Origin: an uncultured Eubacteriales bacterium
Lineage (GTDB): Bacteria; Bacillota; Clostridia; Lachnospirales; Lachnospiraceae
Direction: 5' to 3'
NCBI GenBank assembly: GCA_949292785.1
Contig: CASFBK010000009.1
Coordinates: 62,001 to 126,000, forward strand
Length of the DNA: 64,000 bases
The position numbers were made by a program, and so were the translations under genes. Shown here piece by piece: positions 1-64,000 of the stretch (position 1 is its first letter; each line of letters opens with the position of its first letter). Below the pieces are notes generated by a model. That model was not told the DNA's origin and did no database searches. It saw only the letters and a program-made list of their open reading frames with translations.

Positions 1-324
1 AATTTCAGAACTGGAAAGTTCCTTCTCCTCACGGCTGAAGATATCAACTTCCACTTCGTCTACCAGCTTATTAATCTGGTTGGCTGATACCGGACGCTTA
101 TGACATGCCCGCAATACTCCTGCTTCAATCTTCGCACGGTCATACTGTTCCCTGTTATTGTCTTTCTTGATGACAATAAGCGGAATCGTCTCTACTTTTT
201 CATATGTGGTAAAACGCTTTCCACAATCATCACACAATCGTCTTCTTCGGATAGAACTATTATCATCCGCCGGTCTTGAATCAATTACTCTTGTATTATC
301 ACTGCTACAAAACGGACACTTCAT
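1..324 (-). CDS. nrdR: Transcriptional repressor NrdR (3' end outside window)
   Basis: ATP- and zinc-binding repressor of ribonucleotide reductase genes. The first 108 codons are visible; the usual protein is about 150 residues, so the C-terminus lies beyond the window edge. The N-terminus carries the zinc ribbon ([17 protein letters not shown], then CDDC), and the ATP-cone domain follows from about residue 48 (PLIVIKKD, then [16 protein letters not shown]). The ATG at 324 has AGGAGG 8-9 nt upstream. It has its own promoter at 359-387 and is not obviously part of the PTS operon upstream. Confidence 0.95.
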
Positions 325-358
325 CGGGCTTTCCTCCTGCGTTCACCTATTTGGTATA

Positions 359-387
359 AGTATAGCTTTCTTCCGAAATATTGTCAA
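359..387 (-). promoter_or_regulatory. nrdR promoter
   Basis: Consensus sigma-A promoter read on the minus strand: -35 TTGACA (382-387), 17 nt spacer, -10 TATACT (359-364). It lies 35 nt upstream of the nrdR start codon. Confidence 0.8.
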
Positions 388-434
388 TCCTATTTTTCTT
401 GTGGTTTCCCTGTTTTAAAAAGCTTGTTCCCGCA

Positions 435-971
435 TTATATTTTCTTATCTTTAAGAGATAATATTTTATCCAAACATGCAACATGTCCCTCTTTTTCAAC
501 CTTAATATCTGCATATTCATCACTATTAAGTACAACTACTATCACGGTATCTGAATAGCCGGCTGCTTCAATGACTTTTTTGCTAAAGGTAAGAATAGGC
601 TGACCGCAGGTTACGGTATCATTTACAGCGACCATCATTTCAAACCCCTGCCCGTTCAACGCTACCGTATCGATTCCTACATGAATCAATACCTCCATTC
701 CGTCATCGCTCTTAAGCCCCACTGCATGCTTTGTATCTGAAACATTTATAATGGTCCCCTGAAAGGGTGCATATATCGTCTCCATCTCAGGAACAACCGC
801 GCATCCCTTTCCTAATATTCCCTCTGAAAACACACCATCCTTTACCTCCGCTAAGCGAATAATATTGCCTGCTGCCGGTGCATAGACAGAAAGCGGTTCC
901 TGAACGCCTTTCTGTAACATACAGCCGGGTTTTTCTTTTTTCTTCACAAATACTTTTTGTAATAAACTCAT
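435..971 (-). CDS. PTS glucose-type EIIA component
   Basis: Phosphocarrier of the PTS EIIA-Glc family, 178 aa, cytoplasmic. It takes phosphate from HPr and passes it to an EIIB domain. The family signature is present: active-site His97 in GMEVLIHVGIDTV, and the second conserved His82 in TKHAVGLKS. It starts directly after the stop codon of the 6-phospho-beta-glucosidase gene, as last gene of the licT-EIIBC-glucosidase-EIIA operon. The membrane transporter here has no EIIA domain, so this protein is the natural donor for it. The first ~25 residues are basic and outside the EIIA fold. Confidence 0.93.
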   Translation of the reverse strand: MSLLQKVFVKKKEKPGCMLQKGVQEPLSVYAPAAGNIIRLAEVKDGVFSEGILGKGCAVVPEMETIYAPFQGTIINVSDTKHAVGLKSDDGMEVLIHVGIDTVALNGQGFEMMVAVNDTVTCGQPILTFSKKVIEAAGYSDTVIVVVLNSDEYADIKVEKEGHVACLDKILSLKDKKI

Positions 972-2447
972 TTAAACCAAGTCCTCTCCATTTGATTCAA
1001 TCACTTTTTTATACCAGTAAAAGCTATCCTTCCTGCTTCTTTTCATCGTTCCATTCCCCTCATTATCCCGGTCTACATAAATAAAACCGTATCTTTTCAT
1101 CATTTCTCCGGTAGATGCAGAAATTTCATCAATACATCCCCACGTAGTATAGCCAAAAAGCTCTACACCGTCTTCTATTGCCGCTTTCATGGCTTTTATA
1201 TGGTTACGAATATATTCCATCCGATAGGAATCATGAATCTTTCCGTCAGCTTCTATTGTATCAACAGCGCCAAGCCCATTTTCTACTACAATAACCGGAA
1301 TCTGATACCTGTCGTATATTTGATTTAATGCATATCGTAACCCATCCGGGTCCATGCCCCATCCCCATTCACTATACTTTAAATACGGATTTTTTTCTCC
1401 AATCGTAAAATTTCCCTTCACCGTTTCCTGTGTCTTTCCCGCTGTTACGCAGGCACTGGAATAGTAGGAGAAACTATAAAAATCTACGATGCCTTCCTTT
1501 AAATCTATGAAATCCTGATGGGTTATCTGCAGTTTTACATCTGCTTTTTCTAAAATCTTCTGTGCATATGCAGGATAGTAACCTCGTACCTGTACATCAC
1601 CACAATAGAATGAGATTCTTTGATTCTTCTCCATGGCTGCAATAACATCTTCCGGCGCACATGTACTTGGATAATTAACAGCATATGCAATCATACAGCC
1701 CACCTTACAATCAGGGTCTATGGTATGGGCAATTTTTACTGCATGTGCACTTGCAACAAATTTATGATGAATCTGTTGATATGTACTTTGTGCCTCCTTC
1801 TTTGCAAGCTCATCCTCCATCAAGTCAAGAAACATAATGGTATTATTCAATTCATTGAATGTCAGCCAATACTTAACCAGTCCCTTGTATTCGGATATCA
1901 CAGTACGAACATATTTATCAAAATACGCAATCATTTTCCTGCTGTTCCATCCGCCGATTTCATTCTCCAGATAGATTGGATTTTCACCATGCCAGATTGT
2001 AACAAGCGGTTCAATCCCATATTTTCTCAATTCCAAAAAAATGTTCCTGTAGAATTCCAGCCCTTCCCGGTTCGGCTCCTCTTCGATTCCTTTGGGAAAT
2101 ATTCTGGACCAGCAGACAGACATACGAAACATCTTAAAGCCCATTTCCGCCAACATTTTTATATCTTCTTTATAATAATGATAAAAATCAACTGCTTTAT
2201 GGGTTGGATAATACTCATTTTCCAATACGGCATACCTTGCGCCTTCCGGAAGAGCACCGCCAAACTGTGCAAATTTTCCCGGCTTACCGTCCTTGTCAAT
2301 ATAGGTAAAGTAACGTGGCTGACGGTTATTTCCGGCAGTCACTACATCCTGAATGGTAATCCCTCTTCCTCCCTCTTGAAATCCCCCTTCGATCTGGGAT
2401 GATGACGTTGCACCACCCCAGAAAAAATTATCCGGAAATCTTTTCAT
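972..2447 (-). CDS. 6-phospho-beta-glucosidase, glycoside hydrolase family 1
   Basis: Hydrolyses the 6-phospho-beta-glucosides that the neighbouring PTS delivers to the cytoplasm. GH1 fold with the acid/base Glu in LTFNELN (residue 199 from the chosen start) and the nucleophile in VIVVENGLG (residue 389). The N-terminal GH1 signature FPDNFFWGGATSSSQIEG is present. An in-frame start nine codons upstream exists (2474), but the ATG at 2447 has GGAGG 8 nt upstream and begins where GH1 proteins normally begin. It overlaps the EIIBC gene by 20 nt, which suggests translational coupling. Length 491 aa is normal. The exact sugar cannot be read from sequence. Confidence 0.93.
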   Translation of the reverse strand: MKRFPDNFFWGGATSSSQIEGGFQEGGRGITIQDVVTAGNNRQPRYFTYIDKDGKPGKFAQFGGALPEGARYAVLENEYYPTHKAVDFYHYYKEDIKMLAEMGFKMFRMSVCWSRIFPKGIEEEPNREGLEFYRNIFLELRKYGIEPLVTIWHGENPIYLENEIGGWNSRKMIAYFDKYVRTVISEYKGLVKYWLTFNELNNTIMFLDLMEDELAKKEAQSTYQQIHHKFVASAHAVKIAHTIDPDCKVGCMIAYAVNYPSTCAPEDVIAAMEKNQRISFYCGDVQVRGYYPAYAQKILEKADVKLQITHQDFIDLKEGIVDFYSFSYYSSACVTAGKTQETVKGNFTIGEKNPYLKYSEWGWGMDPDGLRYALNQIYDRYQIPVIVVENGLGAVDTIEADGKIHDSYRMEYIRNHIKAMKAAIEDGVELFGYTTWGCIDEISASTGEMMKRYGFIYVDRDNEGNGTMKRSRKDSFYWYKKVIESNGEDLV

Positions 2448-4089
2448 TGAACTGCCCTCCTGTTTGCTTTTCACCTTTATAAAAAATCAGTGTTCCCACC
2501 AGACCAAGGATAAAGGCAATGCCCAGACCAATACATCCATTTACCATATTTGCAGTGGTAGAACCGGAAAACATAATAAACGGACCTACAAACGGTACAG
2601 ATACTGTCAGATTAATCATTCCTGCATGGGTGAGACCTATATAAAGACCTCCAACGGCACTTGCTATAATTTCAATTAGCAGACAAACTTTGTTTTTAAA
2701 TAAAATACCGTAAATCGTCGGTTCCGAAACAGCGCCAAGTGCCTGGCTTGTTAAGGCTACCACACCAACCTCTTTCTCCTCTGCAGATTTTGATTTGATG
2801 ATATATGCAATAGCAACACCTTCAATGCACATACCATATACAGCCATGAATGGAAAATACAAATAATCCGTACCCGTCTGTAAATAAATTGCAAATGTAG
2901 TCAGGAATATCGGTCCGCCCATTCCAAATGCCACCAAGAACGGATATAATCCAGCTACTAAGGCTCCTTCTAAGAAGCCAGCGTGTTCACTTAATGTAAT
3001 AATAACGGTTGCCAGACCATTTCCTAACCACTGTCCGATAGGACCTAATACACATAATCCTAATGGGGTCATTACTAATACCGTTAAGGTCGGAACAAGC
3101 ATCGCCTTTAACACATCAGGAATAATCTTATTCCATAATTTTTCCACATAGACCTGCGTCGCCACAATCAGAAGAATCGGTAGAAAGGACGTGGAATAAT
3201 CCACAAGAGCCATTGGAATACCGAAAACGGTAAACGCTTCTCCCGCTGCGACAATGCCCGAAATTGTCGGAGACAGTAAAATTGCTGCCATAATAATTGA
3301 AACGATTGTATTTGCCCCTAATTTTTTTGAAGCAGAAAACGCCAGGAAAAATGGTAAAAAATATGTAATTGCACTTGCCATTCCGGACAACAAAACATAG
3401 GGATTCGATTCTTCTGAAAGAATTCCCAACAGGGATGGTCCCAGTAATGCAACTATTGTATTTAGCAGTCCCATTACTACAAATGCAGGAATAACAGGGG
3501 TAATACATCCCGTAATAATCTCAAACAGCCTGTTTCCTACTGTCTTTAACGTAATTTTTTCCTTTTTCTCTGTTTTATCCAGTTTTTCCTGAACAGTACC
3601 TTTCGCGGTAAATCCGCCAACCTTAATAACCTCCTGGTACACATCATCAACCTTTGGTCCAATAATTACCTGATACTCGCCAACATTCTTCTGAAATCCC
3701 AGCACTCCTGGTACTTTCTTAATCTCTTCAACTTTTACCAGACTTTCATCTCTCAGTCTGAAACGCAGTCTGGTCATACAATGAAGCACATCTGTGACAT
3801 TTTCTTTTCCACCTACAAGCTCAATCAGCCTGATAGACATTTCTGTATACTTCGCCATTCCTTTTCTCTCCTTATCCTCTAAGTTGTTACAGCCAACTGC
3901 AATACGAACTTTACTTTGGTTCATATCAGCAGCGATTATCCCATGAAGCAGGCGAATTTTTCCAAGTTCTACAAGACTGCGGTCCTTTACAAATAATATA
4001 AGAACATCATTTTGAACATGATATCTTATAATATTACCTTTGCCTCCAGTCAATAAAAAAACCTGTTCAAGTAATTCTTCTTGAATCAA
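2428..4089 (-). CDS. PTS beta-glucoside EIIBC with extra N-terminal EIIB-like domain
   Basis: Membrane permease that imports and phosphorylates beta-glucosides. The canonical part (from Met at 3858) has an EIIB domain with phospho-Cys in VLHCMTRLRF and the pattern GGKENV...YQVIIG, then an EIIC domain of about ten membrane segments ending near the C-terminus. About 77 in-frame residues precede it and look like a second, degenerate EIIB domain: LTGGKGNI, VKDRSLV and KVRIAVG align with GGKENV, RDESLV and YQVIIG, but the active-site Cys is missing. The TTG at 4089 has AGGAGG 8 nt upstream; the ATG at 3858 also has AAGGAG 9 nt upstream. Both starts may be used (553 and 476 aa). A GTG at 4098 lies inside the Shine-Dalgarno and is unlikely. 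Confidence 0.88.
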   Translation of the reverse strand: MIQEELLEQVFLLTGGKGNIIRYHVQNDVLILFVKDRSLVELGKIRLLHGIIAADMNQSKVRIAVGCNNLEDKERKGMAKYTEMSIRLIELVGGKENVTDVLHCMTRLRFRLRDESLVKVEEIKKVPGVLGFQKNVGEYQVIIGPKVDDVYQEVIKVGGFTAKGTVQEKLDKTEKKEKITLKTVGNRLFEIITGCITPVIPAFVVMGLLNTIVALLGPSLLGILSEESNPYVLLSGMASAITYFLPFFLAFSASKKLGANTIVSIIMAAILLSPTISGIVAAGEAFTVFGIPMALVDYSTSFLPILLIVATQVYVEKLWNKIIPDVLKAMLVPTLTVLVMTPLGLCVLGPIGQWLGNGLATVIITLSEHAGFLEGALVAGLYPFLVAFGMGGPIFLTTFAIYLQTGTDYLYFPFMAVYGMCIEGVAIAYIIKSKSAEEKEVGVVALTSQALGAVSEPTIYGILFKNKVCLLIEIIASAVGGLYIGLTHAGMINLTVSVPFVGPFIMFSGSTTANMVNGCIGLGIAFILGLVGTLIFYKGEKQTGGQFNEKISG

Positions 4090-4162
4090 TATCGCCACCT
4101 CCTGGTTTTGTTACTATTTATCTGTAACAGTGAATGCGCGCTATACACCGTATACATACAAT

Positions 4163-4990
4163 TTATTCCATTTTTTCTTTCAATCTATTAATATGAATCA
4201 TCAAATATAAAACTTCATCCTGAGTACATTCCCATGACCATTTTTCTTTTAGATAATCAAAAATCTTCTGGGTGCACTTATATATTTTCGGATATTGGCA
4301 TATCATTCCTTCAAGCATATTGCTGATGCCATCCTGTAACTGCTTTCCCTCGGCAAGCCTCTGAATCAGATATCTTAAATGCATTGTAAATCTGGAATAC
4401 ATGAAGCTATCTTTATCAAGCTTAATTCCCAGTTCTTTTTCTATCATACCATCTATATCTGTCATGATTTGTAATGTCATTCGTACAGAATGGATATCTC
4501 CATTTTCCACTTCTGCATTGATAATATGCATCGCTACATTGACCGCCTCTGAATCCGGCAATCTGCATTTGGTATAATCTTCCACAATGTCTAACGCTAA
4601 CTCTCCTAATTCGTACTCATTGGGATAGAGGTGCGCAACATCATATTCCAGCGGCATTATAAACTCAATTCCCTTATTCGTGCGCTCTATTGCAAAATTC
4701 AAATGATCTGCAAGGGTAAAAATAATATTGGAATTTAATTCCGAATCCAGATTGATTTCTGCCTGCTCTACAATATCTGCACTTGCAAGTAACAGTTGTT
4801 GAGAGATGCCTGCTATCATTTCCATATATCTTGAATCAACATCATAAAAAGTTTTCAGCACCTTTGACATATCTGTTAATTCATAGGGTACTTGTGGAAA
4901 ACCAACTCCTTTTCCAAGTACCACAAGCTCATTTCCATGTCCATCTACTGCCAGAGCAGCATTATGATTGATTCCTCGAACAATTTTCAT
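4163..4990 (-). CDS. licT: BglG/LicT family transcriptional antiterminator
   Basis: RNA-binding antiterminator that lets transcription pass terminators in beta-glucoside PTS leaders. It has the N-terminal co-antiterminator RNA-binding domain (residues 1-55, beginning MKIVRGINHNAALAV) and two PTS regulation domains. The four regulatory histidines are visible at H96 (ADHLNF), H155 (AMHIIN), H204 (TMHLRY) and H266 (MIHINR), spaced as in LicT. Length 275 aa is typical. It is the first gene of the operon and sits downstream of a leader with a terminator (5018-5106), so it probably controls its own operon in response to PTS flux. Confidence 0.94.
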   Translation of the reverse strand: MKIVRGINHNAALAVDGHGNELVVLGKGVGFPQVPYELTDMSKVLKTFYDVDSRYMEMIAGISQQLLLASADIVEQAEINLDSELNSNIIFTLADHLNFAIERTNKGIEFIMPLEYDVAHLYPNEYELGELALDIVEDYTKCRLPDSEAVNVAMHIINAEVENGDIHSVRMTLQIMTDIDGMIEKELGIKLDKDSFMYSRFTMHLRYLIQRLAEGKQLQDGISNMLEGMICQYPKIYKCTQKIFDYLKEKWSWECTQDEVLYLMIHINRLKEKME

Positions 4991-5017
4991 TGCTCCAGCC
5001 TCCTTAATTGCTTATTT

Positions 5018-5106
5018 TCCTAAAAAAGGGTAAAAAAATACCCCTCAGAGCCTACAACAAACACTCTTTGTTAAGAGTCTTTCAAGTAGCGCCTCTAAGG
5101 AGTGAC
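5018..5106 (-). promoter_or_regulatory. Antitermination leader of the bgl operon
   Basis: Minus-strand 5' UTR of licT. A terminator is formed by GGGTA (about 5042-5046) and TACCC with a loop of Ts, followed by a run of six Ts near 5022-5028. The upstream half of this terminator overlaps the 3' arm of a longer hairpin: CCTTAGAG (5093-5100) pairs with CTCTGAGG (5043-5050), enclosing two inner helices (CTAC/GTAG and ACTCTT/AAGAGT). The two structures exclude each other, as expected for antitermination. The antiterminator is about 58 nt, roughly twice the length of a classical RAT site. Confidence 0.65.
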
Positions 5107-5125
5107 ACCTTGATTAGATGAGTTA

Positions 5126-5154
5126 ATAGTAGCATAAACAAATATTTATGTCTA
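5126..5154 (-). promoter_or_regulatory. bgl operon promoter
   Basis: Minus-strand sigma-A-like promoter: -35 TAGACA (5149-5154), 17 nt spacer, -10 TACTAT (5126-5131). It lies about 135 nt upstream of licT, leaving room for the antitermination leader. Confidence 0.6.
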
Positions 5155-5230
5155 CTGTTAATCTGCACGAATCCTGCTATAAAAATTTGTTTATATTGTC
5201 AATAACTCTTCACAACGTTCCGTTTGATTT

Positions 5231-5479
5231 CTATTTCGGCGGCTTGTGCTCCGGAAGTTCTACCAATATAATATCCGGTCCTATTTTGACAATCTGTTTC
5301 CACGGAATGATAAGGTCATTGCTTTTTCCCATGAATCCAAACATCTTCCCACAGCGTGGAATAATAAGTGCACGCACGCAGCCATTACACTCATCAATGT
5401 CTACATCTACTACAAATCCCAGACACTCACAGTTACAGATGTTAATGACTTCTTTTTCTCTCAATTCACAGATACGCAT
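5231..5479 (-). CDS. YlmC/YmxH family PRC-barrel protein
   Basis: Small (82 aa) protein of the YlmC/YmxH family, found in endospore-forming Firmicutes and linked to sporulation. It begins MRICELREKEVINIC and has the typical block LGFVVDVDID...G.V.ALIIP, ending with IIPWKQIVKIGPDIILVEL. The start was placed at 5479 because GGGGG lies 6 nt upstream and family members start with this motif; an in-frame ATG 12 codons upstream lacks a site. Cys residues at 4, 15 and 17 are notable. The 130 nt upstream contain an imperfect hairpin (CATACTATAT/ATATGGTATG) of unknown role. Molecular function is unknown. Confidence 0.85.
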   Translation of the reverse strand: MRICELREKEVINICNCECLGFVVDVDIDECNGCVRALIIPRCGKMFGFMGKSNDLIIPWKQIVKIGPDIILVELPEHKPPK

Positions 5480-5609
5480 GATATCCCCCATCCATGCCCA
5501 TTCGGGCAGTATCATAGTCTTACGCTGTCATACCATATTGCTTCGCATATAGTATGGTCTACTTATACCATATGCAGATGGATGGGGATTTGTGATTCCA
5601 ATATGACCG

Positions 5610-5978
5610 TTAAGACAGGCTGGTTATATTTTTGGTAGCTACCATATCCACTCCGGTGTCCGCTACGTTTTTTACAATCACATCACCAATATGAACCGGA
5701 GCCTGCACCTTCACGCCTTTTAATGCCTTCATACAGTCAAAGATTTTTTCCTTTGGAATATCCTCCTTGGTCTTTACGGAAACTGCCGCAAGATTTCCTC
5801 CCTCTACCATGACAGAGCTTGTCACAATTCTGGTGGGATTGGTTACTTCTTTTTTTGCATACACCTCGCCCCGTTTGCAGGTGTTTCCGGTAACGCTTAC
5901 CACCTCTTTCTGATTCAGTTCTACCGTAAGAGGACACCCCATGGGGCAGCCAATACAGGTTAATTCTCTTGTTTCCAT
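5610..5978 (-). CDS. DUF1667 Cys-rich protein of the glycerol operon
   Basis: 122 aa protein of the DUF1667 family. The N-terminal METRELTCIGCPMGCPLTVEL and the later NTCKRGE place four Cys that probably bind an iron-sulfur cluster (inferred from spacing). In many Clostridia this family is encoded directly after the two flavoproteins of a glycerol-3-phosphate dehydrogenase set, as here. It most likely acts as an electron-transfer or small subunit of that complex. It starts 4 nt after the stop codon of the flavoprotein gene and is the last gene of the operon. Confidence 0.88.
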   Translation of the reverse strand: METRELTCIGCPMGCPLTVELNQKEVVSVTGNTCKRGEVYAKKEVTNPTRIVTSSVMVEGGNLAAVSVKTKEDIPKEKIFDCMKALKGVKVQAPVHIGDVIVKNVADTGVDMVATKNITSLS

Positions 5979-5982
5979 GACG

Positions 5983-7245
5983 CTACGCCTCCTCTATTTT
6001 TACTGTAATCTGTGAAAGCCCGGAATGAGACATCAGCTGCTCTTTCGTCAGAACCACTTCTTCCATCTCTCCCGGCGCCACTACCGGACGTTTTTTATGG
6101 ATAATACGCTCATTATCTAGGTATACCGAAACAAAACAGTTCTTATATACATCCCCCACGCGGAAACGAACGGTATGTTTTTCGTCCATTCGCTCCGGAT
6201 TGATGGTCTTAGGAACGGTATAGCGCGCTCCCTCCACTGCCTGAATGGGGATATCCTTTCCTCCCTTTGCTTTTCCATGCAAAACATATTCTGCTGCATG
6301 TTTTCCTGCCGCAGTTGCCTCCTGGGAAACAAAATCAACCAAATCATGTACATGGAGTACGTTACCGCAGGCAAATACCCCCTCGACATTGGTTTCCAGA
6401 CATTCGTTTACCAATGGACCGGAAGTGACCGGACTTATTTCTACGCCCAATGCTCTGGAAATCTCATTTTCCGGAATCAGTCCGCAGGATAGTAACAGTG
6501 TATCGCAGGTATAATGTTCTTCCGTTCCCGGAATGGGACGTCTGTTCTCGTCTACCTGTGCCAGTGTAATGCCCTTTACTCTTTCTTTTCCATCAATATC
6601 TACAACAGTATGACTTAATTTTAGCGGAATACCAAAATCATCCAGACATTGTACAATATTTCTCTTTAATCCGCCGGAGTACGGAAGCAGCTCTGCAACC
6701 ACTTTTACCTTGGCGCCCTCTAAGGTCATTCTTCTTGCCATAATAAGCCCGATATCTCCAGACCCTAAAATAACCACTTCGCGCCCCGGCAGATAGCCCT
6801 CCATATTCACCAGACGCTGGGCGGTTCCAGCCGAATAAATACCAGCAGGGCGATATCCCGGAATGTTCAGCGCTCCTCTGGAACGCTCTCTGCATCCCAT
6901 GGCAAGAATCACCGCCTTTGCCTGAATCTCAAGAATTCCCTCTTCCCGGTTCATGGCAGTTATTTTCTTTTCTTCTGAAATATCCAGTACCATGGTATTT
7001 AATTTGTATTCGATTTTTTCTTCCAATAACTGCCGGATAAATCGTTCTGCATACTCCGGACCTGTCAGTTCTTCTTGAAAGGTATGTAAACCGAATCCAT
7101 TATGAATACACTGATTCAGGATTCCTCCCAATTCTTTATCTCTTTCGATTACCAGAATACTTTGGGCGCCATTTCTTTTTGCAGATATGGCTGCTGCAAG
7201 TCCTGCCGGACCGCCGCCTGCGATTACAATATCATAATTTAACAT
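5983..7245 (-). CDS. FAD-dependent pyridine nucleotide-disulphide oxidoreductase of the glp operon
   Basis: 420 aa flavoprotein. FAD-binding motif at the N-terminus (YDIVIAGGGPAGLAAAISAKRNGA), second dinucleotide-binding motif VVILGSGDIGLIMARRM near residue 160, and a C-terminal FAD motif ACGNVLHVHDLVDFVSQEA. It belongs to the group that pairs with a GlpA-like dehydrogenase and DUF1667 in anaerobic Firmicutes. It probably moves electrons from glycerol-3-phosphate oxidation to NAD(P) or another carrier; this is inferred from context. Lies 24 nt downstream of the dehydrogenase gene. The ATG at 7245 has AGGAGG-like GGAGGAAAAG upstream. Confidence 0.88.
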   Translation of the reverse strand: MLNYDIVIAGGGPAGLAAAISAKRNGAQSILVIERDKELGGILNQCIHNGFGLHTFQEELTGPEYAERFIRQLLEEKIEYKLNTMVLDISEEKKITAMNREEGILEIQAKAVILAMGCRERSRGALNIPGYRPAGIYSAGTAQRLVNMEGYLPGREVVILGSGDIGLIMARRMTLEGAKVKVVAELLPYSGGLKRNIVQCLDDFGIPLKLSHTVVDIDGKERVKGITLAQVDENRRPIPGTEEHYTCDTLLLSCGLIPENEISRALGVEISPVTSGPLVNECLETNVEGVFACGNVLHVHDLVDFVSQEATAAGKHAAEYVLHGKAKGGKDIPIQAVEGARYTVPKTINPERMDEKHTVRFRVGDVYKNCFVSVYLDNERIIHKKRPVVAPGEMEEVVLTKEQLMSHSGLSQITVKIEEA

Positions 7246-7269
7246 ATTCTTTTCCTCCTGGCTTTCCGA

Positions 7270-8706
7270 CTATATGCTGTCCTTATTAATACCTGCGATA
7301 ATTTTAGAATTTCCACCGGATTTGGTGATTTCAGAGGCTTCCACACCACGTTCTCTGGCTAGAATCTCAATGGTTCTTGGAGAACAAAAGCCTGCCTGAC
7401 AACGCCCCATCCCGGCTCTGGTCCTGCGTTTCACCCCGTCTAAGGATTTTGCTCCCAAGGGTCGGTTGATGGCATCCATAATCTCCCCTTCTGAAATCAT
7501 CTCACAACGGCAGATAATATTTCCATATTCCGGCTTTTCTTTGATTAAGGCAGCTCTTTCTTCTTTCTTTAAAGTCTTAGGGTTCAGGATTCCTTTTCTG
7601 GTTCCTACAAAGTCGGGATTTGGCTCTGCTTTTGTTAAATCTTTAACAATATCTGCAATCATTCTTCCGATTGCCGGCGCACTGGTCAGCCCCGGAGATT
7701 CAATTCCGGCGCAATCAATAAATCCTTTTGCTCCCTCTACCTCACCGATGATAAATTCGTGTCCCTCCTCATGGGCACGCAAGCCTGCGAAAGAGGTGAT
7801 TACCTGACGAATGGGCAAGTCCTTTACGGTAGCTCCTCCTTTCCGAATCAGTTCGTCAATGCCTTCCTGTGTGGTATTCGTTCCCTCTTTATTGTCAATG
7901 TCGATAGCCGTAGGACCTACCAGAGTATTCCCATGTACAGTAGGAGACACCAGCACCCCTTTTCCCTGTTTGCCCGGAAGCTGGAAAATAGTGTGCGTTA
8001 CAAATCCTTCCGTCGCACGGTCTAACAAGCAGTAATCTCCTCTTCTTGGGGTAATATGAATCTTTTTTTCACTTACCATATTATGAAAAACGTCTGCATA
8101 AACACCTGCCGCATTCACGATATATCTTGTCTCTATATTTCCCTGATTTGTCTTTACAATCCAGTTTTCTCCCTTTTTCTCAAAACCGGTTACCTCTGTA
8201 TCGAACTGAAACTCCACGCCATTGGCTGCTGCATTTTCTGCAAATGCAATATTCATGCCGAATGGACATACAATTCCCCCGGTCGGTGCATACAACGCGG
8301 CTACTGCTTCGTCAGAAATATTCGGTTCTAATTGCACCAGCTCTTCCCTACCGATGATGCGAAGGTCTTTTACACCATTTGCGACTCCACGTTCATAAAG
8401 CGCCTGCAAATTTGGCATTTCTTCTTCCTGTAAACAGACCACCAGAGAGCCATTTTTCTTAAAATGAAAGTCCAGCTCCTTAGAAAGCGCCTCCATCCTC
8501 TGATTTCCTTCTACGTTTAATTTCGCCATAAGAGAACCGCTGGGCGCATCAAATCCTGCATGAACAATCCCACTGTTTGCCTTAGACGTTCCACAGCAGA
8601 CATCTTCTTCCTTTTCCACTACACATACCTTCAGGCGATATCTGGAAAGCTCTCTGGCGGATGCGCTTCCGGATACACCGGCTCCAATAATTACTACATC
8701 ATACAT
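7270..8706 (-). CDS. GlpA-like glycerol-3-phosphate dehydrogenase
   Basis: FAD-dependent dehydrogenase, 478 aa, oxidising glycerol-3-phosphate to dihydroxyacetone phosphate. N-terminal Rossmann motif VVIIGAGVSGSASARELSRY, DAO fold through about residue 370, and a C-terminal BFD-like [2Fe-2S] domain with Cys in ICRCEMIS and GRCQAGFC. The Fe-S domain distinguishes it from aerobic GlpD and matches anaerobic GlpA. Start chosen at ATG 8706; an in-frame GTG three codons upstream (8715) is also possible. It follows glpK by about 10 nt, and substrate would come from that kinase. Confidence 0.9.
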   Translation of the reverse strand: MYDVVIIGAGVSGSASARELSRYRLKVCVVEKEEDVCCGTSKANSGIVHAGFDAPSGSLMAKLNVEGNQRMEALSKELDFHFKKNGSLVVCLQEEEMPNLQALYERGVANGVKDLRIIGREELVQLEPNISDEAVAALYAPTGGIVCPFGMNIAFAENAAANGVEFQFDTEVTGFEKKGENWIVKTNQGNIETRYIVNAAGVYADVFHNMVSEKKIHITPRRGDYCLLDRATEGFVTHTIFQLPGKQGKGVLVSPTVHGNTLVGPTAIDIDNKEGTNTTQEGIDELIRKGGATVKDLPIRQVITSFAGLRAHEEGHEFIIGEVEGAKGFIDCAGIESPGLTSAPAIGRMIADIVKDLTKAEPNPDFVGTRKGILNPKTLKKEERAALIKEKPEYGNIICRCEMISEGEIMDAINRPLGAKSLDGVKRRTRAGMGRCQAGFCSPRTIEILARERGVEASEITKSGGNSKIIAGINKDSI

Positions 8707-8715
8707 ATCCTTCAC

Positions 8716-10304
<1,589 letters not shown>

Positions 10305-10342
10305 CGTCTTCTCCAGGCACAATATCTTCATTTCCTATTATC

Positions 10343-10371
10343 ATCTTATCATTTGTGACAATATATTTCAA
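10343..10371 (-). promoter_or_regulatory. glp operon promoter
   Basis: Minus-strand promoter: -35 TTGAAA (10366-10371), 17 nt spacer, -10 TAAGAT (10343-10348), about 35-40 nt upstream of the leader terminator. Confidence 0.7.
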
Positions 10372-10406
10372 GTAGTTTTATAACATTGTTAAAATTTATT
10401 CCGGCA

Positions 10407-10435
10407 TTGTTTTTCCCCGGCAGATTTGCTATACT
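10407..10435 (+). promoter_or_regulatory. Promoter of the small hypothetical gene at 10480
   Basis: Plus-strand promoter: -35 TTGTTT (10407-10412), 17 nt spacer, -10 TATACT (10430-10435). Lies 45 nt upstream of the downstream ATG. Confidence 0.6.
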
Positions 10436-10479
10436 CGTACCTGTAACAAATATCACATTGACAGAAAGGACACTATCTC

Positions 10480-10740
10480 ATGCGTATCTGGTTTAAAATA
10501 TTCAAGGATAATCACCTTTTAAAAGACACCGTCATTACGGATGACAGTGATGATACAAGAACTCATAAAATCTTCCATGCCTTAGAGCAGGCCTGCTATG
10601 AATTCGATTTAAGCAAACCGCTCTGGCTGGACTCTACCATAACGGAATTCAAGCGTCATGACAAGGCTCGATTCTATCAGGACAACTTCGTGGAAGAAAT
10701 TGATTTCGATTTTCTGGAAATCCACGTAATTGAGGAATAA
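10480..10740 (+). CDS. Hypothetical protein, 86 aa
   Basis: Small soluble acidic protein with no membrane segment or signal peptide. It begins MRIWFKIFKDNHLLKDTVI and ends FDFLEIHVIEE; alternating hydrophobic and charged residues suggest a compact alpha/beta fold. I do not recognise a named family with certainty, although similar short conserved proteins are common in Lachnospiraceae. Support comes from its own promoter (10407-10435), an AAAGGA motif upstream of the ATG, and convergent placement with the methyltransferase gene, with only 13 nt between stop codons. Confidence 0.75.
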   Translation: MRIWFKIFKDNHLLKDTVITDDSDDTRTHKIFHALEQACYEFDLSKPLWLDSTITEFKRHDKARFYQDNFVEEIDFDFLEIHVIEE

Positions 10741-10753
10741 CTGTTTTTATCTT

Positions 10754-11533
10754 TTACCGCCTCTGGCGGTTCACCTCATACATAAGAAGGGTTGCTGCTA
10801 TGGCGGCATTTAGGGATTCTACCTTTCCTTCCATAGGAATACGGATATATTCATCTGCACACGCTGCCGTTTCTTCTGTCAGACCGTTTCCCTCGTTTCC
10901 GATTAAAAATCCACAGGGCTTCTTGTAATCCGGTCTGTCATAAGACTGCTTCCCTTTCAAATGGGCTGCATACAGAAAGATTCCCTTTCCCTTTAATTCT
11001 TCCAATGTCTCTTTTAAGGAATCCGTCACATAAAAGGGCACCCGGTAAAGAGAGCCCATAGTGGCACGAATGGTCTTGGGATGATAAACATCTACCGTTG
11101 TCTTGTTCATCAAAATTCCTGTGACTCCTGCTCCTTCTCCGGTACGAATCATAGTTCCCAGATTCCCCGGGTCCTGAATACTTTCAAGAATCAGTAGATG
11201 CGGCTGTTTTTCTTCCGCTCCCAGCAAATCCTCCAGGGTATATTCCGGCATTTTAACCAGTGCAAGTATTCCCTGTGGGGTCTGCGTATCACTGATTGTC
11301 TTGAACACGTTATCCGCTACTACTTCATAGGAATAGTCTTTTATTCTCTGTACATGCTCTGCTGTCTGCAGGAAAGACTCGGAGACATACATTGCCACGA
11401 TATCTTTCCTCGGCGCTTCCATGCACATCTTGATTCCTTCCACCACAAAAACCCGCTGTTCATAGCGGGTTTTTGCCTTTTTATTTAACTGGATAACGTG
11501 CTTCATCTGTTGATTACTGGCACTTGTTATCAT
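10754..11533 (-). CDS. TrmH/SpoU family RNA 2'-O-methyltransferase
   Basis: SAM-dependent RNA ribose methyltransferase with SPOUT knot fold, 259 aa. The three SPOUT motifs are visible: NLGTMIRTGEGAG (motif 1), GFLIGNEGNGL (motif 2) and IPMEGKVESLNAAIAATLLMYE (motif 3). The N-terminal SpoU substrate-binding domain spans about residues 1-95 (RVFVVEGIKM). Target is probably 23S rRNA or tRNA; sequence alone does not decide it. It starts 18 nt after pfkA, and its codons 20-30 contain a perfect 11-bp hairpin (11447-11474). Confidence 0.9.
   Translation of the reverse strand: MITSASNQQMKHVIQLNKKAKTRYEQRVFVVEGIKMCMEAPRKDIVAMYVSESFLQTAEHVQRIKDYSYEVVADNVFKTISDTQTPQGILALVKMPEYTLEDLLGAEEKQPHLLILESIQDPGNLGTMIRTGEGAGVTGILMNKTTVDVYHPKTIRATMGSLYRVPFYVTDSLKETLEELKGKGIFLYAAHLKGKQSYDRPDYKKPCGFLIGNEGNGLTEETAACADEYIRIPMEGKVESLNAAIAATLLMYEVNRQRR
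11447..11474. terminator. Perfect terminator-like hairpin inside the methyltransferase gene
   Basis: AAAAACCCGCT (11447-11457), 6-nt loop, AGCGGGTTTTT (11464-11474): 11 paired bases with A and T runs at the ends, so it has the form of a bidirectional intrinsic terminator. It lies about 60 nt into the methyltransferase coding sequence and 80 nt downstream of pfkA. It may limit read-through from pfkA. Function is inferred. Confidence 0.55.
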
Positions 11534-11551
11534 AGTATGTTCCTCTTTGCA

Positions 11552-12526
11552 TTACTTACTTAAGTTCTTACAAATCTCGTACTGATATTCCGGAATCTTC
11601 TTTTCCATTGCCAATGCTTCGTTAATATCATCATCTACGAATTCTCCATGACGATATCCTACCACACGGTTAGACATTCCCTGGCACAATAAGTCAACTG
11701 CATAAGCACCCATGGTAGATGCATATACACGGTCTTTACAGGTAGGGCTTCCTCCACGCTGCATATGACCCAAAATAGTCGCACGTGTTTCCATACCGGT
11801 AGCTGCTTCAATACGCTTTGCCATGCTTGCGGAGTGTCCGATTCCTTCTGCATTTACAATAATGTAATGCTGCTTGCCATGCTTACGTGCTGCAATGATA
11901 TCATCTACAATCTTCTGCTCGTCATAATCATATTTTTCCGGAAGCAGAACCATTTCTGAACCATTTGCGATACCACACCACAATGCAATATATCCTGCTC
12001 CACGTCCCATAACCTCGATAACAGAACATCTCTCATGAGAAGTAGAAGTGTCACGTACCTTATCGATTGCTTCCATTGCTGTATTAACTGCGGTATCAAA
12101 ACCGATGGTATACTCTGTACATGCAATATCTAAGTCAATCGTTCCCGGAAGTCCGATTGTGTTGATTCCAAGATTCGCTAACTTCTGTGCGCCCTGGAAA
12201 GAACCATCTCCACCAATTACAACGAGTCCATCGATACCATGCTTTTTACAAATCTCAGCTCCCTGTTTCTGAACCTCCGGATTGACGAACTCCGGACATC
12301 TTGCTGTCTGCAAAATAGTTCCTCCACGCTGAATAATATCAGATACATCCTTTGCTTCCATATCTACGATTTCTTCCTGAAGCAATCCTGCGTATCCTCT
12401 CTTGATACCTTTTACCTTTAATCCTTTTGCAAGTCCCTGTCTTACTACCGCACGAATTGCAGCATTCATTCCCGGTGCGTCTCCTCCACTGGTAAGCACA
12501 CCTATTGTCTGGATCTTGTCTGCCAT
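11552..12526 (-). CDS. pfkA: ATP-dependent 6-phosphofructokinase
   Basis: Glycolytic kinase converting fructose-6-phosphate to fructose-1,6-bisphosphate, 324 aa from the chosen start. ATP site GVLTSGGDAPGMNAAIRAVVR, VIGGDGSFQGA, and catalytic block PGTIDLDIACTEYTIGFDTA, where the usual Asn of TIDND is Leu while the catalytic Asp is kept. MGRGAGYIAL and the allosteric-site Arg residues are present. ATG at 12526 has GGAGG 8 nt upstream; an in-frame ATG eight codons earlier has no site. It follows dnaE by 49 nt. Confidence 0.96.
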   Translation of the reverse strand: MADKIQTIGVLTSGGDAPGMNAAIRAVVRQGLAKGLKVKGIKRGYAGLLQEEIVDMEAKDVSDIIQRGGTILQTARCPEFVNPEVQKQGAEICKKHGIDGLVVIGGDGSFQGAQKLANLGINTIGLPGTIDLDIACTEYTIGFDTAVNTAMEAIDKVRDTSTSHERCSVIEVMGRGAGYIALWCGIANGSEMVLLPEKYDYDEQKIVDDIIAARKHGKQHYIIVNAEGIGHSASMAKRIEAATGMETRATILGHMQRGGSPTCKDRVYASTMGAYAVDLLCQGMSNRVVGYRHGEFVDDDINEALAMEKKIPEYQYEICKNLSK

Positions 12527-12575
12527 GACATTTCCCTCCTGTATTTCCATATTCTATTACATTCTAATCTCTTTT

Positions 12576-15500
12576 TTACTGTTTTTCAATGCTCTTTTCT
12601 ACAACTTTTACATTATTTTCACCCAAAAAGTTAGTTAAATTGTTCACAATCTCCGATGAAATACCAATATTTCGGCTTGGCGGCAGTCTTTTTATCAGTT
12701 TTGCACCTGAAATATAAATCACGACGCCGTCGTTTCCATCACTGTTTTTCATCATTGCAAATAGCGCTTCTTCTTTCTCTTCATAATCTGTCTTGGTTTC
12801 AAACTGAAGCCACAGTTCCTTTTTGGTATCATCGAAGGAATAGATTTTCTCACAAATGAGCTTTCCATTCTTTTCTTCTTCCGTAGATACCCTTCCCCGA
12901 ATGAATACCTTTTCGTCTACATTCAAAAGCCTGCTGTTCTTCTCGTAATCCTTGGGGAAAATAATAACCTCCAGCGTTCCCACCAGGTCTTCTAAGGTGA
13001 TAAACGCCATGGTCTTATTATTCTTGGTATATTTTATGGTCTTATCCACAATCATACCGCCTACGATAGCCTTTTCTCCATCCGCCACCTTAGTCTGCCC
13101 GGTCTCTTCGTCCAGCAGAAAATCTGTGGTAACTCTGGAAATGTTCTTTCGCCACTTTTCCTCGTACTCTTCCAAGGGATGCCCACTTATGTAAACACCT
13201 AACACTTCCTTTTCAAAGCCTAAATACATCTCTTTGGAGTATTCTCCCACATCCGGCAGCTTTACTTCAAAGTCTGATTTTTCCTCCTCTCCTGCAAAGT
13301 CAAATAAGGTCATCTGACCTGCCATATTGTTCTTTTTATCCTGAGCAATAGAATCCATGATTCCGGTATACACCATCATGCTCTGTTTTCTGGTAGCGCC
13401 CAGATTATCCAGGGCTCCTGCCTTGATGAAATTCTCTACCACACGCTTGTTGATTTCCCGGTCTGCCATACGGGTCAGGAAATCCTTAAGGCTGGTGAAT
13501 TCACCTCGTTCTTCCCGTTCTTCACACAATTTTTCAATGACCGTGTGGCTGACACTCTTGATTGCCGCAAGTCCATAACGTATGGAGCCATTAGATACGG
13601 AAAAACCGCTCTCGCCTTCATTTACGCTTGGAGGCAGTACCTGAATCCCCATCTGGCGGCAGGTCAGAATGTATTCTGATACTTTCCCGGAGTTGTCCAT
13701 AACGGAGGACATCAATGCCGCCATATACTCTACCGGATAGTAATATTTCAGATATGCCGTCTGATAAGATACTACGGCATAAGCTGCTGCATGAGACTTA
13801 TTAAAAGCGTACTTTGCAAAATCTATCATCTCATCATAGATTTTATTGGCGACTTTCTCATCAATTCCATTGCTGATACATCCGGGCACTCTTTCTTCCG
13901 GATTTCCATACACGAAGTTCTGGCGTTCCTTTTCCATGACAGAAGTCTTTTTCTTGGACATGGCACGACGTACCATATCACTTCGCCCCATGGTATACCC
14001 TGCAAGGTCACGCACAATCTGCATAACCTGTTCCTGATATACGATACAGCCATAGGTAGGCTTTAAAATCGGCTCTAACTGTGGGCAGTCATATACAATC
14101 GAATCATTATTATTCTTTCCACGGATATAGGCAGGGATAAAGTCCATGGGTCCCGGACGGTACAGAGAGATTCCCGCAATGATGTCCTCTAAGCTCTGCG
14201 GTTTTAACTCCTTCATAAAGTTTTTCATCCCGGCGCTTTCAAGCTGGAATATCCCTTCGGTTCTTCCTGTTCCGATGGAGTCTAATACTGCCTTGTCCTC
14301 AAAATCAATGTGGTCGATATCTAATTTGATTCCCTGGCTCTTTTCTATGAGACGCACTGCATTTTGAAGGACCGTTAAGTTCCGAAGTCCTAAAAAGTCC
14401 ATTTTGAGCAGTCCCAATTCTTCTAAGGTTGTCATAACGAACTGTGTGGTAATAGAACCATCGGAGGCTCTGGACAATGGTACAAACTCATCTACTGCTT
14501 TAGAACTGATAACAACACCTGCGGCATGCATGGAGGTATGTCTGGGAAGTCCCTCTAAACGCTTTGACATATCAATGAGTTTTTTTACATTCTCATCACT
14601 TTCATACATACTGCGCAGTTCCGGATTCATCACAAGCGCTTTTTCTATGGTGATTCCAAGCTCTGTGGGAATCTGTTTTGCAATATTGTCCACATAGGCA
14701 TAAGGTAAATCCATCACGCGCCCTACATCACGGATAACGCCTCGCGCCGCCATGGTACCAAAGGTTACAATCTGAACCACCTGGTCTTTGCCGTATTTTC
14801 GGCTGACATAATCAATGACTTCCTGACGCCGTTCCACACAGAAGTCAATATCAATATCGGGCATGGTAACACGTTCCGGATTCAGAAAACGCTCGAAAAT
14901 CAGACTGTAACGGTCTGGGTCAATATTGGTAATCTCTAAGGTATAAGATACAATACTTCCCGCAGCACTGCCTCGTCCCGGCCCTACCGCAATTCCATTT
15001 TTTCTTGCATAATGAATAAAGTCCCACACAATCAGGAAGTAATCCACATATCCCATCTGGTGGATAACACCAAGCTCATACTCTAACTGTGGTCTTAATT
15101 CTTCCTGTTTTTCCTGAGAATATCTGCGTTCTAGCCCTTCGTAACAAAGCTTTTGCAAATATTCCCAGGAGGTATATCCCTCCGGCACATCGTATTTTGG
15201 CAGTTTTAGTACACCGAACTCAATTTCCACGTTACAACGGTCGGCAATTTTCTGTGTATTTTCGATTGCCTGCAGGGCATAGGGGAACAATTCTCGCATT
15301 TGTTCCTCCGACTTAACGTAGAACTGCCCTCCCTCGTAACGCATACGATTTTCATCCGTCAGCTTCTTTCCGGTCTGAATACACAGCAAAATATCGTGGG
15401 AATCTACGTCAGTCTCATACGTATAATGCACGTCATTGGTTGCTGCCAGTTCAATCCCCGTATCCTGACTTAACCGTAATAACTGCTGATTTACGTAGCT

Positions 15501-16049
15501 TTGTTCCGGCAGACCATGGTCCTGTAATTCTAAGAAATAGTTTCCTTTTCCAAAGGTCTCTTCATGCCAGAGCGCTGCCTTTTTGGCTTCTTCATAATTT
15601 CCTCGTGCCAGGAGCTTTTGAACTTCTCCTGCCAGGCAGGCACTTAAACAGATGATTCCCTCGTGATAGGTCTCTAATATCTCCCGGTCTATTCGAGGCT
15701 TATAATAATAGCCTTCGGTAAAACCGCGGGAGACAATCTTCATCAGGTTATGATAACCGGTATCGTTTTCCGCCAATAAAATCAAGTGATAGTACCGCTC
15801 TTCGCCCTCTACCTTTTCCCGGTCAAACCGGGAGCCAGGTGCCACATAGACCTCACAGCCTAAAATCGGCTTAATTCCCGCTTCTTTTGCCGCACGGTAA
15901 AAATCAATCACTCCGTACATGACTCCGTGGTCTGTTATAGCAGCACTATTCATACCAAGCTCTTTTACCCGGGCAACATACTCTTTTATTTTATTAGAAC
16001 CGTCCAACAGACTGTATTCCGTATGAACGTGTAAATGTGCAAATGCCAT
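12576..16049 (-). CDS. dnaE: DNA polymerase III alpha subunit, DnaE
   Basis: Replicative C-family polymerase subunit, 1157 aa, a normal length for DnaE. N-terminal PHP domain (FAHLHVHTEYSLLDGSNKI, ITDHGVMYG), palm with the catalytic Asp pair in MPDIDIDFC, GRGSAAGSIVSYTL, the little finger/tandem HhH region (ADREINKRVVENFIKAGALDNLG), and a C-terminal OB domain (AIVGGMIVDKTIKYTKNNKTM). In Gram-positives DnaE acts with PolC at the lagging strand. Its promoter contains a LexA-like palindrome at 16079-16090, so it may be DNA-damage inducible. Confidence 0.97.
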   Translation of the reverse strand: MAFAHLHVHTEYSLLDGSNKIKEYVARVKELGMNSAAITDHGVMYGVIDFYRAAKEAGIKPILGCEVYVAPGSRFDREKVEGEERYYHLILLAENDTGYHNLMKIVSRGFTEGYYYKPRIDREILETYHEGIICLSACLAGEVQKLLARGNYEEAKKAALWHEETFGKGNYFLELQDHGLPEQSYVNQQLLRLSQDTGIELAATNDVHYTYETDVDSHDILLCIQTGKKLTDENRMRYEGGQFYVKSEEQMRELFPYALQAIENTQKIADRCNVEIEFGVLKLPKYDVPEGYTSWEYLQKLCYEGLERRYSQEKQEELRPQLEYELGVIHQMGYVDYFLIVWDFIHYARKNGIAVGPGRGSAAGSIVSYTLEITNIDPDRYSLIFERFLNPERVTMPDIDIDFCVERRQEVIDYVSRKYGKDQVVQIVTFGTMAARGVIRDVGRVMDLPYAYVDNIAKQIPTELGITIEKALVMNPELRSMYESDENVKKLIDMSKRLEGLPRHTSMHAAGVVISSKAVDEFVPLSRASDGSITTQFVMTTLEELGLLKMDFLGLRNLTVLQNAVRLIEKSQGIKLDIDHIDFEDKAVLDSIGTGRTEGIFQLESAGMKNFMKELKPQSLEDIIAGISLYRPGPMDFIPAYIRGKNNNDSIVYDCPQLEPILKPTYGCIVYQEQVMQIVRDLAGYTMGRSDMVRRAMSKKKTSVMEKERQNFVYGNPEERVPGCISNGIDEKVANKIYDEMIDFAKYAFNKSHAAAYAVVSYQTAYLKYYYPVEYMAALMSSVMDNSGKVSEYILTCRQMGIQVLPPSVNEGESGFSVSNGSIRYGLAAIKSVSHTVIEKLCEEREERGEFTSLKDFLTRMADREINKRVVENFIKAGALDNLGATRKQSMMVYTGIMDSIAQDKKNNMAGQMTLFDFAGEEEKSDFEVKLPDVGEYSKEMYLGFEKEVLGVYISGHPLEEYEEKWRKNISRVTTDFLLDEETGQTKVADGEKAIVGGMIVDKTIKYTKNNKTMAFITLEDLVGTLEVIIFPKDYEKNSRLLNVDEKVFIRGRVSTEEEKNGKLICEKIYSFDDTKKELWLQFETKTDYEEKEEALFAMMKNSDGNDGVVIYISGAKLIKRLPPSRNIGISSEIVNNLTNFLGENNVKVVEKSIEKQ

Positions 16050-16078
16050 ATGCTATCTCAGCTCCTATTATCCTCATT

Positions 16079-16120
16079 AAACATATGTTTGATAATAACA
16101 TAATTTGCTAAAAGTCTCAA
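16079..16120 (-). promoter_or_regulatory. dnaE promoter with LexA-like palindrome
   Basis: Minus strand: -35 TTGAGA (16115-16120), 17 nt spacer, -10 TATTAT (16092-16097), followed immediately by the perfect palindrome AAACATATGTTT (16079-16090), which overlaps the expected transcription start. The core AACATATGTT equals the core of the Gram-positive LexA box (CGAACATATGTTCG). Confidence 0.6.
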
Positions 16121-16144
16121 GTGGCTACGTTATTCTGGGTAGAA

Positions 16145-16294
16145 CAAAGTGTGCTCCGCACACTCTCGCGAATATACATTACCTATCAAGCGGAACACAC
16201 TTTGCCGCGCCGAGCACAGTCGCTTGCGACATAATTTTTGCTCTATAGGAATCACAATTTTACGCTTTAACGCAACACGGTATTTCCTATAGAG
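16145..16294. repeat. Cluster of inverted repeats between dnaE and cysK
   Basis: The 316-nt gap between dnaE and cysK has no credible gene but several hairpins. CAAAGTGTGCTCCGC (16145-16159) pairs with GCGGAACACACTTTG (16190-16204) with one wobble. GTGTGC/GCACAC forms an alternative hairpin within the first arm. GTCGC/GCGAC lies near 16219-16230. CTCTATAGGAA (16241-16251) pairs perfectly with TTCCTATAGAG (16284-16294). No transposase and no target-site duplication are seen. It may be a decayed intergenic repeat or a structured RNA. Confidence 0.5.
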
Positions 16295-16300
16295 GAACAA

Positions 16301-16340
16301 AAAGCTAAGAAATGTCTGGTAATTTACATTTCTTAGCTTT
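16301..16340 (-). terminator. cysK terminator
   Basis: AAAGCTAAGAAATGT (16301-16315) and ACATTTCTTAGCTTT (16326-16340) form a perfect 15-bp stem with a 10-nt loop, followed on the minus strand by further Ts. It lies 26 nt past the cysK stop codon. Confidence 0.85.
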
Positions 16341-16365
16341 CCTTCAAAGGACTTTCCTCCTTTAC

Positions 16366-17298
16366 TTATTCTACAAACAAAGAGGTGGAATAATACCGGT
16401 CTCCACTGTCCGGCAGTAATGCTACAATGGTTTTTCCTTCATTTTCCGGTCTTTTTGCCAGTTCCAGCGCTGCAAATAATGCTGCACCTGAGGAAATACC
16501 TACCAGTACACCCTCTGTCTTGGCAATTTCTTTTCCTGTCTCAAATGCATCTTCATTTGACACTGTAATAATCTCGTCATAAATCTTGGTATTTAAGGTA
16601 TCCGGTACGAAACCGGCTCCAATTCCCTGAATCTTATGTGGTCCTCCCTTTCCTTCGGATAAAACCGGAGAAGCAGATGGCTCCACTGCAACAATTTTTA
16701 CTTCTGGGTTCTGGGACTTCAAATACTCTCCGGTTCCGGATATAGTTCCACCGGTTCCTACTCCTGCCACAAAAATATCTACTTTTCCTTCTGTGTCCTT
16801 CCAAATTTCAGGTCCTGTGGTCTTTTTATGGATTTCCGGATTTGCCGGATTCTCAAACTGTCCCGGAATAAAGCTGCTTGGAATCTCTTTTGCCAGTTCT
16901 TCCGCCTTGGCAATAGCACCTTTCATTCCCTTAGGTCCATCTGTCAGCACCAGTTCGGCACCATATGCTTTTAAAATATTACGCCGCTCTACGCTCATAG
17001 TTTCCGGCATAGTCAGAATCACGTGATAGCCTTTCGCCGCTGCAATGGCAGCTAAACCAATTCCGGTATTTCCAGAGGTCGGCTCTATAATTACAGAGCC
17101 TTCCTTTAGAATTCCTCTTTCTTCCGCATCTTCAATCATTGCTTTTGCAATTCGGTCTTTGACACTTCCTGCCGGATTAAAGTATTCTAGCTTTACCAAA
17201 ACCTTGGCTTTCAACTCATGCTTTTTTTCAATATTTACCACTTCCACCAAGGGCGTGTTTCCAATTAAATCCAGTGTTCCTTTAAATATTCCAGCCAT
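16366..17298 (-). CDS. cysK: Cysteine synthase A (O-acetylserine sulfhydrylase)
   Basis: PLP enzyme making L-cysteine from O-acetylserine and sulfide, 310 aa. PLP-binding Lys47 in [11 protein letters not shown], phosphate loop TSGNTG (74-79), substrate loop and [17 protein letters not shown]-terminal [16 protein letters not shown] is typical of CysK. It lies 18 nt downstream of metY and shares its promoter, so the two sulfhydrylases form one operon. Both are probably controlled by the sulfur-responsive leader at 18686-18851. Confidence 0.96.
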
Positions 17299-17316
17299 TT
17301 TGACTGCCTCCTTTTA

Positions 17317-18624
17317 TTACTTCACTGCCTGAAATGCCTCTTCCAGGTCTTCGATAATATCATCAATATGCTCTGTTCCAATGGACAAACGAATGGTATT
17401 CTTATAGATTCCTTGTTCCTTCAGTTCTTCTTCATTCAACTGAGAATGTGTGGTAGAAGCCGGATGGATTGCAAGAGATTTTACGTCTGCCACATTTGCC
17501 AGAAGTGAAAATACTTCCAAATTATCAATAAAGTCTTTTGCGGTACGGTCATCTCCCTTAATTTCAAAGGTGAAAATAGAACCGCCTCCCTTCGGGAAGT
17601 ATTTCTTGTATAACTCCTGCTGTTTCGGGTCTGTAGTCACAGACGGATGATGCACTTTTTCTACCTGTGGATGGTTATTGAGGTATTCTACGACCTTCAA
17701 TGCGTTTTCCACATGACGCTCTACTCTTAAGGATAAGGTTTCTAATCCCTGCAGGAAAATAAATGCATGGAATGGAGAAAGGGTGGCTCCGGTATCTCTT
17801 AATAAAATTGCACGAATCTTAGTAACAAATGCCGCTGCTCCTACTGCCTTTGTAAAGCTTACGCCATGATAGCTTGGATTTGGCTCTGTCAGGGATGGGA
17901 ATTTTCCAGATGCTTCCCAGTCAAACTTTCCGCTGTCTACGATAACACCGCCGATTGCAGTTCCATGTCCTCCGATAAACTTGGTGGCAGAATGTACCAC
18001 GATATCTGCGCCATATTCAATCGGTCTTAACAGATATGGAGTAGCAAAGGTGCTGTCAACTACTAATGGTATTTTATGCGCATGAGCAATCTTTGCAACT
18101 GCCTCAATATCACTTACATCAGAGTTTGGATTTCCTAATGTTTCAATATAAAGAGCTTTTGTATTTTCCTGAATTGCTTTTTCAAAATTGGTTACATCTG
18201 CCGGGTCAACAAATGTTGTTTTGATTCCATACCCCGGAAGTGTATGCTCCAACAGGTTGTAGCTTCCTCCGTAAATGTTGTTTGCCGCTACAATGTGGTC
18301 TCCGTTCTGTGCTAGATTCTGAATAGTATAAGTGATTGCTGCTGCACCGGAAGCTACTGCAAGGGCTGCTACTCCACCTTCTAAAGCTGCAATTCTCTGT
18401 TCAAAAATATCCTGTGTCGGATTGGTCAGTCTTCCGTAAATATTTCCTGCATCTGCTAATCCAAATCTTGCTGCTGCGTGGTCTGAGTTGTGGAATACAT
18501 AAGAGGATGTTGCATAGATTGGTACCGCTCTTGCATCAGTAACCGGATCCGGCTGTTCCTGTCCTACGTGTAACTGTAATGTTTCAAATTTTAAATTTCT
18601 ATCTGCGTATGCTTTTTTACTCAT
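17317..18624 (-). CDS. metY: O-acetylhomoserine aminocarboxypropyltransferase / sulfhydrylase (MetY type)
   Basis: PLP-dependent Cys/Met metabolism enzyme, 435 aa, joining O-acetylhomoserine to sulfide to give homocysteine. Family signature [20 protein letters not shown] with PLP Lys215; N-terminal [32 protein letters not shown] is diagnostic for MetY over MetB/MetC. ATG at 18624 has AAGGAG 8 nt upstream. First full-length gene of the metY-cysK operon, with a 25-codon Cys-rich ORF 61 nt upstream. Confidence 0.95.
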
Positions 18625-18685
18625 CTTTCTCTCTCCTTATTTTACAAATGTTTTTGTTTGGCTTCTCTTACTATTTATCTTTTAT

Positions 18686-18763
18686 TTATCTTTCACAACA
18701 GAAACAGCCGCACATTCGGTCATCTTTCGTTATGTATTTTCTCTTGTTTTCCTGTTCTTTCAT
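18686..18763 (-). CDS. Cys-rich leader peptide upstream of metY-cysK (25 aa)
   Basis: Short ORF between the metY promoter and metY. ATG at 18763 has AGGAG exactly 8 nt upstream, one of the best ribosome sites in this region, and the frame ends at TAA (18686-18688). The peptide starts MKEQENKRKYITKDDR and ends MCGCFCCER, so four of its last eight residues are Cys (TGC, TGT, TGT, TGT). Its position and composition suggest a cysteine-sensing leader peptide, like the short Cys uORFs known upstream of cysteine genes in Mycobacterium. A small metal-binding protein is the alternative. No classic terminator lies between it and metY. Confidence 0.65.
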   Translation of the reverse strand: MKEQENKRKYITKDDRMCGCFCCER

Positions 18764-18822
18764 GGCTGATTCTCCTTTTCCTATATTTCCTACTTGTTTA
18801 AGAGGTTATTTAGCATAGTCAT

Positions 18823-18851
18823 ACTATACCCTACTTTTCCTACTGTGTCAA
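18823..18851 (-). promoter_or_regulatory. metY-cysK promoter
   Basis: Strong minus-strand promoter: -35 TTGACA (18846-18851), 17 nt spacer, -10 TATAGT (18823-18828). Several copies of (G/A)TAGGAAA occur around it, near 18887, 18838, 18788 and 18779, possibly operator half-sites. Confidence 0.8.
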
Positions 18852-18900
18852 TAGGTTTTTTCATTTTTTTCAAAAAAAGTTATTTTTTTCCTATCATATA

Positions 18901-18936
18901 AAAAGATGTTGCCACAAATATGCAGCAACATCTTTT
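18901..18936 (-). terminator. Terminator after the YerC-like gene
   Basis: AAAAGATGTTGC (18901-18912) and GCAACATCTTTT (18925-18936) form a perfect 12-bp stem. It lies 17 nt past the stop codon of the gene at 18954 and isolates it from the metY promoter. Confidence 0.85.
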
Positions 18937-18953
18937 TCCCTTTTATCACTTTC

Positions 18954-19253
18954 CTATTCTTCCTTATTCAATCCGGTCCTTTCGAATACCATATCATATC
19001 CATCGTTTCCGTAATTCAAAGAACGATTCACTCTACTAATCGTAGCTGTAGATGCCCCCGTCTTCTCTGCTATATCCAAATACGTTTTCTGTGCCCGCAG
19101 CATTCTGGCAACCTCGAACCGCTGAGATAACGACAGCAATTCATTTACCGTACACACATCCTCAAAAAACGTATAACACTCTTCTTTGTTTTCCAGACTC
19201 AGTATTGCTTCAAATAAATGGTCTACGGCTTCTGTTCTTAATTTTTTGCTCAT
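18954..19253 (-). CDS. YerC/YecD family TrpR-related DNA-binding protein
   Basis: 99 aa protein of the TrpR/YerC/YecD family. The helix-turn-helix is visible in LSLSQRFEVARMLRAQKTYLDIAEKTGASTATISRVNRSL (split here as residues ~45-80), with TATISRVNRSL as recognition helix. Start at 19253 was chosen for AAGGAG 9 nt upstream; an in-frame start 13 codons earlier has no site. The regulon of this family in Firmicutes is not well defined, and nothing links it to tryptophan here. A palindrome CGTAC-N6-GTACG (19286-19301) just upstream could be its own operator. Confidence 0.88.
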   Translation of the reverse strand: MSKKLRTEAVDHLFEAILSLENKEECYTFFEDVCTVNELLSLSQRFEVARMLRAQKTYLDIAEKTGASTATISRVNRSLNYGNDGYDMVFERTGLNKEE

Positions 19254-19285
19254 ATGCCATTTCTCCTTTTCATTGTCTCTCGTCG

Positions 19286-19301
19286 CGTACACTTTGGTAC
19301 G
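19286..19301. promoter_or_regulatory. Possible autoregulatory operator of the YerC-like gene
   Basis: Inverted repeat CGTAC ACTTTG GTACG, 33 nt upstream of the start codon. The GTAC halves resemble half-sites of Trp repressor operators, but this is a short motif. Confidence 0.3.
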
Positions 19302-19403
19302 TTATCATATAGCAATTTTAACATATTAAAGTTTTGAAGTAAATAGATAAATCCATGTTCCTCCAGAAATACATGTATATACTACACAAATCCACGCCCT
19401 ATT

Positions 19404-20129
19404 TTACTGTTTTACATGGTAATAATTAATATATTCTTTCAGCATTTCCGGATGAGCATTGACCACAAGTTCTTCCGGAAATGCTACTTTCTCCAACACC
19501 TCTTTGGCATAATCATGAACTCCAACCGCAGTATCAATATGTGCATCAGAATCCATCACTATGGGCACCTGATACTGCATACACAGCTTCAGCATCTCAT
19601 AATATGCTTCTCTTGGATTTCCCCGAAAACTTCCCGGTGACAGGGAAGCATTATTCACCTCTAAAATCACATGATACTCTTTTGCCGCTTTTACCAGCTG
19701 CACATAATCAATAGGAAATCTTGCATCATCCGGATGTGCAATGAAATTGATATAGGGATTCTTCATTGCTCCAATATAGGCGCTCATGTTTTCTTCTTTG
19801 CTTCCGGCTGTAAAACACGGTGTATGAATACTTGCAAAAGTCAAGTCCATCTCTTTTAATATGGATTCCGGTAAATCTACATGACCTTCATAATCCAAGA
19901 TATTTAGTTCTACTCCATAAAGCACCGTCATATCACCGTGTTTCCTGGGCAATGCCCGATAGTTCATAAAATACATACTATGACAGCTTCCCGGCATTGC
20001 AGGTGCATGCTCTGTAATAGCATAAACCTCCAGGCCTTTTGCAGCAGCTGCTTCTATCATCTCTTTTCGCGTGCTATAAGCATGTCCGCTGGTAATGGTA
20101 TGAGTATGCAAATCTGTCTTATCTAACAT
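19404..20129 (-). CDS. PHP-domain phosphatase/phosphoesterase (YcdX-like)
   Basis: 241 aa metal-dependent phosphoesterase of the PHP superfamily. Metal-ligand motifs are visible: DLHTHTITSGHAYST (N-terminal HxH and the following His), ITEHAPAMPGSCH, GVELNILDYEGHVDL, ASIHTP, FIAHPDDARF and MDSDAHIDTAVG. This matches the YcdX group of putative phosphatases. Substrate is unknown. It is a single gene between the YerC-like regulator and the aldehyde dehydrogenase. Confidence 0.88.
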   Translation of the reverse strand: MLDKTDLHTHTITSGHAYSTRKEMIEAAAAKGLEVYAITEHAPAMPGSCHSMYFMNYRALPRKHGDMTVLYGVELNILDYEGHVDLPESILKEMDLTFASIHTPCFTAGSKEENMSAYIGAMKNPYINFIAHPDDARFPIDYVQLVKAAKEYHVILEVNNASLSPGSFRGNPREAYYEMLKLCMQYQVPIVMDSDAHIDTAVGVHDYAKEVLEKVAFPEELVVNAHPEMLKEYINYYHVKQ

Positions 20130-20173
20130 ATATCTTCCTCTTTTCTATATTTTCCTGTATTTTTGCAAACTTT

Positions 20174-21544
20174 CTATTTTAAAAACATCCGCATTATTTT
20201 TTCTTTTTGCTTTCCATATGGTACATAACGTACCGGATTATCCAGCCAGTTATACTTCTTTACCATACTCTTCTTATGGCTGAATGTTTCAAAGCTATCT
20301 TTTCCGTGATAACTGCCCATCCCGCTGCTCCCGACGCCGCCAAATCCCATATAAGAGGTAGCCAGATGAATGATAGTATCATTAATGCATCCTCCTCCAT
20401 AGGAAAGATGTTCTGTGATTCTTTGTTCCACTTTTTTATCACGGGTAAATAAATATAATGCCAGAGGTTTGGCACGCTCTTTTACAAACTGCTCCGCTTC
20501 CTCAATCTGTTCAAATTCCAAAACAGGCAGTACCGGTCCAAAAATCTCTTCCTGCATGACGGGGGATTCTGGTTTTACATGGTCTAACAGTGTAGGCGCT
20601 ATCTGCAAGGATGCTTCGTCCATAATTCCACCTGCCAGAATCTCTTCCCCTTCTATTAATTTGCATATACGTTTAAAGTGCTTTTCATTTACGATTTTAG
20701 GATATATTTCTCTGCACTCCAAATGGTTTCCGTACATTTTTTTCATCCAGTAAAGCACATATTTTAAAAACTTCTCTTTTACCTCTTTTTGCACCAGTAC
20801 ATAGTCAGGCGCTACACAGGTCTGTCCTGCATTTAAAAATTTTCCAAACACCAAACGTTTTGCTGCCAGTTTTAAGTCTGCTGTCTTTTCCACAATACAG
20901 GGACTTTTTCCTCCTAACTCCAGAGTTACCGGGGTAAGGTGCTCTGCTGCCTTTTTCATAACCATTTTCCCTACCTGTACGCCTCCGGTAAAAAAGATAT
21001 AATCAAATCTCTGTTCCAATAGGCTTTGATTCTCAGCTCTTCCGCCCTCTACCACTGCTACATATTTTTGAGGAAATATCTCTTCTAACATTCCTTTGAT
21101 TACCGCAGATACTGTGGGAGAATAATTTGACGGTTTTACAACACAGCAGTTCCCAGCTGCCAACGCACCAATCAACGGTTCGATACAGAGCATAAAAGGA
21201 TAATTCCATGGAGACATAATCAGTACAACGCCAAAGGGCTCCGCCTTCACATAACTTCTGGCTGGAAACTGCGCCAAGGGGGTTTTCACTTTCTTATCCA
21301 GCATCCACTGTTTTAAATGCTTTTTCACATACCGAAGCTCAGACAGCGACATTCCAACCTCTGTCATATAGGACTCAAAAACTGATTTATTCAAATCCTT
21401 TTTTAACGCCTGTTCTATCTTCGGCTCCCACTTTATGATTGCCTGTTCTAACCGATTTAGTGCTGCTATTCTGTATTTCCAGGATTTCGTCACATCGGTT
21501 TCATAATATTTTCGCTGTACTTTCACTATTTTTTCAATGTCCAT
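20174..21544 (-). CDS. Aldehyde dehydrogenase (NAD(P)+), class 3-like
   Basis: Oxidises aldehydes to carboxylates, 456 aa. Catalytic Cys243 in NAGQTCVAPDYVLV, general base Glu209 in TLELGGKSP, cofactor motif FFTGGVQVGK and the oxyanion region MSPWNYPF. The short length and C-terminal extension (KKYNWLDNPVRYVPYGKQKEKIMRMFLK region) match the YwdH/ALDH3 subgroup, which acts on fatty or aromatic aldehydes. The last 15-20 residues are basic-hydrophobic and might touch the membrane. Single-gene unit. Confidence 0.92.
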   Translation of the reverse strand: MDIEKIVKVQRKYYETDVTKSWKYRIAALNRLEQAIIKWEPKIEQALKKDLNKSVFESYMTEVGMSLSELRYVKKHLKQWMLDKKVKTPLAQFPARSYVKAEPFGVVLIMSPWNYPFMLCIEPLIGALAAGNCCVVKPSNYSPTVSAVIKGMLEEIFPQKYVAVVEGGRAENQSLLEQRFDYIFFTGGVQVGKMVMKKAAEHLTPVTLELGGKSPCIVEKTADLKLAAKRLVFGKFLNAGQTCVAPDYVLVQKEVKEKFLKYVLYWMKKMYGNHLECREIYPKIVNEKHFKRICKLIEGEEILAGGIMDEASLQIAPTLLDHVKPESPVMQEEIFGPVLPVLEFEQIEEAEQFVKERAKPLALYLFTRDKKVEQRITEHLSYGGGCINDTIIHLATSYMGFGGVGSSGMGSYHGKDSFETFSHKKSMVKKYNWLDNPVRYVPYGKQKEKIMRMFLK

Positions 21545-21732
21545 GTGGGTTCTGCCTCCTTTACATTTTGCTTTCTAGCCGCCACACTTTTTCTATTAAT
21601 TTTATATGATATCTTTCGAAATAGCAATGCACTCTTCTATTCAAGATGCTTTTCTTAAATTTCTACCTTTCCATATATTCACATAATTTCTGCTTTGCCA
21701 TACCCTAATAAAAAATAGATAAGGAATATATT

Positions 21733-22740
21733 ATGAAAAAGTTTTCTTCATTTTTTACTGTTGTACTTCTCAGTTTATCACTTACCTTTCTCGCCTGTTT
21801 TCCCTCCGGCTGCTCTTCTGACAGCAAACGTTTTACTGACGTTACACTAAACGAGGTAGCACATTCCATCTTTTATGCACCCATGTATGTTGCCATTGAA
21901 AATGGATATTTTGAAGAAGAAGGCATTAATCTTACGCTTGTTACGGGCTTTGGTGCAGATAAGACCATGACCTCTCTTCTTTCTAATGATGCTGATATTG
22001 GTTTTATGGGACCGGAAACGACTGTTTATGCTTATAATGAAGGCGCCAATGACCATGTTATCAACTTTGCTCAGCTTACCCAGAGAGCCGGTAATTTTCT
22101 GGTCGCCAGAAACGAAATGAAAGACTTTTCCTGGTCTGACCTTCAGGGAAAAACCGTACTTGGCGGTCGAAAAGGCGGTATGCCGGAAATGGTCTTTGAA
22201 TATATTCTCAAAAAAAATAATCTGAACCCCTCTACGGATCTTACGATCAATCAAAACATTGATTTCGGCTCTACCGCTGCCGCATTTTCCGGTGGACAGG
22301 GAGACTTTTCCGTAGAGTTTGAACCTGGGGCTACTGCGTTAGAATCAGAAGGAAATGGTTATGTTGTAGCTTCCCTTGGTGTTGATTCCGGCTATGTTCC
22401 CTATACTGCCTTTAGTGCAAAATCCAGTTATCTGAAAGATAATCCTGAAGTGATTCAAAGCTTTACCAACGCAATTCAAAAGGGGATGGACTATGTAAAT
22501 ACTCACACGCCTGAAGAAATTGCCAAAGTAATTGCTCCTCAATTTAAAGAAACAGACTTAGACACTATCACTACAATTATTACCCGTTATGCTAATCAAG
22601 ATACCTGGAAAACAGATGCTGTTTTTGAACAGGACAGCTATAATCTGCTTCTGGATATTTTAGAGGAAGCAGGAGAACTTTCCGACCGTCCGGCTTATGA
22701 AGATTTGGTAGATACTTCCTTTGCCCAAAAAGCGAAATAA
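21733..22740 (+). CDS. ABC-type substrate-binding lipoprotein, NMT1/SsuA family
   Basis: 335 aa periplasmic-binding-like protein anchored outside the membrane. Signal peptide MKKFSSFFTVVLLSLSLTFLA with candidate lipid-attachment Cys22 or Cys27. The NMT1/THI5 fold is clear: TLNEVAHSIFYAPMYVAIENGYFEEEGINL and TSLLSNDADIGFMGPETTVYAY. Relatives bind nitrate, taurine, aliphatic sulfonates or thiamine precursors; the ligand cannot be assigned. No permease or ATPase gene is adjacent, so partners must be elsewhere. AAGGA precedes the ATG, and a terminator follows at once. Confidence 0.88.
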   Translation: MKKFSSFFTVVLLSLSLTFLACFPSGCSSDSKRFTDVTLNEVAHSIFYAPMYVAIENGYFEEEGINLTLVTGFGADKTMTSLLSNDADIGFMGPETTVYAYNEGANDHVINFAQLTQRAGNFLVARNEMKDFSWSDLQGKTVLGGRKGGMPEMVFEYILKKNNLNPSTDLTINQNIDFGSTAAAFSGGQGDFSVEFEPGATALESEGNGYVVASLGVDSGYVPYTAFSAKSSYLKDNPEVIQSFTNAIQKGMDYVNTHTPEEIAKVIAPQFKETDLDTITTIITRYANQDTWKTDAVFEQDSYNLLLDILEEAGELSDRPAYEDLVDTSFAQKAK

Positions 22741-22764
22741 AGAGTCCCCTTGCAGGACTCTTTT
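22739..22764 (+). terminator. Terminator of the substrate-binding lipoprotein gene
   Basis: AGAGTCC (22741-22747) pairs with GGACTCT (22755-22761), followed by TTTT. It starts directly at the stop codon. Confidence 0.85.
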
Positions 22765-22782
22765 CGCCTAATTGTGGACGGA

Positions 22783-25584
22783 TTATATTTCTCTATTTAT
22801 GGTTTTATCCTTAATACGATATTGCTCTACCGGTGTACCATTTTTTAAATTCATTAATGCGCCCTCTAATACATTTCTATATTCCGGGTCTTTTCTCCAA
22901 ACTGATTTAGGATGCAATCCTCCGTTTTCATATGTTGTTCTATAATACTTCTCATTGATAAATCTGATATAACAAAAATCTGTTTGCAGCAATGGTTCCG
23001 TATTGGTAATAAAAACAGTAACCGTTTTGTAAACGGTGTTTCCAATACTATCTACTGCCTGATACGTTATGCTTACACTTCCGCTTTCTGTCATTCCGGT
23101 AAAATCTGTTGCTGCATACTCATAAAGGCTAAGACTCCCGCTAATTCCTGATGCTGCTATCTGCACAGAGGTCCGGTTTTCCAGTGCTCCATCCTCCCTG
23201 TCCGTGGCTGATGCGGTGCTTAAAAGTTCTTCCTCTGTAATTTTTCCCTGCTGTGCAAAGTCCAGGCTGAAATAACGGTCTACTGCTTCAATCTGCGGAC
23301 AATCATCCCAGATGGCATAAAGAGTGACGGTGGCTCCATCTTCCGATGTCAAATTCTTTACAGTATCCTGGTCGGCAAATTCTGTTTCATATACCGCACC
23401 CTCCCGGTTCCATCCGTGAAAGACACTTTCTCCCTGCTCCGTTGTCCGTACAAACAGATTAGGCGGTAATGCAATCTCCTGGTCATATACTGCCTGAATA
23501 TCTTCCATGGCTCCATCCGTTGCCCCGTTTCCGTCAAAATGAATGATATAGGAATTCGTTCTCCACTGTGCATACAACGTCACAATACCTTCTTTTTCTG
23601 TGGTAAGATTCTTTACTTCCTGCTCGTCTGCATAGGATTGCCCGGTTCCATCTGGCGCAGTGTTCCATCCAGAAAAAGTATATCCGGTTCTTTCAAACTT
23701 GTTTGGATTCAGTGTTACGGGCACATCATATTTTGCTCTCTGGTTCTCCATGTTCCCGGAAGTCGCTCCGTTTCCATCAAAGGCTATCTGATAATCGTTG
23801 GCTGTCCAGTGAGCGTAAAGCGTGCCATCATTGGGTGTGGGCGTATATTTCGCTCCCGCATTTCCGATAAATGTACCTCCATTGGTGCTGGTATACCAGC
23901 CTGCGAACTGATACCCCGGTCTTGTTGCTGTTGGCAGCGTAACACTTCCTGGTGTCCAGTCTGCTGTAAGGGTTACTTTCTCTCCCTGTCTGCTGGCAAG
24001 ATTTGCGACCCACGCCTGGTTCGGATAAAGGTCAGATGTGTCAATATCTACTGTGGCAACACCTTTTCTTCCCTCATAGATACCGTTACTCATCCAGTGC
24101 GCCACATAAGCCAGACGATTCGTTCCAAACGCCGCCTGCAGGTCACTTCCGCCGTACCTCATGTAATCATCTATTTTAAAATTCTGCGCGGACTGGCGGT
24201 TCTCCGTTCCATAAGCAATACTATTCGTATACCAGTGTTCCAGTGTTGCATATTTGTTATAGCCCCAGACACTTCGAACATCCGAATATTTATTAATATA
24301 ATAAGGCGCATCAAATCCGAAATAATTGAAATACATTCCTTTATAATACATAGTATTATTGTCCTGCCAGCCATTAAAAACAGCATCTGCAATATCTTTT
24401 TCTTTCGCACTAGTTCCACCGTTTCCATCATAGTTGATGTCATATTGTTTTTTAAATCCATTGGCATTCAGGTAACCTCCTGTATTGAAGGTAGCATTTT
24501 GGTCAGGGGTGTTTCCGGAAGTCGCTCCGTTTCCGTCAAAGTGTATCGTGTATGTGATGGGCGTCCAGTTAGCATCCAGCGTAATATCCATATTTCCAGT
24601 AGTCAGTTTCGTTCCGCTCATACTCCCTGCACGGTCATTCTCTGGACGTTGGTTCCCATTTAAAGAAGAAACTTTAATCGGTGTTTGGCTGATACTCCAT
24701 CCACTGAATACATACCCTTCTCTTGTCGGATTCTCAATGGTATACTCTGTATTAGATGTTACAATACTTGACGTAGCACCTGTGCTATTCTTATAAATTC
24801 CTCCATTTGGATTTACTTTCAGATTCAGATTATACGGTTTTACTTCTATCTGTATACCGGAAATGGGCAGCCACATTCCCCATGTTCCCGCAAAGTTATA
24901 ACCGTTTCCCTGAGAGTACCCATTCGGTACAACTCCTGAACCGATAATATCCGTGTCATCTTTAATCCCAATCCACTGATACCAGTAGGGTTGTCCCATC
25001 TGCCATTTTGTAATACGTTCACTATCCAAATCTGGATAGATACTTCCTACATTCACCGGAGTAGTGTAGGCATTGTAATTCAAGTAATAGTAATTGGATA
25101 GTTCCCCTGTGAAAAAAAAGGTAACTGCTTCTATCCATGGGTTTGGTTCAGAAATAGTATCTTTAAAATATCCTTCTGCTTTTCCTCCACTTAGATACAA
25201 TCCTGTCCATCCTGTTGTATGACAATGAATCTGATAAAAAAGCCCTCCACTGATTCCGGTATTATTTTGGAGCGTTGCAGACATTCCTACTATCATATCG
25301 TTTGCATTAAAACTTCCGGATGATGGCTGATATAAGACTGTTTGGGTATTTCCCCCATAAGAATTGTTTGACGTATATTCACTTCCATTTTTATTATACA
25401 ATTTTACTATAACCGAAGGAATGTCTGCCCCTCCTGCCCCTTTAGCTGTTTCCTTGACTTCTTCCTCTTCCGAACTGTTTTCTGCAGCTTCAGCTTGTGC
25501 CCCAGACATAAAAAAAACAGTGCCAAGCATACATGCCAGCACCGCAGCCATAATTCCTTTCCCTACTCTTCTGTTCCTCTTCAT
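22783..25584 (-). CDS. Secreted InlB B-repeat surface protein
   Basis: 933 aa exported protein. Signal peptide residues 1-34 (MKRNRRVGKG, hydrophobic core, AQAEA). Residues 50-250 are a Tyr/Trp/Gly-rich domain I do not recognise. InlB-B/Flg_new repeats (YxIxFDGNGAT...GYxFSGW) occur from about 252, 345, 384, 550, 598 and 678. Inserted at about 420-510 are two copies of a Y-rich motif (FDAPYYINKYSDVRS..., AFGTNRLAYVAHWMSNGIYEGR). An Ig-like domain spans ~765-865. The C-terminus has no LPXTG or membrane anchor. No cysteine-rich or enzymatic motif. It lies downstream of the membrane-tethered sigma factor gene. Ribosome site at the ATG is unusually placed. Confidence 0.85.
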   Translation of the reverse strand: MKRNRRVGKGIMAAVLACMLGTVFFMSGAQAEAAENSSEEEEVKETAKGAGGADIPSVIVKLYNKNGSEYTSNNSYGGNTQTVLYQPSSGSFNANDMIVGMSATLQNNTGISGGLFYQIHCHTTGWTGLYLSGGKAEGYFKDTISEPNPWIEAVTFFFTGELSNYYYLNYNAYTTPVNVGSIYPDLDSERITKWQMGQPYWYQWIGIKDDTDIIGSGVVPNGYSQGNGYNFAGTWGMWLPISGIQIEVKPYNLNLKVNPNGGIYKNSTGATSSIVTSNTEYTIENPTREGYVFSGWSISQTPIKVSSLNGNQRPENDRAGSMSGTKLTTGNMDITLDANWTPITYTIHFDGNGATSGNTPDQNATFNTGGYLNANGFKKQYDINYDGNGGTSAKEKDIADAVFNGWQDNNTMYYKGMYFNYFGFDAPYYINKYSDVRSVWGYNKYATLEHWYTNSIAYGTENRQSAQNFKIDDYMRYGGSDLQAAFGTNRLAYVAHWMSNGIYEGRKGVATVDIDTSDLYPNQAWVANLASRQGEKVTLTADWTPGSVTLPTATRPGYQFAGWYTSTNGGTFIGNAGAKYTPTPNDGTLYAHWTANDYQIAFDGNGATSGNMENQRAKYDVPVTLNPNKFERTGYTFSGWNTAPDGTGQSYADEQEVKNLTTEKEGIVTLYAQWRTNSYIIHFDGNGATDGAMEDIQAVYDQEIALPPNLFVRTTEQGESVFHGWNREGAVYETEFADQDTVKNLTSEDGATVTLYAIWDDCPQIEAVDRYFSLDFAQQGKITEEELLSTASATDREDGALENRTSVQIAASGISGSLSLYEYAATDFTGMTESGSVSITYQAVDSIGNTVYKTVTVFITNTEPLLQTDFCYIRFINEKYYRTTYENGGLHPKSVWRKDPEYRNVLEGALMNLKNGTPVEQYRIKDKTINREI

Positions 25585-25654
25585 CCTCTTTTTCTTATTC
25601 TCCTTCCTTTAAAATTGATTTAATATTCTATATGTTCTGTGCTATACTCTAATT

Positions 25655-25684
25655 ACAAAAAGAACAACCGCCCACAAGTGGTTG
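25655..25684 (-). terminator. Terminator of the tethered sigma factor gene
   Basis: Minus strand CAACC (25680-25684) and GGTTG (25665-25669) plus an inner C-G pair, followed by TTCTTTTTG. It separates the sigma gene from the repeat-protein gene. The rest of the 25585-25853 gap shows nothing convincing. Confidence 0.6.
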
Positions 25685-25853
25685 AACGTTATATGAGTAG
25701 AATTCCCCCTGTAACACGATTGTTCCTTTTCCTGATTTTATCAATTTTTCTTATTTATTACTACTTCTCTTTCTTCTCCGCTTTTTTTTGGTTCTCCTGC
25801 TCTTTGGGCAACCACATAATTCTTTTTTATTCCATAGCTCCTCCTTTATAACT

Positions 25854-27896
25854 TTATAAAGTAACACTATAAATGGTAAGCGTATCTGTTGCAGAATCAT
25901 AATATGCTCTTAAATAATACCATCCACAACCACCAAGACCCATACTACCCTTTGTATAAGAGCTTCCACTATATGTGTTCTTTACTGCTTTAACATTTAC
26001 TACAGGTAAATCCGTATTATTTAATACAATGTCCGCTATTTGCTGTTCAGTTTGTCCAGAACTAAGACTTCCTGCCACAAAACTTGCCGCTATTGACTCA
26101 AATTGAGACATAAACGGATTATAATATGTCTCCATCCCTGAACTAGAAGTATTTGCAATAATATCATTTTCTACCTCTGTACATCTGCCATCTGCCCAAC
26201 GTGCTGTTGGTGTACTTGTCTCGGATGAACTACCGCTGTTATTATTTCCACCATCATTGTTATTGGATGTACCACTTCCAGAATTCGTATTATTTCCACC
26301 GTTTCCGGTATTGCTGTTTTCAGATGCAGTATTTGCCGAATTATTGTCCCCGGTATTACTGTCTCCGGTATTGGTACTTCCAGTGTTTCCAGGAGCGTTT
26401 CCACTGTTTTCAGATGTAGTATTTTCTGCTACCTCTGTTGTTTCATCCGGATAATTTTCATTCATAAAAGCAACCATAGTACTATTCATTTCATCCAGCT
26501 TCTTATCTGCATCTTTATACTTCACAGCCTCAAATAACACCTGATACTCCGCAAGCATATTATCAAGCTCCGTCTGCTTTTCTTTCGGGAATAATTCTGT
26601 ATGATAGTCATACATAGCAGCTTCTTTCTCTGTAAGATACTTTTCATTTTGTTTCCGATAATCCTCCAGCTCCGTTTCCAGCGTTGCCATTGTCTCTTCT
26701 GTTTCCTCATCTACACTCTCTTTATCCAAAGCTGTCTTAATTTCTTCAAACTCCGTATTCAAGTTTTGAATCACCGCATCTTCCAGAATCAGATTATCCC
26801 TTAATTCTTCTGCCTTTTCATACCTTTCGGTAAGCTCTGCCAGTAATGCTTCCTGCTCCTTTTCCTTTGCATCCTGTTCTTCTTTCTTTTCCTCTTTGTT
26901 CAGTTTCGCCTGCGCTTCCTCTACTTGCGCCTGATTATGTACATATACTCCGGTTCCTACTCCAACTCCTGCCACTACAACCACACCTACTGCTATAGAT
27001 GCCAACTTTACTTTTCCTAATCCTGCTAATTTGCCAAATAACTTATTCATTCCTGTACCTTGTCCTTTCATCTGTCCTGTCAGTCCCATTTTCCATTCGT
27101 TTCCCATACCTGCTGTCTTACCGGAGTTTGCCATTACAATATTTCCAGCTCCTGTACTCTGGAAAGCTAGTGCCGATGCTTTGACACCTACCTGCGTACA
27201 CACCTGATTATAAATCCCCTGTGCCGATGCCTTTGAAAGTGTTGTCTCTTCTAACAACATCTTCATTGCCAACAATAACAACGGCGCACTAAATCCACGC
27301 AGGCTGCATCTTTCCTTTTTCTCCAGCTCTACAATGTATTCCTGCAGGCGCTTTCGTGCCAGATGCAGTCTGCTCTTAATTGTTCCTGCACTGGTCTCTG
27401 TCATCTCTGCAATCTGCTCCACCTTCAGACCATCATAATAAAAGGATACAATGACACTTTTTTGCTCCGGTGAAAGCTTCTCTAGCAATTCTTTTAAGAT
27501 TACTGCATTCTCTTTACTAATCGCATCACTTTCTAGCTTAACAGATTCATCCGGTATTTCTTCAAACATTCCCTGCTTTTCCTCTGACAGTAACACATGT
27601 TTCTTTTTTCGGTTTGCCATTTTTGCTCCCTGGCGCATTGTGATAGAACCCAGCCATGCATACAAACTATCTGCATCTTTCAGGCTTTGAATATTCCGAT
27701 AGGCTGCCACGTAGACCTCCTGAACTAAGTCCTGGACTTCCTGCTCGTCATTGATTGCAAGCCTTGCACGGGAGTAGACAAAATTATATGTCTCCCCATA
27801 TATATAATTAAACCCTTTTTCTTCTCCCTGCTTCATCAACTCGATTGCCTGTCTTAGTTCTTTTTTCTGCATGTCCTTTTCTCCATTCACTGCCAT
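25854..27896 (-). CDS. ECF-type sigma factor fused to a membrane anchor and extracellular region
   Basis: 680 aa. Residues 15-95 are sigma region 2 (DLVQEVYVAAYRNIQSLKD), 130-190 are region 4 (LSPEQKSVIVSFYYDGLKVEQIAEMTETSAGTIKSRLHLARKRL). A 100-residue linker with a hydrophobic patch (ca. 203-215) follows, then one membrane segment at 297-320 (IAVGVVVVAGVGVGTGVYV). Outside are a Glu/Lys-rich coiled coil (325-480), an Asn/Ser/Gly/Thr-rich linker (490-560) and a C-terminal domain (570-680) ending WYYLRAYYDSATDTLTIYSV. Sigma factors with C-terminal membrane extensions are known in Clostridia; the extension may act as a built-in anti-sigma or sensor. No separate anti-sigma gene is adjacent. Confidence 0.88.
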   Translation of the reverse strand: MAVNGEKDMQKKELRQAIELMKQGEEKGFNYIYGETYNFVYSRARLAINDEQEVQDLVQEVYVAAYRNIQSLKDADSLYAWLGSITMRQGAKMANRKKKHVLLSEEKQGMFEEIPDESVKLESDAISKENAVILKELLEKLSPEQKSVIVSFYYDGLKVEQIAEMTETSAGTIKSRLHLARKRLQEYIVELEKKERCSLRGFSAPLLLLAMKMLLEETTLSKASAQGIYNQVCTQVGVKASALAFQSTGAGNIVMANSGKTAGMGNEWKMGLTGQMKGQGTGMNKLFGKLAGLGKVKLASIAVGVVVVAGVGVGTGVYVHNQAQVEEAQAKLNKEEKKEEQDAKEKEQEALLAELTERYEKAEELRDNLILEDAVIQNLNTEFEEIKTALDKESVDEETEETMATLETELEDYRKQNEKYLTEKEAAMYDYHTELFPKEKQTELDNMLAEYQVLFEAVKYKDADKKLDEMNSTMVAFMNENYPDETTEVAENTTSENSGNAPGNTGSTNTGDSNTGDNNSANTASENSNTGNGGNNTNSGSGTSNNNDGGNNNSGSSSETSTPTARWADGRCTEVENDIIANTSSSGMETYYNPFMSQFESIAASFVAGSLSSGQTEQQIADIVLNNTDLPVVNVKAVKNTYSGSSYTKGSMGLGGCGWYYLRAYYDSATDTLTIYSVTL

Positions 27897-28129
27897 TTTT
27901 CTCCTTTCCGATGTTCTTTCTATTTATTTTTCTCATATATAAGTACCATCGGATTTGTATTTGGTTCAATATTTTTACAAATTTTTTCTTTTTTCTTCAA
28001 AAAACATATTTATGAACCGATATTATCAGCCTTCTGTTTAAAAAGCAAGAAGATTTTCCTTTTATTTCCATTTTATGCACTGGCATAATATCATATATTT
28101 ATTTTTCAATGTTCTAAATATTATAATTT

Positions 28130-28516
28130 CTACGGTTCTGTTACACTGTATTTTTCTAAAATTACAGTTCTCTCCGCCTGTACTGTTCCTGCCTTGCCCA
28201 AAGGATTGCGGTATTCCTCTACTGCCCGCACAGACAATATCCCTTTCTCCGGGTCTGCTTCCATAATAGATACCACAACTTCCGAATCGCTTTCAATTCC
28301 CATGGCTAAGTTCTCCATAAATATTTCAATAAATTCTTCCCGGCTGATTTCTTCATTTTCTTTTTCGTTCAGACTCCCTATTGCCCGCTCCGCTGCATGC
28401 TCTACGGTCTTTTCCAGTTCATTTTTCCGAACGCTTTGTCCACTTACTATCATAACTGCTGCAATCACCATAAATGCGATTGCAGACATTATGATTCCAT
28501 TTATCACATGTTTCAT
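28130..28516 (-). CDS. TadE/pseudopilin-like membrane protein (128 aa)
   Basis: One N-terminal membrane helix (residues ~8-25, IIMSAIAFMVIAAVMIVSG) followed by an acidic, Glu-rich extracellular part with alternating beta pattern (EVVVSIMEADPEKGILSVRAVEEYRN). No recognised family. It overlaps the preceding gene by 4 nt and is the last gene of the Tad locus, which with its pilin-like topology suggests a minor pilin. Function is inferred from context. Confidence 0.7.
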   Translation of the reverse strand: MKHVINGIIMSAIAFMVIAAVMIVSGQSVRKNELEKTVEHAAERAIGSLNEKENEEISREEFIEIFMENLAMGIESDSEVVVSIMEADPEKGILSVRAVEEYRNPLGKAGTVQAERTVILEKYSVTEP

Positions 28517-28989
28517 TGACTCACCTTCCTGTTATCCACAGAAAGCTCTATTTTACTTATTGCACACAGATTTTCCTCATCCTGCACTTTTAATTCAAAC
28601 AGATAGACTCCTGCTTTTTGAAAGATTACCTGATGTGCTTCCCCCTGATACACATCCATACAATTCACTCCCTCTTTATCCGTGATTGCTTTTACTTCTA
28701 TTTCTAAACTTCTGCCTTCTGCATCTCTTCCCAAAAATGCTTCTTCTATTGAAATTACTTCCCCTGCATACCAATGTTTTTCTGTGTTACACACAATTTC
28801 AGGCTTTTTGCGCTGACACAACTCTGAAAAAACCTGAAAATCCCTATATTCAATATAGGAGCTTTCCTCCATCTTTGCACGAGCTCCAATGACTGACAAT
28901 ATCCCAGACGCAAGGATTAGTACCAATATCATAAATCCCGCCACGCCTGCCAGCAACGTCTCGCTATATTCTTCCATCCATTTTCCCAT
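28513..28989 (-). CDS. Minor pilin-like protein with N-terminal EEY motif (158 aa)
   Basis: Starts MGKWMEEYSETLLAGVAGFMI, a short polar start with Glu7-Tyr8 then a membrane helix (residues ~12-32), and continues as a 125-residue extracellular domain with three or four Cys (SELCQRKKPEIVC, VNCMDV, ENLCAIS). Size and topology resemble a TadE/TadF-type pseudopilin, and the C-terminal part reads like an Ig-like beta domain (GVYLFELKVQDEENLCAIS). GGGAG lies 5 nt before the ATG. Shares the EY-at-7/8 feature with the three tiny pilin-like genes. Confidence 0.7.
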   Translation of the reverse strand: MGKWMEEYSETLLAGVAGFMILVLILASGILSVIGARAKMEESSYIEYRDFQVFSELCQRKKPEIVCNTEKHWYAGEVISIEEAFLGRDAEGRSLEIEVKAITDKEGVNCMDVYQGEAHQVIFQKAGVYLFELKVQDEENLCAISKIELSVDNRKVSQ

Positions 28990-29004
28990 ATCAACTCCCT
29001 TTTC

Positions 29005-29148
29005 TTAACAAATGCTTTGGGAAAATGCCATTATTATTTTATAGATACTGCCCTCTGGTAACAACATACATGCTGTCACTCCTGTTATCACAGCAGCCCC
29101 AACCACGCCTAAAATCGTCCCTCCATACTCATTCCAAATTGTACGCAT
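29005..29148 (-). CDS. Flp-like small pilin (47 aa)
   Basis: Starts MRTIWNEYGGTILGVVGAAV, with Glu7-Tyr8 and a single membrane helix (~10-30), ending in a short tail with a C-terminal Cys. ATG at 29148 has AGGAGG 6 nt upstream. A longer in-frame reading from 29301 would overlap the 35-aa gene and has no ribosome site. The size and Glu-Tyr-then-helix arrangement match Flp/Tad pilin subunits, but there is no leader or processing Gly. Confidence 0.7.
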   Translation of the reverse strand: MRTIWNEYGGTILGVVGAAVITGVTACMLLPEGSIYKIIMAFSQSIC

Positions 29149-29159
29149 CTTATTCCTCC

Positions 29160-29267
29160 TTAATATCCATTCAATCGTTCTAACACCTGCCAGAACACTC
29201 CTGCTATCATTAATCCCGCAATCACATAAATTGCCATTCCTGTATATTCCTCCATAATTATTTTCAT
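29160..29267 (-). CDS. Flp-like small pilin (35 aa)
   Basis: Very short gene; ATG at 29267 with AGGAGG 4 nt upstream, TAA at 29160-29162. Starts MKIIMEEYTGMAIYVIAGLM, with Glu7-Tyr8 and one membrane helix, ending LERLNGY. It is 11 nt upstream of the 47-aa pilin gene and overlaps no other gene of the locus. The leading segment is very like the mature N-terminus of an Flp pilin. Confidence 0.65.
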   Translation of the reverse strand: MKIIMEEYTGMAIYVIAGLMIAGVFWQVLERLNGY

Positions 29268-29275
29268 ATTTCCTC

Positions 29276-29611
29276 CTATCCTGCCATTCCGCGAATCTCA
29301 TGCCTGGAAAAAAGATTCAATATCGGGATGGCATACTCATAATGTAAGGTCACAGATGCCAGCTGTATATTTGCCGCCTCATCATAGATTACCGGTTCAA
29401 TCTCCACCTGATATCCTTCCTCCTCTGCCTGCTCTATACAGGCCTCCATCACACCTGCATTAAAATTACTGCACGCTATTTCTTCCATAATATCGGAATG
29501 ATAGTCTCTTGCTGCCGCTGTCTGCACTCCCGCTGAAACAACTCCCATTCCTGTCAACGCTTCCAAAAGAAGAAAAAATAATCCCATATATATCTTTATA
29601 ACCTGTCCCAT
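29276..29611 (-). CDS. Tad-locus exported or membrane protein (111 aa)
   Basis: N-terminal hydrophobic segment (KIYMGLFFLLLEALTGMGVVSAG, residues ~5-27) that could be a membrane anchor or uncleaved signal, then a TadE-like extracellular stretch (ARDYHSDIMEEIACSNFNAG, YQVEIEPVIYDEAANIQLASVTLHYEYAIPIL). Two Cys. AGGAAGGA precedes the ATG. It sits between the TadB/C fusion and the small pilins, so a pseudopilin or assembly role is likely. No named family recognised. Confidence 0.7.
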   Translation of the reverse strand: MGQVIKIYMGLFFLLLEALTGMGVVSAGVQTAAARDYHSDIMEEIACSNFNAGVMEACIEQAEEEGYQVEIEPVIYDEAANIQLASVTLHYEYAIPILNLFSRHEIRGMAG

Positions 29612-29647
29612 TTTAGTTCCTTCCTGTTTCGCTTAAATACTCATTTG

Positions 29648-31168
29648 TTAAATACTCATTTTTGTAAGAAATATCATCATGAATACTGCCATATTTACCA
29701 TCATCTGAAAGGAAATGGTAATCTGCGGCAAATATCCAATAGAGTTAATTCCGGCTAACTTTCGTTCGTTCAGTATTTTTTCTGCCTGATCCAGCAATTT
29801 TTCATTTCTCCGCACCATAATCTGTATCTGCTCCTGGCTGTCTCCGGTTCCGGACTCTGATATAGCATACAGCATCTTCATTGCCGACTGCACATAGGAG
29901 AGCTGAAATATCTCTAAAAATTCCATATAAGGCTCCATTGCTTCCGGTTGGGCTTTTAGCTTTTTTACCATCGCCTCAAGCTCTTCCCGCAATACAGCCG
30001 GCGCCCCTGAAACTGATTTTGCAATGGCAACCTGAACATTGTTCCCCTGCAGCAACAACGCCATTTCCATGAGCCATTGGGGAAACCTAAGATTGATTTC
30101 CTTTACCAACCAGTTATAACTGATTCGATATCCAATTCTGTGCTGGTTTCCCAGAAAAATTCCCATGGCAATCAATACGACTGTCACGTAAAAATAACCT
30201 CGCAACTGACAAAATAATGCGGCAATAAAAAACGGTACTGCCCACAACAGACTTTTTTTCCAAGCCGTACGACTGTCCTCCTCTGTTACTACCTTCCAGT
30301 AATACGTCACTTTCTTTTCATCACTGGTACTTTCCCGCTCCAGCCAGCTTCCGGCAAGTTCCCGGTTTGCTTTTCGAAAAATAAAAATATTCAGTATCAG
30401 ATAACAGGTGGTTCCTATCTGCGTCACCGGATGATTCACAATAGAATAATTCTCCGGCATGGAGCGGTATACCCCATGAAATACGGCTGCCAAAACCATA
30501 GTAATGACCAGAGCCATAATTACTCTGCTTCTGCCCCTTTTTTTGTCCTCCTGTAATAGCAATACATTTTCTACCCAAAGAGCTTTATCCTCTAATAGCA
30601 GATGAATTCCGTTGCTATAATCTCCTCCATTTCTTTCAATCAGCCGCAGAAAATTATGTATAGCTGCCATTCTTCTTCCCGGATACTGCTTCTCAATTTT
30701 CGAAAATGCCTCTTGATACAAATCCTTTTTATATATTCCTTCTTCAATGTACGCCATGGTCTCATGGATTACGGTACACATTCGCCCTGCGGTAAAAAGA
30801 TTTGCCGTATCCCGTAACGCTGCCAGAATCTTTCCTTCCATTTTAAAGGAATACAATATCTGCTCCATATAATCTGCGGCTTCCAAAAACTTCTTATGCT
30901 CATACATATTTTTATAGCCATCCAGAATCATCCCGGGCAGCAATAGCATCCAAAGTACTACCACTGCGGCCGTCAAATACCAGCGTAGGGAAAACACAGT
31001 TCCACAAATAAACACTCCCGCAAGAGATACCACCAGAGAAAGCACATAATTTCCCATGGAAAAGTAATATCCATATTCGTCAATCTGCTGTTGCAGATGC
31101 TTTGGATTTAACAGCCACCAGATTTTCTCTTCTTTTTTTTCTTCTTTTGCCTTTCTTCTTTTTTTCAT
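29648..31168 (-). CDS. Fused TadB/TadC-type inner-membrane platform protein
   Basis: 506 aa polytopic protein with two type II secretion F-like halves. A basic cytoplasmic N-terminus (residues 1-45) is followed by membrane helices at ~45-80, a cytoplasmic domain (~95-210; KKDLYQEAFSKIEKQYPGRR), helices at ~215-260, a middle linker, helices at ~300-345, the second F domain (~360-465; LLQGNNVQVAIAKSVSGA, ISESGTGDSQEQIQIM) and a last helix at ~480-505. In most Tad systems TadB and TadC are separate genes; here they appear as one. Start overlaps the tadA stop (ATGA), so the two are translationally coupled. Confidence 0.85.
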   Translation of the reverse strand: MKKRRKAKEEKKEEKIWWLLNPKHLQQQIDEYGYYFSMGNYVLSLVVSLAGVFICGTVFSLRWYLTAAVVVLWMLLLPGMILDGYKNMYEHKKFLEAADYMEQILYSFKMEGKILAALRDTANLFTAGRMCTVIHETMAYIEEGIYKKDLYQEAFSKIEKQYPGRRMAAIHNFLRLIERNGGDYSNGIHLLLEDKALWVENVLLLQEDKKRGRSRVIMALVITMVLAAVFHGVYRSMPENYSIVNHPVTQIGTTCYLILNIFIFRKANRELAGSWLERESTSDEKKVTYYWKVVTEEDSRTAWKKSLLWAVPFFIAALFCQLRGYFYVTVVLIAMGIFLGNQHRIGYRISYNWLVKEINLRFPQWLMEMALLLQGNNVQVAIAKSVSGAPAVLREELEAMVKKLKAQPEAMEPYMEFLEIFQLSYVQSAMKMLYAISESGTGDSQEQIQIMVRRNEKLLDQAEKILNERKLAGINSIGYLPQITISFQMMVNMAVFMMIFLTKMSI

Positions 31169-32244
31169 TTTTCCTCCCTTATAAAGCTCATATCCAATGG
31201 TTCATATACTGATGTTTCCACACATTGAAACGGCTCCTGAATGCCTGCCCGTTCCATTCTTCTCTTAATATCATTTGGAATATCTTTAGAAAGGACTTCT
31301 CCCTCCTCCATCAGCATATAAATATTATTTTTTCCCTGATAACGGTCATAAAAGCACACCTGGTCTATATATCGTTTCTGCTTCCCCTTTTCATCTTCCC
31401 GCTGTCGAATCAAAACTCCCACACTGATAAATTCATAAATATAATTCTCCAGACGCCCGGCATCCTTCGCTCTGCCAATCATATTCATAATACGGTCCGG
31501 CAGATTACGTAAATCGTCCAGATGCAATGTAGTAAACCCGCACACTCCGGTAGACCACTGTTCTAAGAGATACTGCACTTCCGTAGAGCGCGCCTCTGAC
31601 AATATAATCCACTTAGGATTCTGTCGAAGACACAACTTAATAGCGTCGGTGTAGCTAAGCTCCCTGCTCACCTGCAGCTCTACACAATCATTCTCCGGAT
31701 TGATTTCCCGAAAGTGCATTTCCAGATTGTCTTCAATGGTAATTGCCCTTTGATTGGGCGGTATAAATCGGGAAAAAAACTTTGCACACTCGGTCTTTCC
31801 TACCCCCGGCTCTCCACAAAAAGCAAAGTTCATCTTTGCTTTCACACAATTAATCAAAAGATTCAGTATGGGCAACGGACAATATCCGGTGTCCAAAATA
31901 CTCTCTATGGTATGTCTTACTTCCGGCAGCGACTTTCGGATACAGATAGAACGCCCGGACACTGCCGCTGATTCATGTATAATACTGATTCTAAGTGTCT
32001 TGGTCTCTGCCTCTAACACATTATGTATCCTGTTAAATGGCTTATTTACCCGATTGGCAATCCGATGGGTAAATTCTTCTACAAACTCCTCCGTTACCAG
32101 ATCTTCTGCACGATAACGCCCAAGTTCTAAGTCTGTTATCCACAATTCACGCCCGTTAAAATCAATGTCTGTGACTTCTTTCTTTTGTACATAGGGCAAG
32201 AACACCCCAAAATCCTCTTCCTGAAGTTCCCAGTCTTTCTCCAC
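31165..32244 (-). CDS. tadA: TadA/CpaF-type secretion ATPase
   Basis: 359 aa hexameric ATPase that powers assembly of Tad pili. Walker A FCGEPGVGKTECAKF (residues 142-156), Asp box region AITIEDNLEMHF, Walker B WIILSEARSTEV, His box GFTTLHLDDLRNLPDRIMNM. GTG start at 32244 with AAAGGGG upstream. Shorter than many CpaF proteins (about 450 aa), mostly at the N-terminus. Follows the 53-aa pilin gene by about 110 nt and is coupled to the TadB/C gene. Confidence 0.92.
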   Translation of the reverse strand: MEKDWELQEEDFGVFLPYVQKKEVTDIDFNGRELWITDLELGRYRAEDLVTEEFVEEFTHRIANRVNKPFNRIHNVLEAETKTLRISIIHESAAVSGRSICIRKSLPEVRHTIESILDTGYCPLPILNLLINCVKAKMNFAFCGEPGVGKTECAKFFSRFIPPNQRAITIEDNLEMHFREINPENDCVELQVSRELSYTDAIKLCLRQNPKWIILSEARSTEVQYLLEQWSTGVCGFTTLHLDDLRNLPDRIMNMIGRAKDAGRLENYIYEFISVGVLIRQREDEKGKQKRYIDQVCFYDRYQGKNNIYMLMEEGEVLSKDIPNDIKRRMERAGIQEPFQCVETSVYEPLDMSFIREEK

Positions 32245-32354
32245 ACGTTTCCCCTTTCTATCTCTTGTAAGTATTTTTCGTAACCCCCGCCATGAGAACT
32301 CTGGCAGAGGTTACGCAATTCCTCTTTTAATATCATCCTATACAGGTATTACCT

Positions 32355-32516
32355 CTATACGGTTCCTGCTTTTGCAAATAAGTTATTTACCATATTTACA
32401 AACGCATTATGAACCGGTCCTCCATCCACTAATAAAAGACCTACCAATGCAATTAATGCCACAATAACAACACCAGTAATAATAATTCCGCTGTACTCTT
32501 CAAAAATAACCTTCAC
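32355..32516 (-). CDS. Flp-like small pilin (53 aa)
   Basis: GTG start at 32516 with GGAGG 6 nt upstream, TAG at 32355-32357. Starts MKVIFEEYSGIIITGVVIVA, with Glu7-Tyr8 and a membrane helix (~11-31), then a short tail DGGPVHNAFVNMVNNLFAKAG that reads as an amphipathic helix. Likely the major pilin of this locus because it is first in the operon. No prepilin leader or processing Gly is present. A weak hairpin follows the stop codon. Confidence 0.75.
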   Translation of the reverse strand: MKVIFEEYSGIIITGVVIVALIALVGLLLVDGGPVHNAFVNMVNNLFAKAGTV

Positions 32517-32714
32517 GCTATTCCTCCCTTCTTATCTGTTCTTCTTACTTTCTGTTTTCTTCACTGGTTCTTGGCGAAGCTTCACGCCTTTGACAATTAC
32601 TTTTCTGATTTAGAACTGAAAAGATGCCGGTTTCAGATCCGGCCATATTAGAATTCTTTTGACAGAACGTCGCTCTGTATCTGGTATTGTAATCTCTTCT
32701 TTTTCAAAAATCAA
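32517..32714 (-). promoter_or_regulatory. Tad operon promoter and structured 5' leader
   Basis: Minus strand: -35 TTGATT (32709-32714), 17 nt spacer, -10 TACAAT (32686-32691). The ~165 nt leader down to the first pilin gene contains several hairpins: ACAGA/TCTGT (about 32661-32678), GCCGG/CCGGC (about 32626-32644), CTTTTC/GAAAAG (near 32601-32625) and GGCG/CGCC (near 32575-32590). No known riboswitch class was recognised. Confidence 0.55.
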
Positions 32715-32741
32715 TTATGCATTTTTAACAATTTTTTTCAC

Positions 32742-32784
32742 AAAAAAATATGCCTTGCAGGTGCAAACGCGCTTCCCGCAAGGC
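32742..32784 (-). terminator. Terminator after the Mrp gene
   Basis: Minus strand GCCTTGC (32778-32784) and GCAAGGC (32752-32758), followed by A-T-A-T and seven Ts. It lies about 50 nt after the mrp stop codon, before the Tad promoter. Confidence 0.75.
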
Positions 32785-32832
32785 TTTTACTTGTCAAAAA
32801 GGTTCTTTCAAAAAGTCCTTTTTACTCTATAT

Positions 32833-33681
32833 TTATTCTATGTTTTCTACCTTTTTTACTGCTTCCTCTAAGTAAGGATTCTCAATCTTTGCAAACTTTC
32901 CGGCATCTACCATCTGGGCATATTCCGGATTCAATGGCATTTTTCCAAGCACCGGAATTCCCATTTCCGCTGCTGCCTCATCAATATGGCTTTCTCCAAA
33001 CAGCTTAATCTCTTTTCCGCAGTCCGGACATTTCAAAAAACTATAGTTTTCTACCAGTCCAAGTACCGGAATCTTCATCATTTCTGCCATATTAATTGCC
33101 TTTTTTACAATCAACTGTACCAATTCCTGCGGAGATGTTACAATCACAATTCCATCTACCGGAAGAGACTGAAATACCGTAAGCGGCACATCTCCCGTTC
33201 CCGGAGGCATATCCACAAATAAGTAATCTATGTCGCCCCAATATACATCATGCCAGAATTGCTTTACAGTAGAAGCAATGACTGGACCTCGCCATACAAC
33301 AGGAGCCTCTTCATCTTCCATCAAAAGATTCAAAGACATAATCTTGGTTCCGTCTTCTGCCTGAATTGGGAATAATCCCATATCATTTCCTTCTGCCGGT
33401 CCGTGTACCCCGAACATCTTCGGAATAGACGGCCCTGTAATATCTGCGTCCAAAATTCCAACTTCATATCCTTTTTTTCTCATTGCAGTAGCAAGGGAGG
33501 CCGTTACAAAAGACTTTCCTACTCCGCCCTTTCCACTTACTATACCAATTACCTTTTTTACACTGGAATATGGATTTAGTTCCTCTATGAGACTTTTTGG
33601 TGCACCACCATGACTTGGACATCCCTCACAGCTTTCTTTGGAACAACTGGATGCACTGCTGCATTCTCTATTCTCTGCCAT
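32833..33681 (-). CDS. Mrp/NBP35 family iron-sulfur cluster carrier ATPase
   Basis: 282 aa P-loop protein that carries Fe-S clusters to apo-proteins. Deviant Walker A GIVSGKGGVGKSFVTASLA (residues 47-64), DADITGPSIPKMFG, YLFVDMPPGTGDVPLT, and the C-terminal CPDCGKE. An N-terminal Cys cluster (C7, C13, C18, C21 in CSSASSCSKESCEGC) resembles that of Nbp35/ApbC forms. ATG at 33681 has AGGAGG 7 nt upstream; a longer in-frame extension to 33804 overlaps selO and has no ribosome site. Single gene. Confidence 0.93.
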   Translation of the reverse strand: MAENRECSSASSCSKESCEGCPSHGGAPKSLIEELNPYSSVKKVIGIVSGKGGVGKSFVTASLATAMRKKGYEVGILDADITGPSIPKMFGVHGPAEGNDMGLFPIQAEDGTKIMSLNLLMEDEEAPVVWRGPVIASTVKQFWHDVYWGDIDYLFVDMPPGTGDVPLTVFQSLPVDGIVIVTSPQELVQLIVKKAINMAEMMKIPVLGLVENYSFLKCPDCGKEIKLFGESHIDEAAAEMGIPVLGKMPLNPEYAQMVDAGKFAKIENPYLEEAVKKVENIE

Positions 33682-33776
33682 AATGATTCCTCCTGACTTT
33701 CTATTCTTTCTCTTTTTTACACACTGTAGGTTAGTATACTCCTTTTTCTCTTCCTTTTCAAGTTCTTTGACCATTC

Positions 33777-35222
33777 TTACGTTCCGCAAAATGTTTTGTA
33801 GCACTTATTGTTTTCGGGAGTTTTGGTATATTTAGAAGAGATGTTAGCATAATCAAAAGGATTCTGTAATGCCTTTACCAGTTCTTTTAAATGCTCTATC
33901 TCACCGTTCCTCCACGCACGTTCCAACGCATCCTCAACCAGATAATTTCGGGGAATTATCACCGGATTATTTTCCTGCATCCTCTTTCGGATTTCCTCTT
34001 TGCTATGATTTTGCTGCTTTACTCTTTCCTCCCATAATCCTTTCCATGCTTTTACTTCTCTATTTTGAAAAAAGCTGCTCTCTTCTTTTTCCAATGTAAG
34101 TTCTAAAAAAGTATTGGTATAATCTGCATGATAGACTTTCATCAGAAAAAGCAGTTGTTCTATCAGACCTCTATCTCCTTCTTTGGGCTGAAATAATCCT
34201 AATTTTCCTCTCATTCCCTGCATCCACACCTCTTGAAAGTCCTTCCAAAATTCAGATACCGTTTCTTGTGCAAGATTTAACGATGCCCTTTCCTTCTCTG
34301 CCAGCAAAGGTAATAATGTCTCTGCCAGACGGTTCAGATTCCATAGCGCAATTTCCGGTTGTTTCCGATATGAATATCTTCCTTCTCTGTCTATAGAACT
34401 AAATACTGTTTCCGGGTCGTACACATCCATAAATGCACAGGGTCCATAGTCAATGGTCTCTCCACTCACTGACATATTATCCGTATTCATCACTCCATGA
34501 ATAAATCCTACCAACAGCCACTTTGCAACTGTTTCTGCTTGATTTCTTACTACTGCTTTCAAAAATTCCAGATACGGATGACCGCTTTCTATCACTTCGG
34601 GATAATGTCGCTTTATTGTATAATCTGCAAGTTTTTTCACATCACTTTCCCCAAGAAACGCTGCTGCATATTCAAAGGTTCCTACTCTGATATGGCTCCT
34701 TGCAGCTCGTACCAGAACTGCCCCCGGAAGCACTTCTTCCCGTATGATACTTTCTCCAGTTCTGCACACACTAAGACTTCTGGTAGTAGGGATCTTCAAT
34801 CCATACATTCCTTCGCTGATAATATATTCCCGCAGCATAGGTCCTAATGCAGCCTTCCCATCCCCACCTCTGGAAAAAGGTGTTTTGCCGGAGCCCTTTA
34901 GCTGTATATCATAAAACTGTCCGTCTCTCCCTCTGGCTTCCCCAAGCAACACAGCTCTTCCATCTCCAAGCATGGTAAAATGTCCAAACTGATGTCCTGC
35001 ATACGCCTGTGAAATAGGATAACTTCCCTCCGGAACCTGATTTCCCGCAAGTATCTCTACTCCTTCTGTACTTTTTAGAAATTCCGGTTCCATCCCCAGG
35101 AAATCTGCCAAATTTTCATTTAAAATCACAAGTTCCGGACGAGGTACTGTTTCGGGTATTTGTCTGGTAAAAAACTTATCCGGCAGTTGAATATAAGTAT
35201 TTTTTAAATTAATATTTCTCAT
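33777..35222 (-). CDS. selO: Protein adenylyltransferase SelO (YdiU)
   Basis: Pseudokinase-fold enzyme that AMPylates proteins in redox control, 481 aa. Family features: AYAGHQFGHFTMLGDGRAVLLGE, DIQLKGSGKTPFSRGGDGKAALGPMLREYIISEGM, HGVMNTDNMSVSGETIDYGPCAFMD. It ends NKCYKTFCGT, with a Cys at the third position from the C-terminus, exactly where human SELENOO has selenocysteine. ATG at 35222 was chosen for AGGA 6 nt upstream and the conserved N-terminus; an in-frame ATG 11 codons earlier exists. Overlaps the unneeded upstream extension of mrp. Confidence 0.93.
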   Translation of the reverse strand: MRNINLKNTYIQLPDKFFTRQIPETVPRPELVILNENLADFLGMEPEFLKSTEGVEILAGNQVPEGSYPISQAYAGHQFGHFTMLGDGRAVLLGEARGRDGQFYDIQLKGSGKTPFSRGGDGKAALGPMLREYIISEGMYGLKIPTTRSLSVCRTGESIIREEVLPGAVLVRAARSHIRVGTFEYAAAFLGESDVKKLADYTIKRHYPEVIESGHPYLEFLKAVVRNQAETVAKWLLVGFIHGVMNTDNMSVSGETIDYGPCAFMDVYDPETVFSSIDREGRYSYRKQPEIALWNLNRLAETLLPLLAEKERASLNLAQETVSEFWKDFQEVWMQGMRGKLGLFQPKEGDRGLIEQLLFLMKVYHADYTNTFLELTLEKEESSFFQNREVKAWKGLWEERVKQQNHSKEEIRKRMQENNPVIIPRNYLVEDALERAWRNGEIEHLKELVKALQNPFDYANISSKYTKTPENNKCYKTFCGT

Positions 35223-35334
35223 AGATGTTCCTTTTTTACGTTTTTCTTTTAGCATTTCCCAAAATCAATGCTTTATGTGATTTTGTTTTTTATCGCATTT
35301 TCCAAGAAATTACTATTATACAATCCAAAAAAAA

Positions 35335-35742
35335 ATGCATACTATCCCTATGAGAAAAAATTTTATGATTTGTGGTTTCATCGGATGGTGTTTAGAAATC
35401 CTTTTTACGGCTTTTGACTCTTTTCGTAAACGGGAACTTACCTTAACAGGTAAAACTTCCCTATGGATGTTTCCCATTTACGGCATGGCAGTATTAATTA
35501 AACCACTTTACCGCCTTATTCAAAAGTTTCCGGTTCTGTTACGTGCTTCCATTTATTCTGTTTTTATCTTTATTGGGGAATTTATCAGCGGAAGTATTTT
35601 GAAAAAACATCATATGTGTCCCTGGGATTACAGTAAATCACGGGCAAATATAAAAGGAGTGATACGATTAGACTATGCCCCTTACTGGATGGCAACCGGG
35701 CTCCTCTATGAAAAAATCTTGTGCAGGAATTCCAGAAATTAA
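35335..35742 (+). CDS. CmpB/PF06541-like putative ABC-type membrane protein
   Basis: 135 aa membrane protein with about four helices (FMICGFIGWCLEILFTAF; SLWMFPIYGMAVLIKPL; ASIYSVFIFIGEFISGSIL). Conserved C-terminal block HMCPWDYSKSRANIKGVIRLDYAPYWMATGLLYEKI fits the family annotated as putative ABC transporter type IV, whose real function is unknown. No ATPase gene is adjacent. Start uncertain: ATG 35335 or the ATG at 35350, neither with a good ribosome site. Converges with the PH-domain gene, overlapping by 4 nt. Confidence 0.75.
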   Translation: MHTIPMRKNFMICGFIGWCLEILFTAFDSFRKRELTLTGKTSLWMFPIYGMAVLIKPLYRLIQKFPVLLRASIYSVFIFIGEFISGSILKKHHMCPWDYSKSRANIKGVIRLDYAPYWMATGLLYEKILCRNSRN

Positions 35743-36155
35743 TCTGGAATTCCATCTCCATCTAAGTCCAGCCCGCCGGCTCCAATATCCTGGGTATTTA
35801 TGGTTCTTCGCTTCAGTCTCGCTGCCTCAGATGCCTTCAGCAGATAATTCTTAATCTCCTTGGCATGTTTGATATGTACCATAGAAAGCTGAGGTGATGT
35901 TACGTCACCGGTATAACATATAATGGTTCCAAGACCAAACATACGCTCTATCAATGTAGCAGTCAGTTTGACATCCTGAACCTTGTACATATAACAATCA
36001 TTTTCTTCGGTTCTTAAGAGTCCGGTATCTACAGTAATCATATCCGCAGTAATCATATATTTGGTAAAAGTCCATGGTAATCCAAAGAATAAAATTCTTT
36101 TCCGCTCCTTATATACAATTTCTTCCTCTTCAACTACAATTTTTTCATTTGCCAT
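35739..36155 (-). CDS. PH-domain (YdbS/bPH2-like) protein
   Basis: 138 aa cytoplasmic protein. The bPH2 pattern is visible: IVYKERKRILFFGLPWTFTKYMITADMITVDTGLLRTEENDCYMYKVQDVKLTATLIERMFGLGTIICYTGD (residues ~10-85). C-terminal tail ends GGLDLDGDGIPD, resembling an EF-hand-like calcium loop (DLDGDGIPD). Function of the family is unknown; members often affect membrane or stress responses. Confidence 0.8.
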   Translation of the reverse strand: MANEKIVVEEEEIVYKERKRILFFGLPWTFTKYMITADMITVDTGLLRTEENDCYMYKVQDVKLTATLIERMFGLGTIICYTGDVTSPQLSMVHIKHAKEIKNYLLKASEAARLKRRTINTQDIGAGGLDLDGDGIPD

Positions 36156-36234
36156 AAAAACACCTCATTAAATTATATTTTTTTCATTGTACTATACTTC
36201 TCTTTTTCTGGCAAATATTTTCCTAAAATAACTC

Positions 36235-36263
36235 TTGAAATTTATTTCTTTCTGTTATATGAT
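36235..36263 (+). promoter_or_regulatory. pyrBI promoter
   Basis: -35 TTGAAA (36235-36240), 17 nt spacer, -10 TATGAT (36258-36263). The leader to pyrB contains a hairpin GCCTGC/GCAGGC (about 36273-36301) without a T tract. Confidence 0.7.
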
Positions 36264-36343
36264 AGTAAAAATGCCTGCGACATTTTTTATTGTTTGCAGG
36301 CAATCATACTGTCTAACAGCAATTTACAAATAGGAGGAGTCAT

Positions 36344-37264
36344 ATGCGACATTTAATGAGCCCGCTGGATTTATCCGTTGAGGAACTGGATAAATTGCTT
36401 ACGCTGGCAACCGATATTGAAAAAAATCCTCAGAAATACGCACATGCCTGTGAAGGTAAAAAGCTTGCCACCTGTTTTTATGAGCCAAGCACTCGTACTC
36501 GTCTCAGTTTTGAGGCAGCTATGCTGAATCTTGGCGGACGTGTCCTTGGTTTTGCAAGTGCCGACAGCAGTTCTGCTTCTAAAGGAGAAAGTGTTTCCGA
36601 TACCATTCGCGTTATTTCCTGTTATGCTGATATATGCGCCATGCGCCATCCCAAGGAAGGTGCTCCACTGGTTGCTTCCCAGAAGTCCGGTATCCCGGTC
36701 ATCAATGCAGGTGACGGCGGTCATCAGCATCCGACCCAGACCCTTACGGATCTTCTTACCATCCGTTCCTTAAAGGGACGTCTTGACAATCTTACCATTG
36801 GTCTTTGCGGAGATTTAAAATTTGGACGAACTGTCCACTCTCTCATTCACGCACTCATTCGTTATCCCGGTATTAAATTTGTTTTGATTTCACCGGAAGA
36901 ACTGCGCGTTCCGAGCTATATTCGTGAAGATGTTTTAAAGAAAAATAATATTCCATTTCAGGAGGTAGAACGTTTAGAAGATGCCATCGGTGATTTGGAC
37001 ATCCTGTACATGACCCGTGTACAGAAAGAACGTTTCTTCAATGAGGAAGACTATATCCGTATGAAGGATTTCTATATTTTAAACAAGGCAAAAATGGACC
37101 TTGCCAAGGATGACATGATTGTAATGCATCCGCTTCCAAGAGTAAATGAGATTTCTGTGGAAGTAGACGATGACCCAAGAGCCGCTTATTTCAAACAGGT
37201 ACAATACGGTGTTTATGTCCGTATGGCTCTGATTCTTACATTACTGGAGGTGGAAGTATGTTAA
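36344..37264 (+). CDS. pyrB: Aspartate carbamoyltransferase catalytic subunit
   Basis: Second enzyme of de novo pyrimidine synthesis: carbamoyl phosphate plus aspartate to N-carbamoyl aspartate. 306 aa; carbamoyl-phosphate site [15 protein letters not shown] (STRTR at residues 49-53), [25 protein letters not shown] has AGGAGG 8 nt upstream. Stop overlaps the start of pyrI by 7 nt. Catalytic-regulatory architecture as in E. coli. Confidence 0.97.
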
Positions 37265-37698
37265 ACGTAGGTGCGATTACAGAAGGTTTTGTATTAGACC
37301 ATATACAGGCAGGCATGAGTCTTTCCATTTATCATGACTTAAAATTGGATGAACTGGACTGCTGCGTTGCCATCATCAAAAATGCCCGCAGCAATAAAAT
37401 GGGCAAAAAGGATATTCTGAAGGTAGAATGTGCCATTGATGCGGTAGACTTAGACGTACTTGGTTTCATTGACCACAACATTACCGTCAATATCATTAAG
37501 GGAGAAAAAATCGTAGAAAAGCGGGAACTGCATCTTCCAAAGGAAATCAAAAATGTTATTACCTGTCAGAACCCACGCTGCATTACTTCTATCGAGCAGG
37601 AGTTAGAGCAGATTTTCCTGCTGACAGACCCGGAAACAGAAACTTATCGTTGTAAATACTGTGAGGAAAAATATAATACACATAAGAAAATCCGATAA
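37258..37698 (+). CDS. pyrI: Aspartate carbamoyltransferase regulatory subunit
   Basis: 146 aa allosteric subunit that binds nucleotide and zinc. The zinc site is visible as [14 protein letters not shown]...[10 protein letters not shown], four Cys. N-terminal nucleotide-binding half ([42 protein letters not shown]). Ribosome site GGAGG lies within the end of pyrB. Presence of pyrI implies allosteric control of the catalytic subunit by CTP/ATP. Confidence 0.96.
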
Positions 37699-37706
37699 GA
37701 TTTTTC

Positions 37707-37735
37707 TTGACATCTTTATACGACTATGATATTAT
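37707..37735 (+). promoter_or_regulatory. Promoter of the T-box/GNAT unit
   Basis: -35 TTGACA (37707-37712), 17 nt spacer, -10 TATTAT (37730-37735). It starts 9 nt after the pyrI stop codon. Confidence 0.8.
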
Positions 37736-37741
37736 CTACAA

Positions 37742-38031
37742 AAATTAAAAGGCTGTGAAAAGAAAAGTAAATGACAGGAAGTGTCACAGAGAGTTTGGAA
37801 TGGTGAGAGCAAACACAACGAATGTCATGGAAAATCGTCTTGGAGCCGCGTACCGACTACAGGAATTGTATAGGCTACGATGGGAGTGCCCATTACAGCA
37901 CCAGAGTATCGAATGATTTCTATTCCGTACTTGTAGAGGTCTATACTGTGAGGTATAGATGAATTAAGGTGGTAACACGAAGCGCCAAGCTATCGTCCTT
38001 GAAATAAACAACAAGGAGGGTAGCTTTTTTA
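37742..38031 (+). promoter_or_regulatory. T-box riboswitch leader upstream of a GNAT gene
   Basis: tRNA-sensing leader of about 290 nt. AGTA motif (37766-37769), upper stem I ATGACA (37771-37776) pairing with TGTCAT (37823-37828), then the specifier side 37829-37840 (GGAAAATCGTCT) and TTGGAGC. The T-box AAGGTGGTAACACG is at 37966-37979. A terminator AGCTATCGTCCTTG/CAAGGAGGGTAGCT with six Ts ends near 38030. The specifier cannot be settled: ATC (Ile) at 37834-37836 or AAT (Asn) are the candidates. Downstream is a GNAT acetyltransferase, not a synthetase. Confidence 0.9.
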
Positions 38032-38077
38032 ATTATAAACCAGAAAATATAGAAAGAAAATGGAGGAAACCAGGAAA

Positions 38078-38884
38078 ATGAAAGAAATCAAAAATGCAAT
38101 GCCTGTTATCAATACCTTACTAACGCCAAATGACAAACTGCTCTTTAACCTTTTTTACCTGATTGCTGAATCTCCCTCTGCCTTTTGGGCAACCGATAAT
38201 ACTTCTTATCTCATTGGTCAAACAAATGAAAAACTTCCTATGTGGGTCTGGCTGAACGAAAGTGTAAGTAAAGAATCCTATGCAGAAATAGAAACTGTCT
38301 TGTTGGAACGTTTGAAGCGAAATCCTCAGCTAAAGCTTACCGCAGATGCAAAAAGAGTCAAAGCATTTCTACAAAGCTTCTCAAGTAAGCACGGATTCCA
38401 TTTCAAGCCCCAGGTTCCTATGATTGTATATAGCTGCAACAAAGTTACTAATTCCAAAAAAGCGGATGGACATATGATTTTCTCTACCCAAGAACACAGA
38501 CAGACTCTCGCTGACTTTATCACCGGAATGGTAGATGATTTAGAACACCGTCCTATGAGAGACGGAGAGGCGGAAGGCTTTGCCAATGACGTTGCAGGGT
38601 CACAGAATATGTACTTATGGGAGGATAACGGAACCGTTACCTCTATGGCTATGATTGTGCACCGCACAAATGAATTTGCCCGAATCAACACTGTGTACAC
38701 AGACAAAAAACAGCGTGGAAAAGGCTATGCCGGTATGCTGGTTGGAAAAGTCACACAAAAACTTCTAGATGAAAATTTACTCCCCATGCTTTATACGGAG
38801 AAAGACAATGTCTGCTCAAACGCAACTTATAAAAGAATTGGGTATCATTCCTGTGGAGAATTAACCACATTTTTATTTGGCTGA
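38078..38884 (+). CDS. GNAT family N-acetyltransferase under T-box control
   Basis: 268 aa cytoplasmic protein. The C-terminal GNAT domain is visible: SMAMIVHRTNEFARINTVYTDKKQRGKGYAGMLVGKVTQKLLDENLLPMLYTEKDNVCSNATYKRIGYH, with acetyl-CoA loop QRGKGYAG. The first ~130 residues form a separate domain (LFNLFYLIAESPSAFWATDNTSYLIG) found in related Lachnospiraceae acetyltransferases; function unknown. ATG at 38078 chosen for GGAGG 11 nt upstream; an in-frame ATG six codons earlier (38060) is possible. T-box control implies a link to amino acid or aminoacyl-tRNA supply. Confidence 0.85.
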   Translation: MKEIKNAMPVINTLLTPNDKLLFNLFYLIAESPSAFWATDNTSYLIGQTNEKLPMWVWLNESVSKESYAEIETVLLERLKRNPQLKLTADAKRVKAFLQSFSSKHGFHFKPQVPMIVYSCNKVTNSKKADGHMIFSTQEHRQTLADFITGMVDDLEHRPMRDGEAEGFANDVAGSQNMYLWEDNGTVTSMAMIVHRTNEFARINTVYTDKKQRGKGYAGMLVGKVTQKLLDENLLPMLYTEKDNVCSNATYKRIGYHSCGELTTFLFG

Positions 38885-38896
38885 TGTTGTGCAAAT

Positions 38897-38927
38897 AACG
38901 GGTGTATCACTCTCTGATACACCCGTT
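38897..38927. terminator. Bidirectional terminator after GNAT gene (copy 1 of a repeat)
   Basis: AACGGGTGTATC (38897-38908), loop of 7, GATACACCCGTT (38916-38927): a perfect 12-bp stem. A near-identical copy with a different loop lies at 47480-47510, and flanking bases are also shared. Confidence 0.8.
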
Positions 38928-38938
38928 TCTATTCTTCC

Positions 38939-39343
38939 TTAACTCTTCTTAATAAACTCTGTTCTGCACTTCGGACAGGTAATACAAATCTTTCCTTTTC
39001 CTCTCGGAACTCTGACCTTCTGCTTGCAGGAAGGGCACTTATAAAAATGATATACCTTACGCTGTTTCCAGTGCTCTTTCCTCTTATTCCGCTCTACCAC
39101 CCGCTTGTATCTCCAGGTAGCAAACTTCTGATTCTCAGCATATCGTTTGTCAATCTGTTTTGACATCATACGATAATACTCATAAATCATCAATCCGAAT
39201 CCAAGCAGATAAAATATGCTCCATCTGGTAAACAGGGATATTACCAAAAGCACGAGAGATATTCCTATATATACCTGCCCAAGCTGGTCTGCGCCGTATC
39301 TTCCCATCATGAACCGCTGTAACTTCTGTTTCATTTTTCTCAC
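38939..39343 (-). CDS. Membrane protein with C-terminal zinc ribbon (134 aa)
   Basis: Two short membrane helices (residues ~22-37 and ~40-56: QVYIGISLVLLVISLFTRWSIFYLLGFGLMIYEYY), a highly basic cytoplasmic middle (RYKRVVERNKRKEHWKQRKVYH) and a zinc ribbon (YKCPSCKQKVRVPRGKGKICITCPKCRTEF). Conserved in Lachnospiraceae by general pattern, no known role. It has its own promoter (39365-39393) and shares the preceding terminator. Confidence 0.8.
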   Translation of the reverse strand: MRKMKQKLQRFMMGRYGADQLGQVYIGISLVLLVISLFTRWSIFYLLGFGLMIYEYYRMMSKQIDKRYAENQKFATWRYKRVVERNKRKEHWKQRKVYHFYKCPSCKQKVRVPRGKGKICITCPKCRTEFIKKS

Positions 39344-39364
39344 TCCTGACTTAAGTATGAACTT

Positions 39365-39393
39365 ATGGTAGCGCAGAAAATTTTTAAAGTCAA
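39365..39393 (-). promoter_or_regulatory. Promoter of the zinc-ribbon membrane protein gene
   Basis: Minus strand: -35 TTGACT (39388-39393), 17 nt spacer, -10 TACCAT (39365-39370). 22 nt before the start codon. Confidence 0.65.
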
Positions 39394-39507
39394 TGGAGTT
39401 ATTTTCTTTTAATTATTTTTTAGAAACATTTTATATTTTGACATTCCTAGTTTCTTCTCTCATAGTGGAAAATGCTCCGCAACCTACTGCTGCTGTCGGT
39501 AAAACAT

Positions 39508-40863
39508 TCATACAACAATCCTCGCATGTTTCCTTTCCGCCTGGAAAATTTCCTCTTCCAGCTCAGCAGAAAGTCTTTTTATTATCTGTGCATACTCTGG
39601 TTCATTTTTTACATCCAAAAGCTGCAGCGGATCTTTTCTCAAATCGTACAGATAATCTGGCACATATTCTTCTGCATCCGGTTGTGCTCCGCCCCAAATT
39701 CCTTTTGCAACTACCGCATACAAATATTCCTCTGTTCTTAACACTCTTCCTACACGACTCTCTGAAATCTGTGCAAATACCTGATTTTTTCTTCCCGGAA
39801 GCTTTCCGTCTGCCACCTCAAGTAAATTTTCTCCAATCATCTTCTTTCCTACATTAATACCAGCAAGTGCCAAAAGCGTCTTTGGCAGACTGGCTGTACT
39901 AACCAGTTCTTTTACCCATCTGCGCTTCTTGATGGCTCCGCCTCCGATTACCAGCGGAACTTTCAGGCTGGCATCATGTCCTGATCTTTTATAATCATCG
40001 TAGCCACAAAAATTCTCATCTCTATTTCTGGTTCTGAAATGCGAACCGTGATCCGAAACATAGACTATCACTGTATTTTCATACAGCCCCTTTTCCTTCA
40101 GTTTTTCAATGACACGTCCCAAATTATAATCCAAGCTTTCGCATTGTCCCAGATAATCAGGATATTCTTCCCTGTAATCTCCTCCCTCCAATGCCATCAA
40201 ATCAGCAGGTATCTCACAATTCCGATACTTTTCTGCAGAACCGACAGGTCCTTCATAATGTCCATGATCATTCTGGTGATGTGATTCAATATGAGAAATT
40301 GTTAAAAAAAATGGTTTATCTTCTGGAGCCTGTTCCAAATATTCAAGTCCAAAGTCAGTAATGCAATCACATCTATAACCATCAAAATCAATTCGATTCA
40401 TGTGTTCATCAAACACATAACCACCATATCCATGAGAAGTGAATTCAAGTACATCACTGACACGCCAGAAGCCACTATATCCGCCCCTGCTTTCTAACGG
40501 AATCGGATTTTCTATATAGTTTATTCTGGGCGGCTTTTCCAATTCTCCATCAGATGCCAAATGCCATTTTCCTACATAAGCAACATCATATCCATTCTCC
40601 GTATAGTATTGAGCCAACGTCTTTATATTACGCGGCAGTGCAATACAATTTGTAAAGCAACCAATTTCTGACGGATATCTTCCCGTCTGAAACATTGCCC
40701 GGCAGGGTCCGCACACTGGTTGGGCAGAAAACGCATTGCTAAAAACAATCCCATTTCTTCCTAGTTTGTCCAGATTAGGTGTAACATTTAATTTCTGTCC
40801 GTATAATCCAATCGTATCCGCTCTTTGCTGGTCCGAAAAATACAGCACAATGTTAGGTCTCAT
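39508..40863 (-). CDS. Sulfatase-family hydrolase, no signal peptide
   Basis: 451 aa member of the alkaline phosphatase/sulfatase superfamily. N-terminal metal site RPNIVLYFSDQQRADTIG and the formylglycine motif C51-G-P-C-R followed by QTGRYPSEIG. Later metal ligands are in VYVSDHGSHF. No signal peptide or membrane helix, so the enzyme is cytoplasmic and its substrate must be imported. Formylglycine formation would need an anaerobic sulfatase maturase, which is not in the window. Last gene of the LacI-regulated operon; its start overlaps the end of the DUF4432 gene by 11 nt. Confidence 0.9.
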   Translation of the reverse strand: MRPNIVLYFSDQQRADTIGLYGQKLNVTPNLDKLGRNGIVFSNAFSAQPVCGPCRAMFQTGRYPSEIGCFTNCIALPRNIKTLAQYYTENGYDVAYVGKWHLASDGELEKPPRINYIENPIPLESRGGYSGFWRVSDVLEFTSHGYGGYVFDEHMNRIDFDGYRCDCITDFGLEYLEQAPEDKPFFLTISHIESHHQNDHGHYEGPVGSAEKYRNCEIPADLMALEGGDYREEYPDYLGQCESLDYNLGRVIEKLKEKGLYENTVIVYVSDHGSHFRTRNRDENFCGYDDYKRSGHDASLKVPLVIGGGAIKKRRWVKELVSTASLPKTLLALAGINVGKKMIGENLLEVADGKLPGRKNQVFAQISESRVGRVLRTEEYLYAVVAKGIWGGAQPDAEEYVPDYLYDLRKDPLQLLDVKNEPEYAQIIKRLSAELEEEIFQAERKHARIVV

Positions 40864-41824
40864 CCTCTCGCTTCCTTTCTACCTGAAATTCTGTCAGGTA
40901 CCGTATACAGCCATATGGCTCTATATATCTGGCTCTTTTTTGCTTTAACTGCTCATTTCTCCCTAATGGGAACTCATTACACGGTTCGAAAGACAGCACA
41001 TACCTCTTGTCCGAAAGATACTTCCAGAGATCCATTTTAGGTAATGTGGATGTATGATAAGAAACGGATGCTTTCAACTGTAAACTTCTGTTATACAAGC
41101 TTGCAACGGAAAAATCATTCTTTTCCTTTTTCAGCATACAGTAAAAAACATGGGGCGGATATCCTTCTATCCCTCTTCCGATTTTCTCCCACTGTGAATA
41201 CATTTTTTCCGCTGTCTCATTTTTGGGGCAGATACTTTCTACTTCCATCTGCACTTCACATTCTTCACTCAAAAAAGGCGCTCCAAAGTTGTAATGATAC
41301 ATCAGACAGACCTGTTCTCTGTTATTGTGTGTATTGATTACATAATCCTCCACTCTGATTTTTATCTGTATATCGTCATAAATAATACGCCGAAACAGTT
41401 TCAGGCTGTTCCATCTTTCAAAACCGTTTTTTACTTCTCCTTCAATCACCGCCATACTTCCCATAGCATAAGTCTTTACTTTTTCCGCCGGAAATAAATT
41501 CAGACTGCCATGCAGGCAACACTCCCCTTCCTCTCCTCTGCTTTTCTGCCCGGTATTTTCCAACCCACAGGTACTGAGCAGTCCATAAAAAAACGTACTT
41601 TCCCGGCAGATATCCTGATAAGAGGTATCCGCTATCTTTACCGGGAGATTTTCCTGGCAGAAATATGCAAGTGAAACTCCGTCAAATTCTGCTGACGAAA
41701 TATCCATTCCCCGCAATAATTCCACTGTAAAAGAAAGACCTCCCGCCCCGCAAACAGTAATACTTTGTTCCCTGTCTTTTTTCAGTTTGACGGTTGCTAT
41801 TTCACTCCTAATAGACTGATTCAT
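40853..41824 (-). CDS. DUF4432 / aldose 1-epimerase-like protein
   Basis: 323 aa protein with the galactose mutarotase-like fold of the DUF4432 family. Supporting blocks are GLENTG, HGSLN, LMYHYNFGAPFLSE and SFEPCNEFPLG, with His and Glu in the positions expected for sugar binding. Family members are thought to be epimerases or mutarotases in carbohydrate catabolic operons. Start chosen at ATG 41824, which overlaps the lacI stop (ATGA). An upstream TTG is possible. Substrate unknown, presumably the same sugar the two sulfatases desulfate. Confidence 0.8.
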   Translation of the reverse strand: MNQSIRSEIATVKLKKDREQSITVCGAGGLSFTVELLRGMDISSAEFDGVSLAYFCQENLPVKIADTSYQDICRESTFFYGLLSTCGLENTGQKSRGEEGECCLHGSLNLFPAEKVKTYAMGSMAVIEGEVKNGFERWNSLKLFRRIIYDDIQIKIRVEDYVINTHNNREQVCLMYHYNFGAPFLSEECEVQMEVESICPKNETAEKMYSQWEKIGRGIEGYPPHVFYCMLKKEKNDFSVASLYNRSLQLKASVSYHTSTLPKMDLWKYLSDKRYVLSFEPCNEFPLGRNEQLKQKRARYIEPYGCIRYLTEFQVERKREDET

Positions 41825-42858
41825 AACATACAATTTTCCTCAAACACAATTTTCCCTTCTGAAATTTTTTCGCCGCCTTTCGGTTTTTCATGATACAGAA
41901 GATACTCAAACATCACATTCGCCGCCTCATATCCATGACTAACCGGATCTTCATAAATTGCAAAGTCCATCTGATGATTTAGAATATATTCCGCACAATA
42001 ATCTTGATGCCCGAAAGTAAAGGCAGTCCCGTCAAATTTTCCATATTCCTCTTTGGCCTTTATACAGGAAAGCAAATTGGGAGAATGCATATAGAAAGCG
42101 TTCGCTTCCGGATATTTCTTTAAAGCAGCCAATGTCTCCTTAAAAGCAAGTTCATCATCGAACGGTACTTCGCAGATATCAAGTACCTCATGTTCTCTCT
42201 TGCTCTGTTCCATATACTCCAAAAATCCGTTTAATTTTTTCCTACGGGCATTTCCGGTAAGTGGTCCCACCACGATTAGTATTTTCATAGGTTCTTTTGC
42301 AATCATGCATAACGTATTCGCCATCAGGCGCCCCAGCCGGACATGATCCTGTCCCACATAGCTGAGGCGTTCCACACCTTCAATATCAGAGGTACAGGTT
42401 ACAATCGGTAGTTGTTTTTTTTCTACCAGACGGTTCAGTTTATATTTGATAATCGGACTATCAATAGGTTTGATAATCAGACCAGAAACATCCCGACTCT
42501 CAATTTTTTCAAGAATCTCCACCTGTTCTGACAATGAATTTTCCAACAAATCAAAATACTCAAAATGAATATTATAATCCTTAATTTCTTCCGCGCACTT
42601 CTCGATACCCTCATGAACCAGTTCTGAAAATCTGTTACAGGAACGGGCATTCACTGCAACCGCAACAATCGTCTCCTTTTTCTGCATCGCCATCGCTCTT
42701 CCAACGATATTAGAACTGTAACCATATTCCTTGCAAACCGCTTTTACCTTCTCTTCATTTTCGGTGCTGACTTTCCCTCTCTCATGCAGAACCCGATCCA
42801 CTGTTCCTATAGATACGCCTGCTTTTTCCGCAATTTCTTTAATTGTAATTTTAGCCAA
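41821..42858 (-). CDS. LacI-family transcriptional regulator
   Basis: 345 aa DNA-binding regulator from the chosen TTG start. N-terminal HTH AKITIKEIAEKAGVSIGTVDRVLHERGKVS and hinge GRAMAMQK, then a periplasmic-binding-like effector domain (GLIIKPIDSPIIKY, YVGQDHVRLGRLMANTL, FAIYEDPVSHGYEAANVMFEYLLY). The TTG at 42858 has GAGGAAG 4-7 nt upstream and the family's usual N-terminus; an upstream in-frame ATG would add 16 odd residues. It is embedded within the operon it probably controls through the paired operators at 47323-47373. Confidence 0.92.
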   Translation of the reverse strand: MAKITIKEIAEKAGVSIGTVDRVLHERGKVSTENEEKVKAVCKEYGYSSNIVGRAMAMQKKETIVAVAVNARSCNRFSELVHEGIEKCAEEIKDYNIHFEYFDLLENSLSEQVEILEKIESRDVSGLIIKPIDSPIIKYKLNRLVEKKQLPIVTCTSDIEGVERLSYVGQDHVRLGRLMANTLCMIAKEPMKILIVVGPLTGNARRKKLNGFLEYMEQSKREHEVLDICEVPFDDELAFKETLAALKKYPEANAFYMHSPNLLSCIKAKEEYGKFDGTAFTFGHQDYCAEYILNHQMDFAIYEDPVSHGYEAANVMFEYLLYHEKPKGGEKISEGKIVFEENCML

Positions 42859-44323
42859 TGTTCTTCCTCTTTTTGCGTTTGAACTGCTCTTCCACCTTTC
42901 GCACATCTTCCGGAACAGTATATGTATATTGATTCAGATGCGTCTGGTTTTCTCCATACTTTTCCAAAACCTCATATTTTTGTTTGTTCTCCCGGTAGGA
43001 TTGCATATAATTGGTAGAATGTCCAAATTTTATCAGATAATTTTTTAATTTATTATAACAATCAATATCAATCTTTGCAATATTGTTCTCTTCCTGTGCA
43101 TCTTTCTCTGTGTCAAATAATTCATCCAGTTCTTCAAAATCCTGATAACTGATTAACTTTTTACCATTGCAATGAACCATTCGCCCACAGACTTCCTTTC
43201 CCTGAATTGTATCGTAAAACTCAGACAAAACATAACGTTCCGGTTCACGTACTCCTTTCATCAAGCTGCACAGTGACCTGCCATCTGTAAAAGGCAGCGG
43301 TTCTGTTCCATTTATCTCACACAATGTAGGCGCCAAATCGGCAATGCTGACACTTTCCCTGATACGCCCCCCTGGTTTACCGATTACTTCAATCATAAGC
43401 GGGATTTTAGCTGATTTTTCATAAAAAGTCTGTTTTCCATACAGGCTTTTATATCCCAACTGATCACCGTGGTCCGACATATAGATAAAGATACCTTTTC
43501 TGTTGTTTCGCCGGAGATATTGTCCAAATTTCTCCCGCACATGTCCAATCTGCGCATCCATAGTTTCTACCATTGCATAATAGGAACTGCGTAGATTAAT
43601 GATTTCCTCATCCGTTGCGTATTGTTTCTTCGACAAAACAGGAGGCAGTCTGCTGTCACATTCGCTCCTTTGGTAATCCTTTTTTATCAGCTGCCGGTAT
43701 TTCTCGGTCAACTCTGCGTCTGTATAATATGGAAAGTGCGGTGCATAGGTACCAACTACTATTAATTGGGGCTTTTGGTACTCTCCGTCCAGATAATCTT
43801 CTGCAAGCCTTACTACCTCTTGGTCATACCGCGATACCGGAGACTCGCCCTTTCCAATCACTTCCAGACAATATTTCTGATAGAAGCTCCTGCCAAAATC
43901 CCCCATATCCTCGCGTTTTTCAGTAGTATATCCCCAGAAACTATTCGTTATATCAGAACCGATTCGCTTGGTAAATCCGTGATAAAAATCCATTCCCACA
44001 AAATGCATACGACCAATCAGAACACTTTCATATCCCTTCATTGCATGTGCATGCGCAAATGTCGGTTCACTTGACTTAAAATCCCCGGCATTATTAAATA
44101 CTCCGAGTCTGGAGGGAATACGTCCCGTCATAAAGGATGCTCTTGCCGGGACACATAGGGGGCAGGTGGTATACGCATTTTCAAATACAAATGCCCTTTC
44201 TGCTATGGCATCGAGATTCGGTGTCCGTACAATTTTATCTCCCATGAATCCCGCTACACCAGCCGTATGCTGATCGCTCATATATAAGAGTACATCATAA
44301 CTGTCTTTTATTTTTTCCGTCAT
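42851..44323 (-). CDS. Sulfatase-family hydrolase, no signal peptide
   Basis: 490 aa type I sulfatase. Metal site DVLLYMSDQHTAG, formylglycine motif C57-V-P-A-R with ASFMTGRIPSRLG, KIPLMIEVIGKPGG and YMSDHGDQLGYKSLYGKQTFYE. No signal peptide, so cytoplasmic. Start overlaps the tctA stop by 4 nt, and the lacI TTG start overlaps its stop by 8 nt. The two sulfatases in the operon are not close copies and may act on different sulfate positions. Substrate is unknown. Confidence 0.92.
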   Translation of the reverse strand: MTEKIKDSYDVLLYMSDQHTAGVAGFMGDKIVRTPNLDAIAERAFVFENAYTTCPLCVPARASFMTGRIPSRLGVFNNAGDFKSSEPTFAHAHAMKGYESVLIGRMHFVGMDFYHGFTKRIGSDITNSFWGYTTEKREDMGDFGRSFYQKYCLEVIGKGESPVSRYDQEVVRLAEDYLDGEYQKPQLIVVGTYAPHFPYYTDAELTEKYRQLIKKDYQRSECDSRLPPVLSKKQYATDEEIINLRSSYYAMVETMDAQIGHVREKFGQYLRRNNRKGIFIYMSDHGDQLGYKSLYGKQTFYEKSAKIPLMIEVIGKPGGRIRESVSIADLAPTLCEINGTEPLPFTDGRSLCSLMKGVREPERYVLSEFYDTIQGKEVCGRMVHCNGKKLISYQDFEELDELFDTEKDAQEENNIAKIDIDCYNKLKNYLIKFGHSTNYMQSYRENKQKYEVLEKYGENQTHLNQYTYTVPEDVRKVEEQFKRKKRKNIG

Positions 44324-45849
44324 CCTTCATCCCTGTCTTTCTTTTTCTTATTAATCATTCCCTTAAGAACGCCATATAAAATAACTGCTCCTGTCACCAA
44401 AAGAATCACTAATGTAATCGGTCGGGTAACAAACTGCCCAAAATCGCCTCCGGTCATTGTCAAACCTTTGCGCAGGTTGGCATCCATCGTTCCTCCTAAT
44501 ACAAATCCTATTACAATAGGTACCAAAGGAACATCCAGCAAGGTAAGAAAATAACCAACCGCTCCTGCAAAAATAAAAATTATAAGGTCAAATCCACTGT
44601 TGTTGATAGATATAGCACCAGCTGAACAAACCACAACCAGAATCGGTATCATAATATCATTAGGTATTTTCGTAATTTTCGCCATCCATCTGGATAAAAA
44701 CCTTCCTTCAATGAACATCACAATATTGGCTAAGACAATACCTATCATAATTGTATACATTACGACCCCTTGATTTTTAAACAGCATCGGTCCAACTGCC
44801 AGTCCCTGCATAGTAAAAGCACCTATCAATACAGCTGCACTCGGGCTTCCAAGCAATCCGAGTGTTAAGAGCGGAATCAGCGATGCCGCCGTAACACCAT
44901 TATTAGAACTCTCCACTGCCGCAATTCCTTCTAACGAGCCATTCCCATACTCTTCTTGATGTTTTGAGGTTTTTTTCGCCATATCATAGCTGATAAAAGA
45001 AGCGACTCCTGTTCCTATTCCGGGAATAATTCCTATCACAATTCCAATCAAAGCGGAACGAAGCATGACCCATTTATACCTGATCACTTCCCGAAAGCCA
45101 AGTGTGTCTTTCTTACTCAGAATAATCTCTTCTTTATCTTTTATCTGATTCCCCTTTTTCAAAGCTGTCATTTTAGCCAGTTCTGCCACCTTTTCTATGA
45201 TATTTGGAAGAGCAAACAATCCCGTCAGCAAAGCTACCAGTGTAAGGCCGTTATACAAATTAATATTGTTAAAAGTAAATCGGAACATTCCTGTCACTGT
45301 ATCCATACCGACCAGTGACAGAACTACTCCCAATGCTCCTGCAAATAGTCCTTTTGCCAGACTTTTCCCTGATACGGAAGCAATAATTGACAATCCGAAT
45401 ACAGAAATCGCAAAATATTCAGGTGCCCCAAATTCCAGCGTATATTTTGCCAATGTCGGCGCCAAAAATAAAAGTGATAATGCACTGAGGATTCCGCCAA
45501 TCGTAGATGCAGCCAGTGCCATCAACAAGGCTTTCCTCGCATGTCCTCTTTTTGCCAGAGGATATCCCTCCATCATTGTGCATACAGCAGAATTCGTCCC
45601 TGGGGTTCCCAGTAAAATTGCACTGACACTGCCGCCGAATTCACCCCCACAGAAAATTGCGCTCAAAAATATGACCGCATTGGTAACATCCATGGAACGC
45701 GTAAATGGTAAAAATAGCAAAATCCCCAATGTTCCTGTCAACCCCGGAATTGCACCGAATATGATACCAATCAAAATCCCCAGTATAACTATTAATATTG
45801 CATTCAATGAACACAGATTCAACAACGCCTGACCTATCACTTCAAACAT
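44320..45849 (-). CDS. Tripartite tricarboxylate transporter large permease TctA
   Basis: 509 aa membrane protein of about 11-12 helices. TctA signatures: IFGAIPGLTGTLGILLFLPFT (first motif), FLSAIFCGGEFGGSVSAILLGTPGTNSA, GIVIGIIPGIGTGVASFISYDMAKK (second copy). ATG at 45849 has GGGGGTG upstream; an upstream in-frame ATG adds 8 residues. Together with TctB and TctC it imports organic acids with a cation gradient. Coupled to the tctB gene upstream and the sulfatase downstream. Confidence 0.94.
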   Translation of the reverse strand: MFEVIGQALLNLCSLNAILIVILGILIGIIFGAIPGLTGTLGILLFLPFTRSMDVTNAVIFLSAIFCGGEFGGSVSAILLGTPGTNSAVCTMMEGYPLAKRGHARKALLMALAASTIGGILSALSLLFLAPTLAKYTLEFGAPEYFAISVFGLSIIASVSGKSLAKGLFAGALGVVLSLVGMDTVTGMFRFTFNNINLYNGLTLVALLTGLFALPNIIEKVAELAKMTALKKGNQIKDKEEIILSKKDTLGFREVIRYKWVMLRSALIGIVIGIIPGIGTGVASFISYDMAKKTSKHQEEYGNGSLEGIAAVESSNNGVTAASLIPLLTLGLLGSPSAAVLIGAFTMQGLAVGPMLFKNQGVVMYTIMIGIVLANIVMFIEGRFLSRWMAKITKIPNDIMIPILVVVCSAGAISINNSGFDLIIFIFAGAVGYFLTLLDVPLVPIVIGFVLGGTMDANLRKGLTMTGGDFGQFVTRPITLVILLVTGAVILYGVLKGMINKKKKDRDEG

Positions 45850-45850
45850 A

Positions 45851-46309
45851 CTACACCCCCATCCAGCCGCCAAATTGAACTTTCAGCCCATATTTAAATA
45901 ACAGACAAACAGTTACTACTACCAGAAAAACTACCGCATAGCGTTTTGGTTTCCGACATCCCACATAATATAATGACACCCCCGAAAACAATATGCTTGC
46001 AAGCATAAAACTGATATTTTTTGCCAGAATACCATAAATAAGAACCATTAATAGAAACACGATATTCTTCCGTTCGCCTGAAAAATCGATTTCTTTTACC
46101 GCTTCCTTTTTCAATAACAGACTTTGTGCGATTCCAATTCCCCCACATACAATCATCAGTACCGCCATTATCAGTGGGATAAACCTTCCATTCACGTATT
46201 CCTGTACCATTGACGATACACTAATCTGTGCCGGTATCACAAACAACAGGATAAGTCCACACATCAAAGATATTATGCCAAAAATTAAATTTGTCTTTAT
46301 TTTCCTCAT
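45851..46309 (-). CDS. Tripartite tricarboxylate transporter small subunit TctB
   Basis: 152 aa small membrane subunit with four predicted helices (LIFGIISLMCGLILLFVI, FIPLIMAVLMIVCGGIGI, IVFLLMVLIYGILAKN..., RYAVVFLVVVTVCLLF). It matches the TctB size and topology, with low sequence conservation as usual. ATG at 46309 has GGGAGGA 6-8 nt upstream. Lies between tctC and tctA. Confidence 0.88.
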   Translation of the reverse strand: MRKIKTNLIFGIISLMCGLILLFVIPAQISVSSMVQEYVNGRFIPLIMAVLMIVCGGIGIAQSLLLKKEAVKEIDFSGERKNIVFLLMVLIYGILAKNISFMLASILFSGVSLYYVGCRKPKRYAVVFLVVVTVCLLFKYGLKVQFGGWMGV

Positions 46310-46322
46310 ATGTCTCCTCCCA

Positions 46323-47306
46323 TCAGAGCATATCAACTATTTTTTTCATAGTTTCATATTCCTCACTCAGATATTTTTCCATCTCTTCTGTGGTCATCTC
46401 CGGAGTCTCAATCAAACCGACTTCAACCAAATCCTTTTGACATTCAGGATCCGAAAGAACTTTCCGCAACGCCTCCCGGAGTACGTTTGCATGTGCATCA
46501 TCTACTGATGAAAGGCAATAGACTGCCATCAGACTTTCATACACATTATCCTCATTTCCGCCAAGCTCCAGTATGGAAGGAACTGTGTACCCATCGTATC
46601 CGGTATAATCTTCATCCGAAAAACTCAGTACCGGCGTAATGTCCCCGCTCTCAACATAGCTTCTTGCTGTCTCTAGTCCTGCCATAGTGATGACGTTATG
46701 TCCACCCATGCAATTCGTAATTCCTTCTACAGCTCCGTCATGCGCCAAAGTACTTGCTGATATATTCAGCGTATGATACAAATATGCCTGCGTTAGATGC
46801 GTAATATTACCAATACCGCCCGAACCATAAATCACTTCATTCTCTTTTCCATACTCCATCAATTCATTAAAATTATGAATACCTGACCTTTCCGGACATA
46901 CAAAAAGTCCAAACTGTTCAACATCAACTGCCGCTAAAGGAGTATAATCATCCATCGAATAAGCCACTTCCGAAAAAGCCGGAGTCGCTGTAAAAACAGA
47001 AGATGCTGCTAATACCAGATCGTATTCTGAAGTGGGCTGCGATTTCATCTGGGTCATACAAGTTGCCCCTCCGCTGCCGGTCACATTCAAAACAGATACA
47101 TTAACCCCCAGTTCCTTTGAAAGATAATCCGCTACAACGCGTGCACGAACATCAAGAGCACCCCCTGCTTTTACATGCACATACATAGTAATGTCCTTAT
47201 CAATCTCAACTTCCTGTTCCCCCGTCGGTTGCGCCTGCTTCCCACATCCATAAGCACCCAACACTAAAACGACTGCCATCAAAATCCCCATAGCTCTTTT
47301 TTTCAT
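46323..47306 (-). CDS. Tripartite tricarboxylate transporter substrate-binding lipoprotein TctC
   Basis: 327 aa exported binding protein. Signal peptide MKKRAMGILMAVVLVLGAYG with lipobox Cys in GAYGCGKQ. Bug/TctC fold: GGALDVRARVVADYLSKELGVNVSVLNVTGSGGATCMTQM, LFVCPERSGIHNFNELMEYGK, YGSGGIGNITHLTQAYLYHTL. ATG at 47306 has AAGGAGG 7 nt upstream. First gene of the operon, immediately after the LacI-type operators. Ligand is likely a carboxylate, possibly a uronate given the sulfatases; that is an inference. Confidence 0.92.
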   Translation of the reverse strand: MKKRAMGILMAVVLVLGAYGCGKQAQPTGEQEVEIDKDITMYVHVKAGGALDVRARVVADYLSKELGVNVSVLNVTGSGGATCMTQMKSQPTSEYDLVLAASSVFTATPAFSEVAYSMDDYTPLAAVDVEQFGLFVCPERSGIHNFNELMEYGKENEVIYGSGGIGNITHLTQAYLYHTLNISASTLAHDGAVEGITNCMGGHNVITMAGLETARSYVESGDITPVLSFSDEDYTGYDGYTVPSILELGGNEDNVYESLMAVYCLSSVDDAHANVLREALRKVLSDPECQKDLVEVGLIETPEMTTEEMEKYLSEEYETMKKIVDML

Positions 47307-47322
47307 TATCCTTCCTCCTTCT

Positions 47323-47373
47323 GGTGTTAACGATAACACCAATTATTTTATTTTAGGTGTTATCGTTAACACC
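47323..47373 (-). promoter_or_regulatory. Two LacI-type operators
   Basis: GGTGTTAACGATAACACC (47323-47340) and GGTGTTATCGTTAACACC (47356-47373). Each is an imperfect palindrome (7-bp arms, centre ACGA/TCGT), and the two are exact reverse complements, 33 bp apart centre to centre. The sites lie just downstream of the promoter and just upstream of tctC, an arrangement expected for repression by the operon's own LacI protein. The pair could also form an RNA hairpin. Confidence 0.8.
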
Positions 47374-47382
47374 TTTGAGTAT

Positions 47383-47411
47383 AAAATATCATAAACGATA
47401 ATATTTGTCAA
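47383..47411 (-). promoter_or_regulatory. tct-sulfatase operon promoter
   Basis: Minus strand: -35 TTGACA (47406-47411), 17 nt spacer, -10 TATTTT (47383-47388). The spacer contains ATTATCGTTTATGAT, resembling an operator half-site. Confidence 0.7.
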
Positions 47412-47446
47412 TTATTTTTATTCTTAATGCATGAACCTCTTTCTGC

Positions 47447-47626
47447 CAAACTATTTGGCTGATGTCTTTCTACACAAATAACGGGTGTATCAAACGCTGA
47501 TACACCCGTTTCTATTCTCTCTTTACTCTTTGAGATTTCCCATTCTATCATTGTTTTTCGACCATCAATACTGAAGTATTGTGTTTCACTAAATTCATCA
47601 TCTAAAAATTCTAAACTAAAAAATAT
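47447..47626. repeat. Second copy of the GNAT 3'-end/terminator segment
   Basis: TATTTGGCTGATG (about 47452-47464) matches the last codons of the GNAT gene plus following bases (near 38874-38886), and AACGGGTGTATC-N7-GATACACCCGTT (47480-47510) repeats the terminator at 38897-38927. TTTCTATTCT follows both. The rest of this stretch up to rnpB has an open minus-strand frame without a start codon and looks like a decayed fragment. Confidence 0.6.
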
Positions 47627-48047
47627 TATATATAAGCAGGGCTGTAAGCCGGGTTATGTCGTGGATAATCATCTATCTAGGATAACTGTTGCCAGTTATC
47701 TCAAGCGACCTACCTAAAGCTGGCGGGCCACGTCAACGCTTTTGTTCGGTCTTGCTTCGGATGGGGTTTACATGTGCCCTGTCTGTTACCAGACAGGCGG
47801 TAGTCTCTTACACTGCCCTTCCACCCTTACTAGATGTAACCAAATTCCCAAAGGAATTTTGCTCCCAGCCCATCTGCATCGCAGATGCTTATGGCTGGGA
47901 TACCTCTAGCGGTACATTTCTGTTGCACTGTCCTTGGAGTCACCTCCACCGGCCGTTAACCGGCATCCTGCCCTATGAAGCCCGGACTTTCCTCACCTGC
48001 GGTCTTTCGACACTTGCAGCCGCGATTATCTGCCCTACTTATATAAA
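47627..48047 (-). ncRNA. rnpB: RNase P RNA
   Basis: Catalytic RNA that trims tRNA 5' ends, transcribed on the minus strand. The universal core is visible: GAGGAAAGTCCGGGCTTC near the 5' end (CRI region, around 47980-48002) and GTAAACCCCATCCGAAGCAAG then AACCCGGCTTACAGCCC near the 3' end. P1 closes with TATATAAGTAGGGC (48032-48045) and GCCCTGCTTATATA (about 47629-47643). About 420 nt, consistent with the class A type common in Clostridia. Promoter at 48070-48098. Confidence 0.95.
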
Positions 48048-48069
48048 TGTGCTGTTGCACACTTTTGTC

Positions 48070-48098
48070 ATCCTATCATACTTCCTGTTGAAAATCAA
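48070..48098 (-). promoter_or_regulatory. rnpB promoter
   Basis: Minus strand: -35 TTGATT (48093-48098), 17 nt spacer, -10 TAGGAT (48070-48075), about 20 nt before the predicted 5' end of RNase P RNA. The rest of 48099-48196 shows no other feature. Confidence 0.65.
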
Positions 48099-48196
48099 GT
48101 ATTAATACCGTTTATCCCGCACCATTATACCGTTCATCACGTTCTTATTCATGCAAGCATGATTCGCCCGTAATGCAGACTATGGCTGAACTATAA

Positions 48197-49873
48197 CTAT
48201 ACGTTAAAACAGCTTCCTCCTATAAATTCTCTTAAAATGGAATTTTTTCCAATTTCCTCACTTGGAACCGGAAGGAAATAATCTAAAAACTTCAACAGAC
48301 GTTTTGCTTCCACATATTCGGGACAATCTTTGTCAATTTCAAATAACAATGGTTCCGCATACTGTTTTAATACTGCCAGTTCATAAATCAATGCGGAGTT
48401 GAACATAATATCCGCTTCCTCCTGAAATGGAAAGATGTACTGCTCTTCTCCACGTCTTACCGAATCCCACATAGCTATGGTCTCTTTTGCCGTGATGTTT
48501 CTGGTTCTGGCATCTCTTACGATTCTTCTGATAATTCTTCCGTCTGTGGTGGGAAGATTGTTATGTTCGTCAATATTAAGCTGTGTCAGCGCACTGATAT
48601 ATATTTTCAGCTTGCTGGACTTGGGCAGGGAATAAGAAAGCTTGTCATTCAACCCATGAATTCCTTCAATTACTAAGATATCATTTTTTCCAAGCTGTTT
48701 GTAGTTTCCCTTATACTCCCGCAACCCGGTACGAAAATTGTAAGTAGGAAGCTGCACCCGTTCTCCTGCTAACAGCGCCGACATATTCTGATTAAATAAC
48801 TCTATATCCAACGCTTCTAAACATTCAAAGTTATACTTTCCCGACTCATCCTTCGGCGTATCTTCACGGTTTACATAAAAATCATCCAATGCAATCGGAT
48901 GCGGATGCAGACCCTGTGCCATCAGCTGGATGGAAAGACGGTGAGAGAACGTAGTTTTTCCGGAAGAAGACGGTCCTGCAATCATCACAAACTTCTTATC
49001 CGGCTGGGCTGCAATTTCTTCCGCCACCTTTCCGATTCTCTGCTCCATCAGGGCTTCCGATACCAGAATTACATCCTGAATTCTGCCCTGGGCTACTGCA
49101 TCATTCAGTGCACCAATGGTTCCAATGTCTAATTTTTCACTCCACTCACTGGATTCCTTCAATACATGAAACAGTTTATGGGATGGATTGAACTCCGTGG
49201 TAAGCCTTGTATTCTTATCCGGAAAAAGAACCATAAAGCCTTCATCATATAATTCCAAATCAAAATATTTTAAATATCCGGTATCAGGCACCATATATCC
49301 ATAGTAATAATCCATATAATTGCCAATACTGTATACATTCACTCTGGAGCTTCTGCGATAATGGAATAAGCGCTCTTTGTCATACATCCCCAGCTCTCGA
49401 AACAGTTCTACTGCCTCATCTGTAGGTATACTTCGCTTTTCAATCGGGCGTTTCTCGTCTACAATACGCATCATTTCCATTTTTAATTTAAGAATATATG
49501 TGCTGTCGGGCTTTATTTTTCCATCTTTTCCATACAATTCACAGTAATAGCCCTGACTGATGGAATGTTCTACTCTCACCGACACTTCCACGTTATCTTT
49601 TTTTGATAATTCATAGACACCACGCTGCATCAGAAGTGTTACACTTCTACGGTACGCCTTTCGACCTGCTTTATCGCCTGTGGTAATGAACTTCAGTTCC
49701 CCATCCTGCTCTAATACCCGGTTCAATTCATACAAATGATTATTAAAAAGCACCAGCACAATGTCATCTTTATATTCCGGCTGATATTCTGCTGCAAGAA
49801 CAGAAAAAGAGGTTCCTTTTTCATATTCTTTTTCTATCTCACCTATTTTTACTTTACACCTTATTTCTCCCAT
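48197..49873 (-). CDS. TGS/ThrRS-like N-terminal domain fused to uridine kinase
   Basis: 558 aa. N-terminal TGS-like domain (residues 1-70) and a threonyl-tRNA synthetase second-additional-domain-like part (~80-220), followed by a P-loop nucleoside kinase (from ~280): MIAGPSSSGKTTFSHRLSIQL (Walker A), PIALDDFYVNREDTP, VIEGIHGLND and the C-terminal LLKFLDYFLPVP. The kinase half is of the uridine kinase/phosphoribulokinase family and likely phosphorylates uridine or a related nucleoside. TGS-kinase fusions are common in Clostridia. Ends the dgt-dnaG-rpoD-trmK-nif3 run of genes. Confidence 0.9.
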   Translation of the reverse strand: MGEIRCKVKIGEIEKEYEKGTSFSVLAAEYQPEYKDDIVLVLFNNHLYELNRVLEQDGELKFITTGDKAGRKAYRRSVTLLMQRGVYELSKKDNVEVSVRVEHSISQGYYCELYGKDGKIKPDSTYILKLKMEMMRIVDEKRPIEKRSIPTDEAVELFRELGMYDKERLFHYRRSSRVNVYSIGNYMDYYYGYMVPDTGYLKYFDLELYDEGFMVLFPDKNTRLTTEFNPSHKLFHVLKESSEWSEKLDIGTIGALNDAVAQGRIQDVILVSEALMEQRIGKVAEEIAAQPDKKFVMIAGPSSSGKTTFSHRLSIQLMAQGLHPHPIALDDFYVNREDTPKDESGKYNFECLEALDIELFNQNMSALLAGERVQLPTYNFRTGLREYKGNYKQLGKNDILVIEGIHGLNDKLSYSLPKSSKLKIYISALTQLNIDEHNNLPTTDGRIIRRIVRDARTRNITAKETIAMWDSVRRGEEQYIFPFQEEADIMFNSALIYELAVLKQYAEPLLFEIDKDCPEYVEAKRLLKFLDYFLPVPSEEIGKNSILREFIGGSCFNV

Positions 49874-49902
49874 ATTCTGCCTTCTTTCTTTTCTGCCTTT
49901 TC

Positions 49903-50682
49903 CTAAATATATACAAAAGGATGCTTTTCCGGTTGTTCTAAAATCGTTACTCCTTCTGTATTTTTTTCCAGATATTGTTTCATATATGGAATAAAAATCT
50001 TCTCTATCCCATAATGTCCCGCATCAATGACTGCCATTCCCTGTGCCGCTGCATCAATTCCTTCATGGTGGTCAATATCTCCGGTAATCAAAACCTGTGC
50101 ACCACTTTCTAAGGCTTTCCCAATGACACTTTTTCCGGAACCGGGACAGATTGCTGCCTTTGTTATCCTTGCATTCAAATCGCCAAAAACCTTTACCTGT
50201 TCCAGATGAAAGGCTCTTTTTACCAATTCTGCACATTCTCTTACTTCCATGGCAGGAAGCATACCAACCTTACCGATTCCCTGTAAGCCCTCTTCATCCT
50301 CACAGGTGGCTTCTAATACCTGACAATCTTTTAGTCCCATCCGCTCTGCCGCAAGCTCTGCCATTCCTTTTACATCAAAGTTCGTGTGCATGGCATAATA
50401 AGCCACATCCGCCCGAATCAAAGACATGACACGCTTTCCGATAAAATCCTCTGTATTGACTTTTTTGAGTCCCTTAAAAATCATAGGATGATGGGTCAAC
50501 AGCATATCCGCCTTTTGCTCTATGGCTTCTTTTATGGTTTCTTCTGTCGCATCTAATGCAATATATACTTTTTGCACTTCTTTCTGGGAATCCCCTACCA
50601 GAAGTCCTACATTATCCCACTCACAAGCATAATGCTCTGGTGCCTGCTTACGTAAAATAGTTATGATTTCCTGACACTTCAT
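49903..50682 (-). CDS. Nif3-like dinuclear metal centre protein
   Basis: 259 aa NIF3/DUF34 protein that forms a toroid with dinuclear metal sites. Metal ligands sit in LLTHHPMIFKGL and DAGHYGIEKIFIPYM; VGLLVGDSQKEVQKVYIALDATEETIKEAIEQKADMLLTHHP is the family signature. Possibly a cofactor or nucleotide hydrolase (GTP cyclohydrolase 1 type 2 in some databases), but the enzyme activity is unproven. Commonly follows trmK in Firmicutes. Confidence 0.93.
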   Translation of the reverse strand: MKCQEIITILRKQAPEHYACEWDNVGLLVGDSQKEVQKVYIALDATEETIKEAIEQKADMLLTHHPMIFKGLKKVNTEDFIGKRVMSLIRADVAYYAMHTNFDVKGMAELAAERMGLKDCQVLEATCEDEEGLQGIGKVGMLPAMEVRECAELVKRAFHLEQVKVFGDLNARITKAAICPGSGKSVIGKALESGAQVLITGDIDHHEGIDAAAQGMAVIDAGHYGIEKIFIPYMKQYLEKNTEGVTILEQPEKHPFVYI

Positions 50683-50702
50683 ATTCCACTTACTTTCTTC
50701 AC

Positions 50703-51416
50703 TTATTCTGCTTCCTTTATCAGCTTAAGTGCCTGATTGATATATCCCAGCTCCTGCTCCAGTTCTCCTATTCTGCCGCTGACATCCTGCTTCGCATTCT
50801 GCTTCAGATTTTCAAGAATCCGTTTCTTTTGTTCCTTCTGCCATTGCAGATATTGACATAATACCGGATGCTTTTGCTGTAACAGCTTTTCGCCGTACTT
50901 TAACGCCAGTATATCCGGTTCTTTTTGCTTCTTGTCACAAGATACCGCACGCATCATAGGATAATACTTTCCATCTTCAAATACCATATTTTCCTCTGTA
51001 ATCTCATAGCTGCTTTCCCAGAGGAATCTACGAAATTCCATAATTTCTGACTGTGGCTGTAAAATCAGTTCTTTCGCAGTTCTGGCTGCTTCCTCTCCCT
51101 GCGCCAAAATACGTTTCATCAAGGCTCCGCCCATACCAGCAATTACAATACTGTCTGCTTCTCCCGGCCTCAATGCTTCCAATCCATCTGATAACCTGGT
51201 ACTTATTCTATCTTCCAGACCATATTGACGGATATGTTCCTGTGCCCGCTTTAGCGGTCCCTGATTCACATCCATGGCAATGGCTCTTTGTATCCGTTTT
51301 TCTCCGGCAAGGAACACCGGTATGTAACCGTGATCTGTCCCCACATCAGCAAGGATTCCTGTAATTGTTACCATATCGGCAACTGCTGATAAACGCATTG
51401 ATAACTGTATCATCAT
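50703..51416 (-). CDS. trmK: tRNA (adenine(22)-N1)-methyltransferase
   Basis: 237 aa SAM-dependent methyltransferase for N1 of A22 in tRNA. Rossmann motif ILADVGTDHGYIPVFLAGEK, DAMDVNQGPLKRAQEHI and IVIAGMGGALMKRIL, and a C-terminal coiled coil (residues ~180-237). Gene overlaps rpoD by 1 nt. The rpoD-trmK-nif3 order matches Bacillus (sigA-yqfN-yqfO). Confidence 0.94.
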   Translation of the reverse strand: MMIQLSMRLSAVADMVTITGILADVGTDHGYIPVFLAGEKRIQRAIAMDVNQGPLKRAQEHIRQYGLEDRISTRLSDGLEALRPGEADSIVIAGMGGALMKRILAQGEEAARTAKELILQPQSEIMEFRRFLWESSYEITEENMVFEDGKYYPMMRAVSCDKKQKEPDILALKYGEKLLQQKHPVLCQYLQWQKEQKKRILENLKQNAKQDVSGRIGELEQELGYINQALKLIKEAE

Positions 51417-52519
51417 TAATCCAGGTAATCCTTTAACTTACGGCTTCTGCTTGGATGACGAAGCTTTCTTAATGCCTTTGCTTCAATCTGACGGATACGC
51501 TCACGGGTAACGTTGAACTCTTTTCCTACTTCTTCGAGCGTTCTTGCACGTCCATCATCCAGACCAAAACGCAAACGTAATACTTTCTGTTCTCTCTCTG
51601 TCAATGTTCCAAGCACTTCTACTAACTGTTCTTTTAACAGGGTAAATGCTGCCGCATCCGAAGGCACCGGTACATTGTCATCCTGGATAAAGTCGCCCAG
51701 ATGGCTGTCCTCTTCTTCTCCAATCGGAGTTTCCAATGATACGGGTTCCTGAGAAATTTTTAAAATCTCACGCACACGTTCCACCGGCATATTCATTTCT
51801 TCTGCAATCTCTTCGGGAGATGGTTCTCTTCCCAGCTCCTGAAGAAGCTGACGGGATACACGGATTAATTTATTAATGGTCTCTACCATATGAACCGGAA
51901 TACGAATGGTTCTTGCCTGGTCTGCAATGGCTCTGGTGATTGCCTGACGAATCCACCATGTGGCATAGGTAGAAAACTTATATCCCTTACGGTAATCAAA
52001 CTTTTCTACTGCCTTAATCAGACCAAGGTTTCCTTCCTGAATCAAATCAAGGAACAGCATGCCACGACCTACATAACGCTTTGCAATGGAAACCACCAGA
52101 CGAAGATTGGCTTCTGCCAGACGCTTCTTTGCCTCCTGGTCTCCCAGTTCCATACGTTTTGCCAGTTCAATTTCTTCTTCTGCACTTAACAACGGTACTT
52201 TACCGATTTCTTTTAAATACATACGAACAGGATCTTCAATGGAAACTCCATCCGGTACCGACAGGTCAATATTCTCAACTTCTACTTCGTCTTCGTCATC
52301 GAGAAGAATATCTTCCTCGTCATCATCATCCGAAATCCGCAGGACATCAATGTTATTTGCTTCCAGAAAGTCCAGAATTTTTTCAAATTGTTCTGCATTC
52401 AGTTCCATGTCACGGAAAAAGTCGCTGATTTCCTGATATTCCAGTACATTCTTTTTCTTTTTGGCAGTTGCTAATAACTCCTGCAGTTTTTCGCTAAATT
52501 TCACAGTTTTTTCTTCCAT
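51416..52519 (-). CDS. rpoD: RNA polymerase primary sigma factor (sigma-A)
   Basis: 367 aa housekeeping sigma factor. Region 1.1 at the N-terminus with an Asp/Glu run ([19 protein letters not shown]), 1.2 ([29 protein letters not shown]), region 2 ([40 protein letters not shown]), region 3 and region 4 ([48 protein letters not shown]). Lies 25 nt after dnaG, as in the macromolecular synthesis operon of Firmicutes. GGAAGGA upstream of the ATG. Confidence 0.97.
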
Positions 52520-52544
52520 TTCGTTTCATCCTTCCATTCGTTGT

Positions 52545-54344
52545 TTATATTTTGTCCTTATTTGGTGGAAATATGCAAATCTCAAGCTTTTGAAGCTGTT
52601 CCATATTTTTTTTATCCGCAACCAACTTCTGTAATCCTGCCATATCAGCAGGGTCAAGATGTCTGGAACGGTAGTCCATGCTGTTCTTTTTTACACGAAT
52701 AATCGTTTCTTTCAATGCCTTTTCCTTATCAGACTGTGTGGTTACTTCCTTTAGTCTTGCATTAAAAAGTCCGGCAATTTCCCTCTGCTGTTCTTCATCG
52801 GCAAACATACTGATAATCTTTGCAGGATTTAAGCTTCCTTCCTCATACTGGGCAAATACCATACTTGCCGCTTCCCGATAGAGCTCTTCGGTAAAGTCCT
52901 CCGGACCGATATAAGGCTTTATAATTTCAAACAGCCCCGGTTCCTCTATCAGCCAAGTCAGCATCAGCTTCTGGGACTGCTTCATACCGTCTTCCTTCTT
53001 ATTCTTTTCATTGATACCGGATTTTAAAGCTCTGGGTTCTTTTGTGATTCCAGCCCTGGTTCCAAGATGCGTTACCAGCTTGCGGAAATTCTCAAATCCC
53101 ATTTGATATTTCTCCGCAACTGCCTGCATGTAATTCTCCCGTTCCAGTTCCTCTTCAAATTCTAAAATCTTTCTTGCAATGGCATTATAAAATGCCGTCT
53201 TGCTCTCCGGATCCTTCAAATCATAGTCCTGCTCCATCACCTGAATCTCGAACATAAAGCTGTTCTGGGCATTGTCAATGCGCTTCTGATATTCCTCTGC
53301 TCCCAATGCCTTAATGAATTCATCCGGGTCCTTATATGGCTTCATATTGACAATCTTTGCTGTAATACCTGCTTCCTTTAAAATCGGAATTGCCCTTAAT
53401 GCCGCCTTGATTCCTGCGCCATCACTGTCAAAAGTACAGTATACTTCCCTGGTGTAGCGTTTCAATAAATTAGCATGTCCCGGTGTAAATGCGGTTCCAA
53501 GAGATGCTACTGCATTATCAAAGCCTGCCTGATGTAGCGCTATCACATCCATATATCCCTCACAAAGCAGCATGTAGGACTTTCTGGTGGTCCTTGCAAT
53601 ATTAAGTCCATAGAGGTTGCGGCTTTTATCAAATATCATGGTTTCCGGGGAATTTAAGTATTTTGGCTCTCCTTCTCCCATGACACGCCCGCCAAATCCA
53701 ATGACGCGGTTATTGGCATCCATGATGGGAAACATAACACGATTCCAGAACTTGTCATGACCGCCCCGGCGCTCATCGATGGTTACAAGACCGGAATCCT
53801 TTAAAATATTATCCTCATATCCCTGCTTTTTCAGATACTGATATAAGTCATCACTGAATTTATTGGAATATCCCAATCCGAATTTTGTCATGGTTTCCGG
53901 ACTTAACTCACGCTTTTTGAAATATTCCATTCCAATCTTTCCCTGCTCCATCCGAAGCTGGGCATAAAAGTATTTTGCTGCTATCTTATTGATTTCTAAG
54001 ATTCTGGCACGCTTGTCCGCTTCCTGTCTTGCCTTCCCGGACATTTCCTGCTTGGGCAGCTCGATTCCCGCACGGTCAGCCAGCGCCTCCATTGCCTCCG
54101 GAAAGGTATAATTTTCATATTGCATCAGAAACGTCAGAACATTTCCGCCTGCCCCACATCCAAAACAGTAGTACATCTGTTTTCCCGGTGATACGGAAAA
54201 GGATGGGGTCTTTTCATTGTGAAAGGGACATAAGCCAAAGTAGGTACTGCCTTTCTTCTGAAGCCGGACATAACCTGAAATCACATCTACAATATCATTG
54301 GCAGAACGTACTTCTTCTACCAGTTCATCGGAATAATACGGCAT
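52545..54344 (-). CDS. dnaG: DNA primase
   Basis: 599 aa primase that lays RNA primers at the replication fork. CHC2 zinc finger (LCPFHNEKTPSFSVSP...YCFGCGAGGN), the RNA polymerase domain, Toprim with VYCTFDSDGAGIKAALRAI, and a C-terminal helicase-binding domain (residues ~450-599). AAGGAG lies 9 nt upstream of the ATG. Between dgt and rpoD. Confidence 0.96.
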   Translation of the reverse strand: MPYYSDELVEEVRSANDIVDVISGYVRLQKKGSTYFGLCPFHNEKTPSFSVSPGKQMYYCFGCGAGGNVLTFLMQYENYTFPEAMEALADRAGIELPKQEMSGKARQEADKRARILEINKIAAKYFYAQLRMEQGKIGMEYFKKRELSPETMTKFGLGYSNKFSDDLYQYLKKQGYEDNILKDSGLVTIDERRGGHDKFWNRVMFPIMDANNRVIGFGGRVMGEGEPKYLNSPETMIFDKSRNLYGLNIARTTRKSYMLLCEGYMDVIALHQAGFDNAVASLGTAFTPGHANLLKRYTREVYCTFDSDGAGIKAALRAIPILKEAGITAKIVNMKPYKDPDEFIKALGAEEYQKRIDNAQNSFMFEIQVMEQDYDLKDPESKTAFYNAIARKILEFEEELERENYMQAVAEKYQMGFENFRKLVTHLGTRAGITKEPRALKSGINEKNKKEDGMKQSQKLMLTWLIEEPGLFEIIKPYIGPEDFTEELYREAASMVFAQYEEGSLNPAKIISMFADEEQQREIAGLFNARLKEVTTQSDKEKALKETIIRVKKNSMDYRSRHLDPADMAGLQKLVADKKNMEQLQKLEICIFPPNKDKI

Positions 54345-54435
54345 TGCTTGTCTCCTTTCTGTGTCTCTTGTCTAATATTCATCTATATTTATCTTCTTGT
54401 CTGTCTATGGTTATGCTGATTCTATATTATACTGA

Positions 54436-55449
54436 TTATGATTTTGCCACCTGCCATGCCTTTGGTATATAAAACTCTTCAAACTTTGCAATGGCATACT
54501 GGTCTGTCATACCTGCAATATAGTCGCATACCACCCGTTCCTTACCTTCTCCCTGCTGCAGCATATTCAGGTACTGTGTCGGCATCTTTTCCACATGCTC
54601 CATGTAATAATAAAAAAGCCGCTCCAAAAGCTCCATGGCACGGGTCTCTTCCCTCTTTGCCACCGGATTGGTATAGACGTTTTTAAACATAAAGCCCCGC
54701 AGCCCCTTCATTGCGTTCTCCACTTCTTTTGACATACAAATGTCATTTCTCCCCTGACTATTGGTAATAATATTATGTATAAAAGTATTCAGACGATTCC
54801 TGGTAGTTTCTCCTAAAATCTCCCGATATTCTCTTGGAATATCCTCTTCCGTCAGTACCTGCGCCCGAATCGCATCATCAATATCATGATTAATATAGGC
54901 TATCTTATCAGACAGTCTTACAATCTTTCCTTCCAATGTAGACGGCGTAAGGCTGGTCTGATGATTCAAAATACCGTCTCTTACCTCCCAGGTAAGATTC
55001 AGTCCTGCTCCATCCTTCTCAAGCTTTTCTACCACGCGCACGCTCTGCTCATTGTGCTTAAAGCCATCCTTACAAATCTCATTTAAAACACGCTCCCCTG
55101 CGTGCCCAAAGGGTGTGTGTCCCAAATCGTGTCCAAGTGCGATTGCTTCTACCAAATCTTCATTCAGGCGCAATGCTTTCGCGATAGTTCTGGCATTCTG
55201 GGATACCTCAAGAGTATGGGTCAACCGTGTTCTGTAATGGTCGCCTCTTGGCGCTAAAAACACCTGGGTCTTATGCATCAAGCGTCGAAAGGACTTGCAA
55301 TGCAAAATACGGTCACGGTCTCTTTGAAATACCGGACGGATATCACACTGTGCTTCCTGCCTGTCTCTGCCCCTTGAGTTCTCACTTAACGTTGCAAAGG
55401 GGCTCAGATTGGTACGTTCCAGCAATTCCATATTTTCTCTTATGGTCAC
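54436..55449 (-). CDS. dgt: dGTP triphosphohydrolase
   Basis: 337 aa HD-domain hydrolase releasing deoxyguanosine from dGTP. HD motif: FRRLMHKTQVF (first His), RTRLTHTLEVSQNARTIAKALRL, IALGHDLGHTPFGHAGE (His-Asp) and IAYINHDIDDAIRAQ. Matches the dGTPase-like family placed before dnaG in Clostridia. Start with the conserved NLSPFATLSENSRGRDR segment near the N-terminus. Regulates nucleotide pools near replication genes; specificity for dGTP is a family inference. Confidence 0.93.
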   Translation of the reverse strand: MTIRENMELLERTNLSPFATLSENSRGRDRQEAQCDIRPVFQRDRDRILHCKSFRRLMHKTQVFLAPRGDHYRTRLTHTLEVSQNARTIAKALRLNEDLVEAIALGHDLGHTPFGHAGERVLNEICKDGFKHNEQSVRVVEKLEKDGAGLNLTWEVRDGILNHQTSLTPSTLEGKIVRLSDKIAYINHDIDDAIRAQVLTEEDIPREYREILGETTRNRLNTFIHNIITNSQGRNDICMSKEVENAMKGLRGFMFKNVYTNPVAKREETRAMELLERLFYYYMEHVEKMPTQYLNMLQQGEGKERVVCDYIAGMTDQYAIAKFEEFYIPKAWQVAKS

Positions 55450-55595
55450 TACACATCACCTCTATGCTATCTGCTGCATCAAACATTAGAACGATTTTGT
55501 CTCTCAATTGATATATTCTGCGTTTCTTCGCTATTTCCTTTATTTTTTTGCAAAAATTTGCTCACAGTATCGAAAAAATTTCCTATAAAGCAAAA

Positions 55596-55619
55596 AGGTC
55601 GCTGCATACGCAACAACCT
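55596..55619 (-). terminator. tRNA-Leu terminator
   Basis: Minus strand AGGTTGTTGC (55610-55619) and GCAGCGACCT (55596-55605) form a 10-bp stem with two wobble pairs, 4-nt loop, then TTTTT. Lies 14 nt after the tRNA 3' end. Confidence 0.85.
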
Positions 55620-55632
55620 ATTTCTTTTTCAA

Positions 55633-55716
55633 TGCAGGAGATGGGACTTGAACCCACACGATATTGCTACCACAGGCACCTGAAGCCTGCGCGTCTGCCA
55701 ATTCCGCCACTCCTGC
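55633..55716 (-). tRNA. tRNA-Leu (CAG)
   Basis: 84 nt long-variable-arm tRNA on the minus strand. Acceptor GCAGGAG/CTCCTGC with discriminator A, D-arm with AATTGGCAGAC, anticodon stem CAGGC/GCCTG with loop TTCAGGT giving anticodon CAG, variable arm GTGGTAGCAATATCGT-like, and T-arm GTGGGTTCAAGTCCCATC. CCA is not encoded. A terminator follows at 55596-55619. Confidence 0.96.
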
Positions 55717-55803
55717 TTGAACTCGCAAAATGTATTCTATCTGTTTTTACGATAAAAGTCAATACCTATTTTGAAATTTATTAAATTTTTTGAAAAACTT
55801 TGA

Positions 55804-56838
55804 CTATTTCGATGTAATATGCCCCACATTTTTTATCAATATAGAAATGCTTCCATCCGGGTTCGTAATGAACTCAATATGCTCTCCATCCTGATACTGC
55901 TCCATGGGAATTTTTATTTCTACCCCGGTATCAGTGGACAAATACTGCTTTGCAAATTTTCGTGTGGTACTTTCTGCCTGTGGTTCAATCTGGGTATCTG
56001 CCACAATATGATACTTCTCTAACTTCTCGTTGACTTCCTGCTTGAACTCTTCCTTTTCCTTGAATACCTTATCGAGAACAAATGGCACATCTACAATGCC
56101 TGTTTCTTCCAACTGATTATGTATGACCTGTTTGGTCTCCATCTGCACTTCAAACTGCTCGGAATCGTTATAATACTTCTTCTGTACGTTTTCGATAGCT
56201 CTGGTAACGATGGCAAGCTGTGTCTTTGGCGACAACGCACCGCTGCAATTTAAGAACAGCTTGGAAAAATAATTGGTCTTTACGCCGTTTACATCATACT
56301 TCTTTTCTATCAGCGCGATAGAAAAATCATAGAGATTCACAATCGCCGCTTCTGACAGCTTCTGGCTTTCTGTTGGCAGAATTGCTCGAAACTTAATAAT
56401 CTCATTGGTATTCCCAAAGGCATCGGACTGGGTCTGATGGGTGTAGCTTGTCTTATAATCCATTTTAAGAAGTGCAATATGCTTTCCGGCATCTGTTTCA
56501 AACATTGCCACCACAAAGTCCGCCGGAGGAATGTCAATATTTTTATTCATAATCTCATACAGGTGACCGGAAATCTGCTGGCTTGCCTCAATAAAAGCCT
56601 CATCCGTCACTTCAGCCTCTGTCAATGGCAAAAGCTGCTGATATACGGTAGATTCCTCCTTACGAAATTCACAGCTCTTCTTATCATCTGTTGTCATTAC
56701 CCGGTAGATATGCTCCCGCAGGAAATCACCGAAATCAGACCCGTAATCCAACAATGTGTCGGAAAGCACCGGCATTCCCACGGTAGAATCTAATATATGA
56801 ACGATTACTTTTCGGAATCGAATATCTCCTTTTTCCAT
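55804..56838 (-). CDS. Nucleoid-associated protein, NdpA/YejK family
   Basis: 344 aa protein of the nucleoid-associated NA37 family (YejK-like). Visible features are IRFRKVIVHILDSTVGMPVLSD at the N-terminus, DFVVAMFETDAGKHIALLKMDYKTSYTH in the middle and FAKQYLSTDTGVEIKIPMEQYQDGEHIEFITNPDGSISILIKN at the C-terminus. A Lys/Glu-rich helical part spans ~260-300. The role in chromosome organisation is not defined in Firmicutes. ATG at 56838 preceded by AAGGAG-like AGAAAAGG. Confidence 0.85.
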   Translation of the reverse strand: MEKGDIRFRKVIVHILDSTVGMPVLSDTLLDYGSDFGDFLREHIYRVMTTDDKKSCEFRKEESTVYQQLLPLTEAEVTDEAFIEASQQISGHLYEIMNKNIDIPPADFVVAMFETDAGKHIALLKMDYKTSYTHQTQSDAFGNTNEIIKFRAILPTESQKLSEAAIVNLYDFSIALIEKKYDVNGVKTNYFSKLFLNCSGALSPKTQLAIVTRAIENVQKKYYNDSEQFEVQMETKQVIHNQLEETGIVDVPFVLDKVFKEKEEFKQEVNEKLEKYHIVADTQIEPQAESTTRKFAKQYLSTDTGVEIKIPMEQYQDGEHIEFITNPDGSISILIKNVGHITSK

Positions 56839-56884
56839 AATCCTTTTCTCCTTCTCTTATGTCAGATTACATTTTTAGGCTTTT

Positions 56885-57646
56885 CTACAAATCAATATCC
56901 AGCTCCACCGGACAGTGGTCTGACCCCATCACTTCTGTATGAATCTTGGCGTCTTTGAGCTTGTCTTTTAAATCCTCTGACACAACAAAATAATCAATAC
57001 GCCACCCCGCATTCTTCTCACGAGCTTTGAACCGGTAAGACCACCAGGAATAAATCTGTTCCTGTTCGGGATAGAAATAACGGAAGGTATCAATATAACC
57101 ATGACTTAACAGTATGGAAAATTTGTTGCGCTCTTCATCGGTAAAGCCTGCATTGTTCCGGTTGGTTTTCGGATTCTTAAGGTCAATTTCCTTGTGCGCC
57201 ACATTCAAATCGCCACAGAAAATCACCGGCTTTTTCTCCTTCAAGCCATCCAGATATTCTAAAAAAGCATCCTCCCACTGCATACGGTAAGGCAGTCTTA
57301 ACAGTGCATTCTGGGAATTGGGCGTATAGCAGGTAACCAGATAAAAGCTGTCATATTCCAGTGTAATCACTCTGCCTTCCTTGTCATGCTCCTCGATACC
57401 AATTCCATAGGTCACAGACACCGGCTTATGCTTTGTAAAAATCGCTGTGCCGGAATATCCCTTTTTTTCTGCATAATTCCAGTAGCCTTCATAGCCCTCC
57501 GGCAAGTCCAGTTCAATCTGCCCTTCCTGCAGCTTCGACTCCTGAATACAGAAAAAGTCTGCATCGGCTTCCTTAAAATATTCTAAAAATCCTTTTTGCA
57601 CACAGGCACGCAGCCCGTTTACGTTCCAGGAAATAAGCTTCATCAT
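56885..57646 (-). CDS. Exodeoxyribonuclease III (ExoA type)
   Basis: 253 aa AP endonuclease/3'-5' exonuclease for base-excision repair. Family motifs: MKLISWNVNGLRACVQKGF, DFFCIQESKLQEGQIE, VIFCGDLNVAHKEIDLKNP, YSWWSYRFKAREKNAGWRIDYF and SDHCPVELDI (catalytic His). Starts 23 nt after the acyltransferase stop codon. Confidence 0.95.
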   Translation of the reverse strand: MMKLISWNVNGLRACVQKGFLEYFKEADADFFCIQESKLQEGQIELDLPEGYEGYWNYAEKKGYSGTAIFTKHKPVSVTYGIGIEEHDKEGRVITLEYDSFYLVTCYTPNSQNALLRLPYRMQWEDAFLEYLDGLKEKKPVIFCGDLNVAHKEIDLKNPKTNRNNAGFTDEERNKFSILLSHGYIDTFRYFYPEQEQIYSWWSYRFKAREKNAGWRIDYFVVSEDLKDKLKDAKIHTEVMGSDHCPVELDIDL

Positions 57647-57669
57647 AAATTGCTCCTTTCTGCCTCTTT

Positions 57670-58731
57670 TTAATTATGTACGAAAGCTCGTATCTTTCTA
57701 TAGTATATCCGAATTGGCCGAAAAGTACCAGCAGATTTCTCATGCAAATTTTTCTCAATCAGATAAAAACCATATCCAACGGTTACACAGACCAGCACAT
57801 TCCCTATGGTTACGAGCACTGCCGGGTGTAGCGGAAATAAAATATCATCAAAAAATTCAAAATACATCATCTGAACCAGAAAAATATGATAAGACGCTTT
57901 TCCTATTTCAGACAGCAACACGCCCACTTTTCCCGGTATCTTTTTATTTTTCAAATAATGAAACAATAGATATATGATTGGAAAAATATAAAATGCTGTC
58001 AGCATGGAGGTTCTTGTCCAAAAGCGGAATAACTCTAATTCCGGCTGATTTTCCAACTGATATACCCATATAATAAAACCAAAGCCTACCGCAAAGCCCG
58101 GAAGCATCGCCCATACAGGCAGCGGATATTTCTTTTCATTCTTTAAGTGAAAATACAAATAACAGCCCATGGCAAGAAATAACAGATACCTTGGTACCAG
58201 TAACCGATAAGTATCTAATTCCATTTCACTGTAACGTACATAATACTCATAAGCAAGATTGAGAAGCGCCACGCCTGCCACTCCGCCCCAGGAAATATGT
58301 TTTACCATAAGATAAATAATCGGAAATAAGAATAATAACTGTATCAAAATCGGATAATAATAACTTCCCGGCCCGATTCCTCCTTCCATAAAACAGGTTA
58401 TCATTTCCTTTAAGGAATACGGCTGTCCTTCCATGGCTTCTAAAACCATTTCCAATACAAAAACCATAACAAAGGGTACGGTAAATCTTACGATTCTTGG
58501 CATAACATTTTTCCACTGATATAATTCTATGATTTTGCCACTGGTCTTTCGCTCAAATGACATAGAGAAATTAAAGCTTGTCAGCAGCATAAAAATCGGA
58601 ACTGCCATAGCAATGAACCATGTGAAAAACGGTGTTGTCTTGTCTTCCCATTCATAGTGGGTGATGATTACCATAATAATTCCTACTGCTTTTAAGTAAT
58701 CAATTAAATAAATATGTTTCTTTTCTTCCAA
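57670..58731 (-). CDS. Acyltransferase family 3 membrane protein
   Basis: 353 aa polytopic protein (about 10 helices) of the OafA/YrhL acyltransferase 3 family. Typical start IYLIDYLKAVGIIMVIITHYEWE with the catalytic-type His21, and the arginine in FNFSMSFER. Probably transfers acyl groups (acetyl, succinyl) to cell-surface polysaccharide or peptidoglycan. No SGNH domain. Own promoter at 58765-58792, divergent from the MarR gene. Confidence 0.88.
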   Translation of the reverse strand: MEEKKHIYLIDYLKAVGIIMVIITHYEWEDKTTPFFTWFIAMAVPIFMLLTSFNFSMSFERKTSGKIIELYQWKNVMPRIVRFTVPFVMVFVLEMVLEAMEGQPYSLKEMITCFMEGGIGPGSYYYPILIQLLFLFPIIYLMVKHISWGGVAGVALLNLAYEYYVRYSEMELDTYRLLVPRYLLFLAMGCYLYFHLKNEKKYPLPVWAMLPGFAVGFGFIIWVYQLENQPELELFRFWTRTSMLTAFYIFPIIYLLFHYLKNKKIPGKVGVLLSEIGKASYHIFLVQMMYFEFFDDILFPLHPAVLVTIGNVLVCVTVGYGFYLIEKNLHEKSAGTFRPIRIYYRKIRAFVHN

Positions 58732-58764
58732 TTTCTTTCACCTCTTACCTAAAGTCCGAGGGTG

Positions 58765-58792
58765 ATTATACCACAATCAAATAATTTGTCCA
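58765..58792 (-). promoter_or_regulatory. Promoter of the acyltransferase gene
   Basis: Minus strand: -35 TGGACA (58787-58792), 16 nt spacer, -10 TATAAT (58765-58770). Confidence 0.6.
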
Positions 58793-58824
58793 GCGTATTT
58801 TGTCAATAGTCCCGGAATAAATAT

Positions 58825-58874
58825 AAGGTACCTTGACACTTTCCCCATAGCGCGTTAAAATATCAAGGTACCTA
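58825..58874 (+). promoter_or_regulatory. marR-ABC promoter with two AGGTACCT operators
   Basis: -35 TTGACA (58833-58838), 17 nt spacer, -10 TAAAAT (58856-58861). Palindromes AAGGTACCTT (58825-58834) and AAGGTACCTA (58865-58874) flank and overlap the core promoter, so a repressor bound to both sites would block it. The MarR protein encoded immediately downstream is the likely ligand. Confidence 0.75.
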
Positions 58875-58898
58875 ACATTTTTTTTTAGGAGGTTTTTT

Positions 58899-59381
58899 AT
58901 GAAAAAAAATAAACATGGTTTACATCATGGCAGAGCTATCCGCCGCACCGCAAATTATGAAATGTTTGACCAAAATAAAAGACTCGTCATGAATCTGCGT
59001 GATTTAGGGCATGTGATACGTTTTCTTTACGAAGGAAGAGGCAGCCAGAAGCAAATCCTGATCATCCTGCTGGAAACAGGAAATATGACCCAGCGGGAAC
59101 TGACGGAAAAAATCGGTATTCAGCCCGGCTCCGCCAGTGAAGTCATTGGAAAATTAGAACACGCAGGATTCATTTCACGCACTCCCAACCGGGAAGACCA
59201 CCGGACTACTGACATTCAGTTGACCGAGACAGGCAGAATCCAGGCAGAAGAAGCAGCCAGACAGCGGGAAATTCGTCATCAGGAGATGTTCTCCTGTTTA
59301 TCCGACGAAGAAAAAGAAAATCTGCTGCTGCTTGCAGAAAAACTGAACAAAGACTGGGACAGCCGCTATCGGAATCTTTAA
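58899..59381 (+). CDS. MarR-family transcriptional regulator
   Basis: 160 aa winged-helix repressor. The HTH is visible as MTQRELTEKIGIQPGSASEVIGKLEHAGFISRTPNREDHRTTDIQLTETG (residues ~66-116), followed by the dimerisation helices. A basic, His-rich N-terminal extension (KKNKHGLHHGRAIRR) precedes it. AGGAGG lies 7-8 nt before the ATG. Followed after 13 nt by the ABC exporter genes, so it likely represses them until a toxic ligand appears. Confidence 0.93.
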   Translation: MKKNKHGLHHGRAIRRTANYEMFDQNKRLVMNLRDLGHVIRFLYEGRGSQKQILIILLETGNMTQRELTEKIGIQPGSASEVIGKLEHAGFISRTPNREDHRTTDIQLTETGRIQAEEAARQREIRHQEMFSCLSDEEKENLLLLAEKLNKDWDSRYRNL

Positions 59382-59394
59382 GGAGAACACTAAT

Positions 59395-61134
59395 ATGTGG
59401 AAATATATAAAAACCTATCTTCATTTTGCAATCATCGCCGCGCTTTTCATGGTGGGCGAGGTATTAATGGACTTGATTCAGCCTGAACTTATGAGCCGAA
59501 TTGTGGACGAAGGCGTACTTGGAATCAACAATAACGGCGTCGGAGAGATTCATCTGATTCTGACACTTGGTCTTGCCATGATTGGGCTTGTTATCTTTGG
59601 CGGGCTGTGCGGCTCACTGAATAATGTGTTCGTACATATGACGGGACAAAATATCGGAAATGAAATGCGTAAGGATTGTTTTCGCAATATTATGACCTTT
59701 TCTTTTCCTCAAATGGACCGCTTCGGAACAGGCTCTCTGGTCACACGTGTTACTAACGATATTACACAGGTGCAGAACTTTGTTTCACAGTTTGTCCGGG
59801 GTATGATTCGTACCTCTATGCTGACAGCAGGAAGTATTTTTTTCATGTTCCGGCTGAACCATCAATTCGGACTCATTGTATTATGTGCGTTTCCATTTAT
59901 TCTTGGCTGCATGATTCTTTGCCTGTATAAGGCAAATCCACTGCTGACTCAATTACAGGCACAGCTCGACCAGATTAATGCTGTTATGCAGGAGGATGTA
60001 TCGGGCATCCGTATTATCAAAGCCTGTGTGCGGGAAATCTACGAAAAACTCCGCTTTGGGAAAGCCAATGACGACCTGATACGAACGCAGCTTCGCGTCC
60101 TTGTGATTTTTGCTTTTATGAATCCTATGATGAATGGGCTTATGTACATTGTAGTGGTGCTTATTCTGCTTTCAGGTTCCTATCAGGTAGGAGCACATAC
60201 CACAACCCCCGGTACGATTATGGCGGCAATCACCTACACTACACAGCTTCTTAACGGAATTCTGATGCTGGTTATGCTGTTTCAGAATATCTCCAAAGGA
60301 ATTGCCTCCTGGAAGCGGGTACGGGAGGTACTGCAAAGCGAACCGGAGCTGAAAGACGGAGGCTTTGAAGGAGCGACCACGGAACATGGAAAAATTGAAT
60401 TCCGTAACGTATCCTTTGCCTTTCCGGGAACGGAGCAGACTGTTTTGAAGCATATCAACCTGACCATCAACCCGGGAGAAACCATTGCGATTATGGGGGC
60501 AACGGGCTGTGGAAAAACCGCACTTGTCAGTTTAATCCCCCGCTTCTATGATGTGACGGAGGGCACAGTTCTTGTGGATGGTATAGATGTACGGGAATAT
60601 CACCAGAAGGATTTACGCGAAAAAATAGCAATTACTCTGCAAAAAAGCGAATTGTTCAGCACTTCCATTCAGGAAAACATCTCCTGGGGGGCACCGGACG
60701 CCACAGAGGAAGCTGTTCGTGATTCCGCAGTCATTGCCCAGGCTGATGATTTTATAAAGACAACCCAGAATGGATATGACACTCCGGTTGCAGAACGTGG
60801 AATGAGCTTATCCGGCGGACAGAAACAGCGAATCTCCATCGCCAGAGCCATATTAAAAAGCGCTGAAATCCTGATTTTTGATGATTCCACCAGTGCGTTA
60901 GATTTAAAAACAGAGGCAGACCTGTATGCAGCATTGAATGCATCCAGACCAGAATGTACCAAGCTTATCATTGCACAACGTATCGCTTCTGTGCGTCGTG
61001 CAGACAAAATAGTTGTTTTAAATAATGGAACCCTTGAGGCATGCGGCTCCCATACAGAGCTATTGCAGTCCTGCCAAACATATCAGGATATTTATCATTC
61101 TCAAATAGGAAGTGAAGGTGAGAACAATGAGTGA
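59395..61134 (+). CDS. ABC exporter subunit 1 (degenerate catalytic site)
   Basis: 579 aa half-transporter with six-helix membrane domain (residues ~1-310) and ATPase. Walker A MGATGCGKTALVSLI, signature LSGGQKQRISIARAI, Walker B EILIFDDSTSALD, where the catalytic Glu after the Walker B Asp is Asp. This is typical of the non-hydrolysing subunit of heterodimeric multidrug exporters such as TM287 or LmrC. Overlaps the next gene by 8 nt (ATGAGTGA). Confidence 0.92.
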   Translation: MWKYIKTYLHFAIIAALFMVGEVLMDLIQPELMSRIVDEGVLGINNNGVGEIHLILTLGLAMIGLVIFGGLCGSLNNVFVHMTGQNIGNEMRKDCFRNIMTFSFPQMDRFGTGSLVTRVTNDITQVQNFVSQFVRGMIRTSMLTAGSIFFMFRLNHQFGLIVLCAFPFILGCMILCLYKANPLLTQLQAQLDQINAVMQEDVSGIRIIKACVREIYEKLRFGKANDDLIRTQLRVLVIFAFMNPMMNGLMYIVVVLILLSGSYQVGAHTTTPGTIMAAITYTTQLLNGILMLVMLFQNISKGIASWKRVREVLQSEPELKDGGFEGATTEHGKIEFRNVSFAFPGTEQTVLKHINLTINPGETIAIMGATGCGKTALVSLIPRFYDVTEGTVLVDGIDVREYHQKDLREKIAITLQKSELFSTSIQENISWGAPDATEEAVRDSAVIAQADDFIKTTQNGYDTPVAERGMSLSGGQKQRISIARAILKSAEILIFDDSTSALDLKTEADLYAALNASRPECTKLIIAQRIASVRRADKIVVLNNGTLEACGSHTELLQSCQTYQDIYHSQIGSEGENNE

Positions 61135-62935
61135 AAATAAAAACGTAGAGCGTAATATTCCCGGAATGAACAGACACACTCAATTTGCAGAGGTAGAACA
61201 AGCAGAACATGTGAGCAATACCCTGAAACGAATCATCACCTATTTCGTGCATGAAAAAATGCTGGTAGCATGTATGCTTTGTATTGTCATTTTCGGGACA
61301 TTTTGCGGTGTTTATGCACCAAGCCTCCAAAGTAAGGCTATCGACATTATCGCAGGCTCTGCCGGGGGAAATCTTTCCTGCACTCTGCTGTTCATGCTGG
61401 CAGTGTATTTATTTTACAGCGGCAGTCAACTGCTTCAGGGATTACTTAGCGCCCACTTAAGTCAGCGAATCGTAAAGCGGATGCGTCAGGAGCTGTTTGG
61501 AAAAATCGTTGATTTGCCTGTAAAATACCTTGACACCCATTCCCATGGTGATGTCATGAGCCGTATGACAAACGATATTGAAAACATATCCACCACTGTT
61601 TCTCAGTCATTGCCTTCGCTTTTTTCCGGTGTTTTGACGATAATCGGTACGGTTGCGATTATGCTTTTTTATTGCTGGCAGTTAGCGCTTTTGAGCTTTG
61701 CCACTGTGTTTTTGACGTTTCTTGCAACCAAAATATTATCCAAGCGGGTTCGGAAATTTTCCAGACGCCGTCAGGAATTGTTAGGAAATCTCAACGGTAC
61801 CGTTGAGGAAATGATTTCCGGCTATCGGACTGTGGTCGCATATAACCATCAGGATATTACTACAACGAAATTCTGCGCCACCTCCGATTCTCTGACAAAA
61901 GCAGGCATACGCACCGATATTTTCAGCGGTGTCATGGGACCAATTATGAATTGTATCGGTAATATCGGCTTTGTGATTATTGCGGCTTTCGGCGGATATT
62001 TTGCAATTAACGGTCTGATATCTGTTGGTGTGATTTCTGCCTTTATTGTATATGCAAAACAATTCAGCCGCCCTATTAACGAGATTGCTCAGATTTACGG
62101 TCAGCTTCAGACTGCCATTGCGGGCGCTGAGCGGGTATTTTCTGTGATAGATGAAAGTAATGAGGATAAAACCGGAGATACGCTTGCAGAGAGTACAGCC
62201 GCAGACGTAACCTTCCAGAATGTAAAATTCTCTTATGAGCAGGGATATCCTGTACTTCATGATTTTACTTTAACAGTGCCATCCGGAAAAAAGGTCGCCT
62301 TGGTAGGCGCTACCGGAAGCGGAAAGACCACCGTAGTCAATTTGTTAATGCGTTTTTATGACATTGACAGCGGCAATATCTACATTAACCGGCAGAATAT
62401 AAAGGATATTTCCAGAGACAGCCTGCGTAAAAACGTGGCGATTGTATTGCAGGATACTGTCCTGTTTTCTGACACCATTCGAAACAATCTGAAATACGGA
62501 AATGAACATGCTTCCGAAGAACAATTAGATGCTGCGGTAGAAATGAGCCGATGCAAGGATATGATTCAGATGCTGCCCCAGGGATTTGATACGGTATTGA
62601 TCGGTTCCGGCGAGAATATCAGTCAGGGACAGCGGCAGCTTCTTGCCATTGCAAGAGCCTTTGTTGCGGACCCCAAAATCCTGATTCTGGATGAGGCTAC
62701 CTCTAATGTAGATACCCGAACAGAAAAGGCGATTCAGGATGCCATGCAGTTAGTCATGAAGAACCGCACCAGCATTATCATTGCACACCGTTTATCTACC
62801 ATCCGAGATGCCGATATCATTGTAGTTATGGATAAAGGAAGCATTGTAGAAAGCGGAAGCCATGACAGTCTGCTGGCACAAAAGGGCAAATATTATGAAC
62901 TGTATATGACGCAATATGCTGGATTTACGATATAA
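61127..62935 (+). CDS. ABC exporter subunit 2 (catalytic)
   Basis: 602 aa half-transporter with Walker A VGATGSGKTTVVNLLMRF, signature ISQGQRQLLAIARAF, Walker B KILILDEATSNVDTRTEKAI, complete with catalytic Glu. A ~45-residue cytoplasmic N-terminus precedes the first helix. ATG at 61127 has AAGG 8 nt upstream; an in-frame ATG five codons earlier is not supported. Pairs with subunit 1 as an exporter, probably of drugs or lipophilic compounds, under MarR control. Confidence 0.93.
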   Translation: MSENKNVERNIPGMNRHTQFAEVEQAEHVSNTLKRIITYFVHEKMLVACMLCIVIFGTFCGVYAPSLQSKAIDIIAGSAGGNLSCTLLFMLAVYLFYSGSQLLQGLLSAHLSQRIVKRMRQELFGKIVDLPVKYLDTHSHGDVMSRMTNDIENISTTVSQSLPSLFSGVLTIIGTVAIMLFYCWQLALLSFATVFLTFLATKILSKRVRKFSRRRQELLGNLNGTVEEMISGYRTVVAYNHQDITTTKFCATSDSLTKAGIRTDIFSGVMGPIMNCIGNIGFVIIAAFGGYFAINGLISVGVISAFIVYAKQFSRPINEIAQIYGQLQTAIAGAERVFSVIDESNEDKTGDTLAESTAADVTFQNVKFSYEQGYPVLHDFTLTVPSGKKVALVGATGSGKTTVVNLLMRFYDIDSGNIYINRQNIKDISRDSLRKNVAIVLQDTVLFSDTIRNNLKYGNEHASEEQLDAAVEMSRCKDMIQMLPQGFDTVLIGSGENISQGQRQLLAIARAFVADPKILILDEATSNVDTRTEKAIQDAMQLVMKNRTSIIIAHRLSTIRDADIIVVMDKGSIVESGSHDSLLAQKGKYYELYMTQYAGFTI

Positions 62936-62977
62936 CAGCCAAAACCAATGTGGAAAACTTCATATATTTTCACCAAA

Positions 62978-63061
62978 AACAGCGTGCAGACGTCAACTGA
63001 ATTACACAGTTGTGCTACACGCTGTTCCTTTCTTCCAGCTTTGTTCATAAAATAACAAAGC
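62978..63061. terminator. Bidirectional terminator region between convergent genes
   Basis: AACAGCGTG (62978-62986) pairs with CACGCTGTT (63018-63026), enclosing a second hairpin CAACTG/CAGTTG. A further 8-bp stem GCTTTGTT/AACAAAGC lies at 63038-63061. Together they end the ABC exporter operon and the convergent binding-protein gene; only weak T tracts are present. Confidence 0.65.
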
Positions 63062-63080
63062 CGGATTGCAAATCAATATC

Positions 63081-64000
63081 TTACTTAAGTAAAACGCTTT
63101 CCAAATCAGCAAGCATTATATCCAGTGCTGTAATACCGCCTTCTGCAGTATACCATACTCCCGGATGCTCCAGATAAATAATGTTTCCGTTTTTGTAAAC
63201 ATCGGTACTCATAACCAGTTCATTTTCCATAATTTCCGGCGCCAGCTTTGCTCCCTCTGTTCCGATAGCTGCGTCACGGTCCATTACAAATATGTAATCC
63301 GGATCTAAAGATACAATGTATTCAAAGGAGGCTTCATTCCCGTGTGTTGCTGTTGTACCCTGGCTTTCCTGAGCTTCGCTGCTGTCACCGCCACGACTTC
63401 CTTCGCCGCCTTCGCTGCTGTCATCCCCATGACTTCTTTCGCTGTTTTCGCCGCCTTCGCTTCCTTTGTTTCCACGACCGCTTCCGCTTTCGGAAGAAGC
63501 TACACTTACACCTACATTTTCAAAGCCGCACTCTACACCAATAATAGAGCAGCGTCCGTCATTGCCCAGCACATTAAAGCTTCCGCTGGTACACATTCCA
63601 ACAATGGCTGTCTTTCCTTCTGAAACAGCCTTCAACGCTTCAATACGGTCATTAAAGCCTGCCACTTTCTCGTCAACCTCATCTTCCAGTCCAAAAATGG
63701 AAGCAACCGTCTTTGCATTCTTGCTAACACTTTCTACCACACCAATTCCTGAGTCAGCAGTCAGACGAACTACCGGAGCAATCTCACTTAAAGCATCATA
63801 GCTTTCTGCCATACGACCGCCCATAAAGATAATATCCGGCTCACAAGCCATAACAGCTTCCATGTCCACTTCTTTTACAGTACCCAGCATCTCTACGTTT
63901 TCGTTATCCATATAATCCTGAAGATAATCCAAAGCGGTGGTAGAGGAACCAACTATACGGTCTCCCAGACCCAGATTATCCAAAATATCCAAAGCTGCCA
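63081..64000 (-). CDS. Iron-siderophore/cobalamin-type ABC binding protein (5' end outside window)
   Basis: C-terminal ~306 residues of a class III (BtuF/FepB) binding protein; the N-terminus with signal peptide lies past the window edge. Conserved stretches: ALDILDNLGLGDRIVGSS, YMDNENVEMLGTVKEVDMEAVMACEPDIIFMGGRM, ASFEYIVSLDPDYIFVMDRDAAIG, LVMSTDVYKNGNIIYLEHPGVWYTAEGG. About 45-50 residues of Ser/Gly/Glu/Asp-rich sequence (SESGSGRGNKGSEGGENSE...) are inserted in the middle, where relatives go directly to GTHGNEASFEYI. ABC permease partners are probably just upstream outside the window. Confidence 0.9.
   Translation of the reverse strand, partial: AALDILDNLGLGDRIVGSSTTALDYLQDYMDNENVEMLGTVKEVDMEAVMACEPDIIFMGGRMAESYDALSEIAPVVRLTADSGIGVVESVSKNAKTVASIFGLEDEVDEKVAGFNDRIEALKAVSEGKTAIVGMCTSGSFNVLGNDGRCSIIGVECGFENVGVSVASSESGSGRGNKGSEGGENSERSHGDDSSEGGEGSRGGDSSEAQESQGTTATHGNEASFEYIVSLDPDYIFVMDRDAAIGTEGAKLAPEIMENELVMSTDVYKNGNIIYLEHPGVWYTAEGGITALDIMLADLESVLLK

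Follow-up and report, generated by a model that had tools for sequence, protein, structure and literature searches.

On the minus strand of the window, the whole 64,000-nucleotide stretch of Lachnospiraceae DNA that was analysed, a short cysteine-rich upstream open reading frame (uORF) with its own ribosome site lies between a promoter and the metY-cysK gene pair (Table 1). The preliminary description was correct in the codon number and strand of the uORF, in how its C-terminus reads and in its ribosome site. Judging by its sequence, the uORF is probably translated. The 1157-residue ORF 3′ of cysK is presumably dnaE, and a YerC/TrpR-like gene lies 5′ of the promoter.

Table 1. Features of the metY-cysK locus (window positions)
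Feature	Position	Strand	Remark
Operator-like inverted repeat CCTATTGACACAGTAGGAA	18837..18855	-	over the -35 box
Promoter TTGACA-17-TATAGT	18823..18851	-	sigma-70-type, 11/12 consensus positions
Ribosome site of the uORF, AGGAG	18772..18776	-	8 nt 5′ of ATG
uORF, type I leader peptide MKEQENKRKYITKDDRMCGCFCCER	18763-18686	-	25 codons plus stop, read from the ORF
CGA ATG (Arg-Met)	18713..18718	-	directly 5′ of the first Cys codon
Cys-coding stretch TGC GGC TGT TTC TGT TGT	18695..18712	-	
Spacer, uORF to metY	18625..18685	-	A-rich, 61 nt
Ribosome site of metY, AAGGAG	18638-18633	-	in the spacer
metY, O-acetylhomoserine sulfhydrylase	17317..18624	-	TIGR01326 above cut-off
cysK, cysteine synthase A	16366..17298	-	TIGR01139 above cut-off

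The scanned region contained three promoter-like sites, against 2.7 expected. Because this number is not above chance, the scan alone proves nothing; weak as it is by itself, the window promoter carries at its -35 box an operator-like site that recurs before metY in relatives.

Recurrence of the leader before metY

A metY gene was found at E<=1e-180 in 300/397 genomes of the family. The metY regions that were read began with 28 loci of the genus, L068 and another 28 from the family, to which 80 and subsequently 39 were added. The sample is uneven: 28 regions come from the genus, and the family part consists of the nearest metY places among the matches listed. Three regions of 137 with less than 200 nt of upstream sequence (L058, L101, L114) were left out of the motif test, leaving 134. 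A uORF with a ribosome site plus M-C-C or M-C-x-C was present in 15/134 of these upstream regions, whereas the average over 20 dinucleotide-shuffled sets was 0.2, with a maximum of 1 of 134, and the antisense control gave 0/134. Two of the 15, L146 and L173, differ from the window's type. Cysteine uORFs before metY are not due to chance.

Leaders of the window's kind (type I), defined by R/V-M-C, were found in 18/173 metY regions. The R/V-M-C class numbered 19 regions, one of which (L364) was moved out because the type II model described below matches it. R-M-W-x-C variants occurred in 3/173 regions and type II leaders in two (L146 and L364). L173, which passes the motif test with a uORF located far upstream, was counted in neither type, and L092, which satisfies a loose type II rule, was set aside as a suspected chance case. 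By these rules 150/173 regions have no leader. Among the 28 metY loci of the genus, including one without upstream sequence (L058), three carry a leader and two the diverged R-M-W form. The preliminary description had named absence of the uORF before metY of relatives as one result that would count against it; the uORF is conserved there, patchily. By a tally of genus labels type I extends over about 17 genera, including L245, which came from a profile search and not from the 173-region set.

When the profile was run against the family, its ten top-scoring matches (E<=0.0017) were all located 5′ of metY, as were two weaker new ones (G140 and G251); the ten either belonged to the profile or lay near it. 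With the window peptide alone as the query of 200 family genomes, nothing past the window scored better than E=0.013. Of the 32 loci read from this single-peptide search only L001 and L005 contained metY, and the L005 match, on the opposite strand to its cysK-metY, was judged a chance match. A degenerate DNA pattern run over the genome contigs gave 31 stretches, against about 30 by a rough chance estimate; just two of them lay before metY, L225 (Anaerobutyricum hallii) and L226 (a Clostridiales MAG). Two Anaerococcus genomes (L220, L221) contain a similar stretch antisense to a phage-like gene; it was rejected, as was L223, which resembles it.

The C-terminal sequence YITKDDRMCGCFCC is identical in three species of the genus (the window species, L034 and L035), in which the N-terminal part of the leader has diverged. 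Comparison of 13 of its 14 codons revealed four synonymous and no amino-acid differences. Elsewhere type I leaders have R/V-M-C in common. A hydrophobic pair in most cases precedes this core by about 4-7 residues, and none to five further cysteines follow it. The number of Cys codons runs from one (L144, R-M-C-stop) to six (A. hallii L225, R-M-C-M-C-C-C-C-C).

The arginine of the core is encoded by CGA in 15/15 R-M-C leaders, in 3/3 R-M-W variants and in L245 and L225; the background is 55/606 Arg codons in 33 window ORFs. The remaining 3/18 type I leaders have valine, encoded by GTC. The three R-M-W-x-C variants keep CGAATGTG and have Trp at the place of the first Cys. Counting of cysteines gives no account of the invariant CGA. 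Methionine makes up 22/143 core residues in 17 type I leaders and 59/230 in 23 type II leaders, a high share to which the fixed R-M and M-C contribute. These leaders may sense methionine too.

Terminator-bearing leaders

Two exact copies of the operator sequence CCTATTGACANNGTAGGAA occur in the genome, one of them at the window -35 box. The other led to a second leader, L260 (G000:C3:71175-71440), which represents type II. Its layout is operator, AAGGAAG, a 38-residue ORF MKFYSINITKENMCFCRKMDSRAYDAAGCVGMRCFAPV, a strong hairpin with seven T at its end, and two ABC permease genes. The predicted terminator and antiterminator and the well-placed Cys codons are the anatomy of a transcription attenuator. 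The first permease was above the cut-off only for the general family TIGR01726; the cystine permease model was among its best matches, yet below the cut-off. A homologous permease (E<=1e-70) occurs in 3/29 genus genomes. In two relatives the homologue lies 3′ of a binding-protein gene, behind what we take to be a MetI permease, and no such leader was found there. A metY-specific link of the L260 permease was discarded on these grounds, the permease being present in only 3/29 genomes and the leader lacking in two relatives.

The L260 peptide used as query matched 16/397 genomes at E<=0.05, its own included. Seven loci were read; five were accepted, located before metY (L288, L292), a binding protein (L290, L291) or a Cys/Met PLP enzyme (L296), and L289 and L298 were rejected on reading. 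The five accepted loci, L260 and L146 served as the seven seeds of a covariance model, R1. R1 matched 21/121 family genomes at E<=1 and 17/121 at E<=1e-3; at the stricter threshold there were 20 places, 16 of them outside the model, and L320 (E=0.012) was kept out of the 16. R1 did not match the other loci of the peptide search, L293-L295, L297 and L299-L302. Rfam 15 had no match for the window uORF or for type II, only below-cut-off matches to unrelated families.

Reading of the 16 further loci revealed a terminator 3′ of the leader in 14. The genes 3′ of the leaders, also named by reading, were metY (8), importer binding protein (2), Cys/Met PLP enzymes (2), a MetN-like ATPase (1) and others (3). 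The exceptions without a visible terminator, L318 and L326, are type II-like leaders before metY and may be intermediates towards type I. Three type II leaders stand before genes not obviously connected with sulfur, read as GST-like (L324), M20-type peptidase (L315) and short-chain dehydrogenase (L317).

A terminator and a competing antiterminator, as in a classical attenuator, are found at L260 and its relatives. In the 16 further loci 10/16 antiterminator pairs changed on both sides; in an alignment that was fitted to the R1 model, none of 500 shuffles reached four of the five covariation measures, one reached the fifth, and slid versions scored far lower. The 7-seed alignment alone showed weak covariation (20 to 48/500 shuffles reached four measures and 488/500 the fifth). 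In 22/23 type II leaders 11-20 nt separate the antiterminator strand from the closest Cys codon 5′ of it; in L317 the distance is 5 nt. By the general logic of attenuation and the size of the ribosome footprint, a ribosome waiting at those Cys codons leaves the antiterminator strand free, and therefore a shortage of Cys-tRNA would favour readthrough of type II. A protector helix starting from CGAAUG gave a combined z of -3.2 over 21 type II leaders, carried by a few of them.

The two types resemble each other. In a single genome the type I core of the window reads ITKDDRMC and the type II core of L260 ITKENMC; similarly, LLRQN(F/Y)R-GRM is common to L319 (type II, LLRQNFR-GRM) and L245 (type I, LLRQNYR-GRM). 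Both types are present together in G000, G007 and G037. CGAATG is kept in both, before the Cys codons in type I and, in 20/23 type II leaders, after them. Sensing by Cys codons is well supported for type II leaders and, by relationship, for the window's, because most R1 loci lie before sulfur genes and the antiterminator covaries outside the model.

Operator-like site and candidate repressor

The owner of the operator is likely a CymR-like Rrf2 repressor. CymR belongs to the Rrf2 family (PMC2940859, PMC9338935) and, in the accessible parts of these papers, acts on transcription start and not via a uORF; the link of such a repressor with the window operator is one of sequence association. The genome contains four Rrf2 genes, one of which has an operator-like site, CCCATGGAAAAAGTAGGAA, 5′ of it. 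That gene (L259, G000:C5:214909-215325), a candidate CymR, has a second cysK and a gene for a binding protein 3′ of it, both named by reading. In L097, L122 and L154 an Rrf2-like C-terminus, again by reading, ends just 5′ of metY.

The operator-like pattern was present in 9/15 of the type I regions then known and in 17/158 others, among which sat three type I regions found later, all without the pattern. The pattern also occurs in regions without a leader, which shows that the two can be separated. When up to 3 mismatches were allowed, the operator search gave 24 places in the genome and the backward control 18, and little weight can therefore be given to weak sites. In the 5′ leader of the window AAGTAGGAAATATAGGAAA (18777-18795) repeats the TAGGAA half-sites of the operator and is possibly a second site.

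Output step and interpretation

The preliminary description had stated that no classical attenuator follows the uORF, and we found the same: there are no terminator-like sites after it, and the metY ribosome site is open. R1 did not match the window uORF region; its only match in the window, at E=0.04, was elsewhere. The predicted unpaired share of the window metY ribosome site was 0.78 when free and 0.79 with a stalled ribosome. In 15 type I leaders the free value was 0.38-0.93. It rose by more than 0.1 on stalling only in L130 (0.38 to 0.81) and, weakly, in L142 (0.51 to 0.62), and it fell in L034 and L120. A hidden metY ribosome site as a shared device is thus unsupported over the 15 leaders, the window's included. 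L130 alone looks, in the model, like release of a ribosome site. The G+C content of the spacers is 18-53% over type I leaders (26% in the window), and no shared or switchable fold was found in them. Nor was there a convincing sign that the Cys segment pairs with the spacer (combined z of -2.7 for the duplex and -1.5 for the whole fold, 15 leaders).

In gut bacteria of the Lachnospiraceae, the cysteine-rich uORF appears to be a conserved means of sensing how much cysteine is available. Translation of the leader peptide probably reports the supply of charged Cys-tRNA, perhaps of Met-tRNA too, and adjusts metY-cysK. When Cys-tRNA is scarce, the ribosome would stall at the Cys codons of the uORF and the output of metY-cysK would go up. 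Because the window leader has neither a terminator nor a hidden ribosome site, our reading is that the stalled ribosome itself acts, perhaps by protecting the mRNA from decay or the transcript from Rho; such an output is a guess, conceivable but on the doubtful side. The leader reading is supported because a conserved coding sequence is tied to metY and resembles the attenuator-bearing type II. The sensor function proposed in the preliminary description gains from the same two facts, that Cys codons stand in a leader tied to metY and that an attenuator-type sister exists in the genome, and is to that extent upheld. The operator-like site at the -35 box, the second leader and the fixed CGA go beyond that description. 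Against it stand the roughly 150/173 regions without leader, the number of cysteines varying from 1 to 6, the Trp variants, the invariant CGA and the negative outcome of the search for a switchable fold in type I. A wider scheme is rather unlikely as a whole: a sulfur regulon of two related Cys/Met-codon leaders, in which type II bears a terminator and the terminator-less type I controls metY by means of a ribosome stalled beside the fixed CGAAUGUG, with an output step that would be new among amino-acid leaders.

The uORF could also be a relic or a plain leader that has lost its terminator, feeding ribosomes or idle while the operator alone regulates metY. The lack of a terminator and of a hidden ribosome site, the patchy presence of the leader and the operator-like sites where it is absent agree with this, whereas the C-terminus, identical in three species despite synonymous changes, and CGA in all R-M-C leaders disagree. 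Identity of the C-terminus and the fixed CGA point to selection on the uORF, and we give this explanation a small chance. About as improbable is an arrest peptide. In TnaC the nascent peptide stalls the ribosome with tryptophan; here a nascent chain ending in R-M-C would do so on free cysteine or another sulfur compound. Conservation reaches beyond the Cys codons to R/V-M-C and the preceding residues, and a leader with a single Cys ends in R-M-C-stop, as such a peptide might. The residues ahead of R-M-C vary among genera, however, the spacing in type II suits stalling at codons, and CGA is kept at the codon level, which a peptide sensor does not need. The CxCxCC of the window peptide might suggest a small protein that binds thiols or metals and works in trans. 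This is very improbable: spacing and number of the cysteines are not kept, Pfam and NCBIfam have no match for the uORF at E<=1, and the leader remains adjacent to metY.

Comparison of Cys-tRNA sensing by a leader peptide with known systems follows the accessible parts of the papers cited here. In Mycobacterium and P. acnes cysteine leader peptides precede cys operons, and in B. longum one precedes cbs (PMC1262725); those of M. smegmatis were tested by Canestrari 2020, as cited in PMC9031893 and PMC13236596. The Mycobacterium precedent invoked in the preliminary description is sound (PMC1262725, PMC9031893). Like the window leader, the actinobacterial ones are short ORFs with Cys codons near the stop, located before cysteine genes, with no terminator found. 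They belong to another phylum, and the M. smegmatis ORFs are leaderless, whereas the window uORF has a ribosome site; the window leader is further distinguished by R-M-C with a fixed CGA and by the terminator-bearing sister in the same genome. In Rhodobacterales uORFC-8-2, before cysS, has Cys codons, a U run and a terminator stem (PMC8632094). This combination resembles type II, but it occurs in Alphaproteobacteria and before another gene, and the window leader has no terminator.

Accounts of cysteine control in Firmicutes usually centre on CymR, CysR, S-boxes and T-boxes (PMC2940859). Before its own His leaders in bacilli, PMC2965389, in its accessible part, was aware of leader peptide systems only in Proteobacteria and Actinobacteria, ermC excepted; the literature listing also names work on His (PMC9413887) and a leucine attenuator in S. 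aureus (PMC5794164). Among the matches listed in our literature search (titles and abstract openings, few subscription journals) no cysteine leader peptide was found in Lachnospiraceae or other Firmicutes, which is weak evidence of novelty. If true, the cysteine leader regulon would add a layer of sulfur control in common gut bacteria. It would also raise a testable question, how a leader can regulate when it lacks a terminator and hides no ribosome site; here the apparent related attenuator in the same cell offers a control.

A cysteine-specific T-box precedes cysK, cysP1, cysP2 and ubiG of C. perfringens (PMC2940859). As proposed here, it senses Cys-tRNA charging for cysteine genes, in Clostridia; as the accessible part of that paper has it, the tRNA binds the RNA and there is no leader peptide. 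The Rfam search gave no T-box fold before the window metY, and upstream of metY at 20 genus loci it gave neither a T-box nor another fitting RNA. A TwoAYGGAY match in L040, about 230 nt upstream of metY, is on the opposite strand and was discarded. Elsewhere in the window, a T-box leader scoring over its gathering score is located at 37746-38003 (+).
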